The translations under genes were made by a program, and so were the position numbers. A stretch of DNA of 64,000 nt from Microbacterium marinilacus (GTDB taxonomy: Bacteria > Actinomycetota > Actinomycetes > Actinomycetales > Microbacteriaceae): assembly GCF_019753765.1 (NCBI RefSeq), contig NZ_JAIJZW010000002.1, positions 346,382 through 410,381 on the forward strand, in the 5' to 3' direction. Below are positions 1 through 64,000 of this stretch, piece after piece; the stretch's first letter is position 1, and the number at the start of each line of letters is the position of its first letter. Under the pieces are notes generated by a model, which saw only the letters and a list, made by a program, of their open reading frames with translations, searched no databases and was not told where the DNA came from.

Positions 1-70
1 GCCCCCCCCCCCCCCCGCGGCGGGGCGCCCCCCCCCCCCCCCCCCGCGGGCCCCCCCCCCCCCCCCCCCG
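1..70. other. C/G homopolymer run, probable assembly artefact
   Basis: The first 70 bases are almost only C with a few G islands and no A or T. The normal rnc reading frame begins abruptly at about base 71, so the roughly 25-30 N-terminal codons of RNase III appear to have been replaced. Homopolymer on this scale is not seen elsewhere in the window. The likely cause is a contig end or low-quality consensus; a real poly-C tract cannot be excluded. Confidence 0.8.
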
Positions 71-709
71 CTTCTCGGCTTGGCGCTGACGCACCGCTCG
101 TTCGCCTACGAGAGCGGCGGGATCCCGCACAACGAGCGCCTCGAGTTCCTCGGCGACTCGGTGCTCGGTCTCGCCGTGACGACGATGCTCTACACGCGCT
201 TCCCCGAGCTCGAAGAGGGACAGCTGGCGAAGCGGCGTGCGAGCGTCGTGTCGACGGTGGCGCTGGCCGAGGTCGCGCGCGCGATCGGGCTGGGCCAGCA
301 CCTTCGCCTGGGCAGGGGTGAGGAGCTCACCGGCGGGCGTGACAAGGACTCGATCCTCGCGGACGCCATGGAGGCCGTCATCGGCGCGACGTATCTGTCG
401 GCCGGCAGCGAGGTCGCGGCCGCGATGGTGCTGCGCCTCGTCGAGCCGCTGCTGCAGGACCCCGAGCGCTACGGCGCCGCGATGGATCCCAAGACGGCGT
501 TGCAGGAGATCGCGGCGAGGCAGGGACTGACCCCTCCTGCGTACGCGGTGGAGGCGAGCGGCCCCGATCACGACCGTCGTTTCGTCGCGACGGTGACCGT
601 GGGCGAGCTCGTCGCCACGGGCGAGGGAACGAGCAAGAAGACGGCCGAGATGGCCGCCGCGCTCGACGCCTGGCGTCGGCTGAGCGAGCCTGCCGGCGCG
701 CGCGCCTGA
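71..709 (+). CDS. rnc: Ribonuclease III, 5' end missing
   Basis: This enzyme cleaves double-stranded RNA during rRNA and mRNA processing in the cytoplasm. The frame begins inside the first helix (LALTHRSFAYE) and carries the family signature ERLEFLGDSVLG, the second catalytic segment around DAMEAVIGATYLSAG, and a C-terminal double-stranded RNA-binding domain (PKTALQEIAARQG to GEGTSKKTAEMAAALDAW). The 209 residues from the TTG at 80 lack the usual N-terminal 20-30 residues, which lie in the damaged C-run, so the true start is not visible. mutM follows 3 bp after the stop, suggesting one operon, as is common in actinobacteria. Confidence 0.93.
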   Translation, partial: LLGLALTHRSFAYESGGIPHNERLEFLGDSVLGLAVTTMLYTRFPELEEGQLAKRRASVVSTVALAEVARAIGLGQHLRLGRGEELTGGRDKDSILADAMEAVIGATYLSAGSEVAAAMVLRLVEPLLQDPERYGAAMDPKTALQEIAARQGLTPPAYAVEASGPDHDRRFVATVTVGELVATGEGTSKKTAEMAAALDAWRRLSEPAGARA

Positions 710-712
710 CGC

Positions 713-1633
713 ATGCCCGAGCTTCCGGAGGTCGAGGTGGTCCGCGCGGGCCTGGCTCCCGCCGTGGCCGGTGCGCGCGTGCGGGGGGTGGAGGCGCATG
801 ACCCGCGGGCCCTGACCCGTCACGTCGGCGCTCCGGCCGACTTCGAGGCGCGCCTCACCGGCCGGGAGATCGCCGGCACGGCGAGGCGCGGCAAGTTCCT
901 GTGGATGCCCCTCTCCGACGATCCGGCCCGCGGGCCGGAGGCGGTGATGGTGCACCTCGGAATGAGCGGCCAGATGCTGCTGCGCGCTCCGGGGGCGCCG
1001 GCCGAGCGGCACGAGCGCGTGCGGGTCTGGATCGAGCATCCGGATCACGGTGAGCTCGCGGTGGTCTTCGCGGACCAGCGCACGTTCGGCTCGTTGGCGA
1101 TCGACGAGCTCGTGCCCACTCCCGACGGGAACCCCGGCGGCTTCGGCGACGCGGCGCCCCTCGTGCCGCGTCAGGCGGCGCACATCGCCCGCGATCCCCT
1201 CGACCCCGCGTTCGACGACGCGCTGTTCCGGCGGAGGCTGTCGGGCAAGGCGTCGGCGGTGAAGCGCGTGCTGCTCGACCAGACGGTCGTGAGCGGCGTC
1301 GGCAACATCTACGCCGACGAGGCGCTATGGGCGTCGCGCATCCACCCCGAGACGCTCGGTCGCGATCTGTCGACGCGAGCGGCGAACCGCCTGCTGGCGG
1401 AGGTGCGGGCCGTGCTGGCCAAGGCCCTCGCCGAGGGAGGCACGAGCTTCGACGCGCAGTACGTCAACGTGAACGGCCAGGCGGGGTACTTCGCGCACTC
1501 CCTGAACGCCTACGGGCGGCGCGGCAAGCCGTGCCCCCGCTGCGGCACCACGATCGTCCGCGAGCGGTTCACGAATCGTTCGAGCCACGTCTGCCCGCGC
1601 TGCCAACGCCGACCGATGCGCGTCGAGACCTGA
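713..1633 (+). CDS. mutM: Formamidopyrimidine-DNA glycosylase (Fpg)
   Basis: This is a base-excision repair glycosylase/AP lyase that removes 8-oxoguanine and other oxidised purines. The protein starts MPELPEVEVV, so Pro2 (the catalytic N-terminal amine after Met removal) and Glu3 are present. Lys61 sits in RRGKFLW, and the helix-two-turn-helix contains DQTVVSGVGNIYADEALW. The C-terminal zinc finger has CPRC and, 16 residues later, a second CPRC. At 306 residues it is slightly longer than the usual ~270-290, from insertions around residues 70 and 140. It starts 3 bp after rnc and is probably co-transcribed. Confidence 0.96.
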   Translation: MPELPEVEVVRAGLAPAVAGARVRGVEAHDPRALTRHVGAPADFEARLTGREIAGTARRGKFLWMPLSDDPARGPEAVMVHLGMSGQMLLRAPGAPAERHERVRVWIEHPDHGELAVVFADQRTFGSLAIDELVPTPDGNPGGFGDAAPLVPRQAAHIARDPLDPAFDDALFRRRLSGKASAVKRVLLDQTVVSGVGNIYADEALWASRIHPETLGRDLSTRAANRLLAEVRAVLAKALAEGGTSFDAQYVNVNGQAGYFAHSLNAYGRRGKPCPRCGTTIVRERFTNRSSHVCPRCQRRPMRVET

Positions 1634-1644
1634 GCGCAGCCGTG

Positions 1645-1660
1645 CGACGGCGCGCCGTCG
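1645..1660. terminator. Palindrome between convergent genes
   Basis: CGACGGCGCGCCGTCG is a perfect 16-bp palindrome 11 bp after the mutM stop and upstream of the convergent gene end at 1686. It has no T tract. Position and symmetry suggest a bidirectional transcript end, but as a hairpin its loop would be very small. Confidence 0.3.
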
Positions 1661-1685
1661 GCGGGGTTCTCCCACTGCTTCGGCG

Positions 1686-2090
1686 TCACGACGGCTCGTC
1701 TAATCCGGCGCCGTTCTCGTCGTGATAGACGTCGCGCGCGACCGGCACGGCATACGTCCAGTCGAACGGGAAGAGGTCTCGCTCCTCGGCATCCAGAGCA
1801 CGGCGGACACGCGTCGTGTCCGAGGGGGACATCCACGCTCCGTCGATCTTCCACTGCACGCTCACGAGGCCCCCGCCCGCTGAGGTGTCGACCTCGAAGA
1901 CGGAGGGGATGCGATCGCCGCGTGGCAGGGTCGTCGTTCCGGCGATCCAGTACACGCCGTCGTCCTCGGGCACGATCTCGACCTGAAGCACCGTCGGAGC
2001 GTGCGAGCGAGGGGCGATGCGGATGACGAAGCTCGGCGACCCGTTCAGCAGGTTCAGCCATCGGACCGTAGCGGCGTCCGGCTCGGTCAT
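1686..2090 (-). CDS. Hypothetical protein, last gene of a TetR-led operon
   Basis: The 134-residue soluble protein has no signal peptide or membrane segment and belongs to no family I recognise. It has beta-rich stretches (FVIRIAPRS, TVLQVEIVPEDDGVYWIAG, GLVSVQWKIDGAW) and an acidic C-terminus. Its ATG overlaps the stop of the preceding gene by 4 bp (2087-2090), indicating translational coupling in an operon that begins with the TetR gene at 3314. Coding on this strand is supported by the coupling chain; the function is unknown. Confidence 0.65.
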   Translation of the reverse strand: MTEPDAATVRWLNLLNGSPSFVIRIAPRSHAPTVLQVEIVPEDDGVYWIAGTTTLPRGDRIPSVFEVDTSAGGGLVSVQWKIDGAWMSPSDTTRVRRALDAEERDLFPFDWTYAVPVARDVYHDENGAGLDEPS

Positions 2091-2347
2091 CGGCGATCAG
2101 CTTCCGGCCGCTCGGTACCTGCGCAACTGCATCCTCTTCGGCGGCTCCGGGCCGCCGCGATGACCTGCCGGGTCGCGGCGAGCTTCTCGTCGTAGCTGCC
2201 GGGCGCGCTGCCGGAGGACTTCTGCTCCCAGCCCGGGGGCGCATGCAGCGCATCGCTCCAGGCGAACAGCTCGGGCTGCGCCGGCACCTCGCCGAGCGTC
2301 GCGCGACCGTCGCCCGCCGGCTGCTCCGGCGCTGTCGGCACCGTCAT
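2087..2347 (-). CDS. Small hypothetical protein
   Basis: This is an 86-residue protein with no recognised domain. The N-terminus is Pro/Ala-rich, followed by an amphipathic stretch (DEKLAATRQVIAAARS) and an Arg/Cys-rich tail. Its ATG at 2347 overlaps the previous stop by 4 bp, and its own stop overlaps the next ATG by 4 bp. The C-terminal tail looks less protein-like than the rest, and a neighbouring frame also reads plausibly there (ending ...LRRYRAAGS), so a frameshift near 2150 is possible. Confidence 0.5.
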   Translation of the reverse strand: MTVPTAPEQPAGDGRATLGEVPAQPELFAWSDALHAPPGWEQKSSGSAPGSYDEKLAATRQVIAAARSRRRGCSCAGTERPEADRR

Positions 2348-2673
2348 GAGCGGGGACCGAACACGTCGGCGGAGGTCAGGTCGTCGAAGCGGGCGAGCAG
2401 CCGGTATCCGTCGTAGACCTCGGTGCGGTCGGCGAAGACCCGGGCGGTGCGGATGATGCCCGTGCCGCGCATCGAGGGGGCGCGAACCTGGTCCGGCTCT
2501 CCGGCGATGTGGATCACGACCTCCATGCCAGGGCCGCCCGTGCCGGGAGGGAGCGGCCCGATCGCGTCGAATCCGCCGTACTGCTCGCCGATACGGGTCA
2601 GCACCTCCGCGATGAACGGTGTGGGTCCCAGGGGTGGCTCGGGCTCGGAGGGCGTGCGTCGGAACAGTCCCAT
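2344..2673 (-). CDS. Small hypothetical protein
   Basis: This is a 109-residue soluble protein starting MGLFRRTP, with a Pro-rich N-terminus and a compact domain (EVVIHIAGEPDQVRAP, then GIIRTARVFADRTEVYDGYRLLARFDDL). I recognise no family. The ATG at 2673 is preceded by a good ribosome binding site (GAGGAG) and lies 11 bp after the TetR stop. Its stop overlaps the next ATG by 4 bp, so the regulator and three small genes read as one operon. Confidence 0.65.
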   Translation of the reverse strand: MGLFRRTPSEPEPPLGPTPFIAEVLTRIGEQYGGFDAIGPLPPGTGGPGMEVVIHIAGEPDQVRAPSMRGTGIIRTARVFADRTEVYDGYRLLARFDDLTSADVFGPRS

Positions 2674-2684
2674 GTGTCGTCTCC

Positions 2685-3314
2685 TCAGCGGCGGTCGGTG
2701 GCGGGTCGGGTACGCGCAGCCGAGCAGGCGAGCCCGATGCCGTGCAGGATCGCCTCGGCCTGCTGCCGGCGATCGGGCGCGCTGCGGTGAGCGATGCGCG
2801 GGAAGTCCTGAAGGGGGTCGGCGTCGCGGATGGCGTCGGTGCCGGATGTCCAGCCCTCGCCGTCGAGGACGCTGCTGCCGTAGAACCAGCCGACGACGAG
2901 GTCGTGCGCGTCCCGGGGATCGAGTCTCCCGTGCTCTGTGAGCGCCATGATCGTCTCGCTGAGGATGAAGGAGCATCGCCCGAGCACTGGGCCCCGGCGC
3001 AGCAGCGAGACCGTGCCCGGGGTGGACAGGACGCGCACGGCTCGGTCGGCGAGCTCGAGGAGCGCGCAGTGGGCGCACTCGTGATCGAGCAGCTCCTGCG
3101 GCTCGAGACGTCCCAGCCGCTCGTCGGCGAGGTCGTGCCAGATCGCGTCCAGCGACGGGAAGTAGGTGTAGAGCGCGTTGACGGCGACGCCGACCTCCGC
3201 GGCGACGCCTCGCAACGAGATGCCCTCGACCCGCCCGCGGTCGACGAGAAGCCGGTCGGCGGCGCGAAGGACGCCCTCCGCCGTGATGCCCCCGCGCGGG
3301 CCGCGTGCCGCCAT
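2685..3314 (-). CDS. TetR-family transcriptional regulator
   Basis: This is a 209-residue one-component repressor. The N-terminal helix-turn-helix is at about residues 10-55 (TAEGVLRAADRLL, then LRGVAAEVGVAVNALYTYF), and the C-terminal helical domain resembles the TetR_C class, with YTYFPSLDAIWHDLAD at the junction. I chose the ATG at 3314 because AGGAGGAG lies just upstream on the coding strand; an in-frame upstream start at 3365 would run into the operator region. It leads an operon of three small unknown genes and faces a divergent gene across TGTACA repeats, so it probably autoregulates and controls both sides. The ligand is unknown. Confidence 0.85.
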   Translation of the reverse strand: MAARGPRGGITAEGVLRAADRLLVDRGRVEGISLRGVAAEVGVAVNALYTYFPSLDAIWHDLADERLGRLEPQELLDHECAHCALLELADRAVRVLSTPGTVSLLRRGPVLGRCSFILSETIMALTEHGRLDPRDAHDLVVGWFYGSSVLDGEGWTSGTDAIRDADPLQDFPRIAHRSAPDRRQQAEAILHGIGLACSAARTRPATDRR

Positions 3315-3358
3315 GGACTCCTCCTCGAGATCGCTGGTCGACAGACGTCGCCGCTCCG

Positions 3359-3385
3359 TGTACAACTAAGTATGTACAGTGTACA
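3359..3385. promoter_or_regulatory. Putative TetR operator with TGTACA half-sites
   Basis: The 91-bp gap between the divergent TetR gene and the gene at 3406 contains TGTACA at 3359-3364 and the 13-bp near-palindrome TGTACAGTGTACA at 3373-3385, symmetric apart from its central base. Repeated half-sites of this form in a divergent promoter are typical of TetR-family operators. The assignment to this regulator is inferred from position. Confidence 0.6.
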
Positions 3386-3405
3386 GACTCGAGTTGGAAG
3401 ACAGA

Positions 3406-3858
3406 GTGACCCCGCCGACCGACCGCCCGCTCCGTGATCCCGCATCCGAGCTCGCCGAGCGCATCCGTGCCAGGCGGCTGCCCGAGGCCGTCGTGCAGAT
3501 CGCCACCCGCGGCGGTGCGGCGGTGCATCCGGCCCTCGGGTATCGCGCCGCAGACGTGTGGGAGAGACCGGACGGGCCTGCGTGGGAGATCGTGGCCGCC
3601 TCGGGTCGCCAGGATCTCGTGCCGCTGTGGACGTGCGGGACCGTGGCGGTCTTCTCCGCCGCCGACGGCTCGTTCCTGCAATGGGACGCGGAGGAGGACG
3701 GGCCGTGGGCGGTCTGGCCGGACTTCGCCGGGGCGGTGCGCGACCTGCTCACCGATCTCTGGGAGGACGACGCCGACGACGGAGACCGTGCCGTGATCGC
3801 ACGGCTGCTCCTGCCGGAACATGAGATCGCCGCAGCGCTGGTCCCGGAAGAGCGGTGA
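3406..3858 (+). CDS. Hypothetical protein divergent from TetR
   Basis: This is a 150-residue soluble protein of no recognised family, rich in Trp and acidic residues in its second half (DGSFLQWDAEEDGPWAVWPDF). That region faintly resembles SUKH/SMI1-type immunity domains, but I would not assign it. The GTG at 3406 is chosen because GGAAG lies 5 bp upstream and the in-frame GTG at 3379 sits inside the TGTACA palindrome. It is probably regulated by the neighbouring TetR protein. Confidence 0.6.
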   Translation: MTPPTDRPLRDPASELAERIRARRLPEAVVQIATRGGAAVHPALGYRAADVWERPDGPAWEIVAASGRQDLVPLWTCGTVAVFSAADGSFLQWDAEEDGPWAVWPDFAGAVRDLLTDLWEDDADDGDRAVIARLLLPEHEIAAALVPEER

Positions 3859-3871
3859 GGACGACGGACGC

Positions 3872-4127
3872 ATGAACATCTTCTTTCCCGAGGTCGAGCT
3901 GCCCGGGTCGCGACAGGTGCGAGTGCATGAGCGCATCGCCGCGCATCGTCGCGGGACTGCGCGGCGTGATCGAGGAGATGTTCTCGAACGACTGGTACGA
4001 CGAGCGCGCAGAGGCGCTGTTCGCTCGTCCGGCGGTCGGAAATCCGGTCCATCGTGCTGACCGGCGAGCCGCCCGCGGCCGTCGGCGATGTCATGGATCA
4101 AGTGATATCACGAATTACTTAAGCTAA
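3872..4127 (+). pseudogene. Possible frameshifted small gene remnant
   Basis: An ATG at 3872 opens a plausible peptide (MNIFFPEVELPGSRQV), after which the frame degenerates into Arg-rich text. From 3927 the +1 frame reads well (VAGLRGVIEEMFSNDWYDER, then ALFARPAVG) before degenerating again. Together these look like one short gene broken by a frameshift, or a decayed fragment. No family is recognised. It fills most of the 309-bp gap before the satD-like gene, whose final ~90 bp are AT-rich promoter. Confidence 0.3.
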
Positions 4128-4136
4128 AACGCTTAA
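4119..4136. promoter_or_regulatory. Inverted repeat upstream of the SatD-family gene
   Basis: TTAAGC at 4119-4124 and GCTTAA at 4131-4136 form a 6-bp inverted repeat with a 6-bp AT-rich spacer, in a locally AT-rich stretch (about 4100-4155) that contrasts with the GC-rich surroundings. It lies 31 bp upstream of the ATG of an HTH-containing protein, so it is a candidate autoregulatory operator overlapping the promoter. Confidence 0.5.
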
Positions 4137-4167
4137 TTGAGCGACCGTATTAGTGTACTGTCGTCGC

Positions 4168-4815
4168 ATGGCCGTCACGATCATCTCCGACGTCGTCTCG
4201 TCGCGGAACGCTCCGGACCGGAACGCGCTGCAGCGCGAGATCGAATCGGCGGCGCTGGCCGTCGAGAAGGCGCATCCGCGCGCGGCGCAGCCATGGTGGC
4301 CGACTGCCGGAGACGAGTTCCAGGCCGTGTACGACACGATCGAGGACGCTCTGGTCGCCACCCTGTATCTGCAGCTCGCGCTGCCCGAGGGCATCGCCTG
4401 TCGGTTCGGGATCGGCGTGGGCGACATCACGCCCGTCGAGTCGTCGCTCGCCGACGCCATCCAGGATGGTCCGGGCTGGTGGGCCGCACGCGAGGCCGTG
4501 CAGCGTGCCGAGGAGCGGGACCGGGGCCGGTTTCCCGGAGGACGCTCCTGGCTGACCGTGCACGAGACCGCGTCGGCGGAGCTCCGCGCCCAGGAGGGCA
4601 TCGTCAACGCCTACCTGCTGCTGCGCGACCAGGTCGTGGCCGACATGAACGCGCGCGCCCGTCGTGCCGTGTTCGACAGCTGGCTCGGGCTGCAGCAGAA
4701 AGAGATCGCGGAGAAGGAGGGCGTCACTCAGGCGGCCGTGTCGCAGGCGATCAACAAGCCGCTGGTGCGGGCTCTGCGGCTCGGGGCGAAGGATCTGGGC
4801 CTTCCCACCGGCTGA
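4168..4815 (+). CDS. SatD-family protein with C-terminal HTH
   Basis: The 215-residue protein resembles the SatD family, named after the streptococcal acid-tolerance operon. The N-terminal domain (residues ~1-155) includes TAGDEFQAVYD and CRFGIGVGDI, spaced as in the palm fold of GGDEF/class III cyclase proteins, though the full catalytic motif is not evident. Residues ~170-200 form a helix-turn-helix (QQKEIAEKEGVTQAAVSQAI), so DNA binding is likely. The ATG at 4168 is used; an in-frame TTA-adjacent start at 4153 would overlap the promoter. The gene follows a palindromic AT-rich promoter and ends 2 bp before the convergent cofD stop. Its biological role is unknown. Confidence 0.75.
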   Translation: MAVTIISDVVSSRNAPDRNALQREIESAALAVEKAHPRAAQPWWPTAGDEFQAVYDTIEDALVATLYLQLALPEGIACRFGIGVGDITPVESSLADAIQDGPGWWAAREAVQRAEERDRGRFPGGRSWLTVHETASAELRAQEGIVNAYLLLRDQVVADMNARARRAVFDSWLGLQQKEIAEKEGVTQAAVSQAINKPLVRALRLGAKDLGLPTG

Positions 4816-4817
4816 CG

Positions 4818-5786
4818 TCACCGCAGCGCGGCGGACAGCTCCAACGCATCGGCCGCGAGCTGCGCCGAGGTGTCGGCGTCGCGCATCCACAACGGCACGG
4901 AGCGGGTCGCGATGCCCGCTCGCTCCAACGGCGCGACGGCATCGCCGTCGGCCTCGTCGACCAACCACCCGTCGAGCACCCCGCCGGCGTCCCGGGCTCC
5001 GTAGAGACGCCCGACCGCCTCCGCGGACGTCTCCACACCGATCGCGGCGAGGCACGCGTCCGCCATGCCGCGCACGACGCCGCCGGAGATGATGCCCGAC
5101 ACGCCGACGACCGGGGCCCCTGCGGCGGCGAGAGCCTCGCGGATCCCGGGCACCGCGAGGAGGGGCCCCACCGAGACGACCGGGTTGGAGGGGGCGATCA
5201 GCACGGCGTCCGCGCCGGCGATGGCCTCGAGCGCACCGGCCGAGGGCGTCGCGCGTCCGATGTCGCGCTGGACGAAGCCCGTCGCGGGCAGCTGCGCGCG
5301 GTGACGGACCCACCACTCCTGGAAATGGATCCGCTCGCCGTCGGCCAGGAGGACGTGGGTGTCGATCTCCGCATCGGTCGCGGGGTGCAGCGTCGCGCCC
5401 AGGTCCCAGCGCGACCCCAGACGGCGATACACCTCGGACACCGACAGCCCGTCGCGCAACCACGCCGTCCGGGCGATATGCGTGCCGAGGTCGAGATCGC
5501 CGAGCGTGAACCAGTCGGGCGCGGTGCCCCACGCGGCGAGCTCCGCGGACACGCGCTCCGACTCGTCGGCGCGCCCCCACCCCCGCTCGGCGTCGTTCAC
5601 CCCCGCGAGCGCATACAGCAGGCTGTCGTGGTCCGGGGCGATCCGGAGCCCCGACACCCACCAGTCGTCGGCGGTGTTGACGACCACGTCGATGCGGTGG
5701 TCTCCTCCGTCGCGTCGCACGTGCTCGCGCAGGCCCTTCACGAAGCGGGCGCAGCCGACGCCGCCGCCGATCACGGTGTAGTTCAC
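4818..5786 (-). CDS. cofD: 2-phospho-L-lactate / PEP transferase CofD (FbiA)
   Basis: This enzyme transfers a phospholactyl or phosphoenolpyruvyl group from the GDP-activated donor to the deazaflavin Fo, forming (dehydro-)F420-0. Family features are the start MNYTVIGGGVGCARFVKGL (nucleotide-binding loop), VVVNTADDWWVSGLRIAPD, and the C-terminal block APSNPVVSVGPLLAVPGIR then GVSGIISGGVVRGMAD. Its 322 residues match the family length. Partner F420 genes (fbiB, fbiC, fbiD) are not adjacent, whereas in many actinobacteria fbiA and fbiB form an operon. It is convergent with the SatD-family gene, with only 2 bp between the stops. Confidence 0.9.
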   Translation of the reverse strand: MNYTVIGGGVGCARFVKGLREHVRRDGGDHRIDVVVNTADDWWVSGLRIAPDHDSLLYALAGVNDAERGWGRADESERVSAELAAWGTAPDWFTLGDLDLGTHIARTAWLRDGLSVSEVYRRLGSRWDLGATLHPATDAEIDTHVLLADGERIHFQEWWVRHRAQLPATGFVQRDIGRATPSAGALEAIAGADAVLIAPSNPVVSVGPLLAVPGIREALAAAGAPVVGVSGIISGGVVRGMADACLAAIGVETSAEAVGRLYGARDAGGVLDGWLVDEADGDAVAPLERAGIATRSVPLWMRDADTSAQLAADALELSAALR

Positions 5787-5849
5787 CCCACAACCGTAAT
5801 CGGGGCGGCGCCGCGCAGGCGCCGAGGCCTCCGTGCGAGCGCGCCGGGC

Positions 5850-6923
5850 TCAGGCCAGCCTCTTCTCCCACGCGCCCGCGTAGCCCGCGGGTGCGAAGCC
5901 GACGGCCTCGTTCACGTCGAGCATGTACCGGTTCTCCTCGGCGTTGAACGTCGAGACGACGGGCGACTCCGGGACGTGCTCGTGCCAGCGCTGCAGGCCG
6001 ATGCACTTGACGATCGTGCCCAGGCGCCGACCGCGGTGCTCGGGCATGACGAGCGTGCCCCACTGGCTCGTCGGGCGTGTGCGATCGCGTGCGATCGACA
6101 GCTCGTTGAACGCGGCGACCTCGCCCGTCGGCTCATGGATCACCAGGGTGACGCCCATGAGCACTCCCGCCTCCGCGAAGCGGACGTCGCGCTGCAGCAC
6201 CCGTTCGGCGTCCCACACCGACTGCTCGAACGACAGCTCGCCCGCGGGCACGTCCGAGCTCATCCGGGCGATCGCCTTGGCGTAGCCTGCCGCGTACGCA
6301 GGGGGAGTGGCGCCGACCCACCAGACCGGGCGGTAGTCCGGGCCGGCCTTCGTCAGCGCCGACTCGAGCAGGCGGCGGACGGCGTCGTACGGGCCGTCGA
6401 GGTCGAACGCGCTGTTGCGCTCGACCTGGCCGAGCGCATAGCCCGCGCGGAGCATCCGTCGCGTGGCCGCATCCCTCTCGGGGATCCAGCCGGCGCCCGT
6501 CGGCGGCACGAGACGGTCGTCGACCGGGTCCGGCCGGTGGATCGTCCAGGTGTGCAGAAGGGTCCTGCCGTGCCGCCGCGCGATGCGCTCGCTCTCGGCG
6601 AGCAGCGCGTCGGCGACGGAACCGTCGTCGTGGCCCTCGGCGAGGACGAGGTCGACCTCGGCCGACTCGCTGGTGGTCTTGTCGATGTCGACGCGCGTGC
6701 CGCCGACGACGCGGCCGTCCACGCGGGCGACGGCGCCGACGGTGACGCTGTACGGCGTCTCACGCAGCCGGCCGAGCAGCTCGTGGGGGTCGTCGTCGTG
6801 CAGGTCCGTGCCCGAGGCGCGGCGCCATTCCGCGTTGCCGATGCGCACGAGGTCGACGAAGTCCGCCGCGTCGGCGGCGTCGAGCGTCGCCGGCACGACG
6901 AGGGGGTCGATGCGGATGTCCAT
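5850..6923 (-). CDS. Double GNAT-domain acetyltransferase
   Basis: This 357-residue cytosolic protein has two tandem GNAT-like halves. The first (residues ~1-170) includes VDLVLAEGHDDGSVADALL. The second carries a clear acetyl-CoA loop (VMPEHRGRRLGTIVKCIGLQ) and the C-terminal FNAEENRYMLDVNEAVGFAPAG typical of GNAT enzymes acting on small molecules. The start is the ATG at 6923, after a GAAGG-type ribosome binding site; the frame is open further upstream but with Arg-rich, non-protein-like sequence. The substrate is unknown. It stands alone between cofD and the small Arg-rich gene. Confidence 0.82.
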   Translation of the reverse strand: MDIRIDPLVVPATLDAADAADFVDLVRIGNAEWRRASGTDLHDDDPHELLGRLRETPYSVTVGAVARVDGRVVGGTRVDIDKTTSESAEVDLVLAEGHDDGSVADALLAESERIARRHGRTLLHTWTIHRPDPVDDRLVPPTGAGWIPERDAATRRMLRAGYALGQVERNSAFDLDGPYDAVRRLLESALTKAGPDYRPVWWVGATPPAYAAGYAKAIARMSSDVPAGELSFEQSVWDAERVLQRDVRFAEAGVLMGVTLVIHEPTGEVAAFNELSIARDRTRPTSQWGTLVMPEHRGRRLGTIVKCIGLQRWHEHVPESPVVSTFNAEENRYMLDVNEAVGFAPAGYAGAWEKRLA

Positions 6924-6966
6924 GGGTGGTGCTTCCTTCTGGGTGGTCCTCGTCGAGAGGATCGGT

Positions 6967-6994
6967 GCCGGGCGGGACGTGCGTCCCGCCCGGC
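6967..6994. terminator. Strong hairpin terminator of the 7004-7375 gene
   Basis: GCCGGGCGGGAC (6967-6978) and GTCCCGCCCGGC (6983-6994) form a perfect 12-bp stem with a 4-nt loop, 9 bp downstream of the stop of the minus-strand gene ending at 7004. It would end that transcript before the GNAT gene. There is no T tract, as is common in actinobacteria. Confidence 0.65.
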
Positions 6995-7003
6995 CGGGTG
7001 GGA

Positions 7004-7375
7004 TCAGCGGCCGTACTGGCCGGTGTGCGCCGTCAGGGCGCTTCGTGCGCGAGCGCGTTCGACGTCGAGCAGGTGCTCGCGCATCGTGCGTTCGCTGAGC
7101 GAGTCGTGGTCGCTCGGAGCAGCCCAGCGCCGCGGCCTCCTCGGCCGCTCCGGCCTGGTGCTCCACAGCAGCAGCTCGAGCCCGACCCACAGCGTCAGCC
7201 GCCTGCGCCACCCGACGGAGTCGTGCAGGGCGGTGCGTGCCTCGGGGGCCCGCAGCGCGCGCACGGCCTGTTGGGGAGGGCCGGGCGGATGCGCGAGCTG
7301 CGCCGCGCGAGCCTGCGAGTCCTGACCGTGCTCGCGGGCGTCGGCGGGCGCGGTGGTGTTGAGGATGTTCGACAT
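7004..7375 (-). CDS. Small Arg-rich hypothetical protein
   Basis: This is a 123-residue protein with an Arg/Ala-rich composition and one hydrophobic stretch (RLTLWVGLELLLWS, residues ~58-72) that could be a membrane-associated helix. No family is recognised. Support comes from the good ribosome binding site (TAGGAG) before the ATG at 7375 and a perfect terminator hairpin just after the stop. High-GC sequence can produce spurious Arg-rich frames, so confidence is moderate. Confidence 0.55.
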   Translation of the reverse strand: MSNILNTTAPADAREHGQDSQARAAQLAHPPGPPQQAVRALRAPEARTALHDSVGWRRRLTLWVGLELLLWSTRPERPRRPRRWAAPSDHDSLSERTMREHLLDVERARARSALTAHTGQYGR

Positions 7376-7421
7376 GGTGTCGCTCCTAGGTGTCGGCGCC
7401 CCGGCGGGACGCGGTGAGTGC

Positions 7422-7480
7422 GGCCCCGGACGGGGACGGATGATGGCCCCTTCGGGGCGGATGAGGGCCCCGATCGGGGC
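7422..7480. repeat. Three tandem GGCCCC-GGGGC inverted repeats
   Basis: Three short inverted repeats follow one another at 7422-7435, 7445-7458 and 7466-7480, each pairing GGCCCC with GGGG(C) across a 2-4-nt loop. The second and third sit in imperfect direct repeats that begin GGATGA. Starts are spaced 21-23 bp, about two helical turns. They lie 47-105 bp upstream of the minus-strand gene starting at 7375. Confidence 0.55.
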
Positions 7481-7674
7481 GACGGAGCGCGGCGGGACGC
7501 GCGCCCGTGACGTGCGGGACGGGTCGGACCGAGCGGACGAGGTCGCGGCTCAGACGCGGTGCAGGGGCTCGTACGAGCCGGCCGCCGACACGATCGCCGT
7601 CCGCGTCGTCAGTGGCGACGAGTCGCGCTCACTGCTCGCTCGTGACGAGAGAGGGGAAGCGTGGCCGTCCGATG

Positions 7675-7782
7675 TCAGCCGAGGACTCGGGACGAGCGGA
7701 TCGCGCGACGATCCGCTCCCCGTGCCGCGCGAGCGGGGACGGGCGTCGTGCCGCAGAACGGGTTCACTGGCGTGGTGATCAT
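7675..7782 (-). CDS. Putative 35-residue small ORF
   Basis: The start is supported by a near-ideal ribosome binding site: AGGAGGGCGCC immediately precedes the ATG at 7782. The peptide begins MITTPVNPFCGTTP and ends in an Arg-rich segment. The latter is encoded by a perfect 10-bp hairpin (7694-7718), so the ORF may be a leader peptide with an attenuator-like structure, or a short gene broken by a frameshift. No homolog is recognised. Confidence 0.35.
   Translation of the reverse strand: MITTPVNPFCGTTPVPARAARGADRRAIRSSRVLG
7694..7718. terminator. Perfect 10-bp hairpin
   Basis: GAGCGGATCG (7694-7703) and CGATCCGCTC (7709-7718) pair perfectly around a 5-nt loop, inside the distal part of the 35-codon ORF on the minus strand. 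It could act as an attenuator or terminator for a transcript started upstream of 7782. Confidence 0.45.
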
Positions 7783-7980
7783 GGCGCCCTCCTCTCAGGC
7801 TCGTGGGCTTGCGGAGGACGACACTATCCGCGCCACTCAGCCCACGTCAAGCCGATTCTCAGGATCCGTCCCGCTTCGTGTGCGCGTCGCGCGGCCCGCG
7901 GCGGGCCGTCCGGTAGCGTGAATCCCGGCGTTTTCCCGCGATCTGACGGGAAAAGACGGTTCGAGGAGAGGGAGGCGCGA

Positions 7981-10900
7981 ATGCACCTGAAGAGCGTGAC
8001 GCTCAAGGGCTTCAAGTCGTTCGCGCAGCCGACCACGTTCGCGCTGGAACCGGGCGTGACCGCGATCGTCGGTCCCAACGGATCCGGCAAGTCCAACGTC
8101 GTCGACGCGCTCGCGTGGGTGATGGGGGAGCAGGGGGCCAAGACCCTGCGCGGCGGGAAGATGGAGGACGTCATCTTCGCCGGTACCTCGACGCGAGGGC
8201 CGCTCGGCCGCGCCGAGGTGCAGCTCACCATCGACAACGCCGACGGTGCCCTGCCCATCGAGTACAGCGAGGTGACGATCAGTCGCACGCTGTTCCGCAA
8301 CGGCTCCAGCGAGTACGCCATCAACGGCGAGTCGTGCCGACTGCTCGACGTGCAGGAGCTGCTGAGCGACTCGGGTCTGGGGCGCGAGATGCACGTGATC
8401 GTCGGGCAGGGGCGGCTCGACGCCGTGCTGCAGGCGACCCCGGAGGACCGGCGCGGGTTCATCGAGGAGGCGGCGGGCATCCTGAAGCACCGGCGCCGCA
8501 AGGAGAAGACCCTCCGAAAGCTCGAGGCGATGGAGCAGAACCTGACCCGCCTCAGCGACCTGGCCGGCGAGATCCGGCGTCAGCTCAAGCCGCTCGGCAA
8601 GCAGGCCGAGATCGCCCGCGAGGCGCAGACCATCGCGGCGATCGTGCGCGACGCCAAGGCCCGGCTGCTCGCCGACGAGGTCGTGCAGCTGCGCGCGGCG
8701 CTCGCCGACCACGCCCGCAGCGAGCATGAGCGCCACACCGAGCGCCTGGTGCTGCAGGAGCAGGTCGACGGCGTGCGGGCGCGCATCGCTCAGCTCGAGC
8801 GCGAGCAGAACGCCGAGGCCGTCGACGAGGCACGGCGCGTGGCCTTCGCGCTCGAGCAGGTTCAGGAGCGCCTGCGCGGCCTGTACACCCTGGCGAACCA
8901 GCGCCTCGCGCTGCTCGGTGCAGACGACGATCCCGATGCCGTCGCGATCACCGTCACACAGGCGGCGATCGACGAGGCCCGTGCGGAGATCACCGAGATC
9001 TCGGACGGTCTGGGCGCCGCCCAGGACGCCGTGCAGGAGGCGGCACGCGCCCTCGTGCGTGCCCGCGGGGAGCTCGACGCCCTCGATGCCGACATCGCGG
9101 AGCAGAGCGCGCTGGTCTCTGAGCACGATATGAGGCTGACGGCTCTTGGCGGATCCGCGGAGGCCGCGCAGTCGGCGCTCGCGGCGGTCCGCGGAGGCGT
9201 GCTGAGGCAGCAGAACGCGCTCGACGCCGCCAACCAGCGCCGCATCGAGGCCTCCGAGGAACTCGAGCAGATCGACCCCGCCACGACCGTCGAGGGGTCG
9301 GCGGCCGAGCACCAGGCGGCGTACGAGGCGGCGCAGCGCGAGACGAACGAGGCCGAGTCGGAGCTGGAGCGCATCCGCGAGGCGCACCGCGCCGCGGAGC
9401 GCGAGGCCGACGCGCTGACCGCGAAGGTCGCGGCCCTGTCGAGCGCGCTCGACGTGCAGAACGGCGCGGCCGCGCTCATCGCACGCGGGGGCGAGGGCGT
9501 ACGGGGGCTCGTCGGCGACGAGGTGCACGTGGAGGCGGGATACGAGGCGGCCATCGCCGCCGTGCTGGGCCCCTTGGCAGAGGGCGTGCTGGTGGAGACC
9601 CGCGCCGCGGCGTACGCCGTCGCGCAGGCCGCGCCGGAGTTCGGCGTCGTCGACATCGTGATCGCGGACTCCCACGGGGCGTCGCCGTCTACTCCCGTGG
9701 TCCCGGGCGTCGTGGCCGCGAGCGACGTGGTCCGAGCGCCCGAAGGGGTGCTGCGCATCCTCGGGCATGTCGCCGTCGCCGACGATCTCGAGGCCGCCCG
9801 CGCCGCGTTCGACGCCGCGGAAGCCGGCGCGAGCGAGCGACTGACCATCGTGACCCGGTCGGGCGAGGTGTGCACGGCGCAGACGCTGCGCGCCGGCACC
9901 GGCGAGCGGTCGCGGCTCGAGCTGCAGGCGGAGCGGGACACCGCGGCGAGCCGTCTCGACGAGGTGCGCGTGCAGGTCGACGACCTGTCCATCCAGCGCG
10001 CAGAGGCCACGGAGCGCCTCCAGACCTCGCGCCGGCTCGCGAAGGAGGCGCTGCAGGAGCTGCGCGAGCACGACGCCCAGCTGGCGCAGCACGCGGAGCG
10101 GCTCAACAAGGCGACCGTCCGCCACGAGGCGGCCGTCGCCGAGTGCGACAGGCTCGAGGCCGGGCTCGCCCAGGCTCAGGGCGCCGTCGCCGACGCCGAG
10201 GCCAAGGCGAGGGCCGCCTCGGACGAGCTGAACTCCGCGCTCGAGGCCCCACGGCCCATGCTCGATGCCTCCGCGCGCGACGGCTACCTCGCGGCTCTCG
10301 AGGAGGCCCGCGAGGAGGAGATGCGGTCGCGCCTCGAGGTCGAGACCCTCCGCGAGAGGGTGCGCGCCGCCGAGGCTCGGGCAGCGAGCCTCGAACGGCA
10401 GCGAGAGCGCGAGAGGGAGGCCGCCGCGGCGGCGGCACGGCGGGCCGTGATCCGCCGTGCCCAGCGAGAGGTCGCCGAGGGGGTCGCGGCCGAGCTGCCG
10501 CATCTGCTCGACTCCGTGGATCGGTCCGTCACCGAGGCGCGGGTCGCGCTGGCGGAGGCGGAGGGGGCTCGCGCGACCGTCACGAGCGAACTGCGCGAGC
10601 TGCGCGGTCAGGAGGCGGGCCTGCGCGAGCGCCTCGCCGGTCTGACCGAGAGCGTGCACGGCCTGGAGCTGCAGATCCACGAGAAGAAGCTGCACGTCTC
10701 GAGCCTGCTGGAGCGTGTCTCCAGCGAGCTTGGTCTCGGCGAGCAGATCCTCGTCTCGGAATATGGACCGGATCAGCCCGTTCCTCGGGATACGGCCGAC
10801 ATCCGACCCGTCGCGGACCTCGTCGAAGGGGTCGAGCGTGACGAGCATGCCGACGAGGGAATGCCTGCGACGATCCCCTTCGATCGGAGGATGCAGGAGC

Positions 10901-11544
10901 GACGCCTGCGCGACGCCGAGCGCAAGCTGGGTCAGCTCGGACGGGTCAACCCGCTGGCGCTCGAAGAGTTCGCGGCCCTCGAACAGCGCCACAAGTTCCT
11001 GACGGAGCAGCTCGACGACCTGGTCGCGACCCGCAAGGACCTGATGACGATCATCGCCGATCTCGACGAGCGCATGCAGACGATCTTCGAGGCCGCGTTC
11101 GAGGACACCCGGGTCGCGTTCACCGAGGTCTTCCCGATCCTCTTCCCCGGCGGCACGGGGTCGATCGCCCTGACGAACCCGAACGACCTGCTCACCACGG
11201 GCATCGAGGTGTCGGTCAGGCCCGTGGGCAAGAAGATCGAGCGGCTCTCGCTGCTGTCCGGCGGTGAGCGCTCGCTGGCCGCCGTGGCGTTCCTGACGGC
11301 GATCTTCAAGGCGCGCCCGAGCCCGTTCTACATCCTCGACGAGGTCGAGGCCGCGCTCGACGACGCGAACCTGGGCCGCCTCCTCGGGGTGTTCGAGCAG
11401 CTGCGCGAGTCGAGCCAGCTCATCGTCATCACGCACCAGAAGCGCACCATGGAGATCGCCGACGCGCTCTACGGCGTCTCGATGCGACAGGACGGCGTCT
11501 CGGCGGTGGTGGGGCAGCGCATCTCCGAGCGCGCGGCCTCGTGA
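7981..11544 (+). CDS. smc: Chromosome segregation ATPase SMC
   Basis: SMC is the core of the bacterial condensin complex (with ScpA/ScpB), which compacts and separates sister chromosomes. The 1187-residue protein has the full layout: N-terminal Walker A GPNGSGKSN (residues 31-39), long coiled coils, a hinge domain around residues 500-640 (GVRGLVGDEVHVEAGYEAAI), the C-terminal ABC signature LLSGGERSL (about 1091-1099) and Walker B FYILDEVEAALDD (about 1116-1128). The start MHLKSVTLKGFKSF is typical, and the ATG follows GAGGAGAGGGAGG. The stop overlaps the GTG of the methyltransferase gene (GTGA), so the two are coupled. Confidence 0.98.
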   Translation: MHLKSVTLKGFKSFAQPTTFALEPGVTAIVGPNGSGKSNVVDALAWVMGEQGAKTLRGGKMEDVIFAGTSTRGPLGRAEVQLTIDNADGALPIEYSEVTISRTLFRNGSSEYAINGESCRLLDVQELLSDSGLGREMHVIVGQGRLDAVLQATPEDRRGFIEEAAGILKHRRRKEKTLRKLEAMEQNLTRLSDLAGEIRRQLKPLGKQAEIAREAQTIAAIVRDAKARLLADEVVQLRAALADHARSEHERHTERLVLQEQVDGVRARIAQLEREQNAEAVDEARRVAFALEQVQERLRGLYTLANQRLALLGADDDPDAVAITVTQAAIDEARAEITEISDGLGAAQDAVQEAARALVRARGELDALDADIAEQSALVSEHDMRLTALGGSAEAAQSALAAVRGGVLRQQNALDAANQRRIEASEELEQIDPATTVEGSAAEHQAAYEAAQRETNEAESELERIREAHRAAEREADALTAKVAALSSALDVQNGAAALIARGGEGVRGLVGDEVHVEAGYEAAIAAVLGPLAEGVLVETRAAAYAVAQAAPEFGVVDIVIADSHGASPSTPVVPGVVAASDVVRAPEGVLRILGHVAVADDLEAARAAFDAAEAGASERLTIVTRSGEVCTAQTLRAGTGERSRLELQAERDTAASRLDEVRVQVDDLSIQRAEATERLQTSRRLAKEALQELREHDAQLAQHAERLNKATVRHEAAVAECDRLEAGLAQAQGAVADAEAKARAASDELNSALEAPRPMLDASARDGYLAALEEAREEEMRSRLEVETLRERVRAAEARAASLERQREREREAAAAAARRAVIRRAQREVAEGVAAELPHLLDSVDRSVTEARVALAEAEGARATVTSELRELRGQEAGLRERLAGLTESVHGLELQIHEKKLHVSSLLERVSSELGLGEQILVSEYGPDQPVPRDTADIRPVADLVEGVERDEHADEGMPATIPFDRRMQERRLRDAERKLGQLGRVNPLALEEFAALEQRHKFLTEQLDDLVATRKDLMTIIADLDERMQTIFEAAFEDTRVAFTEVFPILFPGGTGSIALTNPNDLLTTGIEVSVRPVGKKIERLSLLSGGERSLAAVAFLTAIFKARPSPFYILDEVEAALDDANLGRLLGVFEQLRESSQLIVITHQKRTMEIADALYGVSMRQDGVSAVVGQRISERAAS

Positions 11545-12656
11545 GCCTCGCGGTCGAGGCCTTCGATGCGATCGCGCCGCGGCTGCGCCGATGGCCCGAC
11601 GTCGAGGCGCACGACCTGGTCGCGGCCGACGCGAGCGATCGGCTCATCCTGAGCGAGGCGGGCGAGATCGGCGGCGAGGTCGCGGTGATCGGCGACCGCT
11701 ACGGCGCGCTCGCGCTGTCGCTGCTGACGGCGGATCCCGGCATCCGGATCCGGATCCATCAGGACGCCCTCACGGGGGAGCGGTCGCTCGCAGCGAACGC
11801 CGAGGCGCTCGGCATCCCGTTGGACCGCGTGACGTGGCATGACCTCGATTCGTCGCTCGTGGCCGGGGCTCCGCTCGTGCTGCTGCAGCTGCCGCGGTCG
11901 CTCGATGCGCTGGACGAGATCGCCGGCGTCGTCGCGACCGCGCCGGACGTGCGGATCGTCGCGGGCGGGCGCATCAAGCACATGACGCTCGGCATGAACG
12001 ACGTGCTGGCGCGTCACTTCTCGGAGGTGCGCGCGAGCCGCGCCGTGAGCAAGTCGCGCGTGCTGCGCGCAAGCGGGCCCATGACGTGCCGCGGCGACGC
12101 GTGGCCACGGGCTCAGGAGCATCCGGACCTCGGCATCACGGTGCGCGCGCACGGCGCGGCGTTCGCGGGCACGTCGGTCGACATCGGCACGCGGTTCCTG
12201 CTGGACTTCCTGCCGGACATGCGTGCGGCCGACACGGCGATCGAGCTCGCCTGCGGCACGGGCGTGCTCGCGACCACGCTCGCGAGGCTGCGCCCGGGCG
12301 CGCGGACCATCGCGACGGACCAGTCCTCCGCGGCCGTCTCGTCCGCTCGCGCGACAGCCGCCGCGAACGGCGTCGAGATCGAGGTCGTCCGCGACGACGG
12401 GCTCGGCGCGCAGCCGGACGCGTCCGCCGACCTCGTCCTGTTGAACCCGCCGTTCCACTCGGGCGCCGCGGTGACCGATGCGATCGCTCCGCGGTTGTTC
12501 GCGGACGCCGCGCGCGTGCTGCGCCCCGGCGGCGAGCTCTGGTGCGTCTTCAACTCCCACCTCGGCTACCGCCCGGTCCTCGAGCGCACGGTCGGGCCGA
12601 CCCGCCAGGCCGGTCGCAACGCGAAGTTCACCGTGACGGCGAGCGTCCGGCGCTGA
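11541..12656 (+). CDS. RsmC/RlmG-like rRNA guanine N2-methyltransferase
   Basis: The 371-residue class I SAM-dependent methyltransferase has two Rossmann-like halves. The N-terminal half (residues ~1-185) is degenerate, with no SAM motif. The C-terminal half has the SAM-binding AIELACGTGVLATTLAR, then the catalytic motif IV LVLLNPPFHSG. This duplicated layout and the NPPF motif match 16S rRNA (G1207) or 23S rRNA (G1835) methyltransferases; the target base cannot be decided from the sequence. The GTG start overlaps the smc stop by 4 bp. The 3' end overlaps the convergent VOC gene by 29 bp. Confidence 0.82.
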   Translation: MSLAVEAFDAIAPRLRRWPDVEAHDLVAADASDRLILSEAGEIGGEVAVIGDRYGALALSLLTADPGIRIRIHQDALTGERSLAANAEALGIPLDRVTWHDLDSSLVAGAPLVLLQLPRSLDALDEIAGVVATAPDVRIVAGGRIKHMTLGMNDVLARHFSEVRASRAVSKSRVLRASGPMTCRGDAWPRAQEHPDLGITVRAHGAAFAGTSVDIGTRFLLDFLPDMRAADTAIELACGTGVLATTLARLRPGARTIATDQSSAAVSSARATAAANGVEIEVVRDDGLGAQPDASADLVLLNPPFHSGAAVTDAIAPRLFADAARVLRPGGELWCVFNSHLGYRPVLERTVGPTRQAGRNAKFTVTASVRR

Positions 12657-13107
12657 GACTGATCGGGCGCTCGGCCGTCGGAGACAGCGGGCGCCGCCCC
12701 AGTGACATCTGGAAGCGCAGCAGATATCCGTCCGGATCGGCGACGAGGAACTGCCGCACCCCCGCTTCTTCCGCGCCGATTCGGTACCACCTGGTCTCGG
12801 GCTCCATGAAGAGGGGGTGTCCCGCCTCGTGCAGCGCCAGGATGATCGGCTCGACGTCGGGGACGGAGATCTGGAAGTTCACGCCCCGCCCGAGCGGACG
12901 ATCGAGAGGCGCGGTGACCCAGTTCCTTCCGATGCCCTGCTGCTCGAGCATCACGTGCGCGGATCCCGATGAGATGTAGGCGAAGCCCTCGTCCTCGCGC
13001 TGGTAGTCGATCGAGAACCCGCAGAGGTCGCACCAGAACGCCATGCTCGCGCGCGTGTCGGTGACGAGAAGCTCAGGGACGAGTCCGGGATCCGCGGGTG
13101 AGGTCAT
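12628..13107 (-). CDS. VOC-family (glyoxalase/bleomycin-resistance fold) protein
   Basis: This 159-residue soluble protein has paired beta-alpha-beta-beta-beta units of the VOC superfamily: LVPELLVTDTRASMAFWCDLCGF at the start, GVNFQISVPDVEPIILALHEAG at the second repeat, and RQFLVADPDGYLLRFQ at the end. Glu residues at the usual metal sites are not all identifiable, so it may bind a ligand rather than catalyse. Bleomycin-resistance and glyoxalase proteins share this fold; the specific role is unknown. Its end overlaps the convergent methyltransferase gene by 29 bp. Confidence 0.8.
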   Translation of the reverse strand: MTSPADPGLVPELLVTDTRASMAFWCDLCGFSIDYQREDEGFAYISSGSAHVMLEQQGIGRNWVTAPLDRPLGRGVNFQISVPDVEPIILALHEAGHPLFMEPETRWYRIGAEEAGVRQFLVADPDGYLLRFQMSLGRRPLSPTAERPISLSAGRSPSR

Positions 13108-13149
13108 GGCTTCATCGTGTCAGCCGTACGAGCGGCCGATCGCCCGGAG

Positions 13150-14349
13150 TCAGCCGGCGAGCACGTCGGCGTAGAGCGCCCGGGTGCGATCGGCGATCGC
13201 GAGCCACGAGAACTCGTCCTCGGCCCGGCGCCTGCCGGCCTCGCCGAGCGCGCGGGCGCGATCCGGCTCCGCCACCATCTCGATGAGCGCGGCCGCGAGG
13301 TCGGCGACGAAGCGGTCGGGATCGGTCGGGGTGCCGGTGCCGTCGTCGAGCTGGTCGAGCGGCACGATGGCACCGGTCGTCCCGTGCGCCACCACCTCCG
13401 GGATGCCGCCGGTGCCCGTCCCGACCACGGGCGCGCCGCACGCCATGGCCTCGAGGTTCACGATCCCCAGCGGCTCGTAGACCGACGGGCAGACGAACGT
13501 CGTCGCCGCGCTCAGCACCGCGCAGAGCTCATGGCGGGGCAGATGACGGTCGATCCAGACGACGCCGTCGCGCGTCTGGCGGAGCTCCGCGACCAGAGCC
13601 TCGACCTCCGCCAGGATCTCCGGGGTGTCGGGCGCGCCCGCGCACAGCACCAGCTGCACGTCGGGCGGCAGCAGGCGGGCCGCGCGCAGCAGATACGGCA
13701 GGCCCTTCTGACGGGTGATGCGACCGACGAAGACGACCGACGGGCGATCCGGGTCGACGCCGAGGGAGCGCACCGCGTCCGGCGCGTGCACGGGGCGCCA
13801 GGCGTCCAGGTCGATGCCGTTGTAGACGACCTGCACCCGCTCCGGGTCGAGGTCGGGGTAGACGCGCAGCAGGTCTCGTCGCATCCCCTCGCTCACGGCG
13901 ACGACCGCGTCGGCCGCGCCGAGGGACTCGCGCTCGATCCAGCTCGACAGGCGATAGCCGCCGCCGAGCTGCTCGGCCTTCCACGGCCGCAGCGGCTCGA
14001 GGCTGTGCGCGGTCGCGACGTGCGGGATGCCGTGCAGCAGCTTCGCGACGTGGCCGGCGAGGTTCGCGTACCAGGTGTGCGAGTGCACCAGATCGGCGCC
14101 CGCGGCGTCCCTCGCGATCTCGAGGTCGACGCCCATGGTCTGCAGCGCGCCGTTGGCGTCGCCGAGGCCCGCGGGCACGTCGTACGCGAACGTCCCGGGC
14201 TCGTCGCGCGCGGCGCCGAAGCAGCGCACGACGACGTCGATCGCCTGCTCGCCGGAACGGCGGAGCGCCTTCACCAGCTCGGCGGCATGGACCCCGGCAC
14301 CGCCGTAGACGTCCGGTGGATACTCCCGGGTGAGCAGGTCGACGCGCAT
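13150..14349 (-). CDS. glgA: Actinobacterial glycogen/maltose-1-P synthase (GT4)
   Basis: This 399-residue GT-B glycosyltransferase belongs to the actinobacterial GlgA/GlgM group, which uses ADP-glucose. Features are the N-terminal REYPPDVYGGAGVHAAEL (the acceptor/donor glycine loop), HSHTWYANLAGHVAKLLHGIP, HSLEPLRPWKAEQLGGGY, and the C-terminal donor-binding block FVCPSVYEPLGIVNLEAMAC, with the nucleotide-sugar Glu pair. It is shorter than the ~480-residue enterobacterial GlgA. By analogy to mycobacterial GlgM it may make maltose-1-phosphate rather than elongate glycogen directly; the sequence alone does not decide. It is divergent from glgC across a 75-bp gap with a palindrome. Confidence 0.9.
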   Translation of the reverse strand: MRVDLLTREYPPDVYGGAGVHAAELVKALRRSGEQAIDVVVRCFGAARDEPGTFAYDVPAGLGDANGALQTMGVDLEIARDAAGADLVHSHTWYANLAGHVAKLLHGIPHVATAHSLEPLRPWKAEQLGGGYRLSSWIERESLGAADAVVAVSEGMRRDLLRVYPDLDPERVQVVYNGIDLDAWRPVHAPDAVRSLGVDPDRPSVVFVGRITRQKGLPYLLRAARLLPPDVQLVLCAGAPDTPEILAEVEALVAELRQTRDGVVWIDRHLPRHELCAVLSAATTFVCPSVYEPLGIVNLEAMACGAPVVGTGTGGIPEVVAHGTTGAIVPLDQLDDGTGTPTDPDRFVADLAAALIEMVAEPDRARALGEAGRRRAEDEFSWLAIADRTRALYADVLAG

Positions 14350-14380
14350 GGTGTCAACTTAGTGCGGCGAGGGCGTCGGT

Positions 14381-14392
14381 GACACTAGTGTC
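14381..14392. promoter_or_regulatory. Palindrome between divergent glgA and glgC
   Basis: GACACTAGTGTC is a perfect 12-bp palindrome in the 75-bp gap, 33 bp upstream of the glgC ATG, flanked by GGT on one side and ACC further out on the other. A related GTGTCAACTTAGTG lies at 14351-14364 beside the glgA start. It could be a shared operator; no dedicated regulator gene is adjacent. Confidence 0.45.
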
Positions 14393-14424
14393 GGCACCAG
14401 GTCCACGGAAGGGCGAGGTGGCGC

Positions 14425-15672
14425 ATGGCCGCGACGAAGAAGGTCCTCGGCATCGTCCTCGCGGGCGGCGAGGGAAAACGGCTGATGCCCCTCACCCTCG
14501 ATCGCGCGAAGCCCGCGGTGCCCTTCGGCGGACACTACCGCCTGATCGACTTCGCGCTGTCGAACCTGATGAACTCCGGCCTGCGACAGGTGGTCGTGCT
14601 GACCCAGTACAAGTCGCACAGCCTGGATCGGCACATCTCGACGCTGTGGCGGATGAGCGGGATGTTCAACTCGTACGTCACGTCGGTGCCGGCGCAGCAG
14701 CGTCTGGGCAAGCGGTGGTACCTGGGATCCGCCGACGCGATCCTGCAGAGCCTGAACCTCGTCTACGACGAGAGGCCCGACTACATCGTGGTCGTCGGCG
14801 CCGACCACGTCTATCGCATGGACTTCGAGCAGATGATCGACGCGCACATCGCGTCCGGGGCGGAGGCGACCGTCGCCGCGATCCGACAGCCGATCTCGCT
14901 CGCCGACCAGTTCGGCGTCATCGACGTCGATCCGGACCGCCCCGCCGAGATCCGCGAGTTCCTCGAGAAGCCGGCGGATCCGCGCGGCCTGCCCGACTCT
15001 CCGGGGGAGGTGCTCGCGTCCATGGGCAACTACGTCTTCACCGCCGACGCGCTCGTCGAGGCCGTGCGGGCGGACGGTGAACGGGCCGACTCGAACCACG
15101 ACATGGGCGGCGACATCGTGCCCTACTTCGTCGAACGCGGCACGGCCGGCGTCTACGACATGAAGCACAACGAGGTGCCGGGCAGCACCGCCCGCGACCG
15201 GTACTACTGGCGCGATGTCGGCACGATCGAATCGTACTTCGACGCGCACCAGGACCTGATCTCGGTGCTGCCGATCTTCAACCTCTACAACGACGCGTGG
15301 CCGATCTTCAGCCGCCAGGACAACCTGCCGCCCGCGAAGTTCACCCGTGACGCACGCGGCACCCTGAGCACCGTGATCGACTCGATCGTCTCCCTCGGAT
15401 CGGTCATCTCGGGGGCGCACATCGAGCGCAGCGTGCTGGGCGCGCGGACGGTGGTGGAGTCGGGGGCCATGCTGAGCGACTCGATCGTGTTCGATCACAC
15501 GCGGATCGCCGCGGGCGCGACCGTGCGCCGCGCGATCGTCGACAAGAGCGTCACCGTGGAGACCGGCGCGACGATCGGCATCGATGCCGCGCTCGACCGC
15601 TCCCGCGGGTTCACGGTCACCGACACCGGGATCACGGTGGTCGGCAAAGGCGTGACCGTCACTCGGGACTGA
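14425..15672 (+). CDS. glgC: Glucose-1-phosphate adenylyltransferase
   Basis: This enzyme makes ADP-glucose from ATP and glucose-1-phosphate, the committing step of bacterial glycogen synthesis. The 415-residue protein has the nucleotidyltransferase start [17 protein letters not shown], the substrate loop [19 protein letters not shown], the Asp-containing [24 protein letters not shown], and a C-terminal left-handed beta-helix with hexapeptide-type repeats ([20 protein letters not shown]). Its length is typical. It is divergent from glgA, whose product uses ADP-glucose. Confidence 0.97.
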
Positions 15673-15706
15673 GACGGCGCGGCCCCGACGCGAGGCGGCG
15701 CGGGCC

Positions 15707-15747
15707 TGCGTCCGAGGCCGCCCGCGTCCGTGGCCGCCTGCGTCCGA
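15707..15747. repeat. 16-bp tandem repeat upstream of ftsY
   Basis: About 2.5 copies of a 16-bp unit, consensus YGCGTCCGWGGCCGCC, occur at 15707-15722, 15723-15738 and 15739-15747, in the 90-bp gap between glgC and ftsY. They end 15 bp before the ftsY ATG. They may be a simple slippage repeat or a protein-binding array. Confidence 0.5.
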
Positions 15748-15762
15748 AATAGAGTGGACACC

Positions 15763-16641
15763 ATGGCAGAGAAGTGGTCCCTGGGGCGTGCGCTGCGCGG
15801 AGTGTTCGTACGGCCGACGATCGACGACAGCACGTGGGAGGACCTCGAGGCCGCGCTGATCACCGCCGACTTCGGGCCCGACATCGCCGATCAGGTGATC
15901 GAGGAGCTGCGCGAGAGCGTGGAGCGCTTCCGCACCACCGACCCGCGCGACCTGCATCGGATGCTGCGGGAGACGCTGGAGGAGCGCTTCGCGAAGTACG
16001 ACTCCACGCTCACGCTCACGGAGCGCCCGGCGGTCGTGCTCGTGGTCGGCGTGAACGGGGTGGGGAAGACGACCACGATCGGGAAGTTCGCGAACTTCCT
16101 GCGCCGTTACGACCGCTCGGTCGTGGTCGGCGCAGCCGACACGTTCCGCGCCGCCGCCGTCGACCAGCTCGCGACGTGGGCCGAGCGCGGCGGGGCGGCC
16201 ATCGTGCGCCCGGATCGCGAGGGGCAGGACCCGGCCTCGGTCGCCTTCCAGACCATCGACTACGCCAAGCGCGAGGGCGTCGAGATCGTGCTCGTCGACA
16301 CCGCCGGTCGTCTGCACACCAAGGGCGGGCTCATGGACGAGCTGACGAAGATCCGCCGGGTGATCGAGAAGCAGGCACCGATCAGCGAGGTGCTGCTCGT
16401 GCTCGACGCCACCACCGGTCAGAACGGCGTCATGCAGGCGGAGGCCTTCCTGCAGCACGCGGGTGTGACGGGCCTGGTGCTCTCGAAGCTCGACGGCTCG
16501 GCCAAGGGGGGCTTCGTCCTGGCGGTGCAGGAGAGGACCGGCATCCCGGTGAAGCTGCTGGGCCAGGGCGAGGGCATCCGCGACCTCACGGGCTTCACCC
16601 CCCACGTCTTCGTCCAGTCGCTCGTCGAAGGCTCGATCTAG
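15763..16641 (+). CDS. ftsY: Signal recognition particle receptor FtsY
   Basis: This SRP-type GTPase docks Ffh-bound ribosomes at the SecYEG translocon. The 292-residue protein consists only of the N and G domains: Walker A GVNGVGKTT (residues 96-104), DTFRAAAVDQL, the G3 motif DTAGRLHTKGGLM starting at 179, and SKLDGSAKGGFVL. The acidic N-terminal A domain of long FtsY proteins is absent, leaving a short N domain that starts MAEKWSLGRALRGVF, an amphipathic helix suited to membrane contact. I chose the ATG at 15763; the upstream in-frame GTG at 15730 lies inside the repeat. The partner ffh is at 30203. Confidence 0.97.
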   Translation: MAEKWSLGRALRGVFVRPTIDDSTWEDLEAALITADFGPDIADQVIEELRESVERFRTTDPRDLHRMLRETLEERFAKYDSTLTLTERPAVVLVVGVNGVGKTTTIGKFANFLRRYDRSVVVGAADTFRAAAVDQLATWAERGGAAIVRPDREGQDPASVAFQTIDYAKREGVEIVLVDTAGRLHTKGGLMDELTKIRRVIEKQAPISEVLLVLDATTGQNGVMQAEAFLQHAGVTGLVLSKLDGSAKGGFVLAVQERTGIPVKLLGQGEGIRDLTGFTPHVFVQSLVEGSI

Positions 16642-16687
16642 CGCCTGGGCGGCGGCCGCGGCGGCGAGGGACGGTCGCGCGCGACGC

Positions 16688-17407
16688 TCAGTCGTTCGGC
16701 GCCCGGAGGATCCGGTGGGCGACGTGGACGTCGTCGCCGAGAGCGACGAGTCGATGCGCCAGCTCGGCGGCCGCGGCCTCGAGGGCGTCGTCGTCGAGCG
16801 GACCGAGCGCGTCGAGGATGAACAGCGCCGACGTCGTCTCGTCCGTGAGCTGCGTGCGGCGGCCTTGGCGCCAGTTCCATCGTCGGCAGGTGACGCCCCC
16901 GTCATCCCGCCAGACGACCTCGCCGCCGTCAGGGTGCTCCGTCGAGGGGGTGCCTCCCGCCATGGTGTCGAACAGCTCGTCTCCGGTGGCGCGCACGAGC
17001 TGCGGCGCGCCCTCGTAGCGGTCGAGGTCCTCCCCGCCGATCGGCAGGAGGTGCAGCACCGAGATCGCGTTGTAGAGGTCGGTGAGCCGGTTCACCCGCG
17101 GCAGGCCGTCCGATGCCGCGCGGCGCAGCAGCGCCTCGAGGCTGTGACGCGTGCGCTGCGGCTTCGCGCCGAAGTCGCGGTAGGCCTCGCGCCAGGCGGC
17201 CACGTGCGGGATCTCCTCGAGCGGGCCCGCTGCGAGGGCAGCCGACGCGGCGGACTCCGCCTCGCGGAGCAGCGCCTCGCCGGCCGCGTCGGTCGGCCCG
17301 GGGGAGAGACCGGTCACCCCGAGCAGCGCTGCGCGGTAGTCGGGGCGCAGGGAGAACACCTCTGCCGAGACGACGGCGTGGTCGAGAGCGTGGGTGGGAT
17401 CAGGCAT
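16688..17407 (-). CDS. B3/B4 tRNA-binding domain protein
   Basis: This 239-residue protein belongs to the stand-alone B3/B4 family, related to the editing domain of the phenylalanyl-tRNA synthetase beta chain. The typical block is AYRDFGAKPQRTRHSLEALLRR, then VNRLTDLYNAISVLHLLPIGGEDLDRYEG. Such proteins are thought to act on mischarged tRNA or a related amino-acid substrate; that is family knowledge, not shown here. The ATG at 17407 follows GGAGGAG and overlaps the stop of the XRE-cupin gene by 8 bp, so both form an operon. Confidence 0.85.
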   Translation of the reverse strand: MPDPTHALDHAVVSAEVFSLRPDYRAALLGVTGLSPGPTDAAGEALLREAESAASAALAAGPLEEIPHVAAWREAYRDFGAKPQRTRHSLEALLRRAASDGLPRVNRLTDLYNAISVLHLLPIGGEDLDRYEGAPQLVRATGDELFDTMAGGTPSTEHPDGGEVVWRDDGGVTCRRWNWRQGRRTQLTDETTSALFILDALGPLDDDALEAAAAELAHRLVALGDDVHVAHRILRAPND

Positions 17408-18011
17408 GCGGGGTCTCCTCCGTGACATGGCCGCCGGCACTCGGGACGCGGCCTCGGGAGCCGGGCTCGAACACGCTCAGCGTGAAGCTGGTGTGGTGCT
17501 CCCCGCGGTTGCGGTAGGCGTGGGGGTGATCCCCGGGGAACGCCGTCGCGTCGCCGGGGTGCAGCGTCACCGTGCGGTCGGCGGCGTCCAGGGTCAGGAC
17601 GCCTTCGCGCACCTGCAGAAGCTCTCGCGTTCCCGGGATGTGGGCGTCGGACTCGTGGGAGTCGCCCGGTGCGAGGGTCCACTCCCACAGCTCCACGACA
17701 TCGGGGCGGTCGAAGCCGGCGACCAGCGCGCCGCGCCCGCCGCCGGGGCTGCGCCAGAGGATCGCGCCCTCGCCGGCGCGGGTGATGCTCATGGGCCGGT
17801 CCCGCACGCGCTCCACCAGCGCCGGCAGCCCGATACCGAGCGCGTCGCTCAGACGGAGCAGGGTCGCCAGGCTGGAGTTCACCGCGCCCTGCTCGACGCT
17901 CACCAGCATGCGTCGGCTCAGCCCGGCCTCGGCGGCGAGACGATCGAGGGTCCAGCCATGGGAGAGCCTCGCGGCGCGCACCCGCTCTCCGAGCTCGGCG
18001 GCCAGTCGCAT
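17400..18011 (-). CDS. XRE-family regulator with C-terminal cupin domain
   Basis: This is a 203-residue regulator. Residues ~5-65 form an XRE helix-turn-helix (LGERVRAARLSHGWTLDRLAAEAGLSRRMLVSVEQG, visible as two segments). Residues ~115-185 form a cupin barrel that probably senses a small ligand (HIPGTRELLQVREG, LHPGDATAFPGDHPHAYRN). The ATG at 18011 has GGGGAG upstream; a start further upstream would lie in the palindromic operator. It heads an operon with the B3/B4 gene and probably represses it through the perfect inverted repeat 24 bp upstream of its start. Confidence 0.87.
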   Translation of the reverse strand: MRLAAELGERVRAARLSHGWTLDRLAAEAGLSRRMLVSVEQGAVNSSLATLLRLSDALGIGLPALVERVRDRPMSITRAGEGAILWRSPGGGRGALVAGFDRPDVVELWEWTLAPGDSHESDAHIPGTRELLQVREGVLTLDAADRTVTLHPGDATAFPGDHPHAYRNRGEHHTSFTLSVFEPGSRGRVPSAGGHVTEETPHA

Positions 18012-18034
18012 GGTCTCCCCGTTCGTGAGTGCAG

Positions 18035-18059
18035 CATAGTGCACGCTCAGTGCACTATG
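18035..18059. promoter_or_regulatory. Perfect 10-bp inverted repeat, XRE-cupin operator
   Basis: CATAGTGCAC (18035-18044) and GTGCACTATG (18050-18059) pair perfectly around the 5-bp spacer GCTCA, 24 bp upstream of the XRE-cupin ATG. An extra AGTGCA lies at 18029-18034. Position and symmetry indicate an autoregulatory operator. Confidence 0.7.
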
Positions 18060-18182
18060 GACTTCTTCTCGGAACCGCCCTCTCCGGCACGGGCCCCACC
18101 CGGGTCTGCCCTCGGGTGTGACGGACACGCGCGGCGACGGGGCGATCTACCGCCGCGGGGGCACGACTGCTTACATAGGGCT

Positions 18183-18683
18183 ATGGCGATCGAACACGAC
18201 TTCTTCGGGCTGCTGGAGTCGGGCCCCGACGGCTCGATCTTCTGGTCCGAGAACGTCGACCTGGGGGACCAGAACGTGACAGTCGACCTGACCGCTCCCG
18301 ATCAGGACGACGTCTCCCAGGCCGCCCTCGACGCGGCCGCGGCGATGGTCTCCGCGCTCGAGGAGCTCGACCGCCGTTCGCGCGTCGCGATGCTGGCGGA
18401 GGTCGACAACCGGGCCAGCGAGGTGACCGAGTACATCCTCATGCAGCAGGAGACGCTCGGCGACGAGCTGGAGGACTTCCTGGTCGACGTCAGCACCGAC
18501 CCGGCGGTGGACATCATCCGCTCGCTGCAGCTGATGAGCATGACGATCCTCGCCGACGAGCACGGCGGCGAGGACCCGTTCGCGGTGCTGGAGTACGCGC
18601 TCGACCCGGACGCGGCCGACGACGTCCTGCTGGTGAACCTCGACTCCAGCGGGACCGTCCTGTCCGTCACCAGCGCCGACTGA
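18183..18683 (+). CDS. DUF2004 family protein
   Basis: This is an acidic 166-residue soluble protein starting MAIEHDFFGLLESGPDGSI, which resembles the DUF2004 family; no function is established. It is mostly helical (AALDAAAAMVSALEELDRRSRVAML), with an acidic C-terminus ending in short beta strands (DDVLLVNLDSSGTVLSV). A TACATA -10-like hexamer lies about 11 bp before the ATG, so the message may be leaderless. It is a single gene, convergent with the ABC transporter operon. Confidence 0.72.
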   Translation: MAIEHDFFGLLESGPDGSIFWSENVDLGDQNVTVDLTAPDQDDVSQAALDAAAAMVSALEELDRRSRVAMLAEVDNRASEVTEYILMQQETLGDELEDFLVDVSTDPAVDIIRSLQLMSMTILADEHGGEDPFAVLEYALDPDAADDVLLVNLDSSGTVLSVTSAD

Positions 18684-18723
18684 GGAGCCGCCGCCGCCGC
18701 GCGGCACGCCGTCCGCCGGTGCG

Positions 18724-20268
18724 TCAGTCGAGGAGGCTCGCGGCGTCGATGAGCTCGCGTGTGAAGGCGTGCTGCGGCGCGGCGAACACGCGCTCGGTGT
18801 CGCCCTGCTCGACGACGCGACCGTGCCGCATCACCGCCACGCGGTCGCTGACCCGTCTGACGACAGCGAGATCGTGCGAGATGAACACCATCGCCAGCCC
18901 GTCGTTCCTCTGCAGGTCGAGCAGCAGGTCGAGGACGCCCGCCTGGGTGGTGACGTCGAGGGCCGAGACCGGCTCGTCGCACACGAGGACCTCGGGGCGC
19001 GCTGCGAGCGCCCGGCCGATCGCCACGCGCTGCCGCTGACCGCCGGAGAGGGCGGCCGGCCGGCTGCGCGAGAGGTCCGCGTCCAGGCCGACCCGCGCGA
19101 GCAGCGCGGCCGGCGAGGGCGCGCCGTCCCTGCGTGCGTCGCGCAGGATACGGCCGACGGTGTGTCGGGGGTCGAACGAGCCCAGCGGGTCCTGCGGGAT
19201 GAGCCGCAGGCGTGCCCCGGCGCGCGTCCGCACCTCGCCGTCGTCCGGCCGCTCGAGCCCGACCAGCAGGCGCGCGAGGGTCGACTTGCCCGATCCCGAT
19301 TCGCCGGCGACCCCGAGGACCTCGCCGTCGTGCACCGTCACGTCGACCCCTCCGACGGCCTCGATCGTCCCGCCCGGGGCGGGGTACCGCCGCACCAACG
19401 CGGTGCCGGACAGCAGCTCGGCACCGCCCGCGGCCGCGGGTCCTCCGGGCTTCGGCCCGCGGGGCGCGGCACGCAGCAGCGTGCGAGTGGTCGGATGGTC
19501 GGGCGACGAGAGGATCCGCGCCGCGTCGCCCTGCTCCACGACCCGTCCGTGCTCCAGCACGGCGATCCGGTCGGCGACGCGCGCCACGGCGGCGAGGTCG
19601 TGACTGATCAGGATGAGCCCCGTCCCTTCGTCGCGCAGGCGCGCGAGCAGGTCGAGCACCCGCACGGCGGTGGTGGCGTCGAGCGCCGTGGTCGGCTCGT
19701 CGGCGACGATGAGCGGTGCGCCGCCGACGATCGCCGAGGCGATCAGGGCGCGCTGTCGCATGCCGCCCGAGAGCTGGCCGGGGCGCTGCCGGAGGCGCGC
19801 CGGGGCCTCCGTGCGTGCCGACCCGCCCAGCGGCAGCCCCGCCGCGTCGAGCGCATCGAGGACGCGGGCGCGGCGATCCGCGCGCCGCACCCCGCGGATC
19901 GCCAGCGCCTCGCCGACCTCGGCGCCGATCGTGCGCAGCGGGTCCAGCGACTGCAGCGCGTCCTGGAGCACGAGCGAGACCTGCCGGCCCCTGATCGCGC
20001 GCCAGGATCGTTCGGGCAGGCGGCGAACGTCGTCGCCTCCGACCTGGAAGGCGTCCGCCGACACGCGCGCTCCCTCACGGAGTGACAGACCGAGGACCGT
20101 GCGCGCGAGCACCGACTTGCCCGCGCCCGACTCGCCCACGATCGCGAGGCACTCGCCGGGCGCGACCTCCAGGTCGACGCCGCTCAGCGCCTCGTGCCAC
20201 GCGCCGCGGGGGCTGCGCAGCGACACGCGCAGGTCGCGCAGCCGCAGCAGGGGAGCGGTGCCCGTCAT
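18724..20268 (-). CDS. Fused double ABC ATPase of a dipeptide/nickel-type importer
   Basis: The 514-residue protein joins the two ATPases that are usually separate (DppD and DppF type) into one chain. Domain 1 (residues ~1-255) has Walker A GESGAGKS, signature LSGGMRQRALIAS and Walker B LIVADEPTTALD. Domain 2 (~275-514) has GESGSGKS, LSGGQRQRVAIGRAL and VLVCDEPVSALD. Both have an H-loop (ISHDLAAV, ISHDLAVV), so both sites look active. Its ATG overlaps the stop of the upstream permease by 4 bp. It powers the importer encoded by the three preceding genes on this strand. Confidence 0.93.
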   Translation of the reverse strand: MTGTAPLLRLRDLRVSLRSPRGAWHEALSGVDLEVAPGECLAIVGESGAGKSVLARTVLGLSLREGARVSADAFQVGGDDVRRLPERSWRAIRGRQVSLVLQDALQSLDPLRTIGAEVGEALAIRGVRRADRRARVLDALDAAGLPLGGSARTEAPARLRQRPGQLSGGMRQRALIASAIVGGAPLIVADEPTTALDATTAVRVLDLLARLRDEGTGLILISHDLAAVARVADRIAVLEHGRVVEQGDAARILSSPDHPTTRTLLRAAPRGPKPGGPAAAGGAELLSGTALVRRYPAPGGTIEAVGGVDVTVHDGEVLGVAGESGSGKSTLARLLVGLERPDDGEVRTRAGARLRLIPQDPLGSFDPRHTVGRILRDARRDGAPSPAALLARVGLDADLSRSRPAALSGGQRQRVAIGRALAARPEVLVCDEPVSALDVTTQAGVLDLLLDLQRNDGLAMVFISHDLAVVRRVSDRVAVMRHGRVVEQGDTERVFAAPQHAFTRELIDAASLLD

Positions 20269-21110
20269 CGTCCCTCCGATCCCGCGCCCGACGCGCGGCG
20301 GCCGAGCACGGTCAGCACGGTCGCGGTCGCGACGATCGCGGCACCCGGCAGGACCGTCATCCACCACGCCGACGAGATGTACACGCGTCCGGCGTTGAGC
20401 ATCGCTCCCCACTCGGGCGACGGCGGGAGCGCGCCGAGGCCGAGGAAGCTCAGCGCCGACACCCAGACGATCGCCTGCCCGACGCCCAGCGTGGCCGTGG
20501 CCACCAGTGGCCACAGCGTGTTCGGGGCGATGTGACGCACGAACACGGTGAGCGGGCCGGCGCCCTCGTGGCGCGCATAGGCCACGTAGTCGCTGCGCAC
20601 CACACCGCGCACCCGAGAGCGGAGGATGCGCGCATAGCCCGGTGCGGTGGCGACGCCGATGGCGATGACCGACGCCTGCGTGCCGGGACCGATCACCGCC
20701 ACCAGCAGCAGTGCCAGGACGAGCGTCGGCAGGGCGAAGAGGACCTCGACGACCCGGGCGATAGCCGTGTCGATCGCCCGGGGCCCCAGCGCTCCGGCGA
20801 AGCCGAGCACCAGACCGGCGCCGATCCCGATCGCCGTGGCGGCGAGGCCGATGCCGGCCGAGGCGGCGGCACCGTGAACGACCCGTGCGAACAGGTCGCG
20901 GCCCGACTCGTCGGTGCCGAAGGGATGTGTCCACGACGGCGGCGAGAACGCCTCCGACGGTGCGATCGCCAACGGATCGCGGGGGGTCAGCGCCTCCGGA
21001 GCGATCACCGCGAGGAGGATCAGCGCCAGCCCGAGCGCGGCCAGGACGCCACCGGGCCTGAGCCTGCGCAGAAGCCTGCCGGTCGGCGTCTCCGTGCCGA
21101 GCACGCTCAC
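20265..21110 (-). CDS. ABC permease, DppC/OppC type
   Basis: This is a 281-residue inner-membrane permease with an N-terminal helix (VLAALGLALILLAVIAPEAL), the extracellular HPFGTDESGRDLFARVVHGA motif of the DppC subfamily, and about five further helices. The EAA loop that contacts the ATPase is at YARHEGAGPLTVFVRHIAPN. It overlaps the ATPase gene and the DppB-type gene by 4 bp on either side. With the latter it forms the heterodimeric channel. Confidence 0.92.
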   Translation of the reverse strand: MSVLGTETPTGRLLRRLRPGGVLAALGLALILLAVIAPEALTPRDPLAIAPSEAFSPPSWTHPFGTDESGRDLFARVVHGAAASAGIGLAATAIGIGAGLVLGFAGALGPRAIDTAIARVVEVLFALPTLVLALLLVAVIGPGTQASVIAIGVATAPGYARILRSRVRGVVRSDYVAYARHEGAGPLTVFVRHIAPNTLWPLVATATLGVGQAIVWVSALSFLGLGALPPSPEWGAMLNAGRVYISSAWWMTVLPGAAIVATATVLTVLGRRASGAGSEGR

Positions 21111-22189
21111 GAGCCGACCGCCAGCTCGGGGGTGCGTTCGTCCGAGCCACGGCCGCGGAGCGTGCCGGCGGTGCGCAGGCGCGGGTCGACGAGCAGCTCG
21201 AGGGCGTCGACGACCGTGACGACCACGACGTACATCACCGCGACGACCACCACCGCGCCGATCACGAGCGGGACGTCGCGGCTCATGGCGGCGTCCAGCA
21301 GCAGACGACCGAGCCCTGGCCGCGCGAACAGCGACTCGACGACGACGGCGCCGCTGAGGAGGTTGCCGAACGCCCAGCCCGACAGCGACAGCGCGGGCAG
21401 GCTCGCGTGACGCAGCGTATGACTCAGCAGCACCCGCGTCTCACCGGCCCCGCGAGAGCGGGCCGTGACGGCAAACGGCGCCCGATCGGCCTCCTGGAGC
21501 GCGTCGCGCGACACCTGGGCGAGGAATCCCGCGATCGGGATGGCGAGCGTTACCACCGGCAGCACCAGGCCCGCCGGGTCTGCGCCGCCGCTGGTCGCGG
21601 GCAGGATCCGCAGGGACGAGGCGAACACGAGGATGAGGACCGCGCCCAGCCAGAACTGCGGCATGACGGTGGACACCAGCTCGAGACCGCGCAGCGCCCC
21701 CACGGCTGCTCGGCCCGCCCGCCCGCGGGCGGTCTGCGCGATGACCGAGCCGACGAGCGCCAGGATCCAGGCGAGCAGCAGCGCGAGCGCGGCGAGGACG
21801 AGCGTCCCCGGCAGCTGCGCCCCGATGAGCTCGGCCACCGGCTGCCGGCGGGCGTACGAGTCGCCCAGCTGGAACGTCGCGACGCGCCACAGCTGCAGCG
21901 CGTACTGGACGATCAGCGGCTGGTCCAGCCCGTAGGTCTCTCGCGCGAGCGCCACGGCCTCCGGCCCCGCCTGGGAGCCGGGCCCGCCGAGGATCGCCTC
22001 GAGGGGGTCTCCCGATGCCCGCAGGGCGAAGAAGACGATCGTCGCCACGATCCAGACGACGAGCAGCGCGGACCCGATCCGCCGGGCGATCCATGCCGTG
22101 ACGGATCGGGCGCGCGCCGCCGCTCCGCCCGGCTGCGGGGCAGGGGAGCCCGCCGCGACCACCGGCCGGCTAGCCGGCGAGGCGGGCAT
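21107..22189 (-). CDS. ABC permease, DppB/OppB type
   Basis: This 360-residue permease has six predicted helices. The first follows a Pro/Ala-rich N-terminus (ARRIGSALLVVWIVATIVFFAL), and the periplasmic loop YGLDQPLIVQYALQLW is typical of DppB. The coupling EAA-type loop is TARSRGAGETRVLLSHTLRH. Its start overlaps the end of the binding-protein gene by 20 bp. There is no clear ribosome binding site at 22189, so a somewhat later start is possible. Confidence 0.9.
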   Translation of the reverse strand: MPASPASRPVVAAGSPAPQPGGAAARARSVTAWIARRIGSALLVVWIVATIVFFALRASGDPLEAILGGPGSQAGPEAVALARETYGLDQPLIVQYALQLWRVATFQLGDSYARRQPVAELIGAQLPGTLVLAALALLLAWILALVGSVIAQTARGRAGRAAVGALRGLELVSTVMPQFWLGAVLILVFASSLRILPATSGGADPAGLVLPVVTLAIPIAGFLAQVSRDALQEADRAPFAVTARSRGAGETRVLLSHTLRHASLPALSLSGWAFGNLLSGAVVVESLFARPGLGRLLLDAAMSRDVPLVIGAVVVVAVMYVVVVTVVDALELLVDPRLRTAGTLRGRGSDERTPELAVGS

Positions 22190-23816
22190 CGACGAACGTC
22201 GGCGTGGACACGGTGCCGAGCGTCGTCACGCCGTCCACGCCCCGCGTGAGGAAGTGGTTCTGCTGGTCGTACAGCGGCAGGATCGAGTAGCTCTCCAGCA
22301 CGACACGCTGCGCCTGCGCGTACAGCTCCGCCCGCGCCTCCTCGTCGTGCGTCGCGGAGGCCTGGTCGAGCAGCGCGTCCAGGTCGGGGTCGGAGAGCTG
22401 CGACAGGTTGGCGAAGTAGCCGGACGGCGCGGGCGTGATCCCGTCCGAGTGGTAGAGCACGCGCAGCACCTCGGCGCCGACGCGCGTGTACGGCGCGTCC
22501 ACGGCCTCGTACCGGTACTCGGACTGTCCCTCCGTGTAGCCGATCTCGCCGTACCAGGTGCCGAGGTCGACGGGGCTCAGGATCACCTCGAAGCCCACCT
22601 CCGCGACGTTGGCCTGGATCTGCTCGAAGAGCGACTGCTCGGCGGCGACCGACTGGTTGGTGCTCACGGGGAACCTCACCGTCAGGCGCTCCCCGTCCCG
22701 CGTGCGCACGCCGTCGTCGTCGCGTTCGGTCCACCCGGCCTCGTCGAGCAGCGAGTTCGCCTCGTCCACGTCGGTGGCGAACAGCGACTCGTCGGAGATG
22801 CCCATGGGCTCGCGGCTCGACAGCGGCGAGTAGGACCGCTCGACGGTGTCGAGATAAAGGGACTCGATGCCGGGGCCGGGGTCGGCGGCGCGGACGAACG
22901 CCTCGCGCACGCGGACGTCGTCGAAGGGCGCCTGGCTCTGGTTCAGCTCGATGCGGTTGACGGAGCCCGGACGCGGAGCGTTCAGATGCGTGATCTCGTC
23001 GCCCGCCTCGGCCGACACGATCGCGTCGGGCTGCGGGTTGTCTATGACGTGCACCTCGCCGGACGTCAGGGCCGCCTGTCGTGTCGCGGCGTCGGGGATG
23101 AAGCGCCACACGATCTGGTCGACGTACGCCGCGCCGTCGTGCTGCGCCTCGGGTCCGGGCGTCGCGTAGTCGTCGTTCCGGACGAGGGTGACCTGCTGCT
23201 GCGGGACCCACTCGTCGACGATGAACGGACCGGTGCCGATCGGCGCCGCGCAGTTCTCCTCCATGCCGCGAGCGATGCCCGCCGGCGACTGGATCGCGGT
23301 CCACGGCATCGACAGCGACTCGAGCAGCGCGGAGTCGGGCTCGGACAGGTGCAGACGCGCGTGCGTCGCGTCGACCGGCTCGACCTCCTCGATCTTCTGC
23401 ACCGCCAGGTACCCCGTCGACGACTGCGTGGCGGGGTCCTGGAGGTGCTCGATGTTCGTCTTGACCGCCTCGGCGTCGAGCGGAGTCCCGTCCGTGAAGG
23501 TGACGCCGTCCTTCAGCGTGATGTCCCAGGTGAGACCGTCGTCCGACACCGCCCATTCCGTCGCGAGCCAGGGCTGGATGACGCCGTCGGCGTCGCGTCC
23601 GACGAGGGGCTCGAGGTACTGGGTGCTGAGCAGCGCCTGCGGGTAGTTGCCGCCGACGTGCGGGTCGAGGCAGGTCGGCTCGCCGTCGCCGGTCGCATAG
23701 ACGAGGGTGCCTCCCTCGACCGGCTCCGACGACTCCTCGCCGGACGGAGCGCACGCGGTGGCGACGAGGGCCACGGCGGAGGCGAGGGCGAGCACGGGCA
23801 GGGCGCGACGGAGCAT
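22170..23816 (-). CDS. Substrate-binding lipoprotein, family 5 (peptide/nickel type)
   Basis: This 548-residue extracellular solute-binding protein delivers the substrate to the two permeases. It has a lipoprotein signal peptide (MLRRALPVLALASAVALVA, then TAC), with the lipidated Cys at 22. Family 5 features are PTCLDPHVGGNYPQALLSTQ, EPLVGRDADGVIQPWLATEW and a C-terminal SILPLYDQQNHFLTRGVDGV. The ATG at 23816 is preceded by GAAGG. Dipeptide, oligopeptide and nickel carriers share this family, so the substrate cannot be called. It is the first gene of the operon. Confidence 0.92.
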   Translation of the reverse strand: MLRRALPVLALASAVALVATACAPSGEESSEPVEGGTLVYATGDGEPTCLDPHVGGNYPQALLSTQYLEPLVGRDADGVIQPWLATEWAVSDDGLTWDITLKDGVTFTDGTPLDAEAVKTNIEHLQDPATQSSTGYLAVQKIEEVEPVDATHARLHLSEPDSALLESLSMPWTAIQSPAGIARGMEENCAAPIGTGPFIVDEWVPQQQVTLVRNDDYATPGPEAQHDGAAYVDQIVWRFIPDAATRQAALTSGEVHVIDNPQPDAIVSAEAGDEITHLNAPRPGSVNRIELNQSQAPFDDVRVREAFVRAADPGPGIESLYLDTVERSYSPLSSREPMGISDESLFATDVDEANSLLDEAGWTERDDDGVRTRDGERLTVRFPVSTNQSVAAEQSLFEQIQANVAEVGFEVILSPVDLGTWYGEIGYTEGQSEYRYEAVDAPYTRVGAEVLRVLYHSDGITPAPSGYFANLSQLSDPDLDALLDQASATHDEEARAELYAQAQRVVLESYSILPLYDQQNHFLTRGVDGVTTLGTVSTPTFVDARLAG

Positions 23817-23961
23817 GGGCACCTTCAGGGTGATCGGGTGTTGCCGGGGAATCCGGACTCTGTCCAAGAATACATCCGGAGGCCCGCCCGGGGGCTCGTC
23901 CGGGCGAGCGTCGCCGACGGCGGCACCGCGATTCGTCTCGACGGGGCCGACGGTTCCTCCC

Positions 23962-23994
23962 GGGCCCCGCGCCGCACCGTGAGGCGCGGGGCCC
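23962..23994. terminator. Terminator hairpin after the aldo/keto reductase gene
   Basis: GGGCCCCGCGCC (23962-23973) pairs perfectly with GGCGCGGGGCCC (23983-23994) around a 9-nt loop. It lies 8 bp beyond the minus-strand stop at 24003, separating the reductase transcript from the downstream ABC operon. Confidence 0.7.
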
Positions 23995-24002
23995 GGCGTC
24001 GG

Positions 24003-24998
24003 TCAGCGTTCGCTGTCGAGATCCGCCATGAACGCGGACGGGTAGCGTTCTCCATGCGCGGCTCCCGCCGGCAGGAGCTCGTCGATGAGCGCGAGGTCCG
24101 CCTCGTCGAGGGAGATGGCGCTGTCCAGCATCGACGCGACCTGCTCCGGCCGCCGCGCGCCCACCACGGGCACGATGCCCTCGTCCTGAGCCGCGACCCA
24201 GGCGATCGCGAGCTGGGCGCTGGTCGCGCCCTTGGCCCGCGCGAGCTCCTGCAGCCGCTCGACGAGCTCGGCGTTGCGGCGCCGGTTCTCGCCCTGGAAC
24301 CGCGGGAACATCGCCGCAGCGTGATCGGCGCTGGCACCGGTGCCGCCGATCAGCCCCTTCGCCAGCACCCCGTAGGCGGTGATGCCGATGCCGAGCTCGC
24401 GACACGTGTCGAGGATGCCGTTGCCCTCGATGCCGCGACTGAGCAGCGAGTACTCGATCTGGAGGTCGGAGACGGGCGCCACGGCGGCCGCGCGTCGGAG
24501 GGTGCCGACGCCCACCTCGCTCAGGCCGATGTGGCGGATGTATCCCTGGTCGACGAGCTCGGCCATCGCGCCGACGGTCTCCTCGATCGGGACGTCGGGG
24601 TCGAGCCGGGCAGGACGGTAGATGTCGACGTGGTCCGTCCCGAGGCGCTGCAGCGAGTAGACGAGGGAGCGGCGCACGTTCCGCGGCGAGCCGTCGAATC
24701 CGACGGGCGGGGCTCCCGGGGCGAGGTTCGCGCCGAACTTCACGGAGAGCACGACGTCGTCGCGCGAACGTTCGCGCAGGGCGCGGGCGATGAGCATCTC
24801 GTTGTGGCCCGCCGCGTAGAAGTCGCCCGTGTCGAGGAGGGTGCCGCCGGCGTCGAGGTACGCGTGGAGCACGCGGATGCCCTCGTCGTCGTCGGACGGG
24901 CCGTAGGCGCCGGACAGTCCCATCGCGCCGAGACCCGGGGTGGTGACGGCGGGGCCGGTGCGGCCGAGTGAGCGGATCGGAGGATTTGCGTGTGTCAT
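24003..24998 (-). CDS. Aldo/keto reductase family protein
   Basis: This 331-residue TIM-barrel NADPH-dependent reductase has the family blocks LGAMGLSGAYG, DTGDFYAAGHNEMLIARAL (catalytic Asp and Tyr), VVLSVKFGANLAPG (catalytic Lys) and a C-terminal cofactor site VPVVGARRPEQVASMLDSA. The segment that normally holds the catalytic His (usually HRVDP) reads YRPARLDPDVPIEET, so the His is not evident, as in some actinobacterial subfamily members. The ATG at 24998 is used; the upstream Cys-rich extension to 25046 is unlikely. It is divergent from an XRE-type regulator 101 bp away, which may control it. Confidence 0.88.
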   Translation of the reverse strand: MTHANPPIRSLGRTGPAVTTPGLGAMGLSGAYGPSDDDEGIRVLHAYLDAGGTLLDTGDFYAAGHNEMLIARALRERSRDDVVLSVKFGANLAPGAPPVGFDGSPRNVRRSLVYSLQRLGTDHVDIYRPARLDPDVPIEETVGAMAELVDQGYIRHIGLSEVGVGTLRRAAAVAPVSDLQIEYSLLSRGIEGNGILDTCRELGIGITAYGVLAKGLIGGTGASADHAAAMFPRFQGENRRRNAELVERLQELARAKGATSAQLAIAWVAAQDEGIVPVVGARRPEQVASMLDSAISLDEADLALIDELLPAGAAHGERYPSAFMADLDSER

Positions 24999-25099
24999 GT
25001 CCTCGACGCTCGTCGTATCCGCGGGCCGCGGGCAGGCGCAGCTCATCCGGGGACGTGCCGTCCCTGGATGGGGCGCGGCGTCCGGAGAAGAATGGCGGG

Positions 25100-25945
25100 A
25101 TGATCGATCGCCCCGCCCTCGCCGACTTCCTGCGACGTCGTCGTGAGCAGGTGAGGCCGGCCGACGTCGGGCTGCGCGGCGGCTCTCGCCGGCGGACCCC
25201 GGGCCTGCGGCGGGAGGAGGTCGCCCAGCTCGCCGGCATCTCGACCGATCACTACACCCGACTCGAGCAGGCCCGCGGCTCGGCGCCCTCGGCGTCCGTG
25301 GTCGCGGCGGTCGCTCGTGCGCTGCAGTGCGACGAGGACCAGCGCGACCACCTCTTCCATCTCGTCGGCATCGAGCCGCCGCGCCGGCGTGGCGAGCCGC
25401 ACGTGCGCCCGGGCCTGATCCGGCTCGCCGGCCTGCTCGGCGATGTCCCCGTCATCCTCTTCACCGACGTCGGCGAGGTCGTCTGGCGCAACCCGCTCGC
25501 CGCCGCGCTGATGACGGACCTCCCGGAGGAGCCGGGACGTGCGCGCAACGTGATCTGGCGGTGGTTCACCGACCCGGACGGCCGCATCGCCCCGCGCGAC
25601 GACTGGGAGCGCCTGGGGGCCGCGCATGTCAGCGACCTCCGGGCGACCCACGCTCGTCGCGCGGGGGACCCGGACGTCTCGCGGCTCGTGGCCGACCTGC
25701 TCCGCGTGAGCGAGGAGTTCCGAGAGCTGTGGCAGCGGCACGACGTCGCGGTGCGCCGGCAGGACCGCAAGACGTTCCTCCACCCGCGCGTCGGCGCGGT
25801 CGAGCTGAGGTGCGAGGTGCTGGTCAGCGAGGCGGGCGACGTGCGCCTGCTGGCGTACTTCCCGCTGGAGGGCACGGACGCCGCGGACAGGCTCGACCTG
25901 CTCCGCGTGATCGGCACGCAGGACCTGCGCATCGACGCGACCTGA
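25100..25945 (+). CDS. XRE-family regulator with MmyB-like sensor domain
   Basis: This 281-residue regulator has an N-terminal helix-turn-helix (VGLRGGSRRRTPGLRREEVA then QLAGISTDHYTRLEQARG) and a C-terminal PAS-like domain of the MmyB type (PVILFTDVGEVVWRNPLAAA, NVIWRWFTDPDGR, RQDRKTFLHPRVGAVELRCE). Proteins of this class in actinobacteria usually control an adjacent divergent oxidoreductase, and here an aldo/keto reductase gene is divergent. The ATG at 25100 is weakly supported by GGCGGG upstream. The ligand is unknown. Confidence 0.88.
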   Translation: MIDRPALADFLRRRREQVRPADVGLRGGSRRRTPGLRREEVAQLAGISTDHYTRLEQARGSAPSASVVAAVARALQCDEDQRDHLFHLVGIEPPRRRGEPHVRPGLIRLAGLLGDVPVILFTDVGEVVWRNPLAAALMTDLPEEPGRARNVIWRWFTDPDGRIAPRDDWERLGAAHVSDLRATHARRAGDPDVSRLVADLLRVSEEFRELWQRHDVAVRRQDRKTFLHPRVGAVELRCEVLVSEAGDVRLLAYFPLEGTDAADRLDLLRVIGTQDLRIDAT

Positions 25946-25995
25946 CCCCCTCCCGACGCCGGGGCCGGCCGCGGGCGTCGTCGTACGCTGTACGC

Positions 25996-26565
25996 ATGAC
26001 CACCGCGCGCGCCGGACGCCCGAAGGCCTCGTCGCGCGAGACGCTCGCCGAGGCGGCGTGCGAGCTGTTCCTCGAGAAGGGGTACGAGGCGACGTCCATC
26101 GCGGAGATCGCCGCGCGTGCCGGCGTGAGCCGTTCCAGCTTCTTCAACTACGTCGACTCCAAGGGCGCCCTGCTGTGGGGCGGCCTGGACGAGCGCCTCG
26201 ACGCGCTCGAGCGGCGGCTCGCCGCTGCCGACGGCGACGGCGACGGGACGGCCGCGGTGCGCGAGGGCATCGGCGAGCTCGGTCAGGGGTTCGCGCCCGA
26301 CGCGCTCGCCCTGGCCTTCGCGAACGCCGAGGCGATGGAGATCGAGGCCGAGCTCGAGCGGGAGACGGCGCTGCGTCAGGCCCGCGTCGGACGGCTGGCG
26401 GCCGCGCGGCTGCGCCGCGGCGGGGTGGGCCCGCTCGAGGCGGAGGTGCGTGGAGCGGCGTTCGGCGGTGCGGTCATGGCGTCCATCCGGGCATGGTCGG
26501 CCAGCGGCCCCGGTCTGCGTCCGCTCGACGAGGTCCTCGCCTCCGCGCTCGACCTCGTGCCCTGA
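25996..26565 (+). CDS. TetR-family transcriptional regulator
   Basis: This is a 189-residue regulator with an N-terminal TetR helix-turn-helix (TLAEAACELFLEKGYEATSI, then AEIAARAGVSRSSFFNYVDSKGAL) and an all-helical C-terminal sensor domain. CGTACGCTGTACG immediately before the ATG (about 25981-25994) is a candidate operator. It follows the XRE gene by 50 bp and precedes a strong bidirectional terminator, so its target is probably itself or elsewhere. Confidence 0.87.
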   Translation: MTTARAGRPKASSRETLAEAACELFLEKGYEATSIAEIAARAGVSRSSFFNYVDSKGALLWGGLDERLDALERRLAAADGDGDGTAAVREGIGELGQGFAPDALALAFANAEAMEIEAELERETALRQARVGRLAAARLRRGGVGPLEAEVRGAAFGGAVMASIRAWSASGPGLRPLDEVLASALDLVP

Positions 26566-26600
26566 CGCGAGAGCCCCCGCGGGGATCGGAGGCTCTCGCG
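26566..26600. terminator. Bidirectional hairpin terminator between TetR and lipA genes
   Basis: CGCGAGAGCC (26566-26575) pairs with GGCTCTCGCG (26591-26600), and the loop contains a second nested stem CCCC/GGGG. It begins at the TetR stop and lies between convergent genes, so it can end both transcripts. Confidence 0.6.
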
Positions 26601-26654
26601 GCGGTCCGGTCTGGTCATCGGCCGGCGGGCCGCCGAGGGGATGCCCGCGCCGGC

Positions 26655-27656
26655 TCAGACCGCCTGCAGGAATCCGGCGTCGGCGCCTTCGGCGATGTGC
26701 GCGAGGTGCGGCGGGATCTCGCGTCCCTTCGACAGCATCGACTGCGCCCACAGGCGGCCCGCCCGGTACGACGAGCGCACCAGCGGCCCCGCCAGCACGC
26801 CCAGGAAGCCGATGCGCTCCGCCTCCGCCTTGAACTCGATGAACTCCTGCGGCTTCACGTAGCGCGCCACCGGCAGGTGTCGCGGGGTCGGACGGAGGTA
26901 CTGCGTGATCGTGATGATGTCGCACCCGGCGTCGTGCAGGTCCTGCAGGGCCGACACGACCTCCTCCGGCTCCTCGCCCATGCCGAGGATCAGGTTCGAC
27001 TTCGTGATGAGGCCCGCCTCGTGCCCCTGTGTCAGGACGTTCAGCGAGCGCTCGTAGCGGAACGCGGGACGGATCCGCTTGAAGATGCGCGGCACGGTCT
27101 CGACGTTGTGGGCGAACACCTCCGGCCGGGCGTCGAAGATCTGGCCGAGGAAGGCCGGGTCGGCGTTGTGCTCGTTCGCCAGCAGCTCGACGCCCGTGTT
27201 CGGGTTCAGGCTGTGGATCCTGCGCACCGTCTCGGCGTTCAGCCAGGCTCCCGTGTCCGGGAGGTCGTCGCGGGCGACGCTCGTCACGGTCGCGTAGCGC
27301 AGCCCCATCCGCTGGACGCTCTCGGCGACGCGACGCGGCTCGTCCGTGTCGTACTCGGCGGGCTTTCCGGTGTCGATCTGGCAGAAGTCGCAGCGCCGGG
27401 TGCACTGCGAGCCGCCGATCAGGAACGTCGCCTCGCGGTCCTCCCAGCACTCGTAGATGTTGGGGCAGCCGGCCTCCTGGCAGACGGTGTGCAGCTCCTC
27501 GCCCTTCACGAGCGACTTGAGCGCCCGGTACTCCGGTCCCTGTTTCGCGACCGTCTTGATCCACTCGGGCTTGCGCTCGATGGGCGTCTGCGCGTTGCGC
27601 ACCTCGAGTCGCAGCAGCTTGCGGCCCTCGGGCGCTGTGGGCTTCGTCTCGGTCAT
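26655..27656 (-). CDS. lipA: Lipoyl synthase
   Basis: This radical SAM enzyme inserts two sulfurs into octanoyl groups on lipoyl-dependent complexes. The 333-residue protein has both iron-sulfur motifs: the auxiliary cluster cysteines C59, C64, C70 ([12 protein letters not shown]) and the radical SAM triad C85, C89, C92 (CTRRCDFC). The C-terminal RSSYRAG motif supplies the auxiliary-cluster Ser. The ATG at 27656 has GGAGGG upstream; a GTG at 27710 also has a ribosome binding site (GAGGGA) and would add 18 residues. lipB lies just upstream on the same strand (94 bp), so the two are probably co-transcribed. Confidence 0.97.
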
Positions 27657-27750
27657 CTCGTGCCCTCCGTCGTGCTGGTCGGATCCGGTCGCGGATGTCG
27701 ACTCGGTCACTTCGTTCCCTCGCTCGATCTGGTCGAGCACGGTCGACGCA

Positions 27751-28395
27751 TCATGCGGCGAGCTCCGTCGCGAAGGCCCCGAGGAGAGCCCTTTCGACGG
27801 GATCGAGGAGGTCGGCCGGCGACATCCTGCGTCCGAGGACCTCGCTGACGGTGGTGACGCCTGCGTCGGCGATGCCGCACGGCACGATCGCGCCGAACCC
27901 GTCCAGGGCGTTGTCGCAGTTGAGCGCGAAGCCGTGCATGGTCGCACCGCCCGCCACGCGCACGCCGATCGCGGCGATCTTGGCGGGGGAGGACCCCGGA
28001 CGAGACACCCAGACGCCGCTGCGGCCGTCGACCTGCGTGCCCTGCACGTCGACCTCGTCGAGGGCGGCGATCAGCGCGCGCTCGATCCTGCGGACGTGAC
28101 CGACGACGTCCTTCGGGTCGGGCAGTCGCACGATCGGATAGCCGACGAGCTGGCCGGGACCGTGCCAGGTGATGCGTCCGCCCCGGTCGACCTCGACGAC
28201 CGGGGTGCCGTCCACGGGAAGGTCCGACGGCTGCGTGCGCACGCCGGCCGTGTACACGGCCTCGTGCTCGAGCAGCAGCAGCGTGTCCTGACGCCGGCCG
28301 GCCCGCACCTCGGCGTGCACCCTCCGCTGCAGCTCCCATCCGTCGAGGTACGGCACGTACGTCGGTGCGAGGCCGGCGTGCACGATGTCGAGCAT
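27751..28395 (-). CDS. lipB: Octanoyl-[acyl-carrier-protein]:protein N-octanoyltransferase
   Basis: LipB moves octanoate from ACP to the lipoyl domains of 2-oxoacid dehydrogenase and glycine cleavage proteins, giving the LipA substrate. The 214-residue protein has [12 protein letters not shown], the [18 protein letters not shown] signature, the catalytic Lys139 in [12 protein letters not shown] and Cys173 in IVPCGIAD. The ATG at 28395 is chosen because GAAGGG lies 6 bp upstream; the in-frame ATG at 28413 lacks a ribosome binding site. Confidence 0.97.
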
Positions 28396-28517
28396 CGGGA
28401 TCCCTTCGATCATTTATGAACCGCGTCCAACAATACTCTTCCTGATCCGCCCTGGACGTTCCGCCCGTTGCCGGACAGGCGATGGATAAGGGATGGTCTC
28501 GATGTGAGGAGTCGCTC

Positions 28518-29126
28518 ATGCCCGATCTGCTCGACCAGCTGCTCGACCGCTCGGCGCCGCCGGCGCCCCGCCGGATCGACACGACGAAGGTGCGCGCGAT
28601 GGTCCGCGACGCGCGTGCACAGTCGCGGCCGCGCCGCCGTGTGCGCGCCGCGGCCCTCTCCGGTGTGCTCGCCGGCCTCCTTCTCGGAGGGGCGGGCGCG
28701 GCGACGGCGGCCTCCGTGTGGGACTGGGGGCCCGACATGGGCGATCCCGACCGGAGCTACGCCTACACGTCGCCCACCTGGGGCGAGTGCGAGCTCCGCT
28801 TCGGCGGCTTCGCCGCGTTCAGCGTCTTCGAGCAGGGCGAGGTCGATCGGATCATCGACGACTGGTTCGCCCGGACCGACCTCGACGCCGAGGTGGAGCC
28901 GCTCGTGCCGGGCTACCTCGACGGGCTGCAGCGCGATCAGGCCGGCGACCCGGACATGGCGGCCGACCCTCGACTGCCCGACCTCAACGCGTGGACGGCA
29001 CGAGAGCAGGCCGTGCTGGAGCTCCTCGATCGCGAGCTCCGGGCGAACGGCTACGACGGCACGCTCGGCACCGGAGTCGCCGAGTCGGCGTCCCAGCTGC
29101 ACTGCGAGGACGAGCAGTGGGGATGA
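28518..29126 (+). CDS. Single-pass membrane protein coupled to a sigma factor
   Basis: This 202-residue protein has a short basic cytoplasmic N-terminus, one membrane segment at about residues 44-66 (AALSGVLAGLLLGGAGAATA) and an acidic, Trp-containing extracytoplasmic domain. I recognise no named domain and no zinc-binding anti-sigma motif (HxxxCxxC). The ATG at 28518 follows GAGGAG. Its stop overlaps the ATG of the sigma factor gene (ATGA), so the two are translated together. The arrangement suggests a regulator or partner of the sigma factor, but anti-sigma genes usually lie downstream; the function is inferred only. Confidence 0.7.
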   Translation: MPDLLDQLLDRSAPPAPRRIDTTKVRAMVRDARAQSRPRRRVRAAALSGVLAGLLLGGAGAATAASVWDWGPDMGDPDRSYAYTSPTWGECELRFGGFAAFSVFEQGEVDRIIDDWFARTDLDAEVEPLVPGYLDGLQRDQAGDPDMAADPRLPDLNAWTAREQAVLELLDRELRANGYDGTLGTGVAESASQLHCEDEQWG

Positions 29127-29620
29127 GACGGGACACGGAGCGGCTCACCCGGGCCGTGGAGGCGTCCGCCGACGATCTGCTCGCCTACCTGCAGCGCCGC
29201 GTGGGGCCGGACGACGCCCCCGATCTGCTGGGTGAGACCATGGTCGTCGCGTGGCGACGGGTCGGAGAGCTCCCGGGCGACGCGGAACGTGCGCGGATGT
29301 GGCTGTTCGGCGTCGCGCGCGGCACGCTGCTGAACCACGCGCGCGGCGAGCGTCGGCGGTGGGCGCTGGCCGACCGCATCCGGCAGCACGCCGCCGACGG
29401 CGCTGCGCCGGCGGCGGACGAGGGCGCCGAGGTGCGCGACGCGATCGAGAGGCTCGACGCGGACCTCGCGGAACTGGTGCGCCTCGTGCACTGGGACGGC
29501 TTCTCGCTGGGAGAGGCGGCGGAGATCCTGGGGATCCCCGCCTCCACCGCGCGGGGGCGCTACGCGAGGGCGAAGCAACAGCTGCGCGCCACGCTGGCGG
29601 TGCGGGCGCCGCTCGGGTGA
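29123..29620 (+). CDS. ECF-like RNA polymerase sigma factor
   Basis: This is a 165-residue sigma-70-family protein with regions 2 and 4 only. Region 2 covers about residues 15-75 (LLGETMVVAWRRVGELPGD, ARMWLFGVARGTLLNHARGE). Region 4 covers about 108-158 (FSLGEAAEILGIPASTARGR, YARAKQQL), with the expected helix-turn-helix. Its start overlaps the stop of the upstream membrane-protein gene by 4 bp. It probably responds to an envelope signal sensed through that protein. Confidence 0.85.
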   Translation: MRRDTERLTRAVEASADDLLAYLQRRVGPDDAPDLLGETMVVAWRRVGELPGDAERARMWLFGVARGTLLNHARGERRRWALADRIRQHAADGAAPAADEGAEVRDAIERLDADLAELVRLVHWDGFSLGEAAEILGIPASTARGRYARAKQQLRATLAVRAPLG

Positions 29621-29705
29621 ACGGCGCCCGCCAGGACGGTCTTGCCTCGCGGCTTCCCCGGTGCGTAGCGTGGTGCCCGTCGGCAATCGAGTCTCGGAGG
29701 CCAGG

Positions 29706-30158
29706 ATGACCACGACGGATACGACGCAAGGGAAGCTGCGCGGGGCGAGGATCGCGGGGCTGCTGGTGATCATCGGCGGACTGGCGCTGATCGTGGTCGG
29801 CGTGGCGATCTGGATCGCCGTGTCGATCCAGCTGCGCGCGGAGAACATCGTGGTGCCGGATGACGCCATGGCGTTCCAGGGGCAGGTGGTGGCCGGCCCG
29901 TTCACCGCCTTCGTGCAGGCGGACATCATCCAGCACCATGCGCTCACCGCCAGCGGCGGACTGACGTACGCCGAGCTGGAGCAGGACGACCCCGTGCGCG
30001 CGACCATGATGAACGCGTCGTTCCTCAGGGCGTCCCTCTTCACCTCGGTCGTGTCGTTCGGCGTCGCCGCCTTCGCGGTCGGGGTCGGGGTCATCTCGAT
30101 CCTCCTCGGCTGGGGGCTGCGCAGCGTCGCGAAGTCGCGCGCCGCGCTCGGCGCCTGA
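29706..30158 (+). CDS. Small membrane protein with two helices
   Basis: This 150-residue protein has predicted helices at about residues 14-40 (IAGLLVIIGGLALIVVGVAI) and 110-137 (VVSFGVAAFAVGVGVISILL), with an extracytoplasmic domain between them that carries EQDDPVRATMMNASFLR. I recognise no family with a known function. The ATG at 29706 follows GGAGGCCAGG. It is a single gene, 85 bp after the sigma factor gene, and may belong to its regulon. Confidence 0.7.
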   Translation: MTTTDTTQGKLRGARIAGLLVIIGGLALIVVGVAIWIAVSIQLRAENIVVPDDAMAFQGQVVAGPFTAFVQADIIQHHALTASGGLTYAELEQDDPVRATMMNASFLRASLFTSVVSFGVAAFAVGVGVISILLGWGLRSVAKSRAALGA

Positions 30159-30202
30159 GCGTCGCCGGACACTCCGGCCCGCGCCGGTAGAATCGGAGGA
30201 TC

Positions 30203-31756
30203 ATGGCTACCTTCGGCACGCTCTCCGATCGGCTCACCGAGACCTTCCGCAACCTCCGCACGAAGGGCAAGCTGACGCCCGCGGACGTCGACGGCACCGT
30301 GCGGGAGATCCGTCGCGCGCTGCTCGACGCCGACGTCGCGCTGACCGTCGTGAAGGACTTCACCGCGAAGGTCCGCGAGCGCGCCCTCGGCGACGAGGTC
30401 AACCGGGCGCTCAATCCCGCGCAGCAGGTGGTGCAGATCGTCAACGAGGAGCTCGTGGGCATCCTCGGCGGCGAGCAGCGCCGGCTGCAGTTCGCCAAGA
30501 CGGCGCCGACGGTCATCATGCTCGCGGGGCTGCAGGGATCCGGAAAGACGACGTTCGCCGGCAAGCTGGCCCGTCAGCTCGAGAAGGACGGCCACACGCC
30601 TCTGCTCGTCGCCGCCGACCTGCAGCGGCCCAACGCCGTGAACCAGCTCCAGGTCGTCGCCGAGCGCGCCGGCGCCGCGATCTACGCCCCGGAGCCCGGC
30701 AACGGCGTCGGCGACCCCGTGAGGGTCTCGCGCGACGGCGTCGCGCACGCCAAGCAGAAGCTGCACGATGTCGTCATCATCGACACCGCCGGACGCCTCG
30801 GCGTGGACGCCGAGCTGATGAAGCAGGCTGCGGACATCCGCACGGCGACGAGCCCCGACGAGGTGCTGTTCGTCATCGACGCGATGACCGGCCAGGACGC
30901 TGTGAACACCGCGAAGGCCTTCCAGGAGGGCGTGGGGTTCACCGGCGTCGTGCTGTCGAAGCTCGACGGCGACACCAAGGGCGGCGCGGCGCTGTCCGTG
31001 GCCTCGGTGACCGGACAGCCGATCATCTACGCGTCGACGGGCGAGAACCTCGAGGACCTCGAGCCGTTCCACCCGGACCGCATGGCGAGCCGGATTCTCG
31101 ACCTCGGCGACATCCTCACCCTCATCGAGCAGGCCCAGCAGGCCTTCGACGAGGAGGAGGCGGCCAAGGTCGCCGAGAAGTTCGCGAAGGACCAGTTCAC
31201 GCTGGAGGACTTCCTCGAGCAGATGCAGCAGCTCAAGAAGATGGGCTCGATGAAGAAGATGCTCGGCATGCTGCCGGGCATGGGCCAGATGAAGCAGCAG
31301 CTCGACGACTTCGACGAGCGCGAGATCGACCGTACCGAGGCCATCATCCGGTCGATGACGCCGGCCGAGCGCGGCAACACCAGGATCCTGAACGGCTCGC
31401 GCCGCGCCCGCATCGCGCGCGGCTCGGGGATGACCGTCACCGACGTCAACCAGCTCGTCAACCGCTTCGAGCAGGCCGCCAAGATGATGAAGACCGTCGC
31501 CCGCGGCGGAACGCCGAACATCCCCGGCATGGGCCCGATGCCCGGCATGGGCAGGCCCGGCGGGTCGTCGAAGCGCGGCAAGCGGGCCAAGAAGGGCGGG
31601 TCGCGCTCGGGCAACCCCGCCAAGCGCGCGGCCGAGAACGCCGGTCTCGCGGCCGCTCCCCAGCAGCCGACGGGCTCCGGCTTCGGGCTGGGCGCGCAGA
31701 AGGAGCCCAGCGAGGCCGACCTCGCCGAGATCCAGAAGCTGTTCGGCCGGGGCTGA
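30203..31756 (+). CDS. ffh: Signal recognition particle protein Ffh
   Basis: Ffh binds 4.5S/6S RNA and signal sequences on ribosomes and docks at FtsY. The 517-residue protein has the N domain (FGTLSDRLTETFRNLRTKG), a GTPase G domain with LQGSGKTTFAGKLA, DTAGRLGVDAELM and SKLDGDTKGGAAL, and the Met-rich M domain (MKKMLGMLPGMGQMKQQL) with the RNA-binding NGSRRARIARGSG. The Pro/Gly/Lys-rich C-terminal tail (residues ~440-517) is typical of actinobacteria. GGAGG precedes the ATG. Confidence 0.98.
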   Translation: MATFGTLSDRLTETFRNLRTKGKLTPADVDGTVREIRRALLDADVALTVVKDFTAKVRERALGDEVNRALNPAQQVVQIVNEELVGILGGEQRRLQFAKTAPTVIMLAGLQGSGKTTFAGKLARQLEKDGHTPLLVAADLQRPNAVNQLQVVAERAGAAIYAPEPGNGVGDPVRVSRDGVAHAKQKLHDVVIIDTAGRLGVDAELMKQAADIRTATSPDEVLFVIDAMTGQDAVNTAKAFQEGVGFTGVVLSKLDGDTKGGAALSVASVTGQPIIYASTGENLEDLEPFHPDRMASRILDLGDILTLIEQAQQAFDEEEAAKVAEKFAKDQFTLEDFLEQMQQLKKMGSMKKMLGMLPGMGQMKQQLDDFDEREIDRTEAIIRSMTPAERGNTRILNGSRRARIARGSGMTVTDVNQLVNRFEQAAKMMKTVARGGTPNIPGMGPMPGMGRPGGSSKRGKRAKKGGSRSGNPAKRAAENAGLAAAPQQPTGSGFGLGAQKEPSEADLAEIQKLFGRG

Positions 31757-31881
31757 GCCCCGGGCCGCGCCTTCCCGGCCCGTCCGCGGTTCGCCCGCGG
31801 GGTGAGCTCCGGTTATCGTGGGCTCTCGGAGACGGCGGTGAACCTCGCACGCGGTGTCCGGTCGGCGCCGGGGAGGGCACG

Positions 31882-33042
31882 ATGGCTCAGAGCACGCTGT
31901 TCGTCCGCGATGTACCCAGCGTCGTCGAGAGCGAGACCGGCTGGGTGGAGAAGTATCCGCGGAAGCGCTGGCAGCGGTGGCTCGTGCGGGTCGGTGCCGC
32001 GCTGCCGTTCGCGGCGATCGCGGTCTGGTACCACCTCGCCTCGGGTGGTGACTGGTCGGGCACTCCCAACGGAGAGCTGGCGGCGCGCGTCGGCTCCCTG
32101 GACTGGAGCGGACAGAGCCTCGAGGCCATCGGCGCCCTCTACCCGTTCCTCACGAGCCTCACCGCGGCGCTGATCCCCGGCGGTGCGCTCGGCCTCGGCC
32201 TCGCCGGCTCGCTCGTCGCGGGTGTGCTGCTGCAGCTCGTCATCAAGGCGATCAAACGACGGGCGTTCCGCGTGGACAACGCCGTGGCGCTCTTCACCGC
32301 CCTCGCCGCGACGCCGCTGTTCGCCTACGTCGCGACCACCAACTACGAGGCCACGATGGGCCTGGCGCTGTTCTGCCACGGCATGATCGATCTGCGCCGT
32401 TTCGTCTCGTCCGCCAACACGCAGGCGGGCTTCCGCGCCGGCGTGCTGTTCGCCTGCTCTGCGCTGTCGGACTCGACCGGGCTGCTCGCCGCGCCGGCTG
32501 CGGCCGCTGCGGGCGTCTTCCTCTTCCCGTCGCGCCTGAAGTCGCGGGGTGCGAACGTGATGGTGGTGCTGTTCCCGACGGTCGCGATGCTCGGATCGCT
32601 CGCGCTGCTCGGAACCGTCTTCGGGGCCGGGCCGTTCGCGCTGTTCGGGTCGGACCCCGGGTGGGACCCGGCGCTCGTCTCGGCCTTCGTCGCGAGCATG
32701 CAGACGCCGAGCGGGTGGGCCTTCCTCGCCCCCGCCGCCGTGCTGCTGGTCTCCGGTCTCGTCCTCGGCTTCCGCTGGGCCTCCCTCACCAGCGTCATCA
32801 TCACGGCGCTCATCCTGCTGGCCTACTTCCTCGCCGTCACGCCCGTGGGGACGGCCGGAAACGCCTACGCGATGCAGCTCATCGTCGCGATCGCGATCAC
32901 GCCCGCGTTCCCGAGGGGCTGGCGGCGGCACGTGGTCACCGCGACCGGCGTCCTGCTGTTCGCGATCGGCTGGATCAGCGCCTTCTCCCGCACCACGCTC
33001 ATCTCGTGGGTCGAGGTGCTCACGGCAGGAGGCCTCTCGTGA
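31882..33042 (+). CDS. Polytopic membrane protein paired with a GT2 synthase
   Basis: This 386-residue integral membrane protein has about nine predicted helices (for example VGAALPFAAIAVWYHL, GLGLAGSLVAGVLLQLVI, SVIITALILLAYFLAV) after a ~35-residue cytoplasmic N-terminus. It belongs to no family I can name; the layout resembles GT-C or polysaccharide-export membrane proteins, which is inference. Its stop overlaps the GTG of the glycosyltransferase gene (GTGA), implying that the two act together. The ATG is preceded by GGGAGG. Confidence 0.72.
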   Translation: MAQSTLFVRDVPSVVESETGWVEKYPRKRWQRWLVRVGAALPFAAIAVWYHLASGGDWSGTPNGELAARVGSLDWSGQSLEAIGALYPFLTSLTAALIPGGALGLGLAGSLVAGVLLQLVIKAIKRRAFRVDNAVALFTALAATPLFAYVATTNYEATMGLALFCHGMIDLRRFVSSANTQAGFRAGVLFACSALSDSTGLLAAPAAAAAGVFLFPSRLKSRGANVMVVLFPTVAMLGSLALLGTVFGAGPFALFGSDPGWDPALVSAFVASMQTPSGWAFLAPAAVLLVSGLVLGFRWASLTSVIITALILLAYFLAVTPVGTAGNAYAMQLIVAIAITPAFPRGWRRHVVTATGVLLFAIGWISAFSRTTLISWVEVLTAGGLS

Positions 33043-34706
33043 CCGTCCCCGCATACGACGCCGCCCTCCTCGACGTCGGCCTGCGCCGACGCTACGGGGC
33101 CGAGGGATGGCTGCCGCTCCGGCGCGAGGCGGGCGGCACGGTCGTCGGCGTCTCCGCGCCGCCCACGCGAGCGCTCCGCAACGACCTCCAGGGCACGCTG
33201 GGCACCCCCGTGTCGTTCGAGCAGGTGCCGCAGCGGCGCATCGTCGAGGCGATCGTCCATGCCTTCCCCGAGGCCGTGGCGGAGGACGCCGCCGACGGGC
33301 TCTACCACGCCGATCCCGCGCTGTCGGCCCGCGTCGTCCTCTCACGCTCGCAGAAGGTCGGCCTCGTCGTGATCCTCGTGCTCGTGGCCGCGGCGGCGGT
33401 GCTCTGGCCGTTCCCGGCGCTGATGACGGTGGTGGCCGTCGCCAGCATCGTGTTCCTGGCGAGCACGCTGTTCAAGTTCGCCGTGTCGCTGCGCGGCGCG
33501 CGCTTCGACCTGGTGTCGCGCGTGCGCCCCGACGAGATCGCCGCCCTCTCGGACGAGGAGCTGCCGATCTACACGGTGCTCGTGCCGGTGTTCCGAGAGG
33601 CGCGCATCGTGGGACGGCTCGTGGAGAACCTCGGGCGCCTCGACTATCCCGCCGACAAGCTCGAGGTGCTCATCCTGGTCGAGGAGGAGGACGACGAGAC
33701 CCGCGACGCGATCGCGGAGTCGGACCCGCCGCAGAACTTCGTCGTCGTGACGGTGCCCAAGGGCCACCCGCAGACCAAGCCGCGAGCGTGCAACGTCGGC
33801 CTCTCGGTCGCGCGGGGCGAGTTCCTGGTCATCTACGACGCGGAGGACGCCCCCGAGCCGGACCAGCTCAAGAAGACGGTGATCGCGTTCCGCGGCTCCG
33901 GCCCGGAGACCGTGGTGCAGCAGGCCGCGCTGAACTACTTCAACGTGCGCGAGAACGTGCTCACCCGCATGTTCTCGCTCGAGTACAGCTACTGGTTCGA
34001 CTACATGCTGCCGGGTCTGGACGCCGCTCGGCTCCCCATCCCGCTCGGAGGGACGTCCAACCACTTCCGCACCGCGGCGCTGCGCGAGCTGGGCGGCTGG
34101 GACCCGTACAACGTCACGGAGGACGCCGACCTCGGCATCCGGGCGAGCGCGCTCGGCTACCGGGTGGGCGTCGTCGACTCCACGACCATGGAGGAGTCGA
34201 CATCGCGCATGGGCATCTTCGTGGGGCAGCGCAGCCGCTGGATCAAGGGCTACATGCAGACGGCCCTCGTGCACGCGCGCCGGCCCTTCCACCTCACCCG
34301 GCAGGTCGGCTTCCGGTCGTTCTGGGCGTTCGCGCTGCTCATCGGGGGCACCCCGCTGACGTTCCTCGGGGTCCTGCCGTTCACGGCGCTGCTCATCGGC
34401 TCGTTCTTCGTGCCCTGGGCGGCGATCGCCGTGTCCTTCCCGCCCGTGGTGCTGTGGCTGTGCCTGGCCAACTTCCTCATCGGCAACGCGCTCATGGTCT
34501 ACCTGAACATGATGGGCCCCTACAAGCGGGGCCTCTTCTGGCTCGTGCCGTGGGCGCTGCTGAACCCGATCTACTGGCTCCTGCACTCGCTCGCGTCGTA
34601 CAAGGCGCTATGGCAGCTGATCGTCAAGCCGCACTACTGGGAGAAGACCGAGCACGGCCTGTCGACCCACCCCGCCCCCGGCACGACGCAGGAGAACGCC
34701 GGCTGA
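33039..34706 (+). CDS. Membrane-bound family 2 glycosyltransferase (NfrB/BcsA-like)
   Basis: This 555-residue processive-type glycosyltransferase extends a polysaccharide on the cytoplasmic side and probably moves it across the membrane. Residues ~10-75 resemble the distal part of the MshEN/T2SSE N-terminal domain that regulates NfrB-type enzymes. Two helices (about 106-150) precede the GT2 domain with EEEDD (215-219), the DxxD metal site YDAED (266-270), TED (360-362) and QRSRW (397-401), all the D,D,D,Q(R)xxRW residues of synthases. Four to five helices follow (425-520). The GTG start overlaps the upstream stop by 4 bp. The glycan made is unknown. Confidence 0.88.
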   Translation: MTVPAYDAALLDVGLRRRYGAEGWLPLRREAGGTVVGVSAPPTRALRNDLQGTLGTPVSFEQVPQRRIVEAIVHAFPEAVAEDAADGLYHADPALSARVVLSRSQKVGLVVILVLVAAAAVLWPFPALMTVVAVASIVFLASTLFKFAVSLRGARFDLVSRVRPDEIAALSDEELPIYTVLVPVFREARIVGRLVENLGRLDYPADKLEVLILVEEEDDETRDAIAESDPPQNFVVVTVPKGHPQTKPRACNVGLSVARGEFLVIYDAEDAPEPDQLKKTVIAFRGSGPETVVQQAALNYFNVRENVLTRMFSLEYSYWFDYMLPGLDAARLPIPLGGTSNHFRTAALRELGGWDPYNVTEDADLGIRASALGYRVGVVDSTTMEESTSRMGIFVGQRSRWIKGYMQTALVHARRPFHLTRQVGFRSFWAFALLIGGTPLTFLGVLPFTALLIGSFFVPWAAIAVSFPPVVLWLCLANFLIGNALMVYLNMMGPYKRGLFWLVPWALLNPIYWLLHSLASYKALWQLIVKPHYWEKTEHGLSTHPAPGTTQENAG

Positions 34707-34719
34707 CGCCGTCCGAGAC

Positions 34720-34761
34720 GCGAAGGGGGCCAGGCAGCACGAGCTGCCCGGCCCCCTTCGC
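34720..34761. terminator. Long bidirectional terminator hairpin
   Basis: GCGAAGGGGGCC (34720-34731) pairs with GGCCCCCTTCGC (34750-34761), and inside it GGCAGC (34733-34738) pairs with GCTGCC (34743-34748) around a 4-nt loop, with only one mismatch. It lies between the convergent GT2 and glpK genes and should terminate both. Confidence 0.8.
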
Positions 34762-34772
34762 GCTTCCGAAGG

Positions 34773-36287
34773 TCAGCGCACGTCCTCGTCCACCCAGTCC
34801 ATCGACTTGCTGACGGCCTTGCGCCACAGTCGCAGCTGGCGATCGCGCTCGTCCGCCTCCAGCTCGGGCTCCCAGCGGCGGTCCTCCTGCCAGTTGGCGG
34901 AGAGGTCGTCGAGGCCCGACCAGAACCCGACCGCGAGGCCGGCGGCGTAGGCGGCGCCGAGGGCGGTCGTCTCCGCCACGACGGGCCGGACCACGGGCAC
35001 GCCCAGCACGTCCGCCTGGAACTGCATCAGCGCGTCGTTGGCGACCATGCCGCCATCGACCTTCAGCTCGGACAGGTCGACGCCGGCGTCGGCGTTGACG
35101 GCGTCGATCACGTCGCGCGTCTGGAACGCCACGGCCTCGAGGGCGGCACGCGCGATATGGCCCTTGTTCGCGTAGCGGGTCAGGCCGACGATGGCGCCGC
35201 GGGCGTCGGGGCGCCAGTAGGGCGCGTACAGGCCCGAGAACGCGGGCACGACGTACACGCCGCCGTTGTCCTCGACCGTCGTCGCGAGCCGCTCGACGTC
35301 GGGCGCGGACGAGATGATGCCGAGCTGATCGCGCAGCCACTGGATGAGCGAGCCGGTCACCGCGATCGACCCCTCGAGCGCGTAGTGCGTCGGCGCGTCT
35401 CCCAGCTTGTAGCCGACGGTCGTGAGCAGCCCGTTCTTCGAGTGGACGATCTCCTCGCCGGTGTTGAAGATGAGGAAGTTGCCGGTGCCGTAGGTGTTCT
35501 TGCTCTCGCCGGTCTCGAAGGCGGCCTGGCCGAAGGTCGCCGCCTGCTGGTCGCCGAGGATGCCCGCGATCGGCGTCTCCCGCAGCAGGGAAGAGCTCTC
35601 GGCGGCGCCGTACACCTCGGAGGACGAGCGGATCTCGGGCATCATCGAGCGCGGCACGCCGAAGGCCTCGAGGATGTCGTCGCGCCACTCGAGCGTCTCG
35701 AGATCCATGAAGAGCGTCCGCGAGGCGTTGGTGACGTCGGTGGCGTGGACGCCGCCGTCGGAGCCGCCCGTGAGGTTCCACAGCACCCAGCTGTCGGTCG
35801 TGCCGAACAGCAGGTCCCCGGCCTCGGCCTTGGCGCGCGCGCCGTCGACGTTCTCGAGGATCCACGCGATCTTGGTGCCCGAGAAGTAGGTGGCCAGCGG
35901 CAGGCCGACGACGGGCTTGAAGCGGTCGACGCCGCCGTCGGCCGCGAGGCGGTCCACGATCGACTGGGTGCGCGTGTCCTGCCAGACGATCGCGTTGTAG
36001 ACGGGCTTGCCGGTGGTCTTGTCCCACACCACGGCGGTCTCGCGCTGGTTGGTGATGCCGACGGCCGCGATGTCGTGACGGGTCAGGTCGGCCTTCGCGA
36101 GCGCGACGCCGATGACCTCCTGGACGTTGCGCCAGATCTCGAGCGCGTCGTGCTCCACCCAGCCGGGCTGCGGCAGGATCTGCTCGTGCTCCTTCTGCCC
36201 GACGGAGACGATCGATCCCTTCCGGTCGAAGACGATGGCTCGGCTCGAGGTCGTTCCCTGGTCGATAGCGATGATGTATTCAGCCAT
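34773..36287 (-). CDS. glpK: Glycerol kinase
   Basis: This enzyme phosphorylates glycerol to sn-glycerol-3-phosphate with ATP and traps it in the cell. The 504-residue FGGY kinase starts [20 protein letters not shown] and has the substrate segment [33 protein letters not shown], the FGGY signature region [20 protein letters not shown] and the C-terminal nucleotide-binding [20 protein letters not shown]. It is the last gene of glpD-glpF-glpK on this strand, 27 bp after glpF. Confidence 0.98.
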
Positions 36288-36314
36288 GATGTTCCCCTTC
36301 GAAGTGGATGGCGG

Positions 36315-37067
36315 TCAGGCGAGGTTGAGGACGACGGGTGCGAGGAGCGCCGCGAGCGCGCCGCCGACGAGCGGGCCGACGACGGGGACCCACGCGTAGG
36401 ACCAGTCGCTCGAGCCCTTCCCCTTGATGGGAAGGATCGCGTGCGCGATGCGCGGGCCGAGGTCGCGGGCGGGGTTGATGGCGTAGCCGGTGGGGCCGCC
36501 GAGGGAGGCGCCGATGCTGACGACGAGCAGGGCGACGGGCAGGGCGGTGAGCGGTCCGAGGGCGCCCGGCACGCCGACCTCGACGTCGCCGTAGTCGGCG
36601 AACGCGAGGATGACGAACACCAGCACGAACGTCGCGATGATCTCCGTGACCAGGTTGTGCCCGTAGGAGCGGATCGCGGGACCGGTGGAGAACACGCCGA
36701 GCTTGTTCGCCGGGTCCTCCTCCTCGTCGAAGTGCTGCCGGTACGCCGCCCAGGCCAGCACGGCTCCGATGATCGCGCCGACGAGCTCGGCGGCCGTCGC
36801 CACGAAGAACATCGGGACGTCGATCGTCCCGCTGATGAGCAGGCCCAGCCCGACGGCGGGGTTCAGGATCGCGCCCGAGTAGGCGGAGACCAGCACACCG
36901 GCGAACACCGCGAGGCCCCAGCCCCAGTTGATCATCAGCGTGCCGCCGCCGAAGCCCTTCGACTTCGCCAGGATCACGTTGGCGACCACGCCCGCGCCGA
37001 GCAGGATCAGCATCGCCGTGCCGACCAGCTCGGACAGGAAGTACAGCCCGAGATTCACGTCTTGCAT
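36315..37067 (-). CDS. glpF: Glycerol uptake facilitator (aquaglyceroporin)
   Basis: This 250-residue MIP-family channel has six helices and two half-helices. The first NPA motif (SGAILNPAVGLG) is at about residues 69-71 and the second is GYAINPARDLGPR, with Arg and Asp after NPA as in glycerol-permeable members. It supplies glycerol to the kinase encoded next. The start MQDVNLGLYFLSELVGT is conventional. A GC-rich hairpin lies just upstream (37121-37140). Confidence 0.96.
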   Translation of the reverse strand: MQDVNLGLYFLSELVGTAMLILLGAGVVANVILAKSKGFGGGTLMINWGWGLAVFAGVLVSAYSGAILNPAVGLGLLISGTIDVPMFFVATAAELVGAIIGAVLAWAAYRQHFDEEEDPANKLGVFSTGPAIRSYGHNLVTEIIATFVLVFVILAFADYGDVEVGVPGALGPLTALPVALLVVSIGASLGGPTGYAINPARDLGPRIAHAILPIKGKGSSDWSYAWVPVVGPLVGGALAALLAPVVLNLA

Positions 37068-37120
37068 GTCTTCATCGACCTTTCATGCACGGCCCCTCTG
37101 CCGTGTGCCATTGCGGTGAG

Positions 37121-37140
37121 CGGGCGGCGGTCGCCGCCCG
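37121..37140. terminator. Hairpin between glpD and glpF
   Basis: CGGGCGGCG (37121-37129) and CGCCGCCCG (37132-37140) form a GC-rich stem 7 bp downstream of the glpD stop on the minus strand. It may attenuate transcription into glpF-glpK or stabilise the 3' end of a processed glpD message. There is no T tract. Confidence 0.4.
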
Positions 37141-37146
37141 GAGGGT

Positions 37147-38850
37147 TCAGGAGGCGCTGCCCGCCAGCGCCACTCCGTGACGATCGGCCAGCAGCGCTCG
37201 CGTCGCGGCGATCTCCTCCGCGCGGCGGGAGTCGTCCCAGCCGAGCAGGGGGGCCAGACCGTCGGCGATCTCCGACAGCGTCTCGGCGTCGCCGTCGCCC
37301 GTGAAGGCGACCGCCGTGCGGCGCAGCGCGACGTCGGCCAGGTGGACGACGTGCTCGCGGGTGACCATCCAGCCCAGCTCTCCCGTGGACAGCGGGCTGC
37401 GCTCGAGCGGGACGTCGTCGTGGGCCTCGATGTGGGCCCAGACGTCCGCAGCGCGCGTGCCGTAGCGCTCGAACAGCACGGACGCGCGGTCGTCGGCGCC
37501 CGGCAGGCGCAGGCGGAGCCACGCGTCGCGGTCGGCGTCGGTGCGCGGGAAGTCACGACCGCCGCCGATGGTGCGACCCACCGTGCTGACCCGGCGCTCA
37601 CGTCCGAGCAGGCCGAGAACGGTGTCGGAGAGCGACTCGCCGAGCGCCCGGAAGGTGGTCCACTTGCCGCCGACGAGGCTGACGAGCGGCGTCCGCTCCG
37701 AGCGGTCCACCTCGACCCGGTAGTCGCGCGACACGAAGCCCGGCGCGGTGTCCTCGTGGCGGGGGAGCGGGCGGATTCCGGAGAAGCGGTACACGATCTG
37801 GTCGCGGTTCACCGGGATCGCCGGGAACACGTGCCGGATCAGGTCGAAGAAGTAGTCGACCTCCTCCTCGGTGCACACCGCGGGCTCCCGGGGGTCGGCG
37901 TCGATGTCGGTGGTTCCGACGAGCACGCGCCCCTTGAGCGGGTAGATGAGCACGATCCGTCCGTCGGAGTGCTCGAAGAAGATCTCGCGACCTCCCGTGG
38001 CCTCCAGCAGCTCGGGGTGGTCGAGCACGATGTGCGAGCCCTTCGTGCCGCCCATGAAGCGGGTCGACGTTCCGAGGGCCTCGTTCGTGAGGTCCGTCCA
38101 GGGCCCCGAGGCGTTGACGACCACGTCGGCGGCGACGGTGAACTCGGCGCCGGTCTCGAGGTCGCGCAGCGTGACGCCGTCGGCCGTGCGGGCGATCGCC
38201 TCGACGTAGTTGAGCGCGGCGGCCCCGGCGTGGGCGTCGACGCCGTCCTGCAGCACGTCGAGCGCGAGGCGCTCGGGGTCGTGCATGGAGGCGTCGAAGT
38301 AGGTCGCCGTGTACTTCACCTCCGGGTCGAGGTGCGGCAGCTGCTCGAGGGACTTGCGACGGCCGTGGAAGCGGTGACGCGGGACCGTGCCGCCTGCACG
38401 CGAGAAGGTGTCGTAGATCATCAGGCCGAGCTTGATGAGCAGGGCGCCCCGCTCGGTGTGCTTGCCCTGGCGATGGGTCAGGAACCGCAGGGGAGCGGAG
38501 AGCACGCCCGAGAACGTGGAGTAGATCGGGATCGTGGTCTGCAGGGGCTTGACGTAGTGCGGGGCGATCTTCAGCAGGCCGTTGCGCTCCTGCACGGATT
38601 CGCGCACGAGCCGGAACTCGCCGTTCTCCAGGTAGCGGATGCCGCCGTGGATCATGTGGCTCGACGCGGCGGACGCTCCCGAGGCGAAGTCGCCGCGCTC
38701 CACGAGCAGCACGTCGACGCCCTGCAGGGCGAGATCGCGGAACGTGGAGATGCCGTTGATGCCTCCGCCGATGATCAGGACGGACGTCCGGCCGTTCTGC
38801 CGTGCGGTCCTCACCGCGTCGCGCTCGCTTCGCTGGGGCGTCGTATCCAT
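37147..38850 (-). CDS. glpD: Glycerol-3-phosphate dehydrogenase (FAD, respiratory)
   Basis: GlpD oxidises glycerol-3-phosphate to dihydroxyacetone phosphate and passes electrons to the quinone pool at the membrane. The 567-residue protein has the FAD-binding GGGINGIS (28-35), DFASGASAASSHMIHGGIRY, the substrate region LENGEFRLVRESVQERNGL and VNASGPWTDLTNEALG, then a C-terminal cap domain. The ATG at 38850 has AAAGGACAG upstream. It is the first gene of glpD-glpF-glpK and is divergent from a SorC-type regulator whose probable operator lies 64 bp upstream. Confidence 0.97.
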   Translation of the reverse strand: MDTTPQRSERDAVRTARQNGRTSVLIIGGGINGISTFRDLALQGVDVLLVERGDFASGASAASSHMIHGGIRYLENGEFRLVRESVQERNGLLKIAPHYVKPLQTTIPIYSTFSGVLSAPLRFLTHRQGKHTERGALLIKLGLMIYDTFSRAGGTVPRHRFHGRRKSLEQLPHLDPEVKYTATYFDASMHDPERLALDVLQDGVDAHAGAAALNYVEAIARTADGVTLRDLETGAEFTVAADVVVNASGPWTDLTNEALGTSTRFMGGTKGSHIVLDHPELLEATGGREIFFEHSDGRIVLIYPLKGRVLVGTTDIDADPREPAVCTEEEVDYFFDLIRHVFPAIPVNRDQIVYRFSGIRPLPRHEDTAPGFVSRDYRVEVDRSERTPLVSLVGGKWTTFRALGESLSDTVLGLLGRERRVSTVGRTIGGGRDFPRTDADRDAWLRLRLPGADDRASVLFERYGTRAADVWAHIEAHDDVPLERSPLSTGELGWMVTREHVVHLADVALRRTAVAFTGDGDAETLSEIADGLAPLLGWDDSRRAEEIAATRALLADRHGVALAGSAS

Positions 38851-38913
38851 CGTCTGTCCTTTCAGCCGCTGACTGCCAGCCTCCGACGTCTTGGCACATC
38901 CGCGCAAGCCGCG

Positions 38914-38927
38914 TGCACATATGTGCA
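38914..38927. promoter_or_regulatory. Palindrome between glpD and the SorC-type regulator
   Basis: TGCACATATGTGCA is a perfect 14-bp palindrome in the 88-bp divergent region, 64 bp from the glpD ATG and 12 bp before the regulator ATG. A second related half-site (GGCACATCCGCGC) lies at about 38893-38905. It fits an operator for the adjacent SorC-family protein. Confidence 0.65.
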
Positions 38928-38938
38928 GAATGGGTTCC

Positions 38939-39925
38939 ATGAGCGACTCCTCCGACGCCGGCCGACGCCGGATCCCCGGCGACCGCCGAGCGGACGCCGC
39001 GCGCCTGGCCGCGCAGCTCTACTACCTCCAGGACATGACGATGGCGTCGATCGCCGACGAGATGGCGCTGTCCCGCTCCTCGGTCTCTCGGCTCCTCGGC
39101 TACGCGCGGGAGACGGGCATCGTGGACATCCGCATCAGCGAGTCGAGCGCGAACGACGGCGCCCTGGAGCAGGAGATCCGCGACCGCTACCACGTCACGG
39201 CACACGTCGTGCCCATGCCCGGCGCGGTGAGTGAGATCGACAGGCTCGACCGGGTGGCCATGACCGCGGCGCGGCTGCTGACGCAGTTCGTCGAGTCGAA
39301 CATGATGATCGGCGTCGCGTGGGGATCGACGCTCGGCGCGGTCAGCCGTCACCTGCCGACGAAGGAGCTGCACGGGGTCACGGTCGTCCAGCTCAACGGG
39401 GCCGGCAACATGCAGACGACGGGGATCGAGTACGCCAGCGAGATCCTGCAGCGATTCGGGCAGGCGTTCAGCGCGCGCGTGCAGCAGTTCCCCGTGCCGG
39501 CCTTCTTCGACGACCCCGCCACCCGCGAGGCGATGTGGCGCGAGCGCAGCACCCGGCGCGTCCTGGAGATGCAGGCGCGGATGGACCTGGCGGTCTTCGG
39601 CATGGGCTCGCCCACCGCCGACGTGCCGAGCCGCGTGTACGCGGGCGGCTACCTCGACCGCGCGGACTTCCGCAGCCTCGCCGAGGACCACGCCGTGGGG
39701 GACGTGGCGACGGTGTTCTTCCGTGCCGACGGCACCTGGCGGGACATCCGGCTGAACGCGCGCACGACGGGGCCGGGCCTCGACAGGCTCCGTCGGGTGC
39801 CGAGGCGGGTCGGCGTGGCGGCCGGCGCTCACAAGGTCGCTGCGCTGCGCGCGGCGATGGTCGGCAGGCTCGTCACCGACGTCGTGGTGGACGACACGCT
39901 GGCGTGGCGCCTGATGACGAGCTGA
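38939..39925 (+). CDS. SorC-family sugar-binding transcriptional regulator
   Basis: This 328-residue regulator has an N-terminal helix-turn-helix (about residues 34-58: MTMASIADEMALSRSSVSRL) and the C-terminal sugar-phosphate-binding fold of the SorC/DeoR type (IGVAWGSTLGAVSRHLPTKE, LNGAGNMQTTG, GMGSPTADVPSRVYAGGYL, GVAAGAHKVAALRAAMVGRL). Family members bind phosphorylated sugars, so glycerol-3-phosphate or a related phosphate is a reasonable but unproven ligand. It is divergent from the glp operon, with a perfect palindrome between, which suggests that it controls glpDFK. Confidence 0.87.
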   Translation: MSDSSDAGRRRIPGDRRADAARLAAQLYYLQDMTMASIADEMALSRSSVSRLLGYARETGIVDIRISESSANDGALEQEIRDRYHVTAHVVPMPGAVSEIDRLDRVAMTAARLLTQFVESNMMIGVAWGSTLGAVSRHLPTKELHGVTVVQLNGAGNMQTTGIEYASEILQRFGQAFSARVQQFPVPAFFDDPATREAMWRERSTRRVLEMQARMDLAVFGMGSPTADVPSRVYAGGYLDRADFRSLAEDHAVGDVATVFFRADGTWRDIRLNARTTGPGLDRLRRVPRRVGVAAGAHKVAALRAAMVGRLVTDVVVDDTLAWRLMTS

Positions 39926-39958
39926 CCGCAGCGGCGACGGGCGCCACGGGTGCGGGAC

Positions 39959-41140
39959 TCAGGCCTCGCCGGGCGCGTCGAGGCGGCCGAGACCGATGCG
40001 GTCGCGCAGGGTGGGTCCGCTGCGGAACTCCCGGATGAGCGAGCGGGCGACCTCGTTCAGGTCGCCGTCGCTCGCGTCCGCGACCGCGATCTGGCGCTGG
40101 TAGCTGGCCCCCCGGTCCAGGATCGCGCCGATCTCGGCGAACTCCCTGGCGCACTTCAGCTCCGCGGCGATGGGCTCCAGCCGATCGAGCGTCTCGCGCA
40201 GATGATCGCTGACCAGCCGCTGCGTGCCCTCCCGGTCGACGATGGCCCGCGCGTCGAGCCCGTATCGCGCCGCACGCCACTTGTTCTCGCGCGTGAACCA
40301 GGGCTGCAGCGCAGGCAGCTCACGGCCCTCGTCGAGGTCGCGGGAGAACGACTCCACCAGGGTCTGCACCAGCGCTGCGACCGCCGCCAGCTCGGGCAGC
40401 GTCGACATGCCGTCGCACGCGCGCACCTCGATCGTGCCCCAGTGCGCGGCCGGCCGGATGTCCCAGCGCACCTCCGTCGCGTCGGCGATCACGCCCGTGT
40501 GCTGCATGTCGTCGATGTACGACTCGTACTCGCTCCACGTCTGCAGCTGCCACGGCAGGCCGGTCGTCGGAAGCTGCTGGAACACCTGTGCGCGGTTGGA
40601 CGCGTAGCCGGTGCGCTCGCCCGCCCAGAACGGGCTCGACGCGGAGAGCGCCTGCAGGTGGGGGATGTAGCCGGTGAGCGCGTGGATGATCGGGAAGACC
40701 TTGTCGACGTCGTCCACCCCCACGTGGACGTGGATGCCCCAGATCATCTGGTTGCGTCCCCACCACTGCGTGCGGTCGATCAGCTTCGCGTACCGTGTCT
40801 TGTCCGTCACCTCCTGGTCGAACCACCGCGCGAACGGGTGGCTCCCGGCGCACATGAGCTCGATCCCGAGAGGGTCGGCCTGCTCCCGCACGGTCCCTAT
40901 GGCGTCCGAGATGTCGTCGACGGCGGCCGCCACCGTGTCGCCGACGCCGCTGGTCACCTCCACCGTGTTGGTCAGCAGCTCCGCCGTCACCGTGTGCCGC
41001 TCGTGGGCCGTCGCCTCCTCCAGCGCCGGCATGATCTCGGGCGCGCGCCCCACCAGGTCGCCCGTCTCGGGATCGGCCAGCATCAGCTCCCACTCGATGC
41101 CGACAGTGGAGCGGGCAGAGGGGGCGAAAGCGATCGTCAT
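39959..41140 (-). CDS. YbdK-type carboxylate-amine ligase (GCS2 family)
   Basis: This 393-residue glutamate-cysteine ligase-like protein belongs to the GCS2 family. It has [20 protein letters not shown] at the start, [50 protein letters not shown] and [20 protein letters not shown], which carry the Mg-ATP and amine-site residues. Actinobacterial homologs are annotated as glutamate-cysteine ligases or weak carboxylate-amine ligases; the natural substrate is uncertain. The ATG at 41140 is used; upstream in-frame sequence back to 41374 overlaps the rpsP leader. Confidence 0.87.
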
Positions 41141-41180
41141 CCGCTCAGTGTGGATGTCCCGGCACGCCGGCGGCAAGCTG

Positions 41181-41210
41181 TTCGCGACGCCTCGCGTCAT
41201 CTGGCAGAAT
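41181..41210 (+). promoter_or_regulatory. Putative rpsP promoter
   Basis: TTCGCG at 41181-41186 and CAGAAT at 41205-41210 are separated by 18 bp, a plausible -35/-10 pair for the vegetative sigma factor. They lie about 130 bp upstream of the rpsP GTG. Confidence 0.4.
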
Positions 41211-41211
41211 G

Positions 41212-41239
41212 GAGGGTCGGACCGGGTGGCTCGACCCTC
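41212..41239 (+). promoter_or_regulatory. Leader hairpin at the 5' end of the rpsP transcript
   Basis: GAGGGTCG (41212-41219) pairs with CGACCCTC (41232-41239) around a 12-nt loop, right at the expected transcription start. The ~100-nt leader before rpsP may carry feedback control, as for other ribosomal protein operons, but no known motif is recognised. Confidence 0.35.
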
Positions 41240-41339
41240 TATCCAGCCCCATGTCCGAACTCTTAGAGCTTCCGCCCGCGTGCACAACCCCACGCGCAGG
41301 CGACTGGTTCGTCTCGTTTCCACACCACACAGGAGAATC

Positions 41340-41768
41340 GTGGCTGTCAAGATCCGTCTGAAGCGCCTGGGCAAGATCCGTGCGCCGTACTACCGCATCG
41401 TCGTCGCCGACTCGCGCACCAAGCGCGACGGTCGCGTGATCGAGGAGATCGGCAAGTACCACCCCACCGAGGAGCCCTCGTTCATCGAGGTCGACTCCGA
41501 GCGTGCGCAGTACTGGCTGTCCGTGGGCGCCCAGCCCACCGAGCAGGTTCGCGCCATCCTCAAGATCACCGGCGACTGGGGCACCTACAAGGGCGAGAAG
41601 GGTGCGACGAGCACCCTGAAGACCGCCGACGAGAAGGGCGACTACGTCGCCGACTCGTCCAAGAAGTCGGTCATCAAGCCCAAGGTCGAGAAGAAGGCCG
41701 AGGAGCCCGCAGCGGCTCCCGCCGACGCCGAGGCCTCCGAGGACGCCTCGACCGAGGCCGCCGAGTAA
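41340..41768 (+). CDS. rpsP: 30S ribosomal protein S16
   Basis: This small-subunit protein helps fold the 5' domain of 16S rRNA. The start [20 protein letters not shown] and the block [18 protein letters not shown] are diagnostic. The 142-residue protein has a long acidic/Ala-rich C-terminal extension (residues ~100-142), common in high-GC Gram-positives. The GTG at 41340 follows AGGAGAATC. It heads rpsP-KH-rimM-trmD, with gaps of 1-5 bp. Confidence 0.98.
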
Positions 41769-41770
41769 TC

Positions 41771-42001
41771 GTGCTGGCCGCCGCGCTCGAGCACCTCGTC
41801 AAGGGGATCGTCGATCACCCGGACGACGTGCGCATCGACTCGTCCGCCTCGTCTCGCGGGGACGTGCTGGAAGTGCACGTCCACGCGGACGACCGTGGTC
41901 GGGTGATCGGGCGCGGCGGCCGTACCGCGAAGTCCCTTCGCACACTCGTCGCCGCTCTCGCGGACGGCAAGCGGGTGCGCGTCGACGTCGCGGACGACTG
42001 A
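41771..42001 (+). CDS. khpA: KH-domain RNA-binding protein (KhpA)
   Basis: This is a 76-residue single type II KH domain with the RNA-binding GxxG loop GRVIGRGGRTAKSLRTLV. It forms complexes on RNA, often with KhpB (Jag), and in other bacteria affects sRNAs and cell elongation. It starts with GTG 2 bp after rpsP and ends 1 bp before rimM, its standard actinobacterial position. Confidence 0.93.
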   Translation: MLAAALEHLVKGIVDHPDDVRIDSSASSRGDVLEVHVHADDRGRVIGRGGRTAKSLRTLVAALADGKRVRVDVADD

Positions 42002-42002
42002 C

Positions 42003-42608
42003 GTGGCCGCTGCGAAGCCGGCCCGCAACCAGCTGCGCGTCGGCCGCCTCGTCAAGGCCCACGGGCTCAAGGGCGCCCTCAAGCTTGAGCTGTACACGGA
42101 CGCCCCCGACGGACGGTTCGTCCCAGGCGCGTCGTTCACCCTGCAGGTGCCGGAGCACTCGCAGTGGCACCGCAAGACCATCACCGTGCGTGAGTTCCGC
42201 TGGATGAACCAGAACCCCGTGGTCTTCTTCGAGGGCGTCGACGACCGCAACTCCGCCGACACGCTCGTGCGGGCCATTCTCTGGGTCGACGAGGACGAGG
42301 ACGCCCCCGCCGAGCCGAACGCCTGGTACGACCACCAGCTGGTCGGCCTGGACGTGGTGCGCGCCTTCCCCGACGGTGAGAGCGCCGTCGTCGGCAAGGT
42401 GGCACGCATCGACCATTTCCCCGCCCAGGACCTCCTGGTCGTGAAGACCCGCGACGACGAGGTGCTCGTCCCGTTCGTCGCCGCCATCGTGCCCGAGGTC
42501 GACGTCGAGGCAGGACGCGTCGTGGTGACCCCGCCCGCCGGCCTCTTCGAGGACCTCGCCGAGGCCGACACGGCCTCGGAGCCGGAGAAGCCCGCCTCCG
42601 AGGGGTGA
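42003..42608 (+). CDS. rimM: Ribosome maturation factor RimM
   Basis: RimM promotes late 30S assembly by binding S19 near the 3' head domain of 16S rRNA. The 201-residue protein has the N-terminal RimM barrel ([20 protein letters not shown]) and the C-terminal PRC-type barrel ([40 protein letters not shown]). It begins with GTG 1 bp after the KH gene and overlaps the start region of trmD. Confidence 0.95.
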
Positions 42609-42613
42609 TCCGC

Positions 42614-43312
42614 GTGCGCATCCACATCGTCACCATCTTCCCGGCGTTCTTCGATGTCCTGGATGTCTCGCTGATCGGCAAGGCCCGCGAGAAGGGCCTG
42701 CTCGACCTGCGCGTCCACGACCTGCGCGACGCCGCGCACGACCGGCATCGCACCGTTGACGACACGCCCTACGGCGGGGGCGCGGGGATGGTCATGAAGC
42801 CCGAGCCGTGGGGCGTGACGCTCGACGACGTGCTGGGCGCCGCGGCGGACGAGCCCTTCGAGGGCGTGCTGGTCGTGCCGACCCCCTCGGGAGAGGTGTT
42901 CTCGCAGGCGCTGGCCCGCGAGCTCGCGCAGGAGCGTCAGCTGGTCTTCGCCTGCGGCCGCTACGAGGGCATCGATCAGCGCGTCGTCGACCACTACGCG
43001 AGCCGCGGCCGGGTCCGCCTGGTGAGCATCGGCGACTACGTCCTCAACGGCGGCGAGGTCGCCTCGATGGCGATGATCGAGGCCGTCACCCGCCTGATCC
43101 CCGGCTTCATGGGCAACCCTGAGAGCCTCCTCGAGGAGTCGCACGAGGACGGGCTGCTCGAGTACCCGATCTACACCAAGCCGGCGCTGTGGCGCGGCCT
43201 CGAGGTGCCGCCCGTGCTGCTCAGCGGCAACCACGGTGCCGTGGCGGCGTGGCGGCGGGAGCAGAGCATCGAGCGCACGCGCGAGCGGCGACCCGACCTG
43301 CTCGACGGCTGA
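42614..43312 (+). CDS. trmD: tRNA (guanine-N1-)-methyltransferase
   Basis: TrmD methylates G37 of tRNAs and thereby prevents frameshifting. The 232-residue SPOUT protein has [16 protein letters not shown] at the start, the loop [15 protein letters not shown], the trefoil-knot SAM site [20 protein letters not shown] and [20 protein letters not shown] chose the GTG at 42614 because GAGGGG lies at proper spacing and the protein then starts like its homologs; the GTG at 42605 is too close to the same ribosome binding site. Confidence 0.97.
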
Positions 43313-43346
43313 CCGCCGCCCGACGCGACGCTCGTAGACTCGGGAC

Positions 43347-43838
43347 ATGGACGAGGTCGGGACGACGCAGCGAGCGGCCGTCATCACGGTCAGCGATCGA
43401 TCGGCGCGAGGCGAGCGGGAGGACCTCTCGGGTCCCGAGGCCGTGGCCGCGCTGCGGGTGGGCGGTTTCGACTGCGAGGACGCGGTCGTCGTGCCGGACG
43501 GCGCGGACAGCGTGGAACGCGCGCTGGTGGCGATGATCGCGGCGGGAGCCGTGGTGATCGTGACGACCGGCGGCACCGGGCTGGGCCCGCGCGACGAGAC
43601 GCCGGAGGGCACTCGTCCCGTCCTCGAGCGCGAGATCCCCGGCATCGCGGAGGAGCTGCGTCGGATCGGGGCCGCCGAGAAGCCGGCCGGGATGCTGTCG
43701 CGCGGGCTGGCGGGGGTCGCGCGCGGTGCGCTGGTGGTGAACCTGCCGGGGTCGCCGGCGGCGGTGCGCAGCGGCATGCCCGTCGTGCTGTCGGTCGCGA
43801 GGCACGTGACCGGGCAGCTCGCGGGGGAGGACCACTGA
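43347..43838 (+). CDS. mogA: MogA/MoaB-family molybdenum cofactor protein
   Basis: This 163-residue protein belongs to the family that adenylylates molybdopterin before metal insertion by MoeA. It has AAVITVSDRSARGEREDLSG at the start, the MPT-binding VVIVTTGGTGLGPRDETPEG and the C-terminal LVVNLPGSPAAVRSGM. MogA and MoaB are hard to separate by sequence. The moaE ATG follows the stop without a gap, so the two are coupled. Confidence 0.92.
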   Translation: MDEVGTTQRAAVITVSDRSARGEREDLSGPEAVAALRVGGFDCEDAVVVPDGADSVERALVAMIAAGAVVIVTTGGTGLGPRDETPEGTRPVLEREIPGIAEELRRIGAAEKPAGMLSRGLAGVARGALVVNLPGSPAAVRSGMPVVLSVARHVTGQLAGEDH

Positions 43839-44282
43839 ATGGGCGAGCCGGTCGCCGGAGCCGTCAGGATCGCCCGGGTGTCGGAGACGGAGATCCGGCT
43901 CGATCGTCACGTCGAGGCCGTCGACGACCCGCGGATGGGCGCGGAGACGTCGTTCGTCGGGCGTGTCCGCGACCATGATCCGGACGCCGCCGGCACGGTC
44001 ACGGCGCTGGAGTACACATCGCACCCGGACGCGGAGGCCACACTGCACGCCATCGCTGAACGCGCCGCGTCGGCGCACGGGGCGATCGTCGCGGTGAGCC
44101 ACCGCATCGGCCGGCTGGCGGTCGGCGAGGCCGCAGTCGTGATCGCCGTCGCGGCCCCGCATCGCGCCGAGGCGTTCGCCGCGTGCCGCGAGGTGATCGA
44201 GGACATCAAGCGCGAGCTGCCGGTGTGGAAGCGCCAGATCGAGGCCGACGGGACCACCGGGTGGAAGGGACTCGGCGGCTGA
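43839..44282 (+). CDS. moaE: Molybdopterin synthase large subunit MoaE
   Basis: MoaE, with thiocarboxylated MoaD, converts cyclic pyranopterin monophosphate to molybdopterin. The 147-residue protein has SFVGRVRDHDPDAAGTVTAL, LEYTSHPDAEATLHAIAERA and the C-terminal catalytic block DIKRELPVWKRQIEADGTTG with the key Lys residues. It follows mogA directly; moaD is transcribed from the opposite strand, ending 54 bp away. Confidence 0.96.
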   Translation: MGEPVAGAVRIARVSETEIRLDRHVEAVDDPRMGAETSFVGRVRDHDPDAAGTVTALEYTSHPDAEATLHAIAERAASAHGAIVAVSHRIGRLAVGEAAVVIAVAAPHRAEAFAACREVIEDIKRELPVWKRQIEADGTTGWKGLGG

Positions 44283-44336
44283 TCCCGAGTGATCGAGTGG
44301 TCGAGCGTTCGTCCGGCTGATCGACGAGGACGGCGC

Positions 44337-44570
44337 TCAGCCGCCCGCGAAGGGCGGCAGCACGTCGACCGTCTCCGCGTCGCCGAGGGCGGCGTCGTCG
44401 TCGCGGCGCTCCCCGTCGACCAGCACCGCGCAGCGCGGCAGGATCCCGCCCAGCCCCGGGTAGTCGGCGGCCAGCGCCTCACGGAGCGCGCCCAGGGTCG
44501 TCTCCGGGCGATCCTCCTCCGGCCGCCCGGCCGCCTCCTCGGCCGCGGCGAAGTACCGCACCCGGGTCAC
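44337..44570 (-). CDS. moaD: Molybdopterin synthase sulfur carrier MoaD
   Basis: This 77-residue ubiquitin-like sulfur carrier ends in the required Gly-Gly (LPPFAGG), which is adenylylated and thiocarboxylated by the MoeB-type enzyme encoded upstream. The start is the GTG at 44570 overlapping the DUF6457 stop by 4 bp; the protein then begins MTRVRYFAAAEEAAG, typical of actinobacterial MoaD. It is the last gene of moeB-moeA-moaC-DUF6457-moaD. Confidence 0.93.
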   Translation of the reverse strand: MTRVRYFAAAEEAAGRPEEDRPETTLGALREALAADYPGLGGILPRCAVLVDGERRDDDAALGDAETVDVLPPFAGG

Positions 44571-44845
44571 GTCGGGCTCCACGATTTGGCCAGTGCGACG
44601 ATCTCGCCGACGGCGGCCTCGACGTCGGCCGGTGAGCCGCCCTTCCGCCCCGCGGAGAGGCCGGCCAGGAACGCGGTCAGCGGGGCGGCGGGGCGGGCGA
44701 CACCGTGGGCGACGTCGCGCGCGAGGTCCAGGATCAGGGGGATCGAGACCTCCGCCGGGTCGATGCCCAGACGCTCGCTCGCGGCCCGCGTCCACTCGGC
44801 CAGCGCCTCGGGCGGCAGGGTCCGGTTCTTCTTCTCTTCCGTCAT
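44567..44845 (-). CDS. DUF6457 protein within the Mo-cofactor operon
   Basis: This 92-residue helical protein (LPPEALAEWTRAASERLGID, LILDLARDVAHGVARPAAPL, AFLAGLSAGRKGG) matches what I know as DUF6457, which in actinobacteria is found near or fused to MobA-like nucleotidyltransferases (family knowledge from memory, not checked). It overlaps moaC at its start and moaD at its end by 4 bp each, so it is translated as part of the Mo-cofactor pathway. The molecular role is unknown. Confidence 0.8.
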   Translation of the reverse strand: MTEEKKNRTLPPEALAEWTRAASERLGIDPAEVSIPLILDLARDVAHGVARPAAPLTAFLAGLSAGRKGGSPADVEAAVGEIVALAKSWSPT

Positions 44846-45321
44846 CGTTCGCCTTCCTCCCTCGTCCAGGAGCCGCTGCGGCCCCCCGTCTTGGCGACGA
44901 TCTCGGCGTGCTCGATGCGCGCCGACCGGTCGACGCCCTTGACCATGTCGACGACGGACAGAGCGGCGACGGTGACCGCCGTGAGCGCCTCCATCTCGAC
45001 ACCGGTGCGATCCGCGGTGCGCACCGTCGCGACGATGGCGACCCCGTCGTCCTCGATCTCCAGATCCACGGTGGCGCCGTGCACGCCGATCACATGGGCC
45101 AACGGCAGCAGGTCCGCGCACTTCTTCGCTCCCTGGATGCCGGCGATGCGGGCCACCGCCAGCACGTCGCCCTTCGGCACCGCGCCGTCGCGGAGCGAGC
45201 GCACCGTCTCCGCCGCCACGCGCACGAAGCCGCGCGCCGTGGCCGAGCGCACGGTCGGCTGCTTCTCTGTCACGTCGACCATGCGGGCGTGGCCCGCGCC
45301 GTCCAGATGGGTGAAGCTCAT
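44842..45321 (-). CDS. moaC: Cyclic pyranopterin monophosphate synthase MoaC
   Basis: MoaC completes cPMP formation from the product of MoaA. The 159-residue protein has MVDVTEKQPTVRSATARGFV, KGDVLAVARIAGIQGAKKCA, LLPLAHVIGVHGATVDLEIE and GVEMEALTAVTVAALSVVDM, with the active-site Lys in the DMVKGVDRSARIE segment. It overlaps moeA and the DUF6457 gene by 4 bp each. Confidence 0.97.
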   Translation of the reverse strand: MSFTHLDGAGHARMVDVTEKQPTVRSATARGFVRVAAETVRSLRDGAVPKGDVLAVARIAGIQGAKKCADLLPLAHVIGVHGATVDLEIEDDGVAIVATVRTADRTGVEMEALTAVTVAALSVVDMVKGVDRSARIEHAEIVAKTGGRSGSWTREEGER

Positions 45322-46559
45322 GAGATCAGCATGACATCGACGAGGTCGCCCGCTTCGATCGCCTCGGTCTCGGCCGCCACGACGGCGTAGGCCTCGGCAT
45401 GGGCGAGGCCGGCCGCCAGGTGCGATCCGGAGCCGCCGCCGGTCGCCGGCCGCACGGTCCACGCGGCGGGATCCACGCGGTCGAGAGCTGCCGGAAGGTA
45501 TTGGCGACGCCCGGGCGGCGTGCGCCAGGAGGTGGCGGCGGGCAGGCGCAGAACGGGCCGGTGCAGGCTCTCGCGGCGCTGCATGGCCAGCAGCGCGGGG
45601 CGCACGAAGGTCTCGAACGACACGGCGACGCTCACCGGGTTTCCCGGCAGGCCGAACAGCAGGGCGCCGGTGGCGAGCCGACCGAACGCCTGCGGCTTGC
45701 CCGGCTGCATCGCGACCTTCGAGAACGCCACCTCGTCTTCGAGCACCTGCTTCACCACCTCGTACGCACCGGCGCTGACGCCGCCCGTGGTGACCACGAC
45801 GTCGGCCGTGCGCGCGTCGGCGAGCACGGCCCTCAGCTCATCAGGCTCATCGGTGACGCGCGCCACTCGCAGCAGCTGGCCGCCGGCCGCCGTCACGAGG
45901 CCGGCCAACAGGGTGGCGTTCGACTCGGGGATCTGCCCATGGGAGAGCTCGGCGCCCGGATCGGCGAGCTCGGTGCCGGTGGAGACCACGACGACGCGCG
46001 GCGCACGCGAGACCACGACCCGGTCGGATCCGCTGGCCGCCGCCGCCGAGAGCTGCAGGGGACCGAGCACGATGCCGGCGGGAAGCACGGCGTCGCCCGC
46101 CCGCAGGTCCTCGCCGCGTCCGCGCACGTGGACGCCCGGGCGCAGGGGCGCGTGCAGCACGGAGATCTCGCCGAGCGAGTCGTCGAGTCCGCCCGAGGTG
46201 TCCTCGAAGGGCACGATCGCGTCCGCCGTGGTCGGCATGGGCGACCCGGTCATGATGCGTGCGGCCTCCCCGGCCCCGAGGACGGGGTCGTCTCCTGTGC
46301 CCGCCGGCAGATCGGCGACCACGCGCAGTCGTGCCGGCCGGTCGGGCGAGGCGCCCACCACATCGGCGAACCGCACCGCGAACCCGTCCATGGCCGAGTT
46401 GTCGAATACCGGCACGTCGACAAGCGCCAGCAGCGGCTCGGCGAGGGTCAGACCGGTCGCCTCCCGCAGGGGCAGCGTGATCGTCTCCGTCGGCACGATG
46501 GCGGCGAGCACGTCCGCGAGCTGCTCCTCGACCGTCCGCATGCCGGGCGAGCCGGTCAT
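45318..46559 (-). CDS. moeA: Molybdopterin molybdenumtransferase MoeA
   Basis: MoeA inserts molybdate into adenylylated molybdopterin. The 413-residue protein has the N-terminal domain with PVFDNSAMDGFAVRF, the RIMTGSPMPTTADAIVPFED motif and the MogA-like domain with VVVTTGGVSAGAYEVVKQVL and LLFGLPGNPVSVAVSFETFV, then a C-terminal beta domain. The ATG at 46559 overlaps the MoeB-type stop by 4 bp. Confidence 0.97.
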   Translation of the reverse strand: MTGSPGMRTVEEQLADVLAAIVPTETITLPLREATGLTLAEPLLALVDVPVFDNSAMDGFAVRFADVVGASPDRPARLRVVADLPAGTGDDPVLGAGEAARIMTGSPMPTTADAIVPFEDTSGGLDDSLGEISVLHAPLRPGVHVRGRGEDLRAGDAVLPAGIVLGPLQLSAAAASGSDRVVVSRAPRVVVVSTGTELADPGAELSHGQIPESNATLLAGLVTAAGGQLLRVARVTDEPDELRAVLADARTADVVVTTGGVSAGAYEVVKQVLEDEVAFSKVAMQPGKPQAFGRLATGALLFGLPGNPVSVAVSFETFVRPALLAMQRRESLHRPVLRLPAATSWRTPPGRRQYLPAALDRVDPAAWTVRPATGGGSGSHLAAGLAHAEAYAVVAAETEAIEAGDLVDVMLIS

Positions 46560-47764
46560 CGCGCCGCCGCCGGCATTGCGAGCGGCCCTCTCCAGGCGAG
46601 TAGTCCGCCCTCGAGCGTCACCGCGTCGAGGCCACGGCCGGCGAGCGCCGCCGCCGCCTGTGCCGAGCGCACGCCGCCGCGGCACACGACGGCGACTCCC
46701 CGGCCACCGGCCTCATCCCGTACCCGCCGGGCGACGCCGTCGGGGTCGGCGCGCACCTCGCCGAGCGGCACGTGGAGCGAGCCGGGGATCATCCCCGTCC
46801 GCAGCTCGTCGATCTCGCGCACGTCGACGACCAGCGGCGCGTCCGGCTGCTCCAGCCGTTCGGCGAGCGCGGCGGGTCGGATGCGCTCGGGAACCGCTCC
46901 GATGCGGCTCTCGACCGGACCGGGAGCCGATGAGCCACCGGCGACCGCGGCGCGGGGAGAGGGATCGCGTGGCGGCGCGTCCTCGCGCGCGACGCCCTTG
47001 AGGGGGACGGTCCGCTGCGACGCGCGCAGGCCGTCGATCACGAGGACACGACCGAGGAGGGGCTCGCCGATCCCGGCGATCAGCTGGATCGCCTGGGTCG
47101 CCATGAGCGCGCCGACCTGCAGGCACAGCGAGCCCAGCACGCCGACCTCCGCGCACGTGGGCACGTCCCCCGCGCTGCCCGTCGGATAGAGATCGGACAG
47201 ACGCACGGCCGGGATGCCCGCCGGCGGCGCCGACCAGAAGACCGTCACCTGTGCGTCGAACCCCTGCACGGTGCCCCAGACGAGGGGCACGCCGAGCTGC
47301 TCGCACCCGGCCGCCACCGCCTCGCGGGTGTCGAAGGTGTCGCTGCCGTCGAGCACGAGATCCGCCCCCGCGAGGAGATGCGCGGCGTTGTCCGGCGTGA
47401 GTCGCTCCCGCACGGCGTGCACGCGCACCTCGGGAGCCAGGTCCGAGGCCGCGCGGGCGGCGCTCAGCGCCTTCGGCTCTCCGACGTCGGCGACGCGGTG
47501 CATCAGCTGACGCTGCAGGTTGGACAGCTCGACGACGTCGTCGTCGATCACGGTCAGCGTGCCGACGCCGGCGGCCGCGAGCGCCATAACGGTCGGGGAC
47601 CCGAGGCCACCGGCGCCGACGATCGCGACGTGCGCGGCGGCGAGCCGTCGCTGTCCGACCTCGCCGAGCGGCACGAGCACGTGATGCCGCGCGGTGCGTT
47701 CCCTCTCGCCCGGAGAGAGCGCGGCGACGGGCTCGACCAGGGGTGCCAGTGATGCAGCGGCCAT
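46556..47764 (-). CDS. moeB: MoeB/ThiF-type adenylyltransferase with rhodanese domain
   Basis: This 402-residue protein activates the C-terminal Gly of MoaD and probably transfers sulfur to it. Residues ~20-265 form the E1-like domain with the ATP loop VAIVGAGGLGSPTVMALAAA, DDDVVELSNLQRQ and LDGSDTFDTREA. Residues ~305-400 form a rhodanese domain with VVDVREIDELRTGMIPGSLH and the active-site loop VVCRGGVRSA. The usual zinc CxxC pair before the CAEVGVLGSL motif is missing (AVRLSDLYP there). The ATG at 47764 is likely; a GTG 6 bp upstream is possible. It is the first gene of the operon. Confidence 0.92.
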   Translation of the reverse strand: MAAASLAPLVEPVAALSPGERERTARHHVLVPLGEVGQRRLAAAHVAIVGAGGLGSPTVMALAAAGVGTLTVIDDDVVELSNLQRQLMHRVADVGEPKALSAARAASDLAPEVRVHAVRERLTPDNAAHLLAGADLVLDGSDTFDTREAVAAGCEQLGVPLVWGTVQGFDAQVTVFWSAPPAGIPAVRLSDLYPTGSAGDVPTCAEVGVLGSLCLQVGALMATQAIQLIAGIGEPLLGRVLVIDGLRASQRTVPLKGVAREDAPPRDPSPRAAVAGGSSAPGPVESRIGAVPERIRPAALAERLEQPDAPLVVDVREIDELRTGMIPGSLHVPLGEVRADPDGVARRVRDEAGGRGVAVVCRGGVRSAQAAAALAGRGLDAVTLEGGLLAWRGPLAMPAAAR

Positions 47765-47813
47765 GGGCACAGCCTACGACCGGAGCGGCCGACGGGGCCC
47801 GGCGCGTCTTCTC

Positions 47814-48452
47814 TCAGGCGTCGTCCTCCGGCAGCTCCCGCGCGAGGCGGAGGGCGAGCGCCGTGCGGTCGGGCTGGTCGAGCTTGCGCAGTAGCGCCGA
47901 GACGGTGTTCTTCACCGTCCCGTGCGCGAGATGCAGACGGGCCGCGATCTCCGCGTTCGGCAGCCCGCGCGCGACGAGGTCGGCGACGGACCGTTCCGCG
48001 TCCGTGAGACCCGGGTCGCGGGGCCGCGGCGGGGGAGCGAGCGCGGAGCGGGCGACCCGCGGGTCGAGCACCAGCCCGCCGTCCACGACCTGCCGGATGG
48101 CGGCGCTGAGCGCATCCGTGGAGACGTCCTTCAGCAGGAAGCCGGCGGCGCCCGCGTCGAGCAGCGCTCGGACGAGTCGGGCGTCGTCGAAGGTCGTGAG
48201 AACGAGCACCGGCAGCCCGGGATGATCCGCGGCGCAGCGGCGCACCAGCCCCAGCCCGTCGAGGGTCGGCATGCGGGCGTCGGCCAGCACGACGTCCGGG
48301 GCGAGCTCCGGGATGAGCGCGAGCCCGCGCAGGCCGTGCTCGGCCTCTCCGACCACCTCGATGCCGTCGTCCGTCTCCAGGATCATCCGCAGTCCGCGGC
48401 GCAGCAGTTCCTGGTCGTCGACGATCAGCACCCTGATCCGGGCCCGCGTCAT
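47814..48452 (-). CDS. LuxR-family (NarL-type) response regulator
   Basis: This 212-residue response regulator has a receiver domain with RVLIVDDQELLRRGLRMIL, the phosphoacceptor Asp58 in VVLADARMPTLDGL and VLTTFDDARLVRALLDAGAA, plus a C-terminal GerE-type helix-turn-helix (DAERSVADLVARGLPNAEIA, HGTVKNTVSALLRKL). Its start overlaps the stop of the histidine kinase gene by 4 bp. It probably binds GTGACC repeats upstream of the kinase gene. Confidence 0.94.
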   Translation of the reverse strand: MTRARIRVLIVDDQELLRRGLRMILETDDGIEVVGEAEHGLRGLALIPELAPDVVLADARMPTLDGLGLVRRCAADHPGLPVLVLTTFDDARLVRALLDAGAAGFLLKDVSTDALSAAIRQVVDGGLVLDPRVARSALAPPPRPRDPGLTDAERSVADLVARGLPNAEIAARLHLAHGTVKNTVSALLRKLDQPDRTALALRLARELPEDDA

Positions 48453-49657
48453 GCCGGTCCGCCAGCGGGCGCGGGCACCGTCGAGACGCGCGGCAGGGCG
48501 ATCCCGACGCGGAAGCCGTCCGTCTCCGGGCCCGCCTCGAATCGTCCGCCGAGGGACTCCGCGCGGGACCGCAGCGAGCGCAGGCCGAACCCCTCGGCGT
48601 GACCGTCCTCGCCCGCGACGCGACCGCCGTCGTCCTGGATCACGGCCTCCACCCCGTCGGCGCCCGCCTCGACGCGCAGCCGCACGGACGTCGCGTTCGC
48701 GTGACGCACCACGTTCGTCAGCCCCTCCTGCACGAAACGCAGCAGAAGGAGCGAGTGTTCGCGGGGCAGTGCCGCGTCGTCCCCCTCCACCGAGACGCGG
48801 ATGTCGATGCCGGTCCCACGGAAGGCGTCGGCGACGGCGTGGAAGGCCTCGGCGTCGCGCAGCGCGCCGAGCTCCACGGGATGCATCGCCCGCACGAGCC
48901 GGCGCATGGCGTCGAGCGTCTGCCCGACGAGCGCTCGAGCGCGAGCGAGCTCGTCCTGCGCGGCGTCGCGGTCGTCGACGCGCGCGGCGTAGTCGAGCGA
49001 GAGGCCGATCGCCGTCAGGCGGTGTCCGAGGTCGTCGTGCAGGTCGCGCGCGGTCCGCTCGCGCTCGTGCGCGAGCACGAGGTCGCGGTCGGCGCCGATG
49101 CGCCTTCGCAGCTCCGCGTTCGCCTCGTCCAGGCGGGTGAGCGCGTCGTGCAGCGCGTCGCCCACGCGCAGGCTGTCGCGCAGCACGACCCCGACGGCGG
49201 CCGCGATGCCCGCGAGCACGGCCGCCCCGATCGCCTCGGTGTACGTGGTCTCCACGGAGCTTCCCGCGCCGAGGTGCAGCACCACCACGAGGGCCACGAG
49301 TCCCGCCGCATAGGCCCACAGCACGAGTCCGCGGGCGAAGGTCACCCCGAGGACGAGGCACGCCGCCCACACGATGCCGTAGAAGAGCGAGCCGTTTCCG
49401 AGCGCCATGGTCGCCGTCGCCACCACCGCGAACGCGACCGCCGCCGTGCGGGATCGCTGGCCCGACCGGCGCCAGAGCACCCAGACGATCACGGCGACAG
49501 CCAGCAGCAGCACCACGGTCACCGTCATCCACACCGGTCTGCTGTCGTAGGAGTGCAGCACCATGAGGGCGGGCCCCGCCATGCCGATGCCCGCCGCGAG
49601 GTCGAGCAGCGCGGCGCGGAGCGGCGGGACGCGCGGCGGGATGCGGGGCACGCCCAC
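48449..49657 (-). CDS. Sensor histidine kinase (HisKA_3 type)
   Basis: This 402-residue membrane kinase has about five N-terminal helices (residues ~15-160), a coiled-coil linker, the HisKA_3 dimerisation box with phospho-acceptor His207 (ERTARDLHDDLGHRLTAIGL) and a HATPase_c domain (LRFVQEGLTNVVRHANATSV, DDGGRVAGEDGHAEGFGLRS). No dedicated extracellular sensor domain is visible, so it may sense membrane state. It forms an operon with the response regulator. Confidence 0.93.
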   Translation of the reverse strand: MGVPRIPPRVPPLRAALLDLAAGIGMAGPALMVLHSYDSRPVWMTVTVVLLLAVAVIVWVLWRRSGQRSRTAAVAFAVVATATMALGNGSLFYGIVWAACLVLGVTFARGLVLWAYAAGLVALVVVLHLGAGSSVETTYTEAIGAAVLAGIAAAVGVVLRDSLRVGDALHDALTRLDEANAELRRRIGADRDLVLAHERERTARDLHDDLGHRLTAIGLSLDYAARVDDRDAAQDELARARALVGQTLDAMRRLVRAMHPVELGALRDAEAFHAVADAFRGTGIDIRVSVEGDDAALPREHSLLLLRFVQEGLTNVVRHANATSVRLRVEAGADGVEAVIQDDGGRVAGEDGHAEGFGLRSLRSRAESLGGRFEAGPETDGFRVGIALPRVSTVPAPAGGPA

Positions 49658-49684
49658 AGCCTAGGCATGCGCGGCGGAGCCGAC

Positions 49685-49731
49685 ACGTGACCGGGGTCAC
49701 GTCCTCGCCCGGGGGAGGTGACCCCGGTCAT
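49685..49731. promoter_or_regulatory. Two GTGACC/GGTCAC dyads upstream of the two-component system
   Basis: ACGTGACCGGGGTCACGT (49685-49702) is a dyad with 8-bp arms and a 2-bp centre. GTGACC-CC-GGTCAT (49718-49731) is a second one, with starts about 33 bp apart, and a further GTGACC is at 49740. They sit between the divergent kinase and CPBP genes and fit tandem binding sites for the LuxR-type regulator. Confidence 0.6.
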
Positions 49732-49790
49732 CGGCGCGCGTGACCCGGGCCCGGTCCGTCGGGCGGGGCGCCCTCCGTAGCGTTCCGGCC

Positions 49791-50708
49791 ATGGACATCT
49801 CCGCCCCCGCCGTCCGCGGCGCGACCATGCCGGATCCCGGCCCCGAGCCGAGGCTCGGCGTCGGACCCCTCGGCATCTCGATCCGCCTCGTCGTCGCCGT
49901 CGTCGTGCTGATGGCCGCCAACCTCGTGGCCGGGTCGGTTCCCGCGCTCGCGATGCTGGTCCCGGGCGCCGTCGAGGCGCTCTCCGGGTCCTCCCCGTGG
50001 GGCTTCGCGCTGTCCTTCGCGATGCAGGCGCTCGTGCTCGCCATCGTGCTGGTCGCCGTGCGCTCGTGGATGCGGTGGGTCGAGCGCACGCCCCTGCGCG
50101 AGGCGGGGTGGCGCTGGGCGCCGCGCTCGGCGCTCTGGGCGCTCCTCGGCGTGGTCGTCTCGGCGGCCTCCGTGCTCGGCGTCACGGCCGTGCTGCCGGC
50201 GACGGGACCGGTGCTCGACGAACGATCGCTGACGGGAGACCAGGCGACGACGTCGACCACGGTCGTCCTGCTCGTGGTCTACTACCTCGGCCTCGCCTTC
50301 CTCCAGCAGGGCATCCCCGAGGAGCTGCTGTTCCGGGGCTGGCTGCTGTGGCGCCTCCGGGACCGCCCCGTGATCGCGGTGACGGTGACGACGCTCGCGT
50401 TCACGGTCATCCATCTGGTGTCGCAGGGCGGCCAGCAGTCGCCCGCGGAGCACCTGATCTACCTCGCGCTGCCTTTCGGCTTCGCGCTGCTCGCGACCGG
50501 TCTGCTGCTCTGGACGACGTCGCTGTGGGCGGCGGTCGGGGTGCACGGCGGGTTCCACGTCGGCAACTACCTCGCAGCCGTCTATCTGCCTCAGGTCGAC
50601 GCGGTCACGTCGTGGCTCGTCGTCGGCGGGGCGCAGGCCGCGCTCGGCCTGCTGCTCGTCGTCACCGCCCTCCGGCGCGGGCGGCGGATCCTCGACGGAT
50701 CGAGCTGA
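49791..50708 (+). CDS. CPBP-family intramembrane metalloprotease
   Basis: This 305-residue membrane protein has about eight predicted helices and the CPBP (Abi/CAAX-type) motifs: EELLFRGWLLWRLRDRP, with the paired Glu and Arg, and the His motifs VIHLVSQGGQQSPAEHLIYL and GVHGGFHVGNYL. Members cleave membrane proteins or process prenylated peptides; the target here is unknown. The ATG at 49791 is preferred, although 49827 is also possible. It is divergent from the two-component system and may be its target. Confidence 0.88.
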   Translation: MDISAPAVRGATMPDPGPEPRLGVGPLGISIRLVVAVVVLMAANLVAGSVPALAMLVPGAVEALSGSSPWGFALSFAMQALVLAIVLVAVRSWMRWVERTPLREAGWRWAPRSALWALLGVVVSAASVLGVTAVLPATGPVLDERSLTGDQATTSTTVVLLVVYYLGLAFLQQGIPEELLFRGWLLWRLRDRPVIAVTVTTLAFTVIHLVSQGGQQSPAEHLIYLALPFGFALLATGLLLWTTSLWAAVGVHGGFHVGNYLAAVYLPQVDAVTSWLVVGGAQAALGLLLVVTALRRGRRILDGSS

Positions 50709-50777
50709 CTCCGGCGTCGCGGCCCGAGGCCCGGGCGGGCGACCGTAGGCTGGGACGATGACGCGACGGAGCGAATC

Positions 50778-51857
50778 GTGACGGCGGTGCCGATCACGAT
50801 CGGCATGCGCCCCGCGCCCGTCGCCGGCGCGGAGGCGGGGACGGGGCCGCTCGTCGACACCTTCGGCCGGGTGCACCGCGATCTGCGGATCTCCCTCACC
50901 GACCGTTGCTCGCTGCGCTGCACCTACTGCATGCCGGAGCAGGGCAACGAGTGGCTCGCCCGCACGAGCATCCTCACGCTCGACGAGATCGAGCGCGTCG
51001 CGCGCGTCGCCGCGTCAGCGGGCATCAGCACGTTCCGGCTGACCGGCGGGGAGCCTCTGCTGCGGACCGACATCGTGGACGTCGTCCGCCGGCTCGCGGC
51101 GATCGAGGCCGTCGCGCCCGACGGGACCCGCAGCCCGGTCCAGATCGCGATGACGACCAACGGCATCCGCCTGCCCGAGTTGCTGCCCGGCCTGATCGAC
51201 GCGGGCCTGACGCGCCTGAACATCTCGATCGACACGCTGCGGCGCGAGCGTTTCCGCGACCTCACGCGCCGCGACCGACTGGACGACGTCCTCGACGGGA
51301 TCGCGGCGGCCGCAGCCTCGGGGCTGCGCCCCCTGAAGCTCAACGCCGTGGCGGTGCGCGACGTGAACGAGGACGAGCTGGTCGAGCTGGTCGAGTTCGC
51401 GGTGGCCCATGACGCGCAGCTGCGGTTCATCGAGCAGATGCCGCTCGACGCGGGGCACACGTGGTCGCGCGAGCGCATGGTGACCCGAGAGGAGATCCTC
51501 GAGACGCTCTCGCGGCGCTGGCGTCTCACGCCCGTGCCCGGGCGCGGGGGAGCGCCGGCCGAGACGTGGATCCTCGACGGCGGCCCGCACCGGGTCGGTG
51601 TGATCGCCTCGGTCACCGCGCCGTTCTGCGGTGCTTGCGACCGTCTGCGCCTCACGGCGGATGGTCAGTTGCGCAACTGCCTGTTCTCGACGACCGAGTT
51701 CGACCTGCTGCCCATCCTGCGGAGCGAAGGCGCCGATCTCGACGCCGAGCTCGACGCGATGATGCGCGGCTGCATCCTGCGCAAGCTGCCCGGGCACGCG
51801 ATCGACGACCCGTCGTTCCTGCAGCCGACCCGCGGCATGAACGCCATCGGCGGCTGA
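50778..51857 (+). CDS. moaA: GTP 3',8-cyclase MoaA
   Basis: MoaA starts molybdenum cofactor synthesis by radical SAM-dependent rearrangement of GTP. The 359-residue protein has the SAM-cluster cysteines C44, C48 and C51 (TDRCSLRCTYCMPEQG), RLTGGEPLLRTDIVDVVRRL, and the C-terminal second cluster site FCGACDRLRLTADGQLRNCL, ending in the essential Gly-Gly (NAIGG). The GTG at 50778 follows GGAGCG. It stands apart from the other Mo-cofactor genes, which end at 47764. Confidence 0.97.
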   Translation: MTAVPITIGMRPAPVAGAEAGTGPLVDTFGRVHRDLRISLTDRCSLRCTYCMPEQGNEWLARTSILTLDEIERVARVAASAGISTFRLTGGEPLLRTDIVDVVRRLAAIEAVAPDGTRSPVQIAMTTNGIRLPELLPGLIDAGLTRLNISIDTLRRERFRDLTRRDRLDDVLDGIAAAAASGLRPLKLNAVAVRDVNEDELVELVEFAVAHDAQLRFIEQMPLDAGHTWSRERMVTREEILETLSRRWRLTPVPGRGGAPAETWILDGGPHRVGVIASVTAPFCGACDRLRLTADGQLRNCLFSTTEFDLLPILRSEGADLDAELDAMMRGCILRKLPGHAIDDPSFLQPTRGMNAIGG

Positions 51858-51917
51858 GCGCACGACCGCCCGCCCACGCCGGCCCCGAGCACTCCGCTCG
51901 ACACCGCACCGCCGCGT

Positions 51918-52041
51918 CGAGACCGCGCTTCCTGCGCTACACCGCGCCCGCGGAACGAGACCGAGCTTCCTGCGCGAGACCGTCGCCGACGGTCCCGGTC
52001 TCGCTCAGGACCTGCGGTCTCGCGCAGGACTTGCGGTCTCG
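51918..52041. repeat. 19-bp-period array of CGAGACCG/CGGTCTCG boxes
   Basis: The 8-bp box CGAGACCG occurs at 51918, 51956 and 51975, with a decayed copy (CTACACCG) at 51937, so the period is 19 bp. After a 13-bp GC-rich centre its reverse complement CGGTCTCG occurs at 51996, 52015 and 52034, again every 19 bp. Spacers share CTTCCTGCG and its counterpart CAGGAC. The whole is an imperfect large inverted repeat in the convergent gap between moaA and map. It could form a long hairpin acting as a terminator, or be a genome-wide intergenic repeat family. Confidence 0.85.
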
Positions 52042-52054
52042 GTCTGTGCGGGGG

Positions 52055-52828
52055 TCAGAGGCCCGTGCGGTCGGTGAGGACGATCGGGCCATCGGCGGTG
52101 ATCGCGATCGTGTGCTCCGAGTGCGCGCCGCGTGAGCCGTCGACGCTGCGCAGGGTCCAGCCGTCGGGGTCCGTCACCAGCTCGTCGGTGGTCTGCAGGA
52201 ACCAGGGCTCGATCGCGATGACCAGGCCGGGCTTGAGGGGGAACCCGCGTCCCGGACGGCCGTCGTTGGGCACGTGCGGATCGCCGTGCATCACGCGGCC
52301 GACCCCGTGACCGCCGAAGTCGGTGTTGATGCTGAGGCCCTCGCCGTGCGCGACGGCCGCGATCGCCGCGGAGATGTCGCCGATCCGGTTGCCGGCCGTG
52401 GCCGCCGCGATCGCGGCGTCGAGCGCTCGCTCGGTCGTCTCGATCAGCGCGAGGTCCTCGTCGCGCGGGGTGCCGACGACGAACGAGACGGCGGAGTCGG
52501 CGACCCATCCGTCGACGGACGCGGCGAAGTCGAGGGTGACCAGGTCGCCGTCGCGCAGCGAGTAGTCGTGGGGGAGACCGTGCAGGACCGCGTCGTTGAT
52601 GGACGTGCAGAGCACCTTGCCGAACGGGCTCGCCCCGAACGACGGGTGGTAGTCGATGTAGCAGGACTCGGCGCCCGCCTTGCGGATCATCTCGTGTGCG
52701 CGACGGTCGATGGCGAGCAGGTTCGTGCCCACCTTGGTGTCCTCGCGCAGCGCCGCGAGGGTCTCTGCGACGAAGCGGCCCGCCGGCCGCATCCGCTCGA
52801 TCTCGGCAGGGGTGCGCAGTTCGATCAT
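52055..52828 (-). CDS. map: Methionine aminopeptidase, type I
   Basis: This enzyme removes the initiator Met from nascent proteins. The 257-residue protein has the pita-bread fold with metal ligands Asp100 and Asp111 (VTLDFAASVDGWVADSAVSF), a His in FGGHGVGRVMHGDPHVPND, and two Glu in IAIEPWF and HSEHTIAI. The ATG at 52828 has GAGAGGA upstream. It is a single gene, convergent with moaA across the repeat array. Confidence 0.96.
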   Translation of the reverse strand: MIELRTPAEIERMRPAGRFVAETLAALREDTKVGTNLLAIDRRAHEMIRKAGAESCYIDYHPSFGASPFGKVLCTSINDAVLHGLPHDYSLRDGDLVTLDFAASVDGWVADSAVSFVVGTPRDEDLALIETTERALDAAIAAATAGNRIGDISAAIAAVAHGEGLSINTDFGGHGVGRVMHGDPHVPNDGRPGRGFPLKPGLVIAIEPWFLQTTDELVTDPDGWTLRSVDGSRGAHSEHTIAITADGPIVLTDRTGL

Positions 52829-52925
52829 GAGGATCCTCTCGGTCGCCTCCCATTCTTCCCGATGAGCGGCTGAGACTTCCCCCAGCGCACGGTGTGACGC
52901 CTCAGCCGCGGCGTAGCATCTCGAC

Positions 52926-53423
52926 ATGACGCTTCGCCGGGCCTTCCTCCGCTGGCTGTGGTTCGCCGCCGCCGTGCTCCCGCTGTGGCTGCTGATCGGC
53001 TGGGGCGTCTTCAACGCCAGCGGATGGACGTTCCTGTGGGTGCTGTTCATCGCCCTCCCGTCGGTCGCGGTGACGCAGCTCGTGCTGACGCTGCTCGCGC
53101 GTGCGCGTCCGTCCGTCCGTCGCACCGGTGCCGTCTCCTGGCTGGACGTCGCCGGCTTCGGCGTGTGGCACGTGCTGACGATCGCCGTCGGCTTCTACAG
53201 CGAGGCGTGGTTCGGGCTGACGCTGACGCTCGCGATCGCAGCCGCGATCGGCGTGCTCTGGCTGCAGCTCTGGCAGCTGTGGCGTGAATCCGCGCCGGCA
53301 CGCCTCCTCCGCGACGCCACGGACGATGCCCGACGCACCCTCGGCGACGATCCCTTCGCCTCGCGGCCCCGGGGCGCCGCCCCGGTGATCGTCGTCGAGG
53401 AGCGGACGCCGCCGCGCTCCTGA
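52926..53423 (+). CDS. Small polytopic membrane protein
   Basis: This 165-residue protein has about four predicted helices (LRWLWFAAAVLPLWLLIGWG, FLWVLFIALPSVAVTQLVLT, VAGFGVWHVLTIAVGFYSEA, LTLTLAIAAAIGVLWLQLWQ) and a basic/acidic C-terminal tail. I recognise no functional domain. It sits between map and rplS and is a common unannotated membrane protein type in Microbacteriaceae. Confidence 0.72.
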   Translation: MTLRRAFLRWLWFAAAVLPLWLLIGWGVFNASGWTFLWVLFIALPSVAVTQLVLTLLARARPSVRRTGAVSWLDVAGFGVWHVLTIAVGFYSEAWFGLTLTLAIAAAIGVLWLQLWQLWRESAPARLLRDATDDARRTLGDDPFASRPRGAAPVIVVEERTPPRS

Positions 53424-53448
53424 CTCCGACCGGCTCCGCCGTCCCGGA

Positions 53449-53478
53449 TTGGCGCGCGGCCGCGGGGCGTGGCACAAT
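53449..53478 (+). promoter_or_regulatory. rplS promoter
   Basis: TTGGCG (53449-53454) and CACAAT (53473-53478) are separated by 18 bp, a good -35/-10 pair. The implied start near 53485 would give a leader of about 145 nt before rplS. Confidence 0.6.
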
Positions 53479-53484
53479 GGTCCG

Positions 53485-53631
53485 GTTGTGCCGTGGCCGC
53501 ACGCCTGTCGGTGTGCCGCGCTTCGCCGCTCTGCCTCAGGGGAGCCGAGGGTCGTCAGACCTCACCGCACACGCAGACAATCCTTGAAACCAACGCGGCC
53601 GACCTGTGGCGGCTGCAGGAAGTGATCAGAC
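53485..53631 (+). promoter_or_regulatory. Long 5' leader of rplS
   Basis: About 145 nt separate the inferred start from the ATG. The leader contains short GC-rich inverted repeats and a less GC-rich segment near 53575-53600. Ribosomal protein genes often carry autoregulatory leaders, including L19 leaders in other bacteria, but no known RNA motif can be confirmed by eye. Confidence 0.35.
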
Positions 53632-53982
53632 ATGCACATCCTCGACGCCGTCGACGCGGCCTCGCTGCGCTCGGACATCCCGACCTTCGCCCCCGGTGAC
53701 ACCGTCAAGGTGCACGTGAACATCATCGAGGGCAGCCGCTCGCGTATCCAGGTGTTCCAGGGCGTCGTCATCGCCCGCCAGGGCGACGGCGTGCGCGAGA
53801 CCTTCACGGTCCGCAAGATCAGCTTCCAGGTCGGCGTGGAGCGCACCTTCCCGGTGCACTCGCCCGTCATCGACCACATCGAGGTCGTGACCCGCGGTGA
53901 CGTTCGCCGCGCCAAGCTGTACTACCTGCGCAACCTGCGCGGCAAGAAGGCGAAGATCAAGGAGAAGCGCGACAACGGCTGA
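53632..53982 (+). CDS. rplS: 50S ribosomal protein L19
   Basis: This large-subunit protein lies at the 30S-50S interface. The 116-residue protein has [20 protein letters not shown] and [40 protein letters not shown], and a basic C-terminus ([16 protein letters not shown]). It has its own promoter and a very strong terminator immediately downstream. Confidence 0.98.
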
Positions 53983-53998
53983 GCCGATCCGCTCCTCC

Positions 53999-54034
53999 GG
54001 AACACCCCGTGGCCCGTCGGCCACGGGGTGTTCC
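53999..54034 (+). terminator. Strong rplS terminator hairpin
   Basis: GGAACACCCCGTGGCC (53999-54014) pairs perfectly with GGCCACGGGGTGTTCC (54019-54034) around a 4-nt loop, giving a 16-bp stem 16 bp after the rplS stop. No T tract follows. Confidence 0.85.
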
Positions 54035-54157
54035 GCGTCGTGGGCCGAGGCGCTCCGACACGTTCGGGGGATCGTCGGCACGCCGTCCGCCTACCCGCGA
54101 CGGATGTGCGAACCTTGAGCAAGTGCGCCGGACGGCGCTCGGCAGTCGAAGGATCCC

Positions 54158-54943
54158 ATGAGCAGCGAGCCCCCCGCCTCCGCGGCGCCGATGTCCCGAC
54201 GCAGTCGCCGCGACGAGGACCGCGAGGAGCGGCCGGGCCGCTCCCGAGGCTGGATCGTCTTCCTCCGCGACGTCGTCGTGATCATCGTCATCGCGGTGGT
54301 CGTGTCGTTCCTGGTGAAGACCTTCGTCGTCCGCTCCTTCTTCATCCCCTCGGCGTCGATGGAGGACACGCTCGTCATCGACGACCGCATCCTGGTCGAT
54401 GAGCTCACGCCGCGCTGGAACGACTACACCCGGGGCGAGGTCGTGGTCTTCAAGGATCCGGGCGGCTGGCTGGACACGCCGCCCGCCGCTCCGATGACGC
54501 CGCCCGCCGCCGCCGTCGACTGGCTGCTCAGTCTCGTGGGGCTCTCGGCATCGGACTCGGACGATCATCTGGTCAAGCGGATCATCGGGCTCCCGGGGGA
54601 CCACGTCGTCTGCTGCAACGCCCTCGGTCAGATCACCGTCAACGACGTGCCGATCGACGAGCTCGACTACCTCAAGCTGCCGGACGGCGACACGGAGGCG
54701 TCCAACGACCCGTTCGACGTGACCGTGCCGGACGACGCGCTCTGGGTGATGGGCGACAACCGCGATCGGTCGAAGGACTCCCGGTACAACACCGACCAGC
54801 CGGGCAACGGCTTCGTGCCGCTCGAGAACGTCGTCGGCCGAGCCTTCCTGCGCACCTGGCCGCTCGACCGGTTCGGAGCGATCGACGCGCACCCGGAGGT
54901 GTTCGCGGGAGTGCCGGATCCGGAGCCGGGAGAGAGCCGCTGA
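54158..54943 (+). CDS. lepB: Signal peptidase I
   Basis: LepB cleaves signal peptides of exported proteins at the outer face of the membrane. The 261-residue protein has a cytoplasmic basic N-terminus, one membrane helix (about residues 36-58), the catalytic Ser67 in IPSASMEDTL, the catalytic Lys140 in HLVKRIIGLPGDHV, and the family block ALWVMGDNRDRSKDSRYNT. Its stop overlaps the ATG of rnhB by 1 bp. Confidence 0.97.
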   Translation: MSSEPPASAAPMSRRSRRDEDREERPGRSRGWIVFLRDVVVIIVIAVVVSFLVKTFVVRSFFIPSASMEDTLVIDDRILVDELTPRWNDYTRGEVVVFKDPGGWLDTPPAAPMTPPAAAVDWLLSLVGLSASDSDDHLVKRIIGLPGDHVVCCNALGQITVNDVPIDELDYLKLPDGDTEASNDPFDVTVPDDALWVMGDNRDRSKDSRYNTDQPGNGFVPLENVVGRAFLRTWPLDRFGAIDAHPEVFAGVPDPEPGESR

Positions 54944-55602
54944 TGGCTGTGGCGATCCCGACGCTCGCCGTCGAGCGGGAGCTGCTGCGGGAGGCCCCGC
55001 TCGTGTTCGCCTGCGACGAGGTCGGCCGCGGCGCGCTGGCGGGGCCCGTCGCCGTGGGCGCCTCGGTCGTCGACGCGGACTCGGCCACGATGGAGGTTCC
55101 GGTCGGGCTGCGCGACTCGAAGCTCGTGCCGGAGCCGAAGCGCGCCGACGTCGCCGAGCGTGCGGCCGGGTGGGTGCGTGCGAGCGCCGTCGGGTGGGCC
55201 GACGCGGGAGAGATCGACGAGGTCGGCATCATGCGGGCGCTGGGGCTCGCCGCCATCCGCGCCCTCGCGGCACTGGAGGAGCTGGGCTTCGCGCCGGCGA
55301 CCGGCGTCGTGCTGCTGGACGGCAACCACGACTACATCACGCCCGCGGGGGCCGCCGGCCTCGACGTGCGACCGGTGATCAAGGCCGACAGGGACTGCGC
55401 GTCCGCGTCGGCCGCGTCGGTGATCGCGAAGGTCGCCCGGGATGCGCGCATGGTCTCGTTGCACGACGAGCATCCGGCATATGAGTGGCAGCGCAACAAG
55501 GGATACGCGAGCGCCGCCCACCGCTCGGCCATCCGGGAGGTCGGGCTCAGCGCCCATCACCGTCATTCGTGGGCGATCGCCGACGCCCCGGTGCTGTTCT
55601 GA
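54943..55602 (+). CDS. rnhB: Ribonuclease HII
   Basis: RNase HII removes ribonucleotides embedded in DNA and RNA from RNA-DNA hybrids. The 219-residue protein has VFACDEVGRGALAGPVAVGA (catalytic Asp-Glu), LRDSKLVPEPKR, VVLLDGNHDY (third Asp) and IKADRDCASASAASVIAKVA (fourth Asp), then HHRHSWAI. It is translationally coupled to lepB. Confidence 0.96.
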   Translation: MAVAIPTLAVERELLREAPLVFACDEVGRGALAGPVAVGASVVDADSATMEVPVGLRDSKLVPEPKRADVAERAAGWVRASAVGWADAGEIDEVGIMRALGLAAIRALAALEELGFAPATGVVLLDGNHDYITPAGAAGLDVRPVIKADRDCASASAASVIAKVARDARMVSLHDEHPAYEWQRNKGYASAAHRSAIREVGLSAHHRHSWAIADAPVLF

Positions 55603-55647
55603 CCGCGCGCCGTGGGGGCCTCGCGCGCGGCCTAGGATGGACTCACC

Positions 55648-55974
55648 ATGGATGACGAGGTGTTCGACGACTACGACCGCGAACTCGAGCTGGCGCTGTA
55701 CCGCGAGTACCGTGACGTCGTCTCGCAGTTCCAGTACGTGATCGAGACCGAGCGGCGCTTCTACCTCGCGAACGACGTCAGCGTGGTGCGGCACGACACC
55801 GAGCACGACTTCTACTTCGAGCTCACGATGACGGACGTCTGGGTGTGGGACATCTATCGCGCCGACCGCTTCGTGAAGTCTGTGCGTGTGCTCACGTTCA
55901 AGGACGTCAACATCGAGGAGCTGTCGCGCCCCGATTTCCAGCTGCCCGAGGAGCTCTCGCTCGACGGGAAGTGA
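55648..55974 (+). CDS. DUF2469 family protein
   Basis: This 108-residue acidic protein starts MDDEVFDDYDRELELALYRE and continues QFQYVIETERRFYLANDVSV, FYFELTMTDVWVWDIYRADR and VKSVRVLTFKDVNIEELSRP, which match the actinobacterial DUF2469 family. It is nearly always found next to rnhB and yraN in this phylum; its function is unknown. It is 45 bp after rnhB and convergent with dprA. Confidence 0.93.
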   Translation: MDDEVFDDYDRELELALYREYRDVVSQFQYVIETERRFYLANDVSVVRHDTEHDFYFELTMTDVWVWDIYRADRFVKSVRVLTFKDVNIEELSRPDFQLPEELSLDGK

Positions 55975-55994
55975 GAGGGAGCGGCGCGGACGGC

Positions 55995-57188
55995 TCATCT
56001 GCGCGCCGCCAGCCGCCACCCGGCCGCCGAGGACTCGACGCGCCCGTCGAGCTCGAGGAGACCGAGCTCCGGCCCCACCTCGGCGAACGCCAGGCCGGAG
56101 CGGCGGGCGATGTCGGGCAGGTCGCGCCACGAGCGCGCCGAGAGGGCGTCGAGCACGCGCAGCGACTCCGGTCGCTGTCGCTCGGGCGTCGCCGGCGGTC
56201 CGTCACGCCAATCGCCCAGCATCTCGAGCACATCGCCCGGCGCGGTCACGCAGGCGGCGTCGTACTCCCGCAGCAGTCGATGGCAACCCTCGGACGCCGC
56301 GCTCGTGACGGGGCCGGGGACGGCGCCGAGCGGGCGGCCGAGGGCCGCCGCGTGTCCGGCGGTGTTGAGGGATCCGCTGCGCCATCCTGCCTCGACCACG
56401 ACCGTCGCGCCGCTGACCGCCGCGATCAGACGGTTGCGCAGGAGGAACCTGAACTTCGTCGGCGTCGTGCCCGGCGGCACCTCGCTCACGATCGCGCCGT
56501 GCTCGGCGATGCGGGCGAACAGGTGGGCGTGCGCCGCGGGGTAGACGCGGTCCGCGCCGCCGGCGACGATGGCGATCGTCGCCCCGCCCGCTCCGAGGGC
56601 GGCCCGATGGGCTGCGCCGTCGATGCCGTACGCGCCACCCGAGACGATCGTGACGCCCTGGGCGGCGAGATCGCCGGCGAGGTGTCCCGAGACGTGCTCT
56701 CCGTAGGGGGTGGCCGCACGCGCGCCGACGAGAGACGCCGAGCGAGCCAGTCTGCCGAGGGTGGAGACGTCTCCGCGCACCCAGAGGGCGACGGGCGCGT
56801 GCACGCCGAGGTCGGCGAGCCGTTCCGGCCAGGGATCGCCTTCCGGCGTGATCATGGCGATGCCTCCGCGGGCGGCGCGCCGGGCCGCCTCGGCGTGCGG
56901 CGCCGCAGCGAGCCGCGGGTGCCAGCGACGGAGCGCCGTGCGGAGATCGTCCTCGGCGACGCCCGGGACCTCGGCGGGGCGGCCTCCGTCGAGCGCCCTC
57001 TCGACCACACGAAGCGCCTCGATCGGCCCGAGCGCGTCGATCAGCGCGCCCGCCACGCCGTCGCCCGGCTCCGCCAGGCCGCTCCACACCGCGCGCGCGG
57101 CGATCGTCTCGAGGTCGCCGATGCTGCTGTCGATGGTCGAGACCGCGGCGCGGAGATCACGATCGGACAGGAGACTCACGGCGGTCAT
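55995..57188 (-). CDS. dprA: DNA processing protein DprA
   Basis: DprA binds incoming single-stranded DNA during natural transformation and loads RecA. The 397-residue protein has a SAM-like N-terminal part (residues ~1-110), the Rossmann fold with SLVGARAATPYGEHVSGHLA, IVSGGAYGIDGAAHRAALGA, FRFLLRNRLIAAVSG and VVVEAGWRSGSLNTAGHAAA, and a C-terminal winged-helix domain. The ATG at 57188 overlaps the comM stop by 4 bp. It is part of yraN-comM-dprA. Confidence 0.95.
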   Translation of the reverse strand: MTAVSLLSDRDLRAAVSTIDSSIGDLETIAARAVWSGLAEPGDGVAGALIDALGPIEALRVVERALDGGRPAEVPGVAEDDLRTALRRWHPRLAAAPHAEAARRAARGGIAMITPEGDPWPERLADLGVHAPVALWVRGDVSTLGRLARSASLVGARAATPYGEHVSGHLAGDLAAQGVTIVSGGAYGIDGAAHRAALGAGGATIAIVAGGADRVYPAAHAHLFARIAEHGAIVSEVPPGTTPTKFRFLLRNRLIAAVSGATVVVEAGWRSGSLNTAGHAAALGRPLGAVPGPVTSAASEGCHRLLREYDAACVTAPGDVLEMLGDWRDGPPATPERQRPESLRVLDALSARSWRDLPDIARRSGLAFAEVGPELGLLELDGRVESSAAGWRLAARR

Positions 57189-58708
57189 GCCGCGATGCCC
57201 TTCTTCAGGAAGAGTGCGTGACCGATGTCGGCCGACGAGGGCTCGTCGCGCCCGCCGAGGTCCGCGAGAGTCCACGCGACGCGCAGGATGCGGTCGTAGC
57301 CGCGCAGCGTGATCGCACCGCGTTGCAGAGCGGTCTCGAGCGACCGCCGGGCGTCCGCGGAGACGGCGCGTGGCCCCTGACGCAGCCAGGAGCCCGGCAC
57401 CTCGGCGTTGAGGCGCCAGGGCGTCCCGCGCAGGCGCGCGGCGGCGCGATCCCGTGCCTGCGCCACCCGATCGCGAGCCTCTGCGGTGCTGACGGCCGGT
57501 CCGTCCTCCTGCCTGCTGGACGCGACGCGCTGCAGCCGAAGATCGATGTCCAGCCGGTCGAGCAGGGGGCCCGAGAGCTTCGCGAGGTAGCGGCGTACGA
57601 CGCTGGGCGCGCAGGTGCAGGTGCCGCCGCGAACGCCGAACTCGCCGCAGGGGCACGGGTTCGTCGCCAGGACGAGCTGGAACCGTGCGGGGAACTCCGC
57701 GCGGAACCCCGCGCGGTGGATCTCGATGCGCCCCTGCTCGAGGGGCTGCCGCAGCGCATCCAGGACGCCGGAGGGCGCCTCCGCGGCCTCGTCCACGAAC
57801 AGCACGCCGCGCGAGGCGCGCGCCACGGCGCCGGGCCGCGCCGCACGGGATCCGCCTCCCACGAGCGCCGCGACGGACGCCGAGTGGTGCGGGGCCTCGA
57901 AGGGCGGCGTGCGATCGAGTGCCACGATCGGCTCGCCCGCCAGCGACCGGAGCGAGGCGACCTCGAGGGCGGCCGCGTCGTCGAGCGCCGGAAGGATCCC
58001 CGGCAGCCTGCGGGCCAGCATCGTCTTGCCGGCCCCCGGCGGCCCCGACATGAGCAGATGATGCCCGCCCGCTGCGGCGGCTATCAGCGCCTCGACGGCG
58101 GCCGGCTGTCCGACCACCTCGGCGAGGTCGAGTGGCTCGCCCGGGCGTGCGGCACGGGCATGCGCCGGCACAGGCTCGAGGTCGGGCACCTCGATGTCCG
58201 CGCCGTGCCAACGGGCGACCTCTGCGAGCGAGACGGCACCCAGCACCTCGACGTCCGGCACGAGCTGAGCCTCCGCGAGGTTCGCCCGGGGCACGACGAA
58301 CCGATCGAAGCCACGACCCGCCGCCGCGTGAACGGCGGGGAGCACTCCCGGGACCGGTCGAAGGCGACCGTCCAGCCCGAGCTCGCCGATGTGCACGGTG
58401 CGAGCGAGCGACTCGGGCAGCACGAACCCGTCGATCGCGAGAGACGCCACCGCGATCGCGACGTCGAAGCCCGTGCCCTGCTTGGGCAGCCCGGCGGGGG
58501 AGAGGTTGACGGTCACCCGTCGGTCGGGCAGGCGCATGTCGCTGTTCTCGCAGGCGTTCATGACGCGGCGCTGGGCCTCGCCCAATGCCTTGTCGCCGAG
58601 CCCGATGATCTTGAACTCGGGCTTCTGCGCGGTGATGTCGGCCTCGACCTCGACGAGCTCGCCGCGCAGGCCGGTCAGCGCGACGGCCCATGTGCGGGCG
58701 ACCCTCAT
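57185..58708 (-). CDS. comM: ComM/YifB-type Mg-chelatase-like AAA+ ATPase
   Basis: ComM is a helicase that extends branch migration during integration of transforming DNA. The 507-residue protein has the N-terminal S5-like domain (TGLRGELVEVEADITAQKPE, INLSP-like VNLSPAGLPKQGTGFD), Walker A SGPPGAGKTMLARRLPGILP, HHSASVAALVGGGSRAA, Walker B GVLFVDEAAEAPSGVLDALR and the Cys cluster NPCPCGEFGVRGGTCTCAPS, then a C-terminal lid. It overlaps yraN and dprA by 4 bp each. Confidence 0.95.
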   Translation of the reverse strand: MRVARTWAVALTGLRGELVEVEADITAQKPEFKIIGLGDKALGEAQRRVMNACENSDMRLPDRRVTVNLSPAGLPKQGTGFDVAIAVASLAIDGFVLPESLARTVHIGELGLDGRLRPVPGVLPAVHAAAGRGFDRFVVPRANLAEAQLVPDVEVLGAVSLAEVARWHGADIEVPDLEPVPAHARAARPGEPLDLAEVVGQPAAVEALIAAAAGGHHLLMSGPPGAGKTMLARRLPGILPALDDAAALEVASLRSLAGEPIVALDRTPPFEAPHHSASVAALVGGGSRAARPGAVARASRGVLFVDEAAEAPSGVLDALRQPLEQGRIEIHRAGFRAEFPARFQLVLATNPCPCGEFGVRGGTCTCAPSVVRRYLAKLSGPLLDRLDIDLRLQRVASSRQEDGPAVSTAEARDRVAQARDRAAARLRGTPWRLNAEVPGSWLRQGPRAVSADARRSLETALQRGAITLRGYDRILRVAWTLADLGGRDEPSSADIGHALFLKKGIAA

Positions 58709-59067
58709 CGCAGCCCCTCCAGGTGCTCGAGGGTGCCGGTGCGGGGATCGCTGCCGACGATGGCGATGGCGTCGACGCGGATCCGTCGTCGCCGTACCAG
58801 GCCCGGATGCGCCGCGCACCAGGCGAGCGCGACGCGCCACATCCTGTCGAGCTTGCGGTCGTCGATCGCGGTGAACGGGTGGCCGTACCCGATGCCGCTG
58901 CGCGTCTTCACCTCCACGGCGGCCACCCGCGTGCCGCGTGCCGCGACGATGTCGATCTCGCCCTCTGGGCATCGCCAGTTGCGGTCGAGGATCTCGTAGC
59001 CGTGTGCGGCCAGGTGCGCCGCGGCGCGGTCCTCACCCGCCCGTCCCAGGTCGTCCTTGCGTGCCAT
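58705..59067 (-). CDS. YraN family (UPF0102) nuclease-like protein
   Basis: This 120-residue protein has the PD-(D/E)XK-like core of the family: GRAGEDRAAAHLAAHGYEIL, DRNWRCPEGEIDIVAARG, VAAVEVKTRSGIGYGHPFTA. The Asp, Glu and Lys that would bind metal are present. The ATG at 59067 (MARKDDLGRAGE) is preceded by GGGGA. It is the first gene of yraN-comM-dprA; its role in DNA processing is inferred from context and the family. Confidence 0.93.
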   Translation of the reverse strand: MARKDDLGRAGEDRAAAHLAAHGYEILDRNWRCPEGEIDIVAARGTRVAAVEVKTRSGIGYGHPFTAIDDRKLDRMWRVALAWCAAHPGLVRRRRIRVDAIAIVGSDPRTGTLEHLEGLR

Positions 59068-59288
59068 TCCCCGAGCCTCGGCGACCTGCCGTCGCCCGTG
59101 GGCCGGTTCTCCCGCCGACTCGAACAACCTCGACGCTCGCGGGCGTGGGAGCGACAGGACACGCGGACCGAGAAGGGGTCTCGAACGGTGCCGTGCTCCG
59201 GAAGCGTGCCCGGCGGCGGGCAGGCTGTCGCCGCTGGGCGGGTCGTCGCCTCGCCGCCGCCCGGGGGCGTCAAGCTGGAGGCATGCGG

Positions 59289-60185
59289 ATGACGCAGGCG
59301 ATCGAGGCGTTCGCGGACCAGCTCGAGAAGGTGCGGCGGCTGTCTCCGGCGACCGTGCGGGCCTACCGCAACGACCTGCGCGACCTTCAGAGGAGCACGG
59401 GCGACGCCGAGCTCGTCGAGGTCGATCTGGAGCACCTGCGCGAGTGGCTCTGGCAGGCGACCAAGCGAGGCGACGAGCGCTCCACGCTGGCGCGGCGAAC
59501 GTCGGCGGCGCGGGCGTTCTTCCGCTGGGCGCACGAGGAGGGACTCATCGACGCGGACCCCGGCCTGCGGCTCGTCGCGCCGAAGCGCGGACGCACGCTG
59601 CCGCAGGTCGCCACGGCCGATGCGCTCCGCGACGTGCTCGACGGGCTCGAGCGGGCTGCCGCGGAGGGCGAGCCGGTCGCGTTGCGCGACCATGCGGTGC
59701 TCGAGCTGCTGTACGGCTCCGGCGTGCGCGTGTCGGAGCTGTGCGGTCTCGATGTGGACGACCTCGATCTCGACCGCGGCACGGCCCGTGTGCTGGGCAA
59801 GGGCGCCAAGGAGCGCGTGGTGCCGTTCGGCGTGCCCGCCCGTCGTGCCGTCGGCGCCTACCTCACCCGTTCGCGTCCCGTCCTGGCGGCCAGGGCCGCC
59901 ACGTCGTCCGCGTCGCTGTTCCTGGGGGTCCGCGGCGGACGCCTCGGCGCCCGAGCGGTGTACGACCTCGTCGCGCGCGAGGTCGGTCCCGTCGTCGGCT
60001 CGAGCGCCGTGGGCCCGCATGCCCTGCGGCATTCGGCTGCCACCCACCTGCTCGACGGCGGGGCCGACCTGCGCGCGGTGCAGGAGCTGCTGGGTCACGC
60101 CAGTCTCGGCACGACCCAGATCTACACCCACGTCTCGTCGGAGCGCCTCGCCGCGGCGTACCGGCTCGCCCATCCGCGGGCCTGA
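59289..60185 (+). CDS. xerC: Tyrosine recombinase XerC
   Basis: XerC works with XerD to resolve chromosome dimers at dif. The 298-residue protein has an N-terminal SAM-like domain (LSPATVRAYRNDLRDLQRST) and the catalytic set Arg147 (GSGVRVSELC), Lys171 (LGKGAKERVV), His244 and Arg247 (HALRHSAATHLL), His270 (LLGHASLGTT) and Tyr279. The ATG at 59289 is chosen because GGAGG is about 8 bp upstream; the ATG at 59283 is too close to it. No recombination-site or phage gene is adjacent, in line with a housekeeping role. Confidence 0.94.
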   Translation: MTQAIEAFADQLEKVRRLSPATVRAYRNDLRDLQRSTGDAELVEVDLEHLREWLWQATKRGDERSTLARRTSAARAFFRWAHEEGLIDADPGLRLVAPKRGRTLPQVATADALRDVLDGLERAAAEGEPVALRDHAVLELLYGSGVRVSELCGLDVDDLDLDRGTARVLGKGAKERVVPFGVPARRAVGAYLTRSRPVLAARAATSSASLFLGVRGGRLGARAVYDLVAREVGPVVGSSAVGPHALRHSAATHLLDGGADLRAVQELLGHASLGTTQIYTHVSSERLAAAYRLAHPRA

Positions 60186-60264
60186 CGCCCCGTCGCGTCC
60201 GCGTCGCCACCGCGGCCGAGCGGGACCATGGAGGTGGCGGGTGCCGCCCGCCGCGATCCGCCTC

Positions 60265-60804
60265 TCAGGTGCTCCCGCAGCAGGGCAGCAGCACGGCTCG
60301 CGGCACGCCGCCGAGGAGCAGCAGGGGGTTCACGTACTGGCCGTCGAGCCGCACGCCGAGGTGCAGCGAGCCGGCCGAGGAGTGCCCGCCGGTCGCGACC
60401 TCTCCCACCGGGTGTCCCCGGGCCACCGTGTCGCCGGGGGAGAGGTCGGAGAGCACGGGCTCCAGAGTGGAGACGAGGCCTCCGCCGTGATCGATCGTGA
60501 CGAGCGGCCTGTCGACGACCGTGCCGACGAAGGCGACCACTCCGGATGCCGGCGCCCGAACCGCTGAGCCGACCGGCGCCGCCAGATCGATGCCGCGGTG
60601 GCCAGGACCGTACGCGTGGGAGGGCGCGGCGTACTGCGCCGTGATGCGGACGTCGCCGTCGACGGGCCAGATCCATGGCTCCGCGGATTCGATCCGCGCG
60701 TCGGTGCCGGGGTCGGATGCGGTCGCGCTGCCGAAGGCGGCGGTCGGAAGGATGGCCACCGCGGCGGCCAGTATCAGCACGAGCGGGCGGCCGGGTCGGG
60801 TCAT
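60265..60804 (-). CDS. Secreted M23-family (LytM-like) peptidase
   Basis: This 179-residue exported protein starts with a signal peptide (RPLVLILAAAVAILPTAAFG, cleavage near residue 28). The M23 domain has the metal ligands His69 and Asp73 (GPGHRGIDLAAP) and the third His in SLHLGVRLDG. The usual HxH there reads S-L-H, so the first, catalytic His is missing, as in several actinobacterial members that bind but may not cleave peptidoglycan. It is divergent from the rpsB promoter region. Confidence 0.87.
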   Translation of the reverse strand: MTRPGRPLVLILAAAVAILPTAAFGSATASDPGTDARIESAEPWIWPVDGDVRITAQYAAPSHAYGPGHRGIDLAAPVGSAVRAPASGVVAFVGTVVDRPLVTIDHGGGLVSTLEPVLSDLSPGDTVARGHPVGEVATGGHSSAGSLHLGVRLDGQYVNPLLLLGGVPRAVLLPCCGST

Positions 60805-61187
60805 GGATCCAGCGTGCTCGAGAGGACGCGCGCGGTCCGCGGCCCGGACGCAGCTGGGGAGAACGGGGCCGCGGAGAGGTGCCGTGGAGGACACTCGGAG
60901 GCCGCTCGGCCCGTGCCCCGCACCACTCGCCGACCGTCGCGCCGCGCGTCCTCGGCAGGCACGCGCCCTGATACACTGGCAGTCGCATCCCGCATGTCGG
61001 GATGACTACGCGTGCCCAGAGCGACGCCCCATCTCCGGATGGAGGTCGCGGCATCCACTCCCAACGGTCCCTCTCGAGGGCGGGAGTGCGCCGGGCGCCA
61101 GGCTCGCCGGTCGACCGACCGGCAGATCAACCGAGACGGCACGAAACCGCCCCAGGGCGGCCGTGCCCAGAAACAAGGAGAAAGACC
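60805..61187 (+). promoter_or_regulatory. Intergenic region with rpsB promoter and leader
   Basis: This 383-bp gap holds the divergent start of the M23 gene and the rpsB leader. A TACACT -10 hexamer at 60972-60977 suggests transcription from about 60984, giving a ~205-nt 5' leader before rpsB that ends in the ribosome binding site AAGGAG. A clear -35 is not seen. The leader contains short inverted repeats (for example GTCGACCGACCGGC) and may hold S2-dependent feedback control; no known motif is recognised. Confidence 0.45.
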
Positions 61188-62075
61188 ATGGCTGTGGTCA
61201 CCATCCGCCAGCTGCTCGACAGCGGCGTGCACTTCGGACACCAGACGCGTCGGTGGAACCCGAAGGTGAAGCGCTTCATCCTCACGGAGCGCAGCGGCAT
61301 CCACATCATCGACCTCCAGCAGTCGCTGACGTACATCGACAAGGCGTACGACTTCGTCAAGGAGACCGTCACCCGCGGCGGCACCGTGCTCTTCGTCGGC
61401 ACCAAGAAGCAGGCGCAGGAGGTGCTCGCCGAGCAGGCGACCCGCGTCGGCCAGCCCTACGTCAACGAGCGCTGGCTCGGCGGTCTGCTGACCAACTTCC
61501 AGACCGTCTCGAAGCGCCTCGCCCGGATGAAGGAGCTCGAGGAGCTCGACTTCGACGACCCGGCCGGCACGGGCTTCACGAAGAAGGAGCTGCTGCTCAA
61601 GAAGCGCGAGCTCGACAAGCTGCACAAGTCGCTCGGCGGCATCCGCAACCTCGCGAAGACGCCGTCGGCCCTGTGGGTCGTCGACGCCAAGCGCGAGCAC
61701 CTTGCGATCGACGAGGCCAAGAAGCTGGGCATCCCGGTGATCGGCATCCTCGACACCAACGTCGACCCCGACGACCTTCAGTACCCGATCCCGGGCAACG
61801 ACGACGCGATCCGCTCTGTCTCGCTGCTGACGCGCATCATCGCGGACGCCGCGGCCGAGGGGCTGCAGGCCAAGCACAACCCCGAGGGCGACGCCGAGCC
61901 GCTCGCCGAGTGGGAGCGCGAGCTGCTCGAGACCCCGGCGGACGCTCCGGCCGAGCAGGAGGCGCCGGCCGCTGACGCCGAGGCCCCCGCCGAGGTCGAG
62001 ACGCCGGCTGCCGAGGCCGAGGCCGAGGCCCCCGCCGAGGCGGAGACCGCAGCCGCCGAGACCACCGAGAAGTAA
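61188..62075 (+). CDS. rpsB: 30S ribosomal protein S2
   Basis: S2 is added late to the small subunit and helps bind S1-type proteins. The 295-residue protein has [56 protein letters not shown] and [20 protein letters not shown]. It carries a ~50-residue Ala/Glu/Pro C-terminal extension made of low-complexity repeats ([16 protein letters not shown]), typical of actinobacterial S2. The ATG at 61188 follows AAGGAG. tsf follows 48 bp later. Confidence 0.98.
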
Positions 62076-62123
62076 GTCGTCCGGATCCGAACCGGATCCA
62101 CCGAACCTGAGGAGCCAGCACCC

Positions 62124-62951
62124 ATGGCCAACTTCACCATCGCCGACATCAAGGCGCTGCGCGAGCAGCTCGGAACGGGCATGGTCGACACCAAGAAGGC
62201 GCTCGAGGAGGCCGACGGAGACGTCGAGAAGGCCACCGAGATCCTTCGTCTCAAGGGCGCGAAGGGCAACGCGAAGCGTGCCGACCGCTCGACGAGCGAG
62301 GGCCTGGTCGCCGCTCGCGAGACCGGTGCCAACGTGACGCTGATCGAGCTCGCCTGCGAGACCGATTTCGTCGCGAAGAACGACCGCTTCATCGCGCTGG
62401 CGGACAAGGTGGCGGACGCCGCGGCGGCCGTCGCCGCCGACTCGGCCGAGGCCGCGCTGGCCGCCCCTGCGGGCGACCAGACGGTCGAGCAGCTGATCTC
62501 GGACGAGGCCGCCATCATCGGCGAGAAGGTCGAGCTGCGTCGCGTGCGCACGCTGTCGGGCGACGCCTTCCAGGTGTACCTGCACAAGACCAGCAAGGAC
62601 CTGCCGCCGCAGGTCGGCGTCGCCGTCGCCTTCACGGGCGACGACGCCGAGACGGCGCGCAGCATCGCCCAGCACATCTCGTTCGCGAACCCGTCGTACC
62701 TGACGCGCGACGAGGTGCCCGAGGCCGAGGTCGAGAAGGAGCGCGAGCTCGTGACCGAGCTCACGCGCCAGGAGGGCAAGCCGGAGGCCGCCCTGCCGAA
62801 GATCGTCGAGGGTCGTCTGAACGCCTACTTCAAGCAGGTCGCCCTGCTCGACCAGGCGTACGCGAAGGACGACAAGCAGTCCGTGAAGCAGGTGGCCGAC
62901 GCCGCCGGCATCACGGTCACCGGCTTCGTCCGCTTCAAGGTCGGCGCGTAA
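62124..62951 (+). CDS. tsf: Elongation factor Ts
   Basis: EF-Ts exchanges GDP for GTP on EF-Tu. The 275-residue protein has the UBA-like start NFTIADIKALREQLGTGMVD, TKKALEEADGDVEKATEILR, the core TDFVAKNDRFIALADKVADA and a C-terminal dimerisation domain. A hairpin begins at the stop and a second longer terminator follows, so rpsB-tsf is one transcript separate from pyrH. Confidence 0.98.
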   Translation: MANFTIADIKALREQLGTGMVDTKKALEEADGDVEKATEILRLKGAKGNAKRADRSTSEGLVAARETGANVTLIELACETDFVAKNDRFIALADKVADAAAAVAADSAEAALAAPAGDQTVEQLISDEAAIIGEKVELRRVRTLSGDAFQVYLHKTSKDLPPQVGVAVAFTGDDAETARSIAQHISFANPSYLTRDEVPEAEVEKERELVTELTRQEGKPEAALPKIVEGRLNAYFKQVALLDQAYAKDDKQSVKQVADAAGITVTGFVRFKVGA

Positions 62952-63030
62952 GAGCGTTCCGGGCGCTCTTGCAGCCTGAACCGTAGCGTCTGCGAAGGGG
63001 GCTCGGATCCACGGATCCGGGCCCCCTTTC
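62950..63030 (+). terminator. Double terminator after tsf
   Basis: AAGAGCG (62950-62956) pairs with CGCTCTT (62964-62970) at the stop codon. A second stem, AAGGGGGC (62995-63002) with GCCCCCTT (63021-63028) and inner CGGATCC (63004-63010) with GGATCCG (63013-63019), is followed by TTTCC, close to a canonical intrinsic terminator. Confidence 0.8.
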
Positions 63031-63121
63031 CGCGCGCGGAACCGGGCTCCGCGCCCACCCACGCGCACGGGGTGCTGCCGCCGTCACGGGTAGCGTTAGG
63101 TCAGCGACGAGAGGAACACAC

Positions 63122-63841
63122 GTGATCGATGAGAAGACCGGACGCCGCCGCGTCCTGCTGAAGCTCTCCGGCGAGGCCTTCGGCGGCGGCCAGCTGGGTG
63201 TGAACCCGGACGTCATCAGCCAGATCGCGCGTGAGATCGCCGCGGCGACCGACGAGGTCGAGGTCGCCGTCGTGGTCGGCGGCGGAAACTTCTTCCGCGG
63301 CGCCGAGCTCAGCCAGCGCGGCATGGACCGCGGACGCGCCGACTACATGGGCATGCTCGGCACGGTCATGAACGCGCTCGCGCTGCAGGACTTCCTCGAG
63401 CAGGCCGGAGCGGCGACGCGCGTGCAGTCGGCCATCACGATGACGCAGGTCGCCGAGCCCTACATCCCGCGTCGCGCCGTGCGCCACCTCGAGAAGGGCC
63501 GCGTGGTGATCTTCGGCGCCGGCGCGGGCCTGCCCTACTTCTCGACCGACACGGTCGCCGCGCAGCGTGCGCTCGAGATCGGGGCCGACGAGGTCCTCGT
63601 GGCCAAGAACGGCGTCGACGGCGTCTACACGGCCGACCCCCGCACCGACCCGACCGCGACGCGGCTCGACACCGTCAGCTACTCGGACGCCCTCGTCAAG
63701 GGCCTCAAGGTGGTCGACTCGACGGCGTTCAGCCTGTGCATGGACAACCGGATCGACATGCGCGTCTTCGGCATGGAGCCCACCGGTAACGTCACGAAGG
63801 CCCTGCGCGGCGACAAGATCGGCACCCTGGTCACCGCCTGA
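63122..63841 (+). CDS. pyrH: UMP kinase
   Basis: UMP kinase phosphorylates UMP to UDP in pyrimidine nucleotide synthesis. The 239-residue amino-acid-kinase-fold protein has [74 protein letters not shown] and [18 protein letters not shown]. The GTG at 63122 follows GAGAGGA. It lies between rpsB-tsf and frr, the standard order. Confidence 0.97.
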
Positions 63842-63847
63842 CCGGTG

Positions 63848-63864
63848 GAGCGGAACGACCGCTC
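63848..63864 (+). terminator. Short hairpin after pyrH
   Basis: GAGCGG (63848-63853) pairs with CCGCTC (63859-63864) around a 5-nt loop, 7 bp after the pyrH stop. It is a weak candidate for a transcript end; frr may still be read through. Confidence 0.35.
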
Positions 63865-63906
63865 TGCGGCGTCGCTCCGCTCCCAGAGCGTGCACAGCGT
63901 GCACAC

Positions 63907-63912
63907 TAAACT
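63907..63912 (+). promoter_or_regulatory. Possible -10 element for frr
   Basis: TAAACT lies 31 bp upstream of the frr GTG, preceded by two direct copies of GCGTGCACA (about 63888-63905). A matching -35 is not obvious. Confidence 0.35.
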
Positions 63913-63943
63913 CTTCAGCAACACCCTCATGAATGGAGTCACC

Positions 63944-64000
63944 GTGATCGCGGACGTCCTGGCCGAAGCCACCTCCCGCATGGACCGCGCCGTCGAGGCG
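63944..64000 (+). CDS. frr: Ribosome recycling factor, 5' part only
   Basis: The window ends 19 codons into this gene. The GTG start is preceded by GGAG, and the peptide (MIADVLAEATSRMDRAVEA) matches the N-terminal helix of ribosome recycling factor, which splits post-termination ribosomes with EF-G. Its position right after pyrH is the standard one. Confidence 0.9.
   Translation, partial: MIADVLAEATSRMDRAVEA

Follow-up and report, generated by a model that had tools for sequence, protein, structure and literature searches.

A dispersed family of 19-bp-phased palindromic arrays in Microbacterium and its association with AbiEi-like, probable nuclease genes

Mycobacteriophage stoperators are short asymmetric protein sites located between genes. 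The repeat described here likewise consists of short asymmetric, putative protein sites between genes, but it is chromosomal, arranged in phased inverted arrays and linked to a nuclease-like gene. With MITEs it shares short non-coding inverted repeats that have a gene-bearing relative elsewhere, whereas no target duplication or clean empty site was found here in 11 gaps compared between sister species, and Pfam detected no transposase domain in the partner protein. AbiEi antitoxin domain proteins have an N-terminal winged helix like that of the partner, in which, however, it is joined to a probable nuclease domain.

REP/REPIN-RAYT systems combine dispersed extragenic palindromes with one cognate gene lying between two copies, a layout also found here with another enzyme. 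A RAYT gene is flanked by two REP copies (PMC2817692), and REP copies usually number more than 100 per genome. The system described here differs in its enzyme, which is AbiEi-winged-helix/DUF559-like and not a Y1 HUH transposase, in its element, a 19-bp-phased box array with at least two boxes per arm, and in its abundance, with 31 strict box-pair matches against the usual >100 REP copies. A DUF559 protein has been placed in the PD-(D/E)XK superfamily with Vsr (PMC12907096), and the partner protein resembles DUF559/Vsr-like PD-(D/E)XK endonucleases in its 215-column profile match to proteins selected with PF04480. Among the papers listed in a search of the open-access full-text literature, none linked DUF559/AbiEi proteins to dispersed palindromes or described the repeat, and an earlier description is possible. 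What we describe looks like a so far unreported partnership of a selfish DNA repeat and its enzyme.

The array in the moaA-map gap

We analysed a stretch of 64,000 nucleotides of the Microbacterium marinilacus genome (G000; the whole stretch is hereafter the window). An earlier sequence-only reading had pointed to boxes at exact 19-bp steps, ordered as an inverted repeat around a 13-bp centre in a convergent gap. Direct reading confirmed this arrangement of CGAGACC boxes in two inverted arms at window positions 51899-52041 and added one further decayed box at 51899, so that five boxes read forward (51918, 51956 and 51975 intact, 51899 and 51937 decayed) and three reverse (51996, 52015 and 52034). 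As moaA (+) and map (-) face each other, the 197-bp gap between them is convergent. The features are as follows.

50778..51857, + strand: moaA (context), 3' end toward the array; matches at E<=0.001 in 130/149 genus genomes
51899..52041, no strand: the complete array, an inverted palindrome of eight boxes (two decayed) and a solo copy of the CGAGACC family
51899..51906, + strand: left box 5, decayed, CGACACCG; direct read, absent from the boxes listed in the sequence-only reading
51918..51925, + strand: left box 4, CGAGACCG; direct read
51937..51944, + strand: left box 3, decayed, CTACACCG; direct read
51956..51963, + strand: left box 2, CGAGACCG; direct read
51975..51982, + strand: left box 1 (inner), CGAGACCG; direct read
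51983..51995, no strand: 13-bp centre, TCGCCGACGGTCC
51996..52003, - strand: right box 1 (inner), CGGTCTCG on the + strand; direct read
52015..52022, - strand: right box 2, CGGTCTCG on the + strand; direct read
52034..52041, - strand: right box 3, CGGTCTCG on the + strand, 13 bp from the map stop codon
52055..52828, - strand: map (methionine aminopeptidase; context), converging on the array; matches in 149/149 genus genomes

The CGACACC type of the decayed left box 5 recurs as a box variant in the relative G071. Exact matches to CGAGACCG number 26 in the window, six of them within the array, against an expectation of 15.3, and 26 was reached in 2 of 100 shuffles. When the 64 kb were scanned for four-box inverted arrays irrespective of box sequence, the moaA-map array was the only one at step 19; steps 17, 18 and 20 gave none and step 21 gave one, located elsewhere. 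On both strands, the predicted RNA fold of positions 51890-52060 was stronger than that of every one of 200 shuffled sequences (z -5.15 for + and -3.74 for -). No terminator of the type GC-rich stem followed by a T-run was detected within 51700-52250, and the single Rfam match, at 17.1 bits, lay below its gathering score of 200. Among orthologous gaps 3' of map, with the gene placed by motif search in 26 of 30 loci (our own included), the array was present in our genome only.

Copy number, distribution and anatomy of the palindromes

The pattern GGTCTCG-N12-GGTCTCG has 31 matches in the 3,888,012 bases (32 contigs) of the M. marinilacus genome and the reversed-pattern control has none; the array is therefore not unique. 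This count, together with the same geometry in other genera, rules out the chance local duplication that a unique occurrence would have indicated in the sequence-only reading, and we hold that origin to be next to impossible. The form with the exact centre occurs at 11 places in this genome, and the theme GCCGNCGG is found in 5 of these 11 centres, that of the moaA-map array included.

Across the genus, 88 of 149 genomes (our own included) have at least one match, with a maximum of 40 per genome and no more than 2 control matches in any genome. Matches extend to 62 of the 299 genomes sampled from the family, but most of these genomes have just one or two, which control counts of up to 3 make doubtful; clear sets beyond the genus occur in G300, G400 and G412. 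In a sample of 198 genomes from the order, a stricter inverted pattern matched six, four of them from this genus (control 0). Public contigs with inverted arrays, among the matches listed, belong to several Microbacterium species and Rothia kristinae, and weaker matches among those listed to Frigoribacterium, Cellulomonas and Phycicoccus. Head-to-tail 19-bp tandem arrays with GGTCTCG and no inverted arm were noted in Pseudonocardia kujensis (L098) and in an Akkermansiaceae MAG (L077); since the search pattern itself selects 19-bp spacing, these may be coincidental. Pseudonocardia hydrocarbonoxydans has an inverted 19-bp array of opposite polarity, with a GGTCTCG arm followed by CGAGACC (L120:5488-5557).

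The repeat unit is an asymmetric box of about 12 bp with a CGAGACC core, and its copies form two inverted arms. Neither the 7-bp core nor the 19-bp step varies between genomes, whereas the neighbouring bases are genome-specific and common to both boxes of an arm, giving the flavours CGAGACCGC in our genome, CGAGACCGA in G115, GCCGAGACCCC in G029 and G071, GCCGAGACCTGCA in G069 and GACGAGACCTGA in G400. The stretch between the inner 7-mers (c) measures 15, 16 or 26 bp depending on the genome, and 14 bp in one G412 element. No GTAG or CGTC tag of the REP type was found at the palindrome end, where the aligned consensus reads CGAGACC...GGTCTCG.

We compared pairing of the arm spacers within elements with pairing across elements. 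It was weakly higher within elements in our genome (6.64 vs 5.73 of 12, p 0.015) and in G115 (p 0.057), and was no better within than between elements in G029, G300, G071 and G069 (p 0.27, 0.95, 0.76 and 0.67, respectively). In our genome and G115, measures of paired cells and covariation were not clearly above shuffles. The centre hairpin of the c=26 elements covaries, with both-side changes in 10 of 11 pairs and a score of 0.664 that none of 500 shuffles reached (0.182 in shuffles). When 29 c=26 rows were pooled in one alignment, the arms modestly exceeded shuffles (0.122 vs 0.088, 1/500), and this speaks against reading them as protein sites only. Of the possibilities raised from the sequence alone, a protein-binding array is the one we favour for the arms, because core and spacing are conserved and the spacers pair no better within an element in 4 of 6 genomes. 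A pure RNA hairpin was rejected for the arms, as spacer complementarity was weak or absent in the single genomes tested. The arms may thus be protein sites, and the centre possibly an extruded or transcribed hairpin.

A gene family between palindromes

A cassette in G050 (L337) led us to PF04480, and an HMM built from the proteins matching it was used to rescan the fetched loci. PF04480 had 32 matches in five genomes, with 5 to 8 in each. By eye, many of 30 such loci have, among those listed, gene-specific palindromes on both sides, and a scan found three with 19-bp arrays. These loci (L354-L383, from five Microbacterium genomes) show palindromes such as GAGTGCCATATGGCACTC (L371) and GAGAGTCCAAGACACCCGG (L373), some of them with an 18-bp step. 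An HMM match in G029 (L187) is a gene located between two CGAGACC palindromes; homologous genes, also between palindromes, occur in G115 (L171) and in G400 of another genus (L213), their products being 33% and 32% identical to L187. Used as queries against the genus, these proteins had matches at 1e-10 in 137 of 149 genomes.

To this family belongs a gene of our own genome, on contig C28 at ~174.9-176.0 kb (minus strand), which carries a GEADG-type motif and is flanked on either side by box pairs scoring at least 13/14; the genomes in the search that gave it had been chosen mostly as array-rich. The gene is interrupted in its middle by a 72-base run of G and C only (L457:1995-2066), with frame changes nearby. 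The run may be an assembly fault or a real lesion, and the gene may be non-functional or misassembled; it was left out of the tree for this reason. Two further own-genome members, L422 (C1, ~272.5 kb) and L429 (C2, ~21.3 kb), have two-sided 19-bp arrays of other boxes, of which no dispersed copies were found in the window or in 12 other own-genome stretches scanned.

We then counted CGAGACC box pairs at >=12/14 near 53 family loci whose flanks were complete, leaving aside 7 truncated ones; the loci retrieved were a part of each genome's family matches. Pairs lay on both sides at 18 loci, on one side at 7 and on neither at 28. Three of the 53 repeat the same gene (L414, L415 and L416), leaving 50 distinct loci, of which 18 are two-sided at 12/14, 10 at 13/14 and 6 at 14/14; two of the 18 (L384 and L385) are seeds, and the 12/14 threshold admits the variants CGAGACT (L408, L439), CGACACC (L393) and CGAAACC. 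At this threshold two-sided pairs occur at 0 of 30 moaA, 0 of 30 map and 0 of 30 PF04480 control loci, and one-sided pairs at 5, 1 and 1, respectively.

With a scan for four-box arrays that ignores box sequence, 38 of the 50 distinct family loci had a step-19 array on at least one side, 21 of them on both, and steps 17, 18, 20 and 21 gave at most 1 over all 53 loci. At the moaA and map loci combined, step-19 arrays were two-sided in 0 of 60 and present on any side in 2 of 60 (L218 and L248), both of which are the moaA-map array itself. With a wider variant of the scan, step 19 was found at 41 of 53 loci and any other step from 14 to 26 at no more than 2. PF04480 loci showed both step 18 (2 on both sides, 6 on any) and step 19 (3 and 4, respectively). 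Given the step-19 excess near family loci, the 19-bp spacing looks like a property of the protein family, with a box that differs by member.

Further flanked members were found in G047, G066 and G109, and a second family in G111. Among 68 distinct members in the tree (distinct proteins, 400-bp flanks, our split gene left out), 26 are two-sided at 12/14 and 42 lack two-sided CGAGACC boxes at that threshold, a number of the latter having other boxes. In G140 and G050, which are array-rich, the boxes beside the flanked gene that was identified are of the CGAGACT type instead of CGAGACC; no flanked gene was found in G032. CGAGACC pairs pass on one side only in G117, and no such pair lies beside the best member of G069 (L398). 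The 46 stretches of viral contigs that matched a peptide pattern yielded no confirmed relative, and all six plasmid records recovered were below 60% identity. One member, L424 (G144:C1), has a longer tandem run of boxes on one side, with right-arm pairs at 2756, 2775, 2794, 2813, 2832 and 2851, which suggests arm growth by 19-bp duplication.

In the tree, the seven c=15 genes all fall within a single clade of 19 rows (support 99/99), and the 13 c=26 genes all within a group of 39 rows (91/78); the four c=16 genes are mixed, and two two-sided genes have no measured c. Centre length thus co-segregates with protein clade.

The N-terminus is AbiEi-like, with PADLOC AbiEi models matching down to 1.6e-15 and Pfam AbiEi_4 matching 11 of 18 members at E<=0.1 (the scores shown are below the curated cut-off). 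For the remainder, neither Pfam DUF559 nor REase_MTES_1575 matched any of the 18 members at E<=0.1 (one REase_MTES_1575 hit at 0.18), and the nuclease assignment is based on profile comparison: hhalign against seven PF04480-selected proteins gave a probability of 97.9% and E 5e-13. Residues E216 and D248 and the motifs GExDGxxKY and EKxR are invariant in 18 members (numbering of the first row of A7; some proteins in alignments A5 and A7 had been identified by their position between arrays). A search of the PDB by sequence gave no convincing solved relative (2 matches, E 0.1 and 0.29). The partner protein has an AbiEi-like winged helix at its N-terminus and, probably, a DUF559/Vsr-like PD-(D/E)XK nuclease at its C-terminus.

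Placement, turnover and possible explanations

Of 74 arrays in eight genomes, 39 lie in convergent gaps, 29 in tandem and 2 in divergent gaps, 1 is inside a gene call and 3 could not be assigned; array-free gaps of 90-400 bp at the same loci are 53 tandem, 34 divergent and 4 convergent (gene calls in both sets came from a crude GC-frame script). A comparison of flanks among the eight genomes (>45% protein identity) identified only two places common to species. Between the sister species G140 and G050, whose aligned flanks are ~93-97% identical, an array is common to 6 of 11 orthologous gaps and 5 differ. Instead of the array, two of the differing gaps hold CGAGACT palindromes of the same 19-bp geometry, one a DUF559/AbiEi-type gene and one another sequence with a palindrome-like stretch; the fifth is truncated. 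At one G140/G050 locus, the nucleases share 52% identity and neither palindrome reads the same, whereas the surroundings align at 93.5-94.7%. At a second, G050 has palindrome, nuclease and palindrome where G140 has a single such palindrome; by reading, G140 also has a different gene there and a stretch resembling the 3' end of the nuclease, and the family HMM gave no match at this G140 locus.

We consider it quite probable that the moaA-map array is a solo dispersed copy and that the repeat family and the nuclease gene form a two-part system resembling REPIN/RAYT, with an unrelated enzyme. The palindromes could be bidirectional terminators or 3'-end stabilising hairpins that arose by ordinary duplication, the link to the nuclease being incidental. 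Such a role would suit the distribution of the 70 classified arrays (39 convergent, 29 tandem and 2 divergent), the strong fold (z -5.15), and the covariation, which is strong in the c=26 central hairpin and modest in the pooled arms; yet the region contains no T-run terminator, pairing measures in G000 and G115 are not clearly above shuffles while the core and the 19-bp step are fixed, and the two-sided flanking of one gene family and the clade-linked centre length are left unexplained. We judge this account quite unlikely. Also unlikely, if a little less so, is a role of the boxes as operators for a regulator or a defence nuclease, either in AbiEi-like autoregulation or as self/non-self sites; the dispersed copies would then be regulatory sites or decoys that did not arise by mobility. 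The AbiEi-like winged helix, the conservation of the boxes as spaced direct repeats, as often seen in protein sites, and their presence in the gene's own 5' and 3' flanks speak for operators, but the dispersed copies lie at the 3' ends of unrelated genes and in only 2 of 70 cases in divergent gaps, their positions are rarely common to species (two places in eight genomes), and whole palindromes and cassettes have been swapped between sister species.

The sequence-only reading had also raised a mobile palindromic repeat family and proposed looking for REP-type transposase genes. A dispersed, genome-specific family was indeed found, and the REP-type partner was not. The layout is that of RAYTs flanked by two REPs (PMC2817692), but a single genome of the 149 in the genus, not ours, has a Y1_Tnp match, while the control was positive in 5 of 14 named genomes. 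No classical transposon ends around a transposase were noticed in the sequences inspected. Mobilisation of a REP/BIME family by a RAYT (Y1 tyrosine transposase) is very improbable, and a RAYT/Y1 transposase (Pfam PF01797) is refuted for our genome as far as the Pfam model reaches.

The two-part explanation builds on what is observed, namely the family, its 19-bp geometry, the two-sided flanking, the clade-linked centre length and the turnover of solo copies and cassettes. To these it adds that the partner protein would bind, cut and spread the repeat. The winged helix might read the boxes as phased dimers or tetramers, and the nuclease might cut or nick the palindrome, at its centre or at an extruded hairpin; repair or recombination could then copy palindromes and cassettes into other gaps. 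Copies would persist mainly at the 3' ends of genes, where they would do least harm, and may serve there as two-way transcription terminators, a role that would fit the 3'-end placement.

DUF559/AbiEi-like genes recur in these genomes, and a group of them can now be linked to a concrete DNA target: a palindrome specific to the family, which lies to either side of the gene and also at dispersed places in that genome. If the explanation is true, REPIN-like repeat populations could be sustained by a second class of enzyme, repeat persistence could be tested with one protein and one DNA of ~70 bp, and nature would offer many nuclease-site pairs that differ in specificity. On balance we lean slightly toward a broader view, in which Actinobacteria, above all Microbacterium, harbour a whole class of selfish nuclease-palindrome pairs, several per genome. 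Each AbiEi-winged-helix/DUF559-type nuclease would recognise its own 19-bp-phased inverted array (18-bp in some PF04480 relatives), use cut-and-repair to spread cassettes and solo palindromes through 3' gaps and change its specificity in situ, convergently with REPIN/RAYT and by means of an unrelated enzyme.

Some details of the sister-species gaps were also noted. A second family with CGAGACT boxes (CGAGACTTCA...) coexists in G140 and G050 and has its own flanked nuclease-type gene (L336, L345, L439 and L444), and its palindromes replace CGAGACC ones at two orthologous sites. The DUF559/AbiEi-type gene that lies in G050:C1 (L337:2506-3423) is flanked by TGTCCC...GGGACA and occupies the gap that holds a CGAGACC palindrome in the sister species (L346, G140:C1). 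At ~486.5 kb of G050:C1 (L342), a palindrome-like repeat, CCCTTCGACGAGCTCAGGG, fills a gap in which the sister species has a CGAGACC array.
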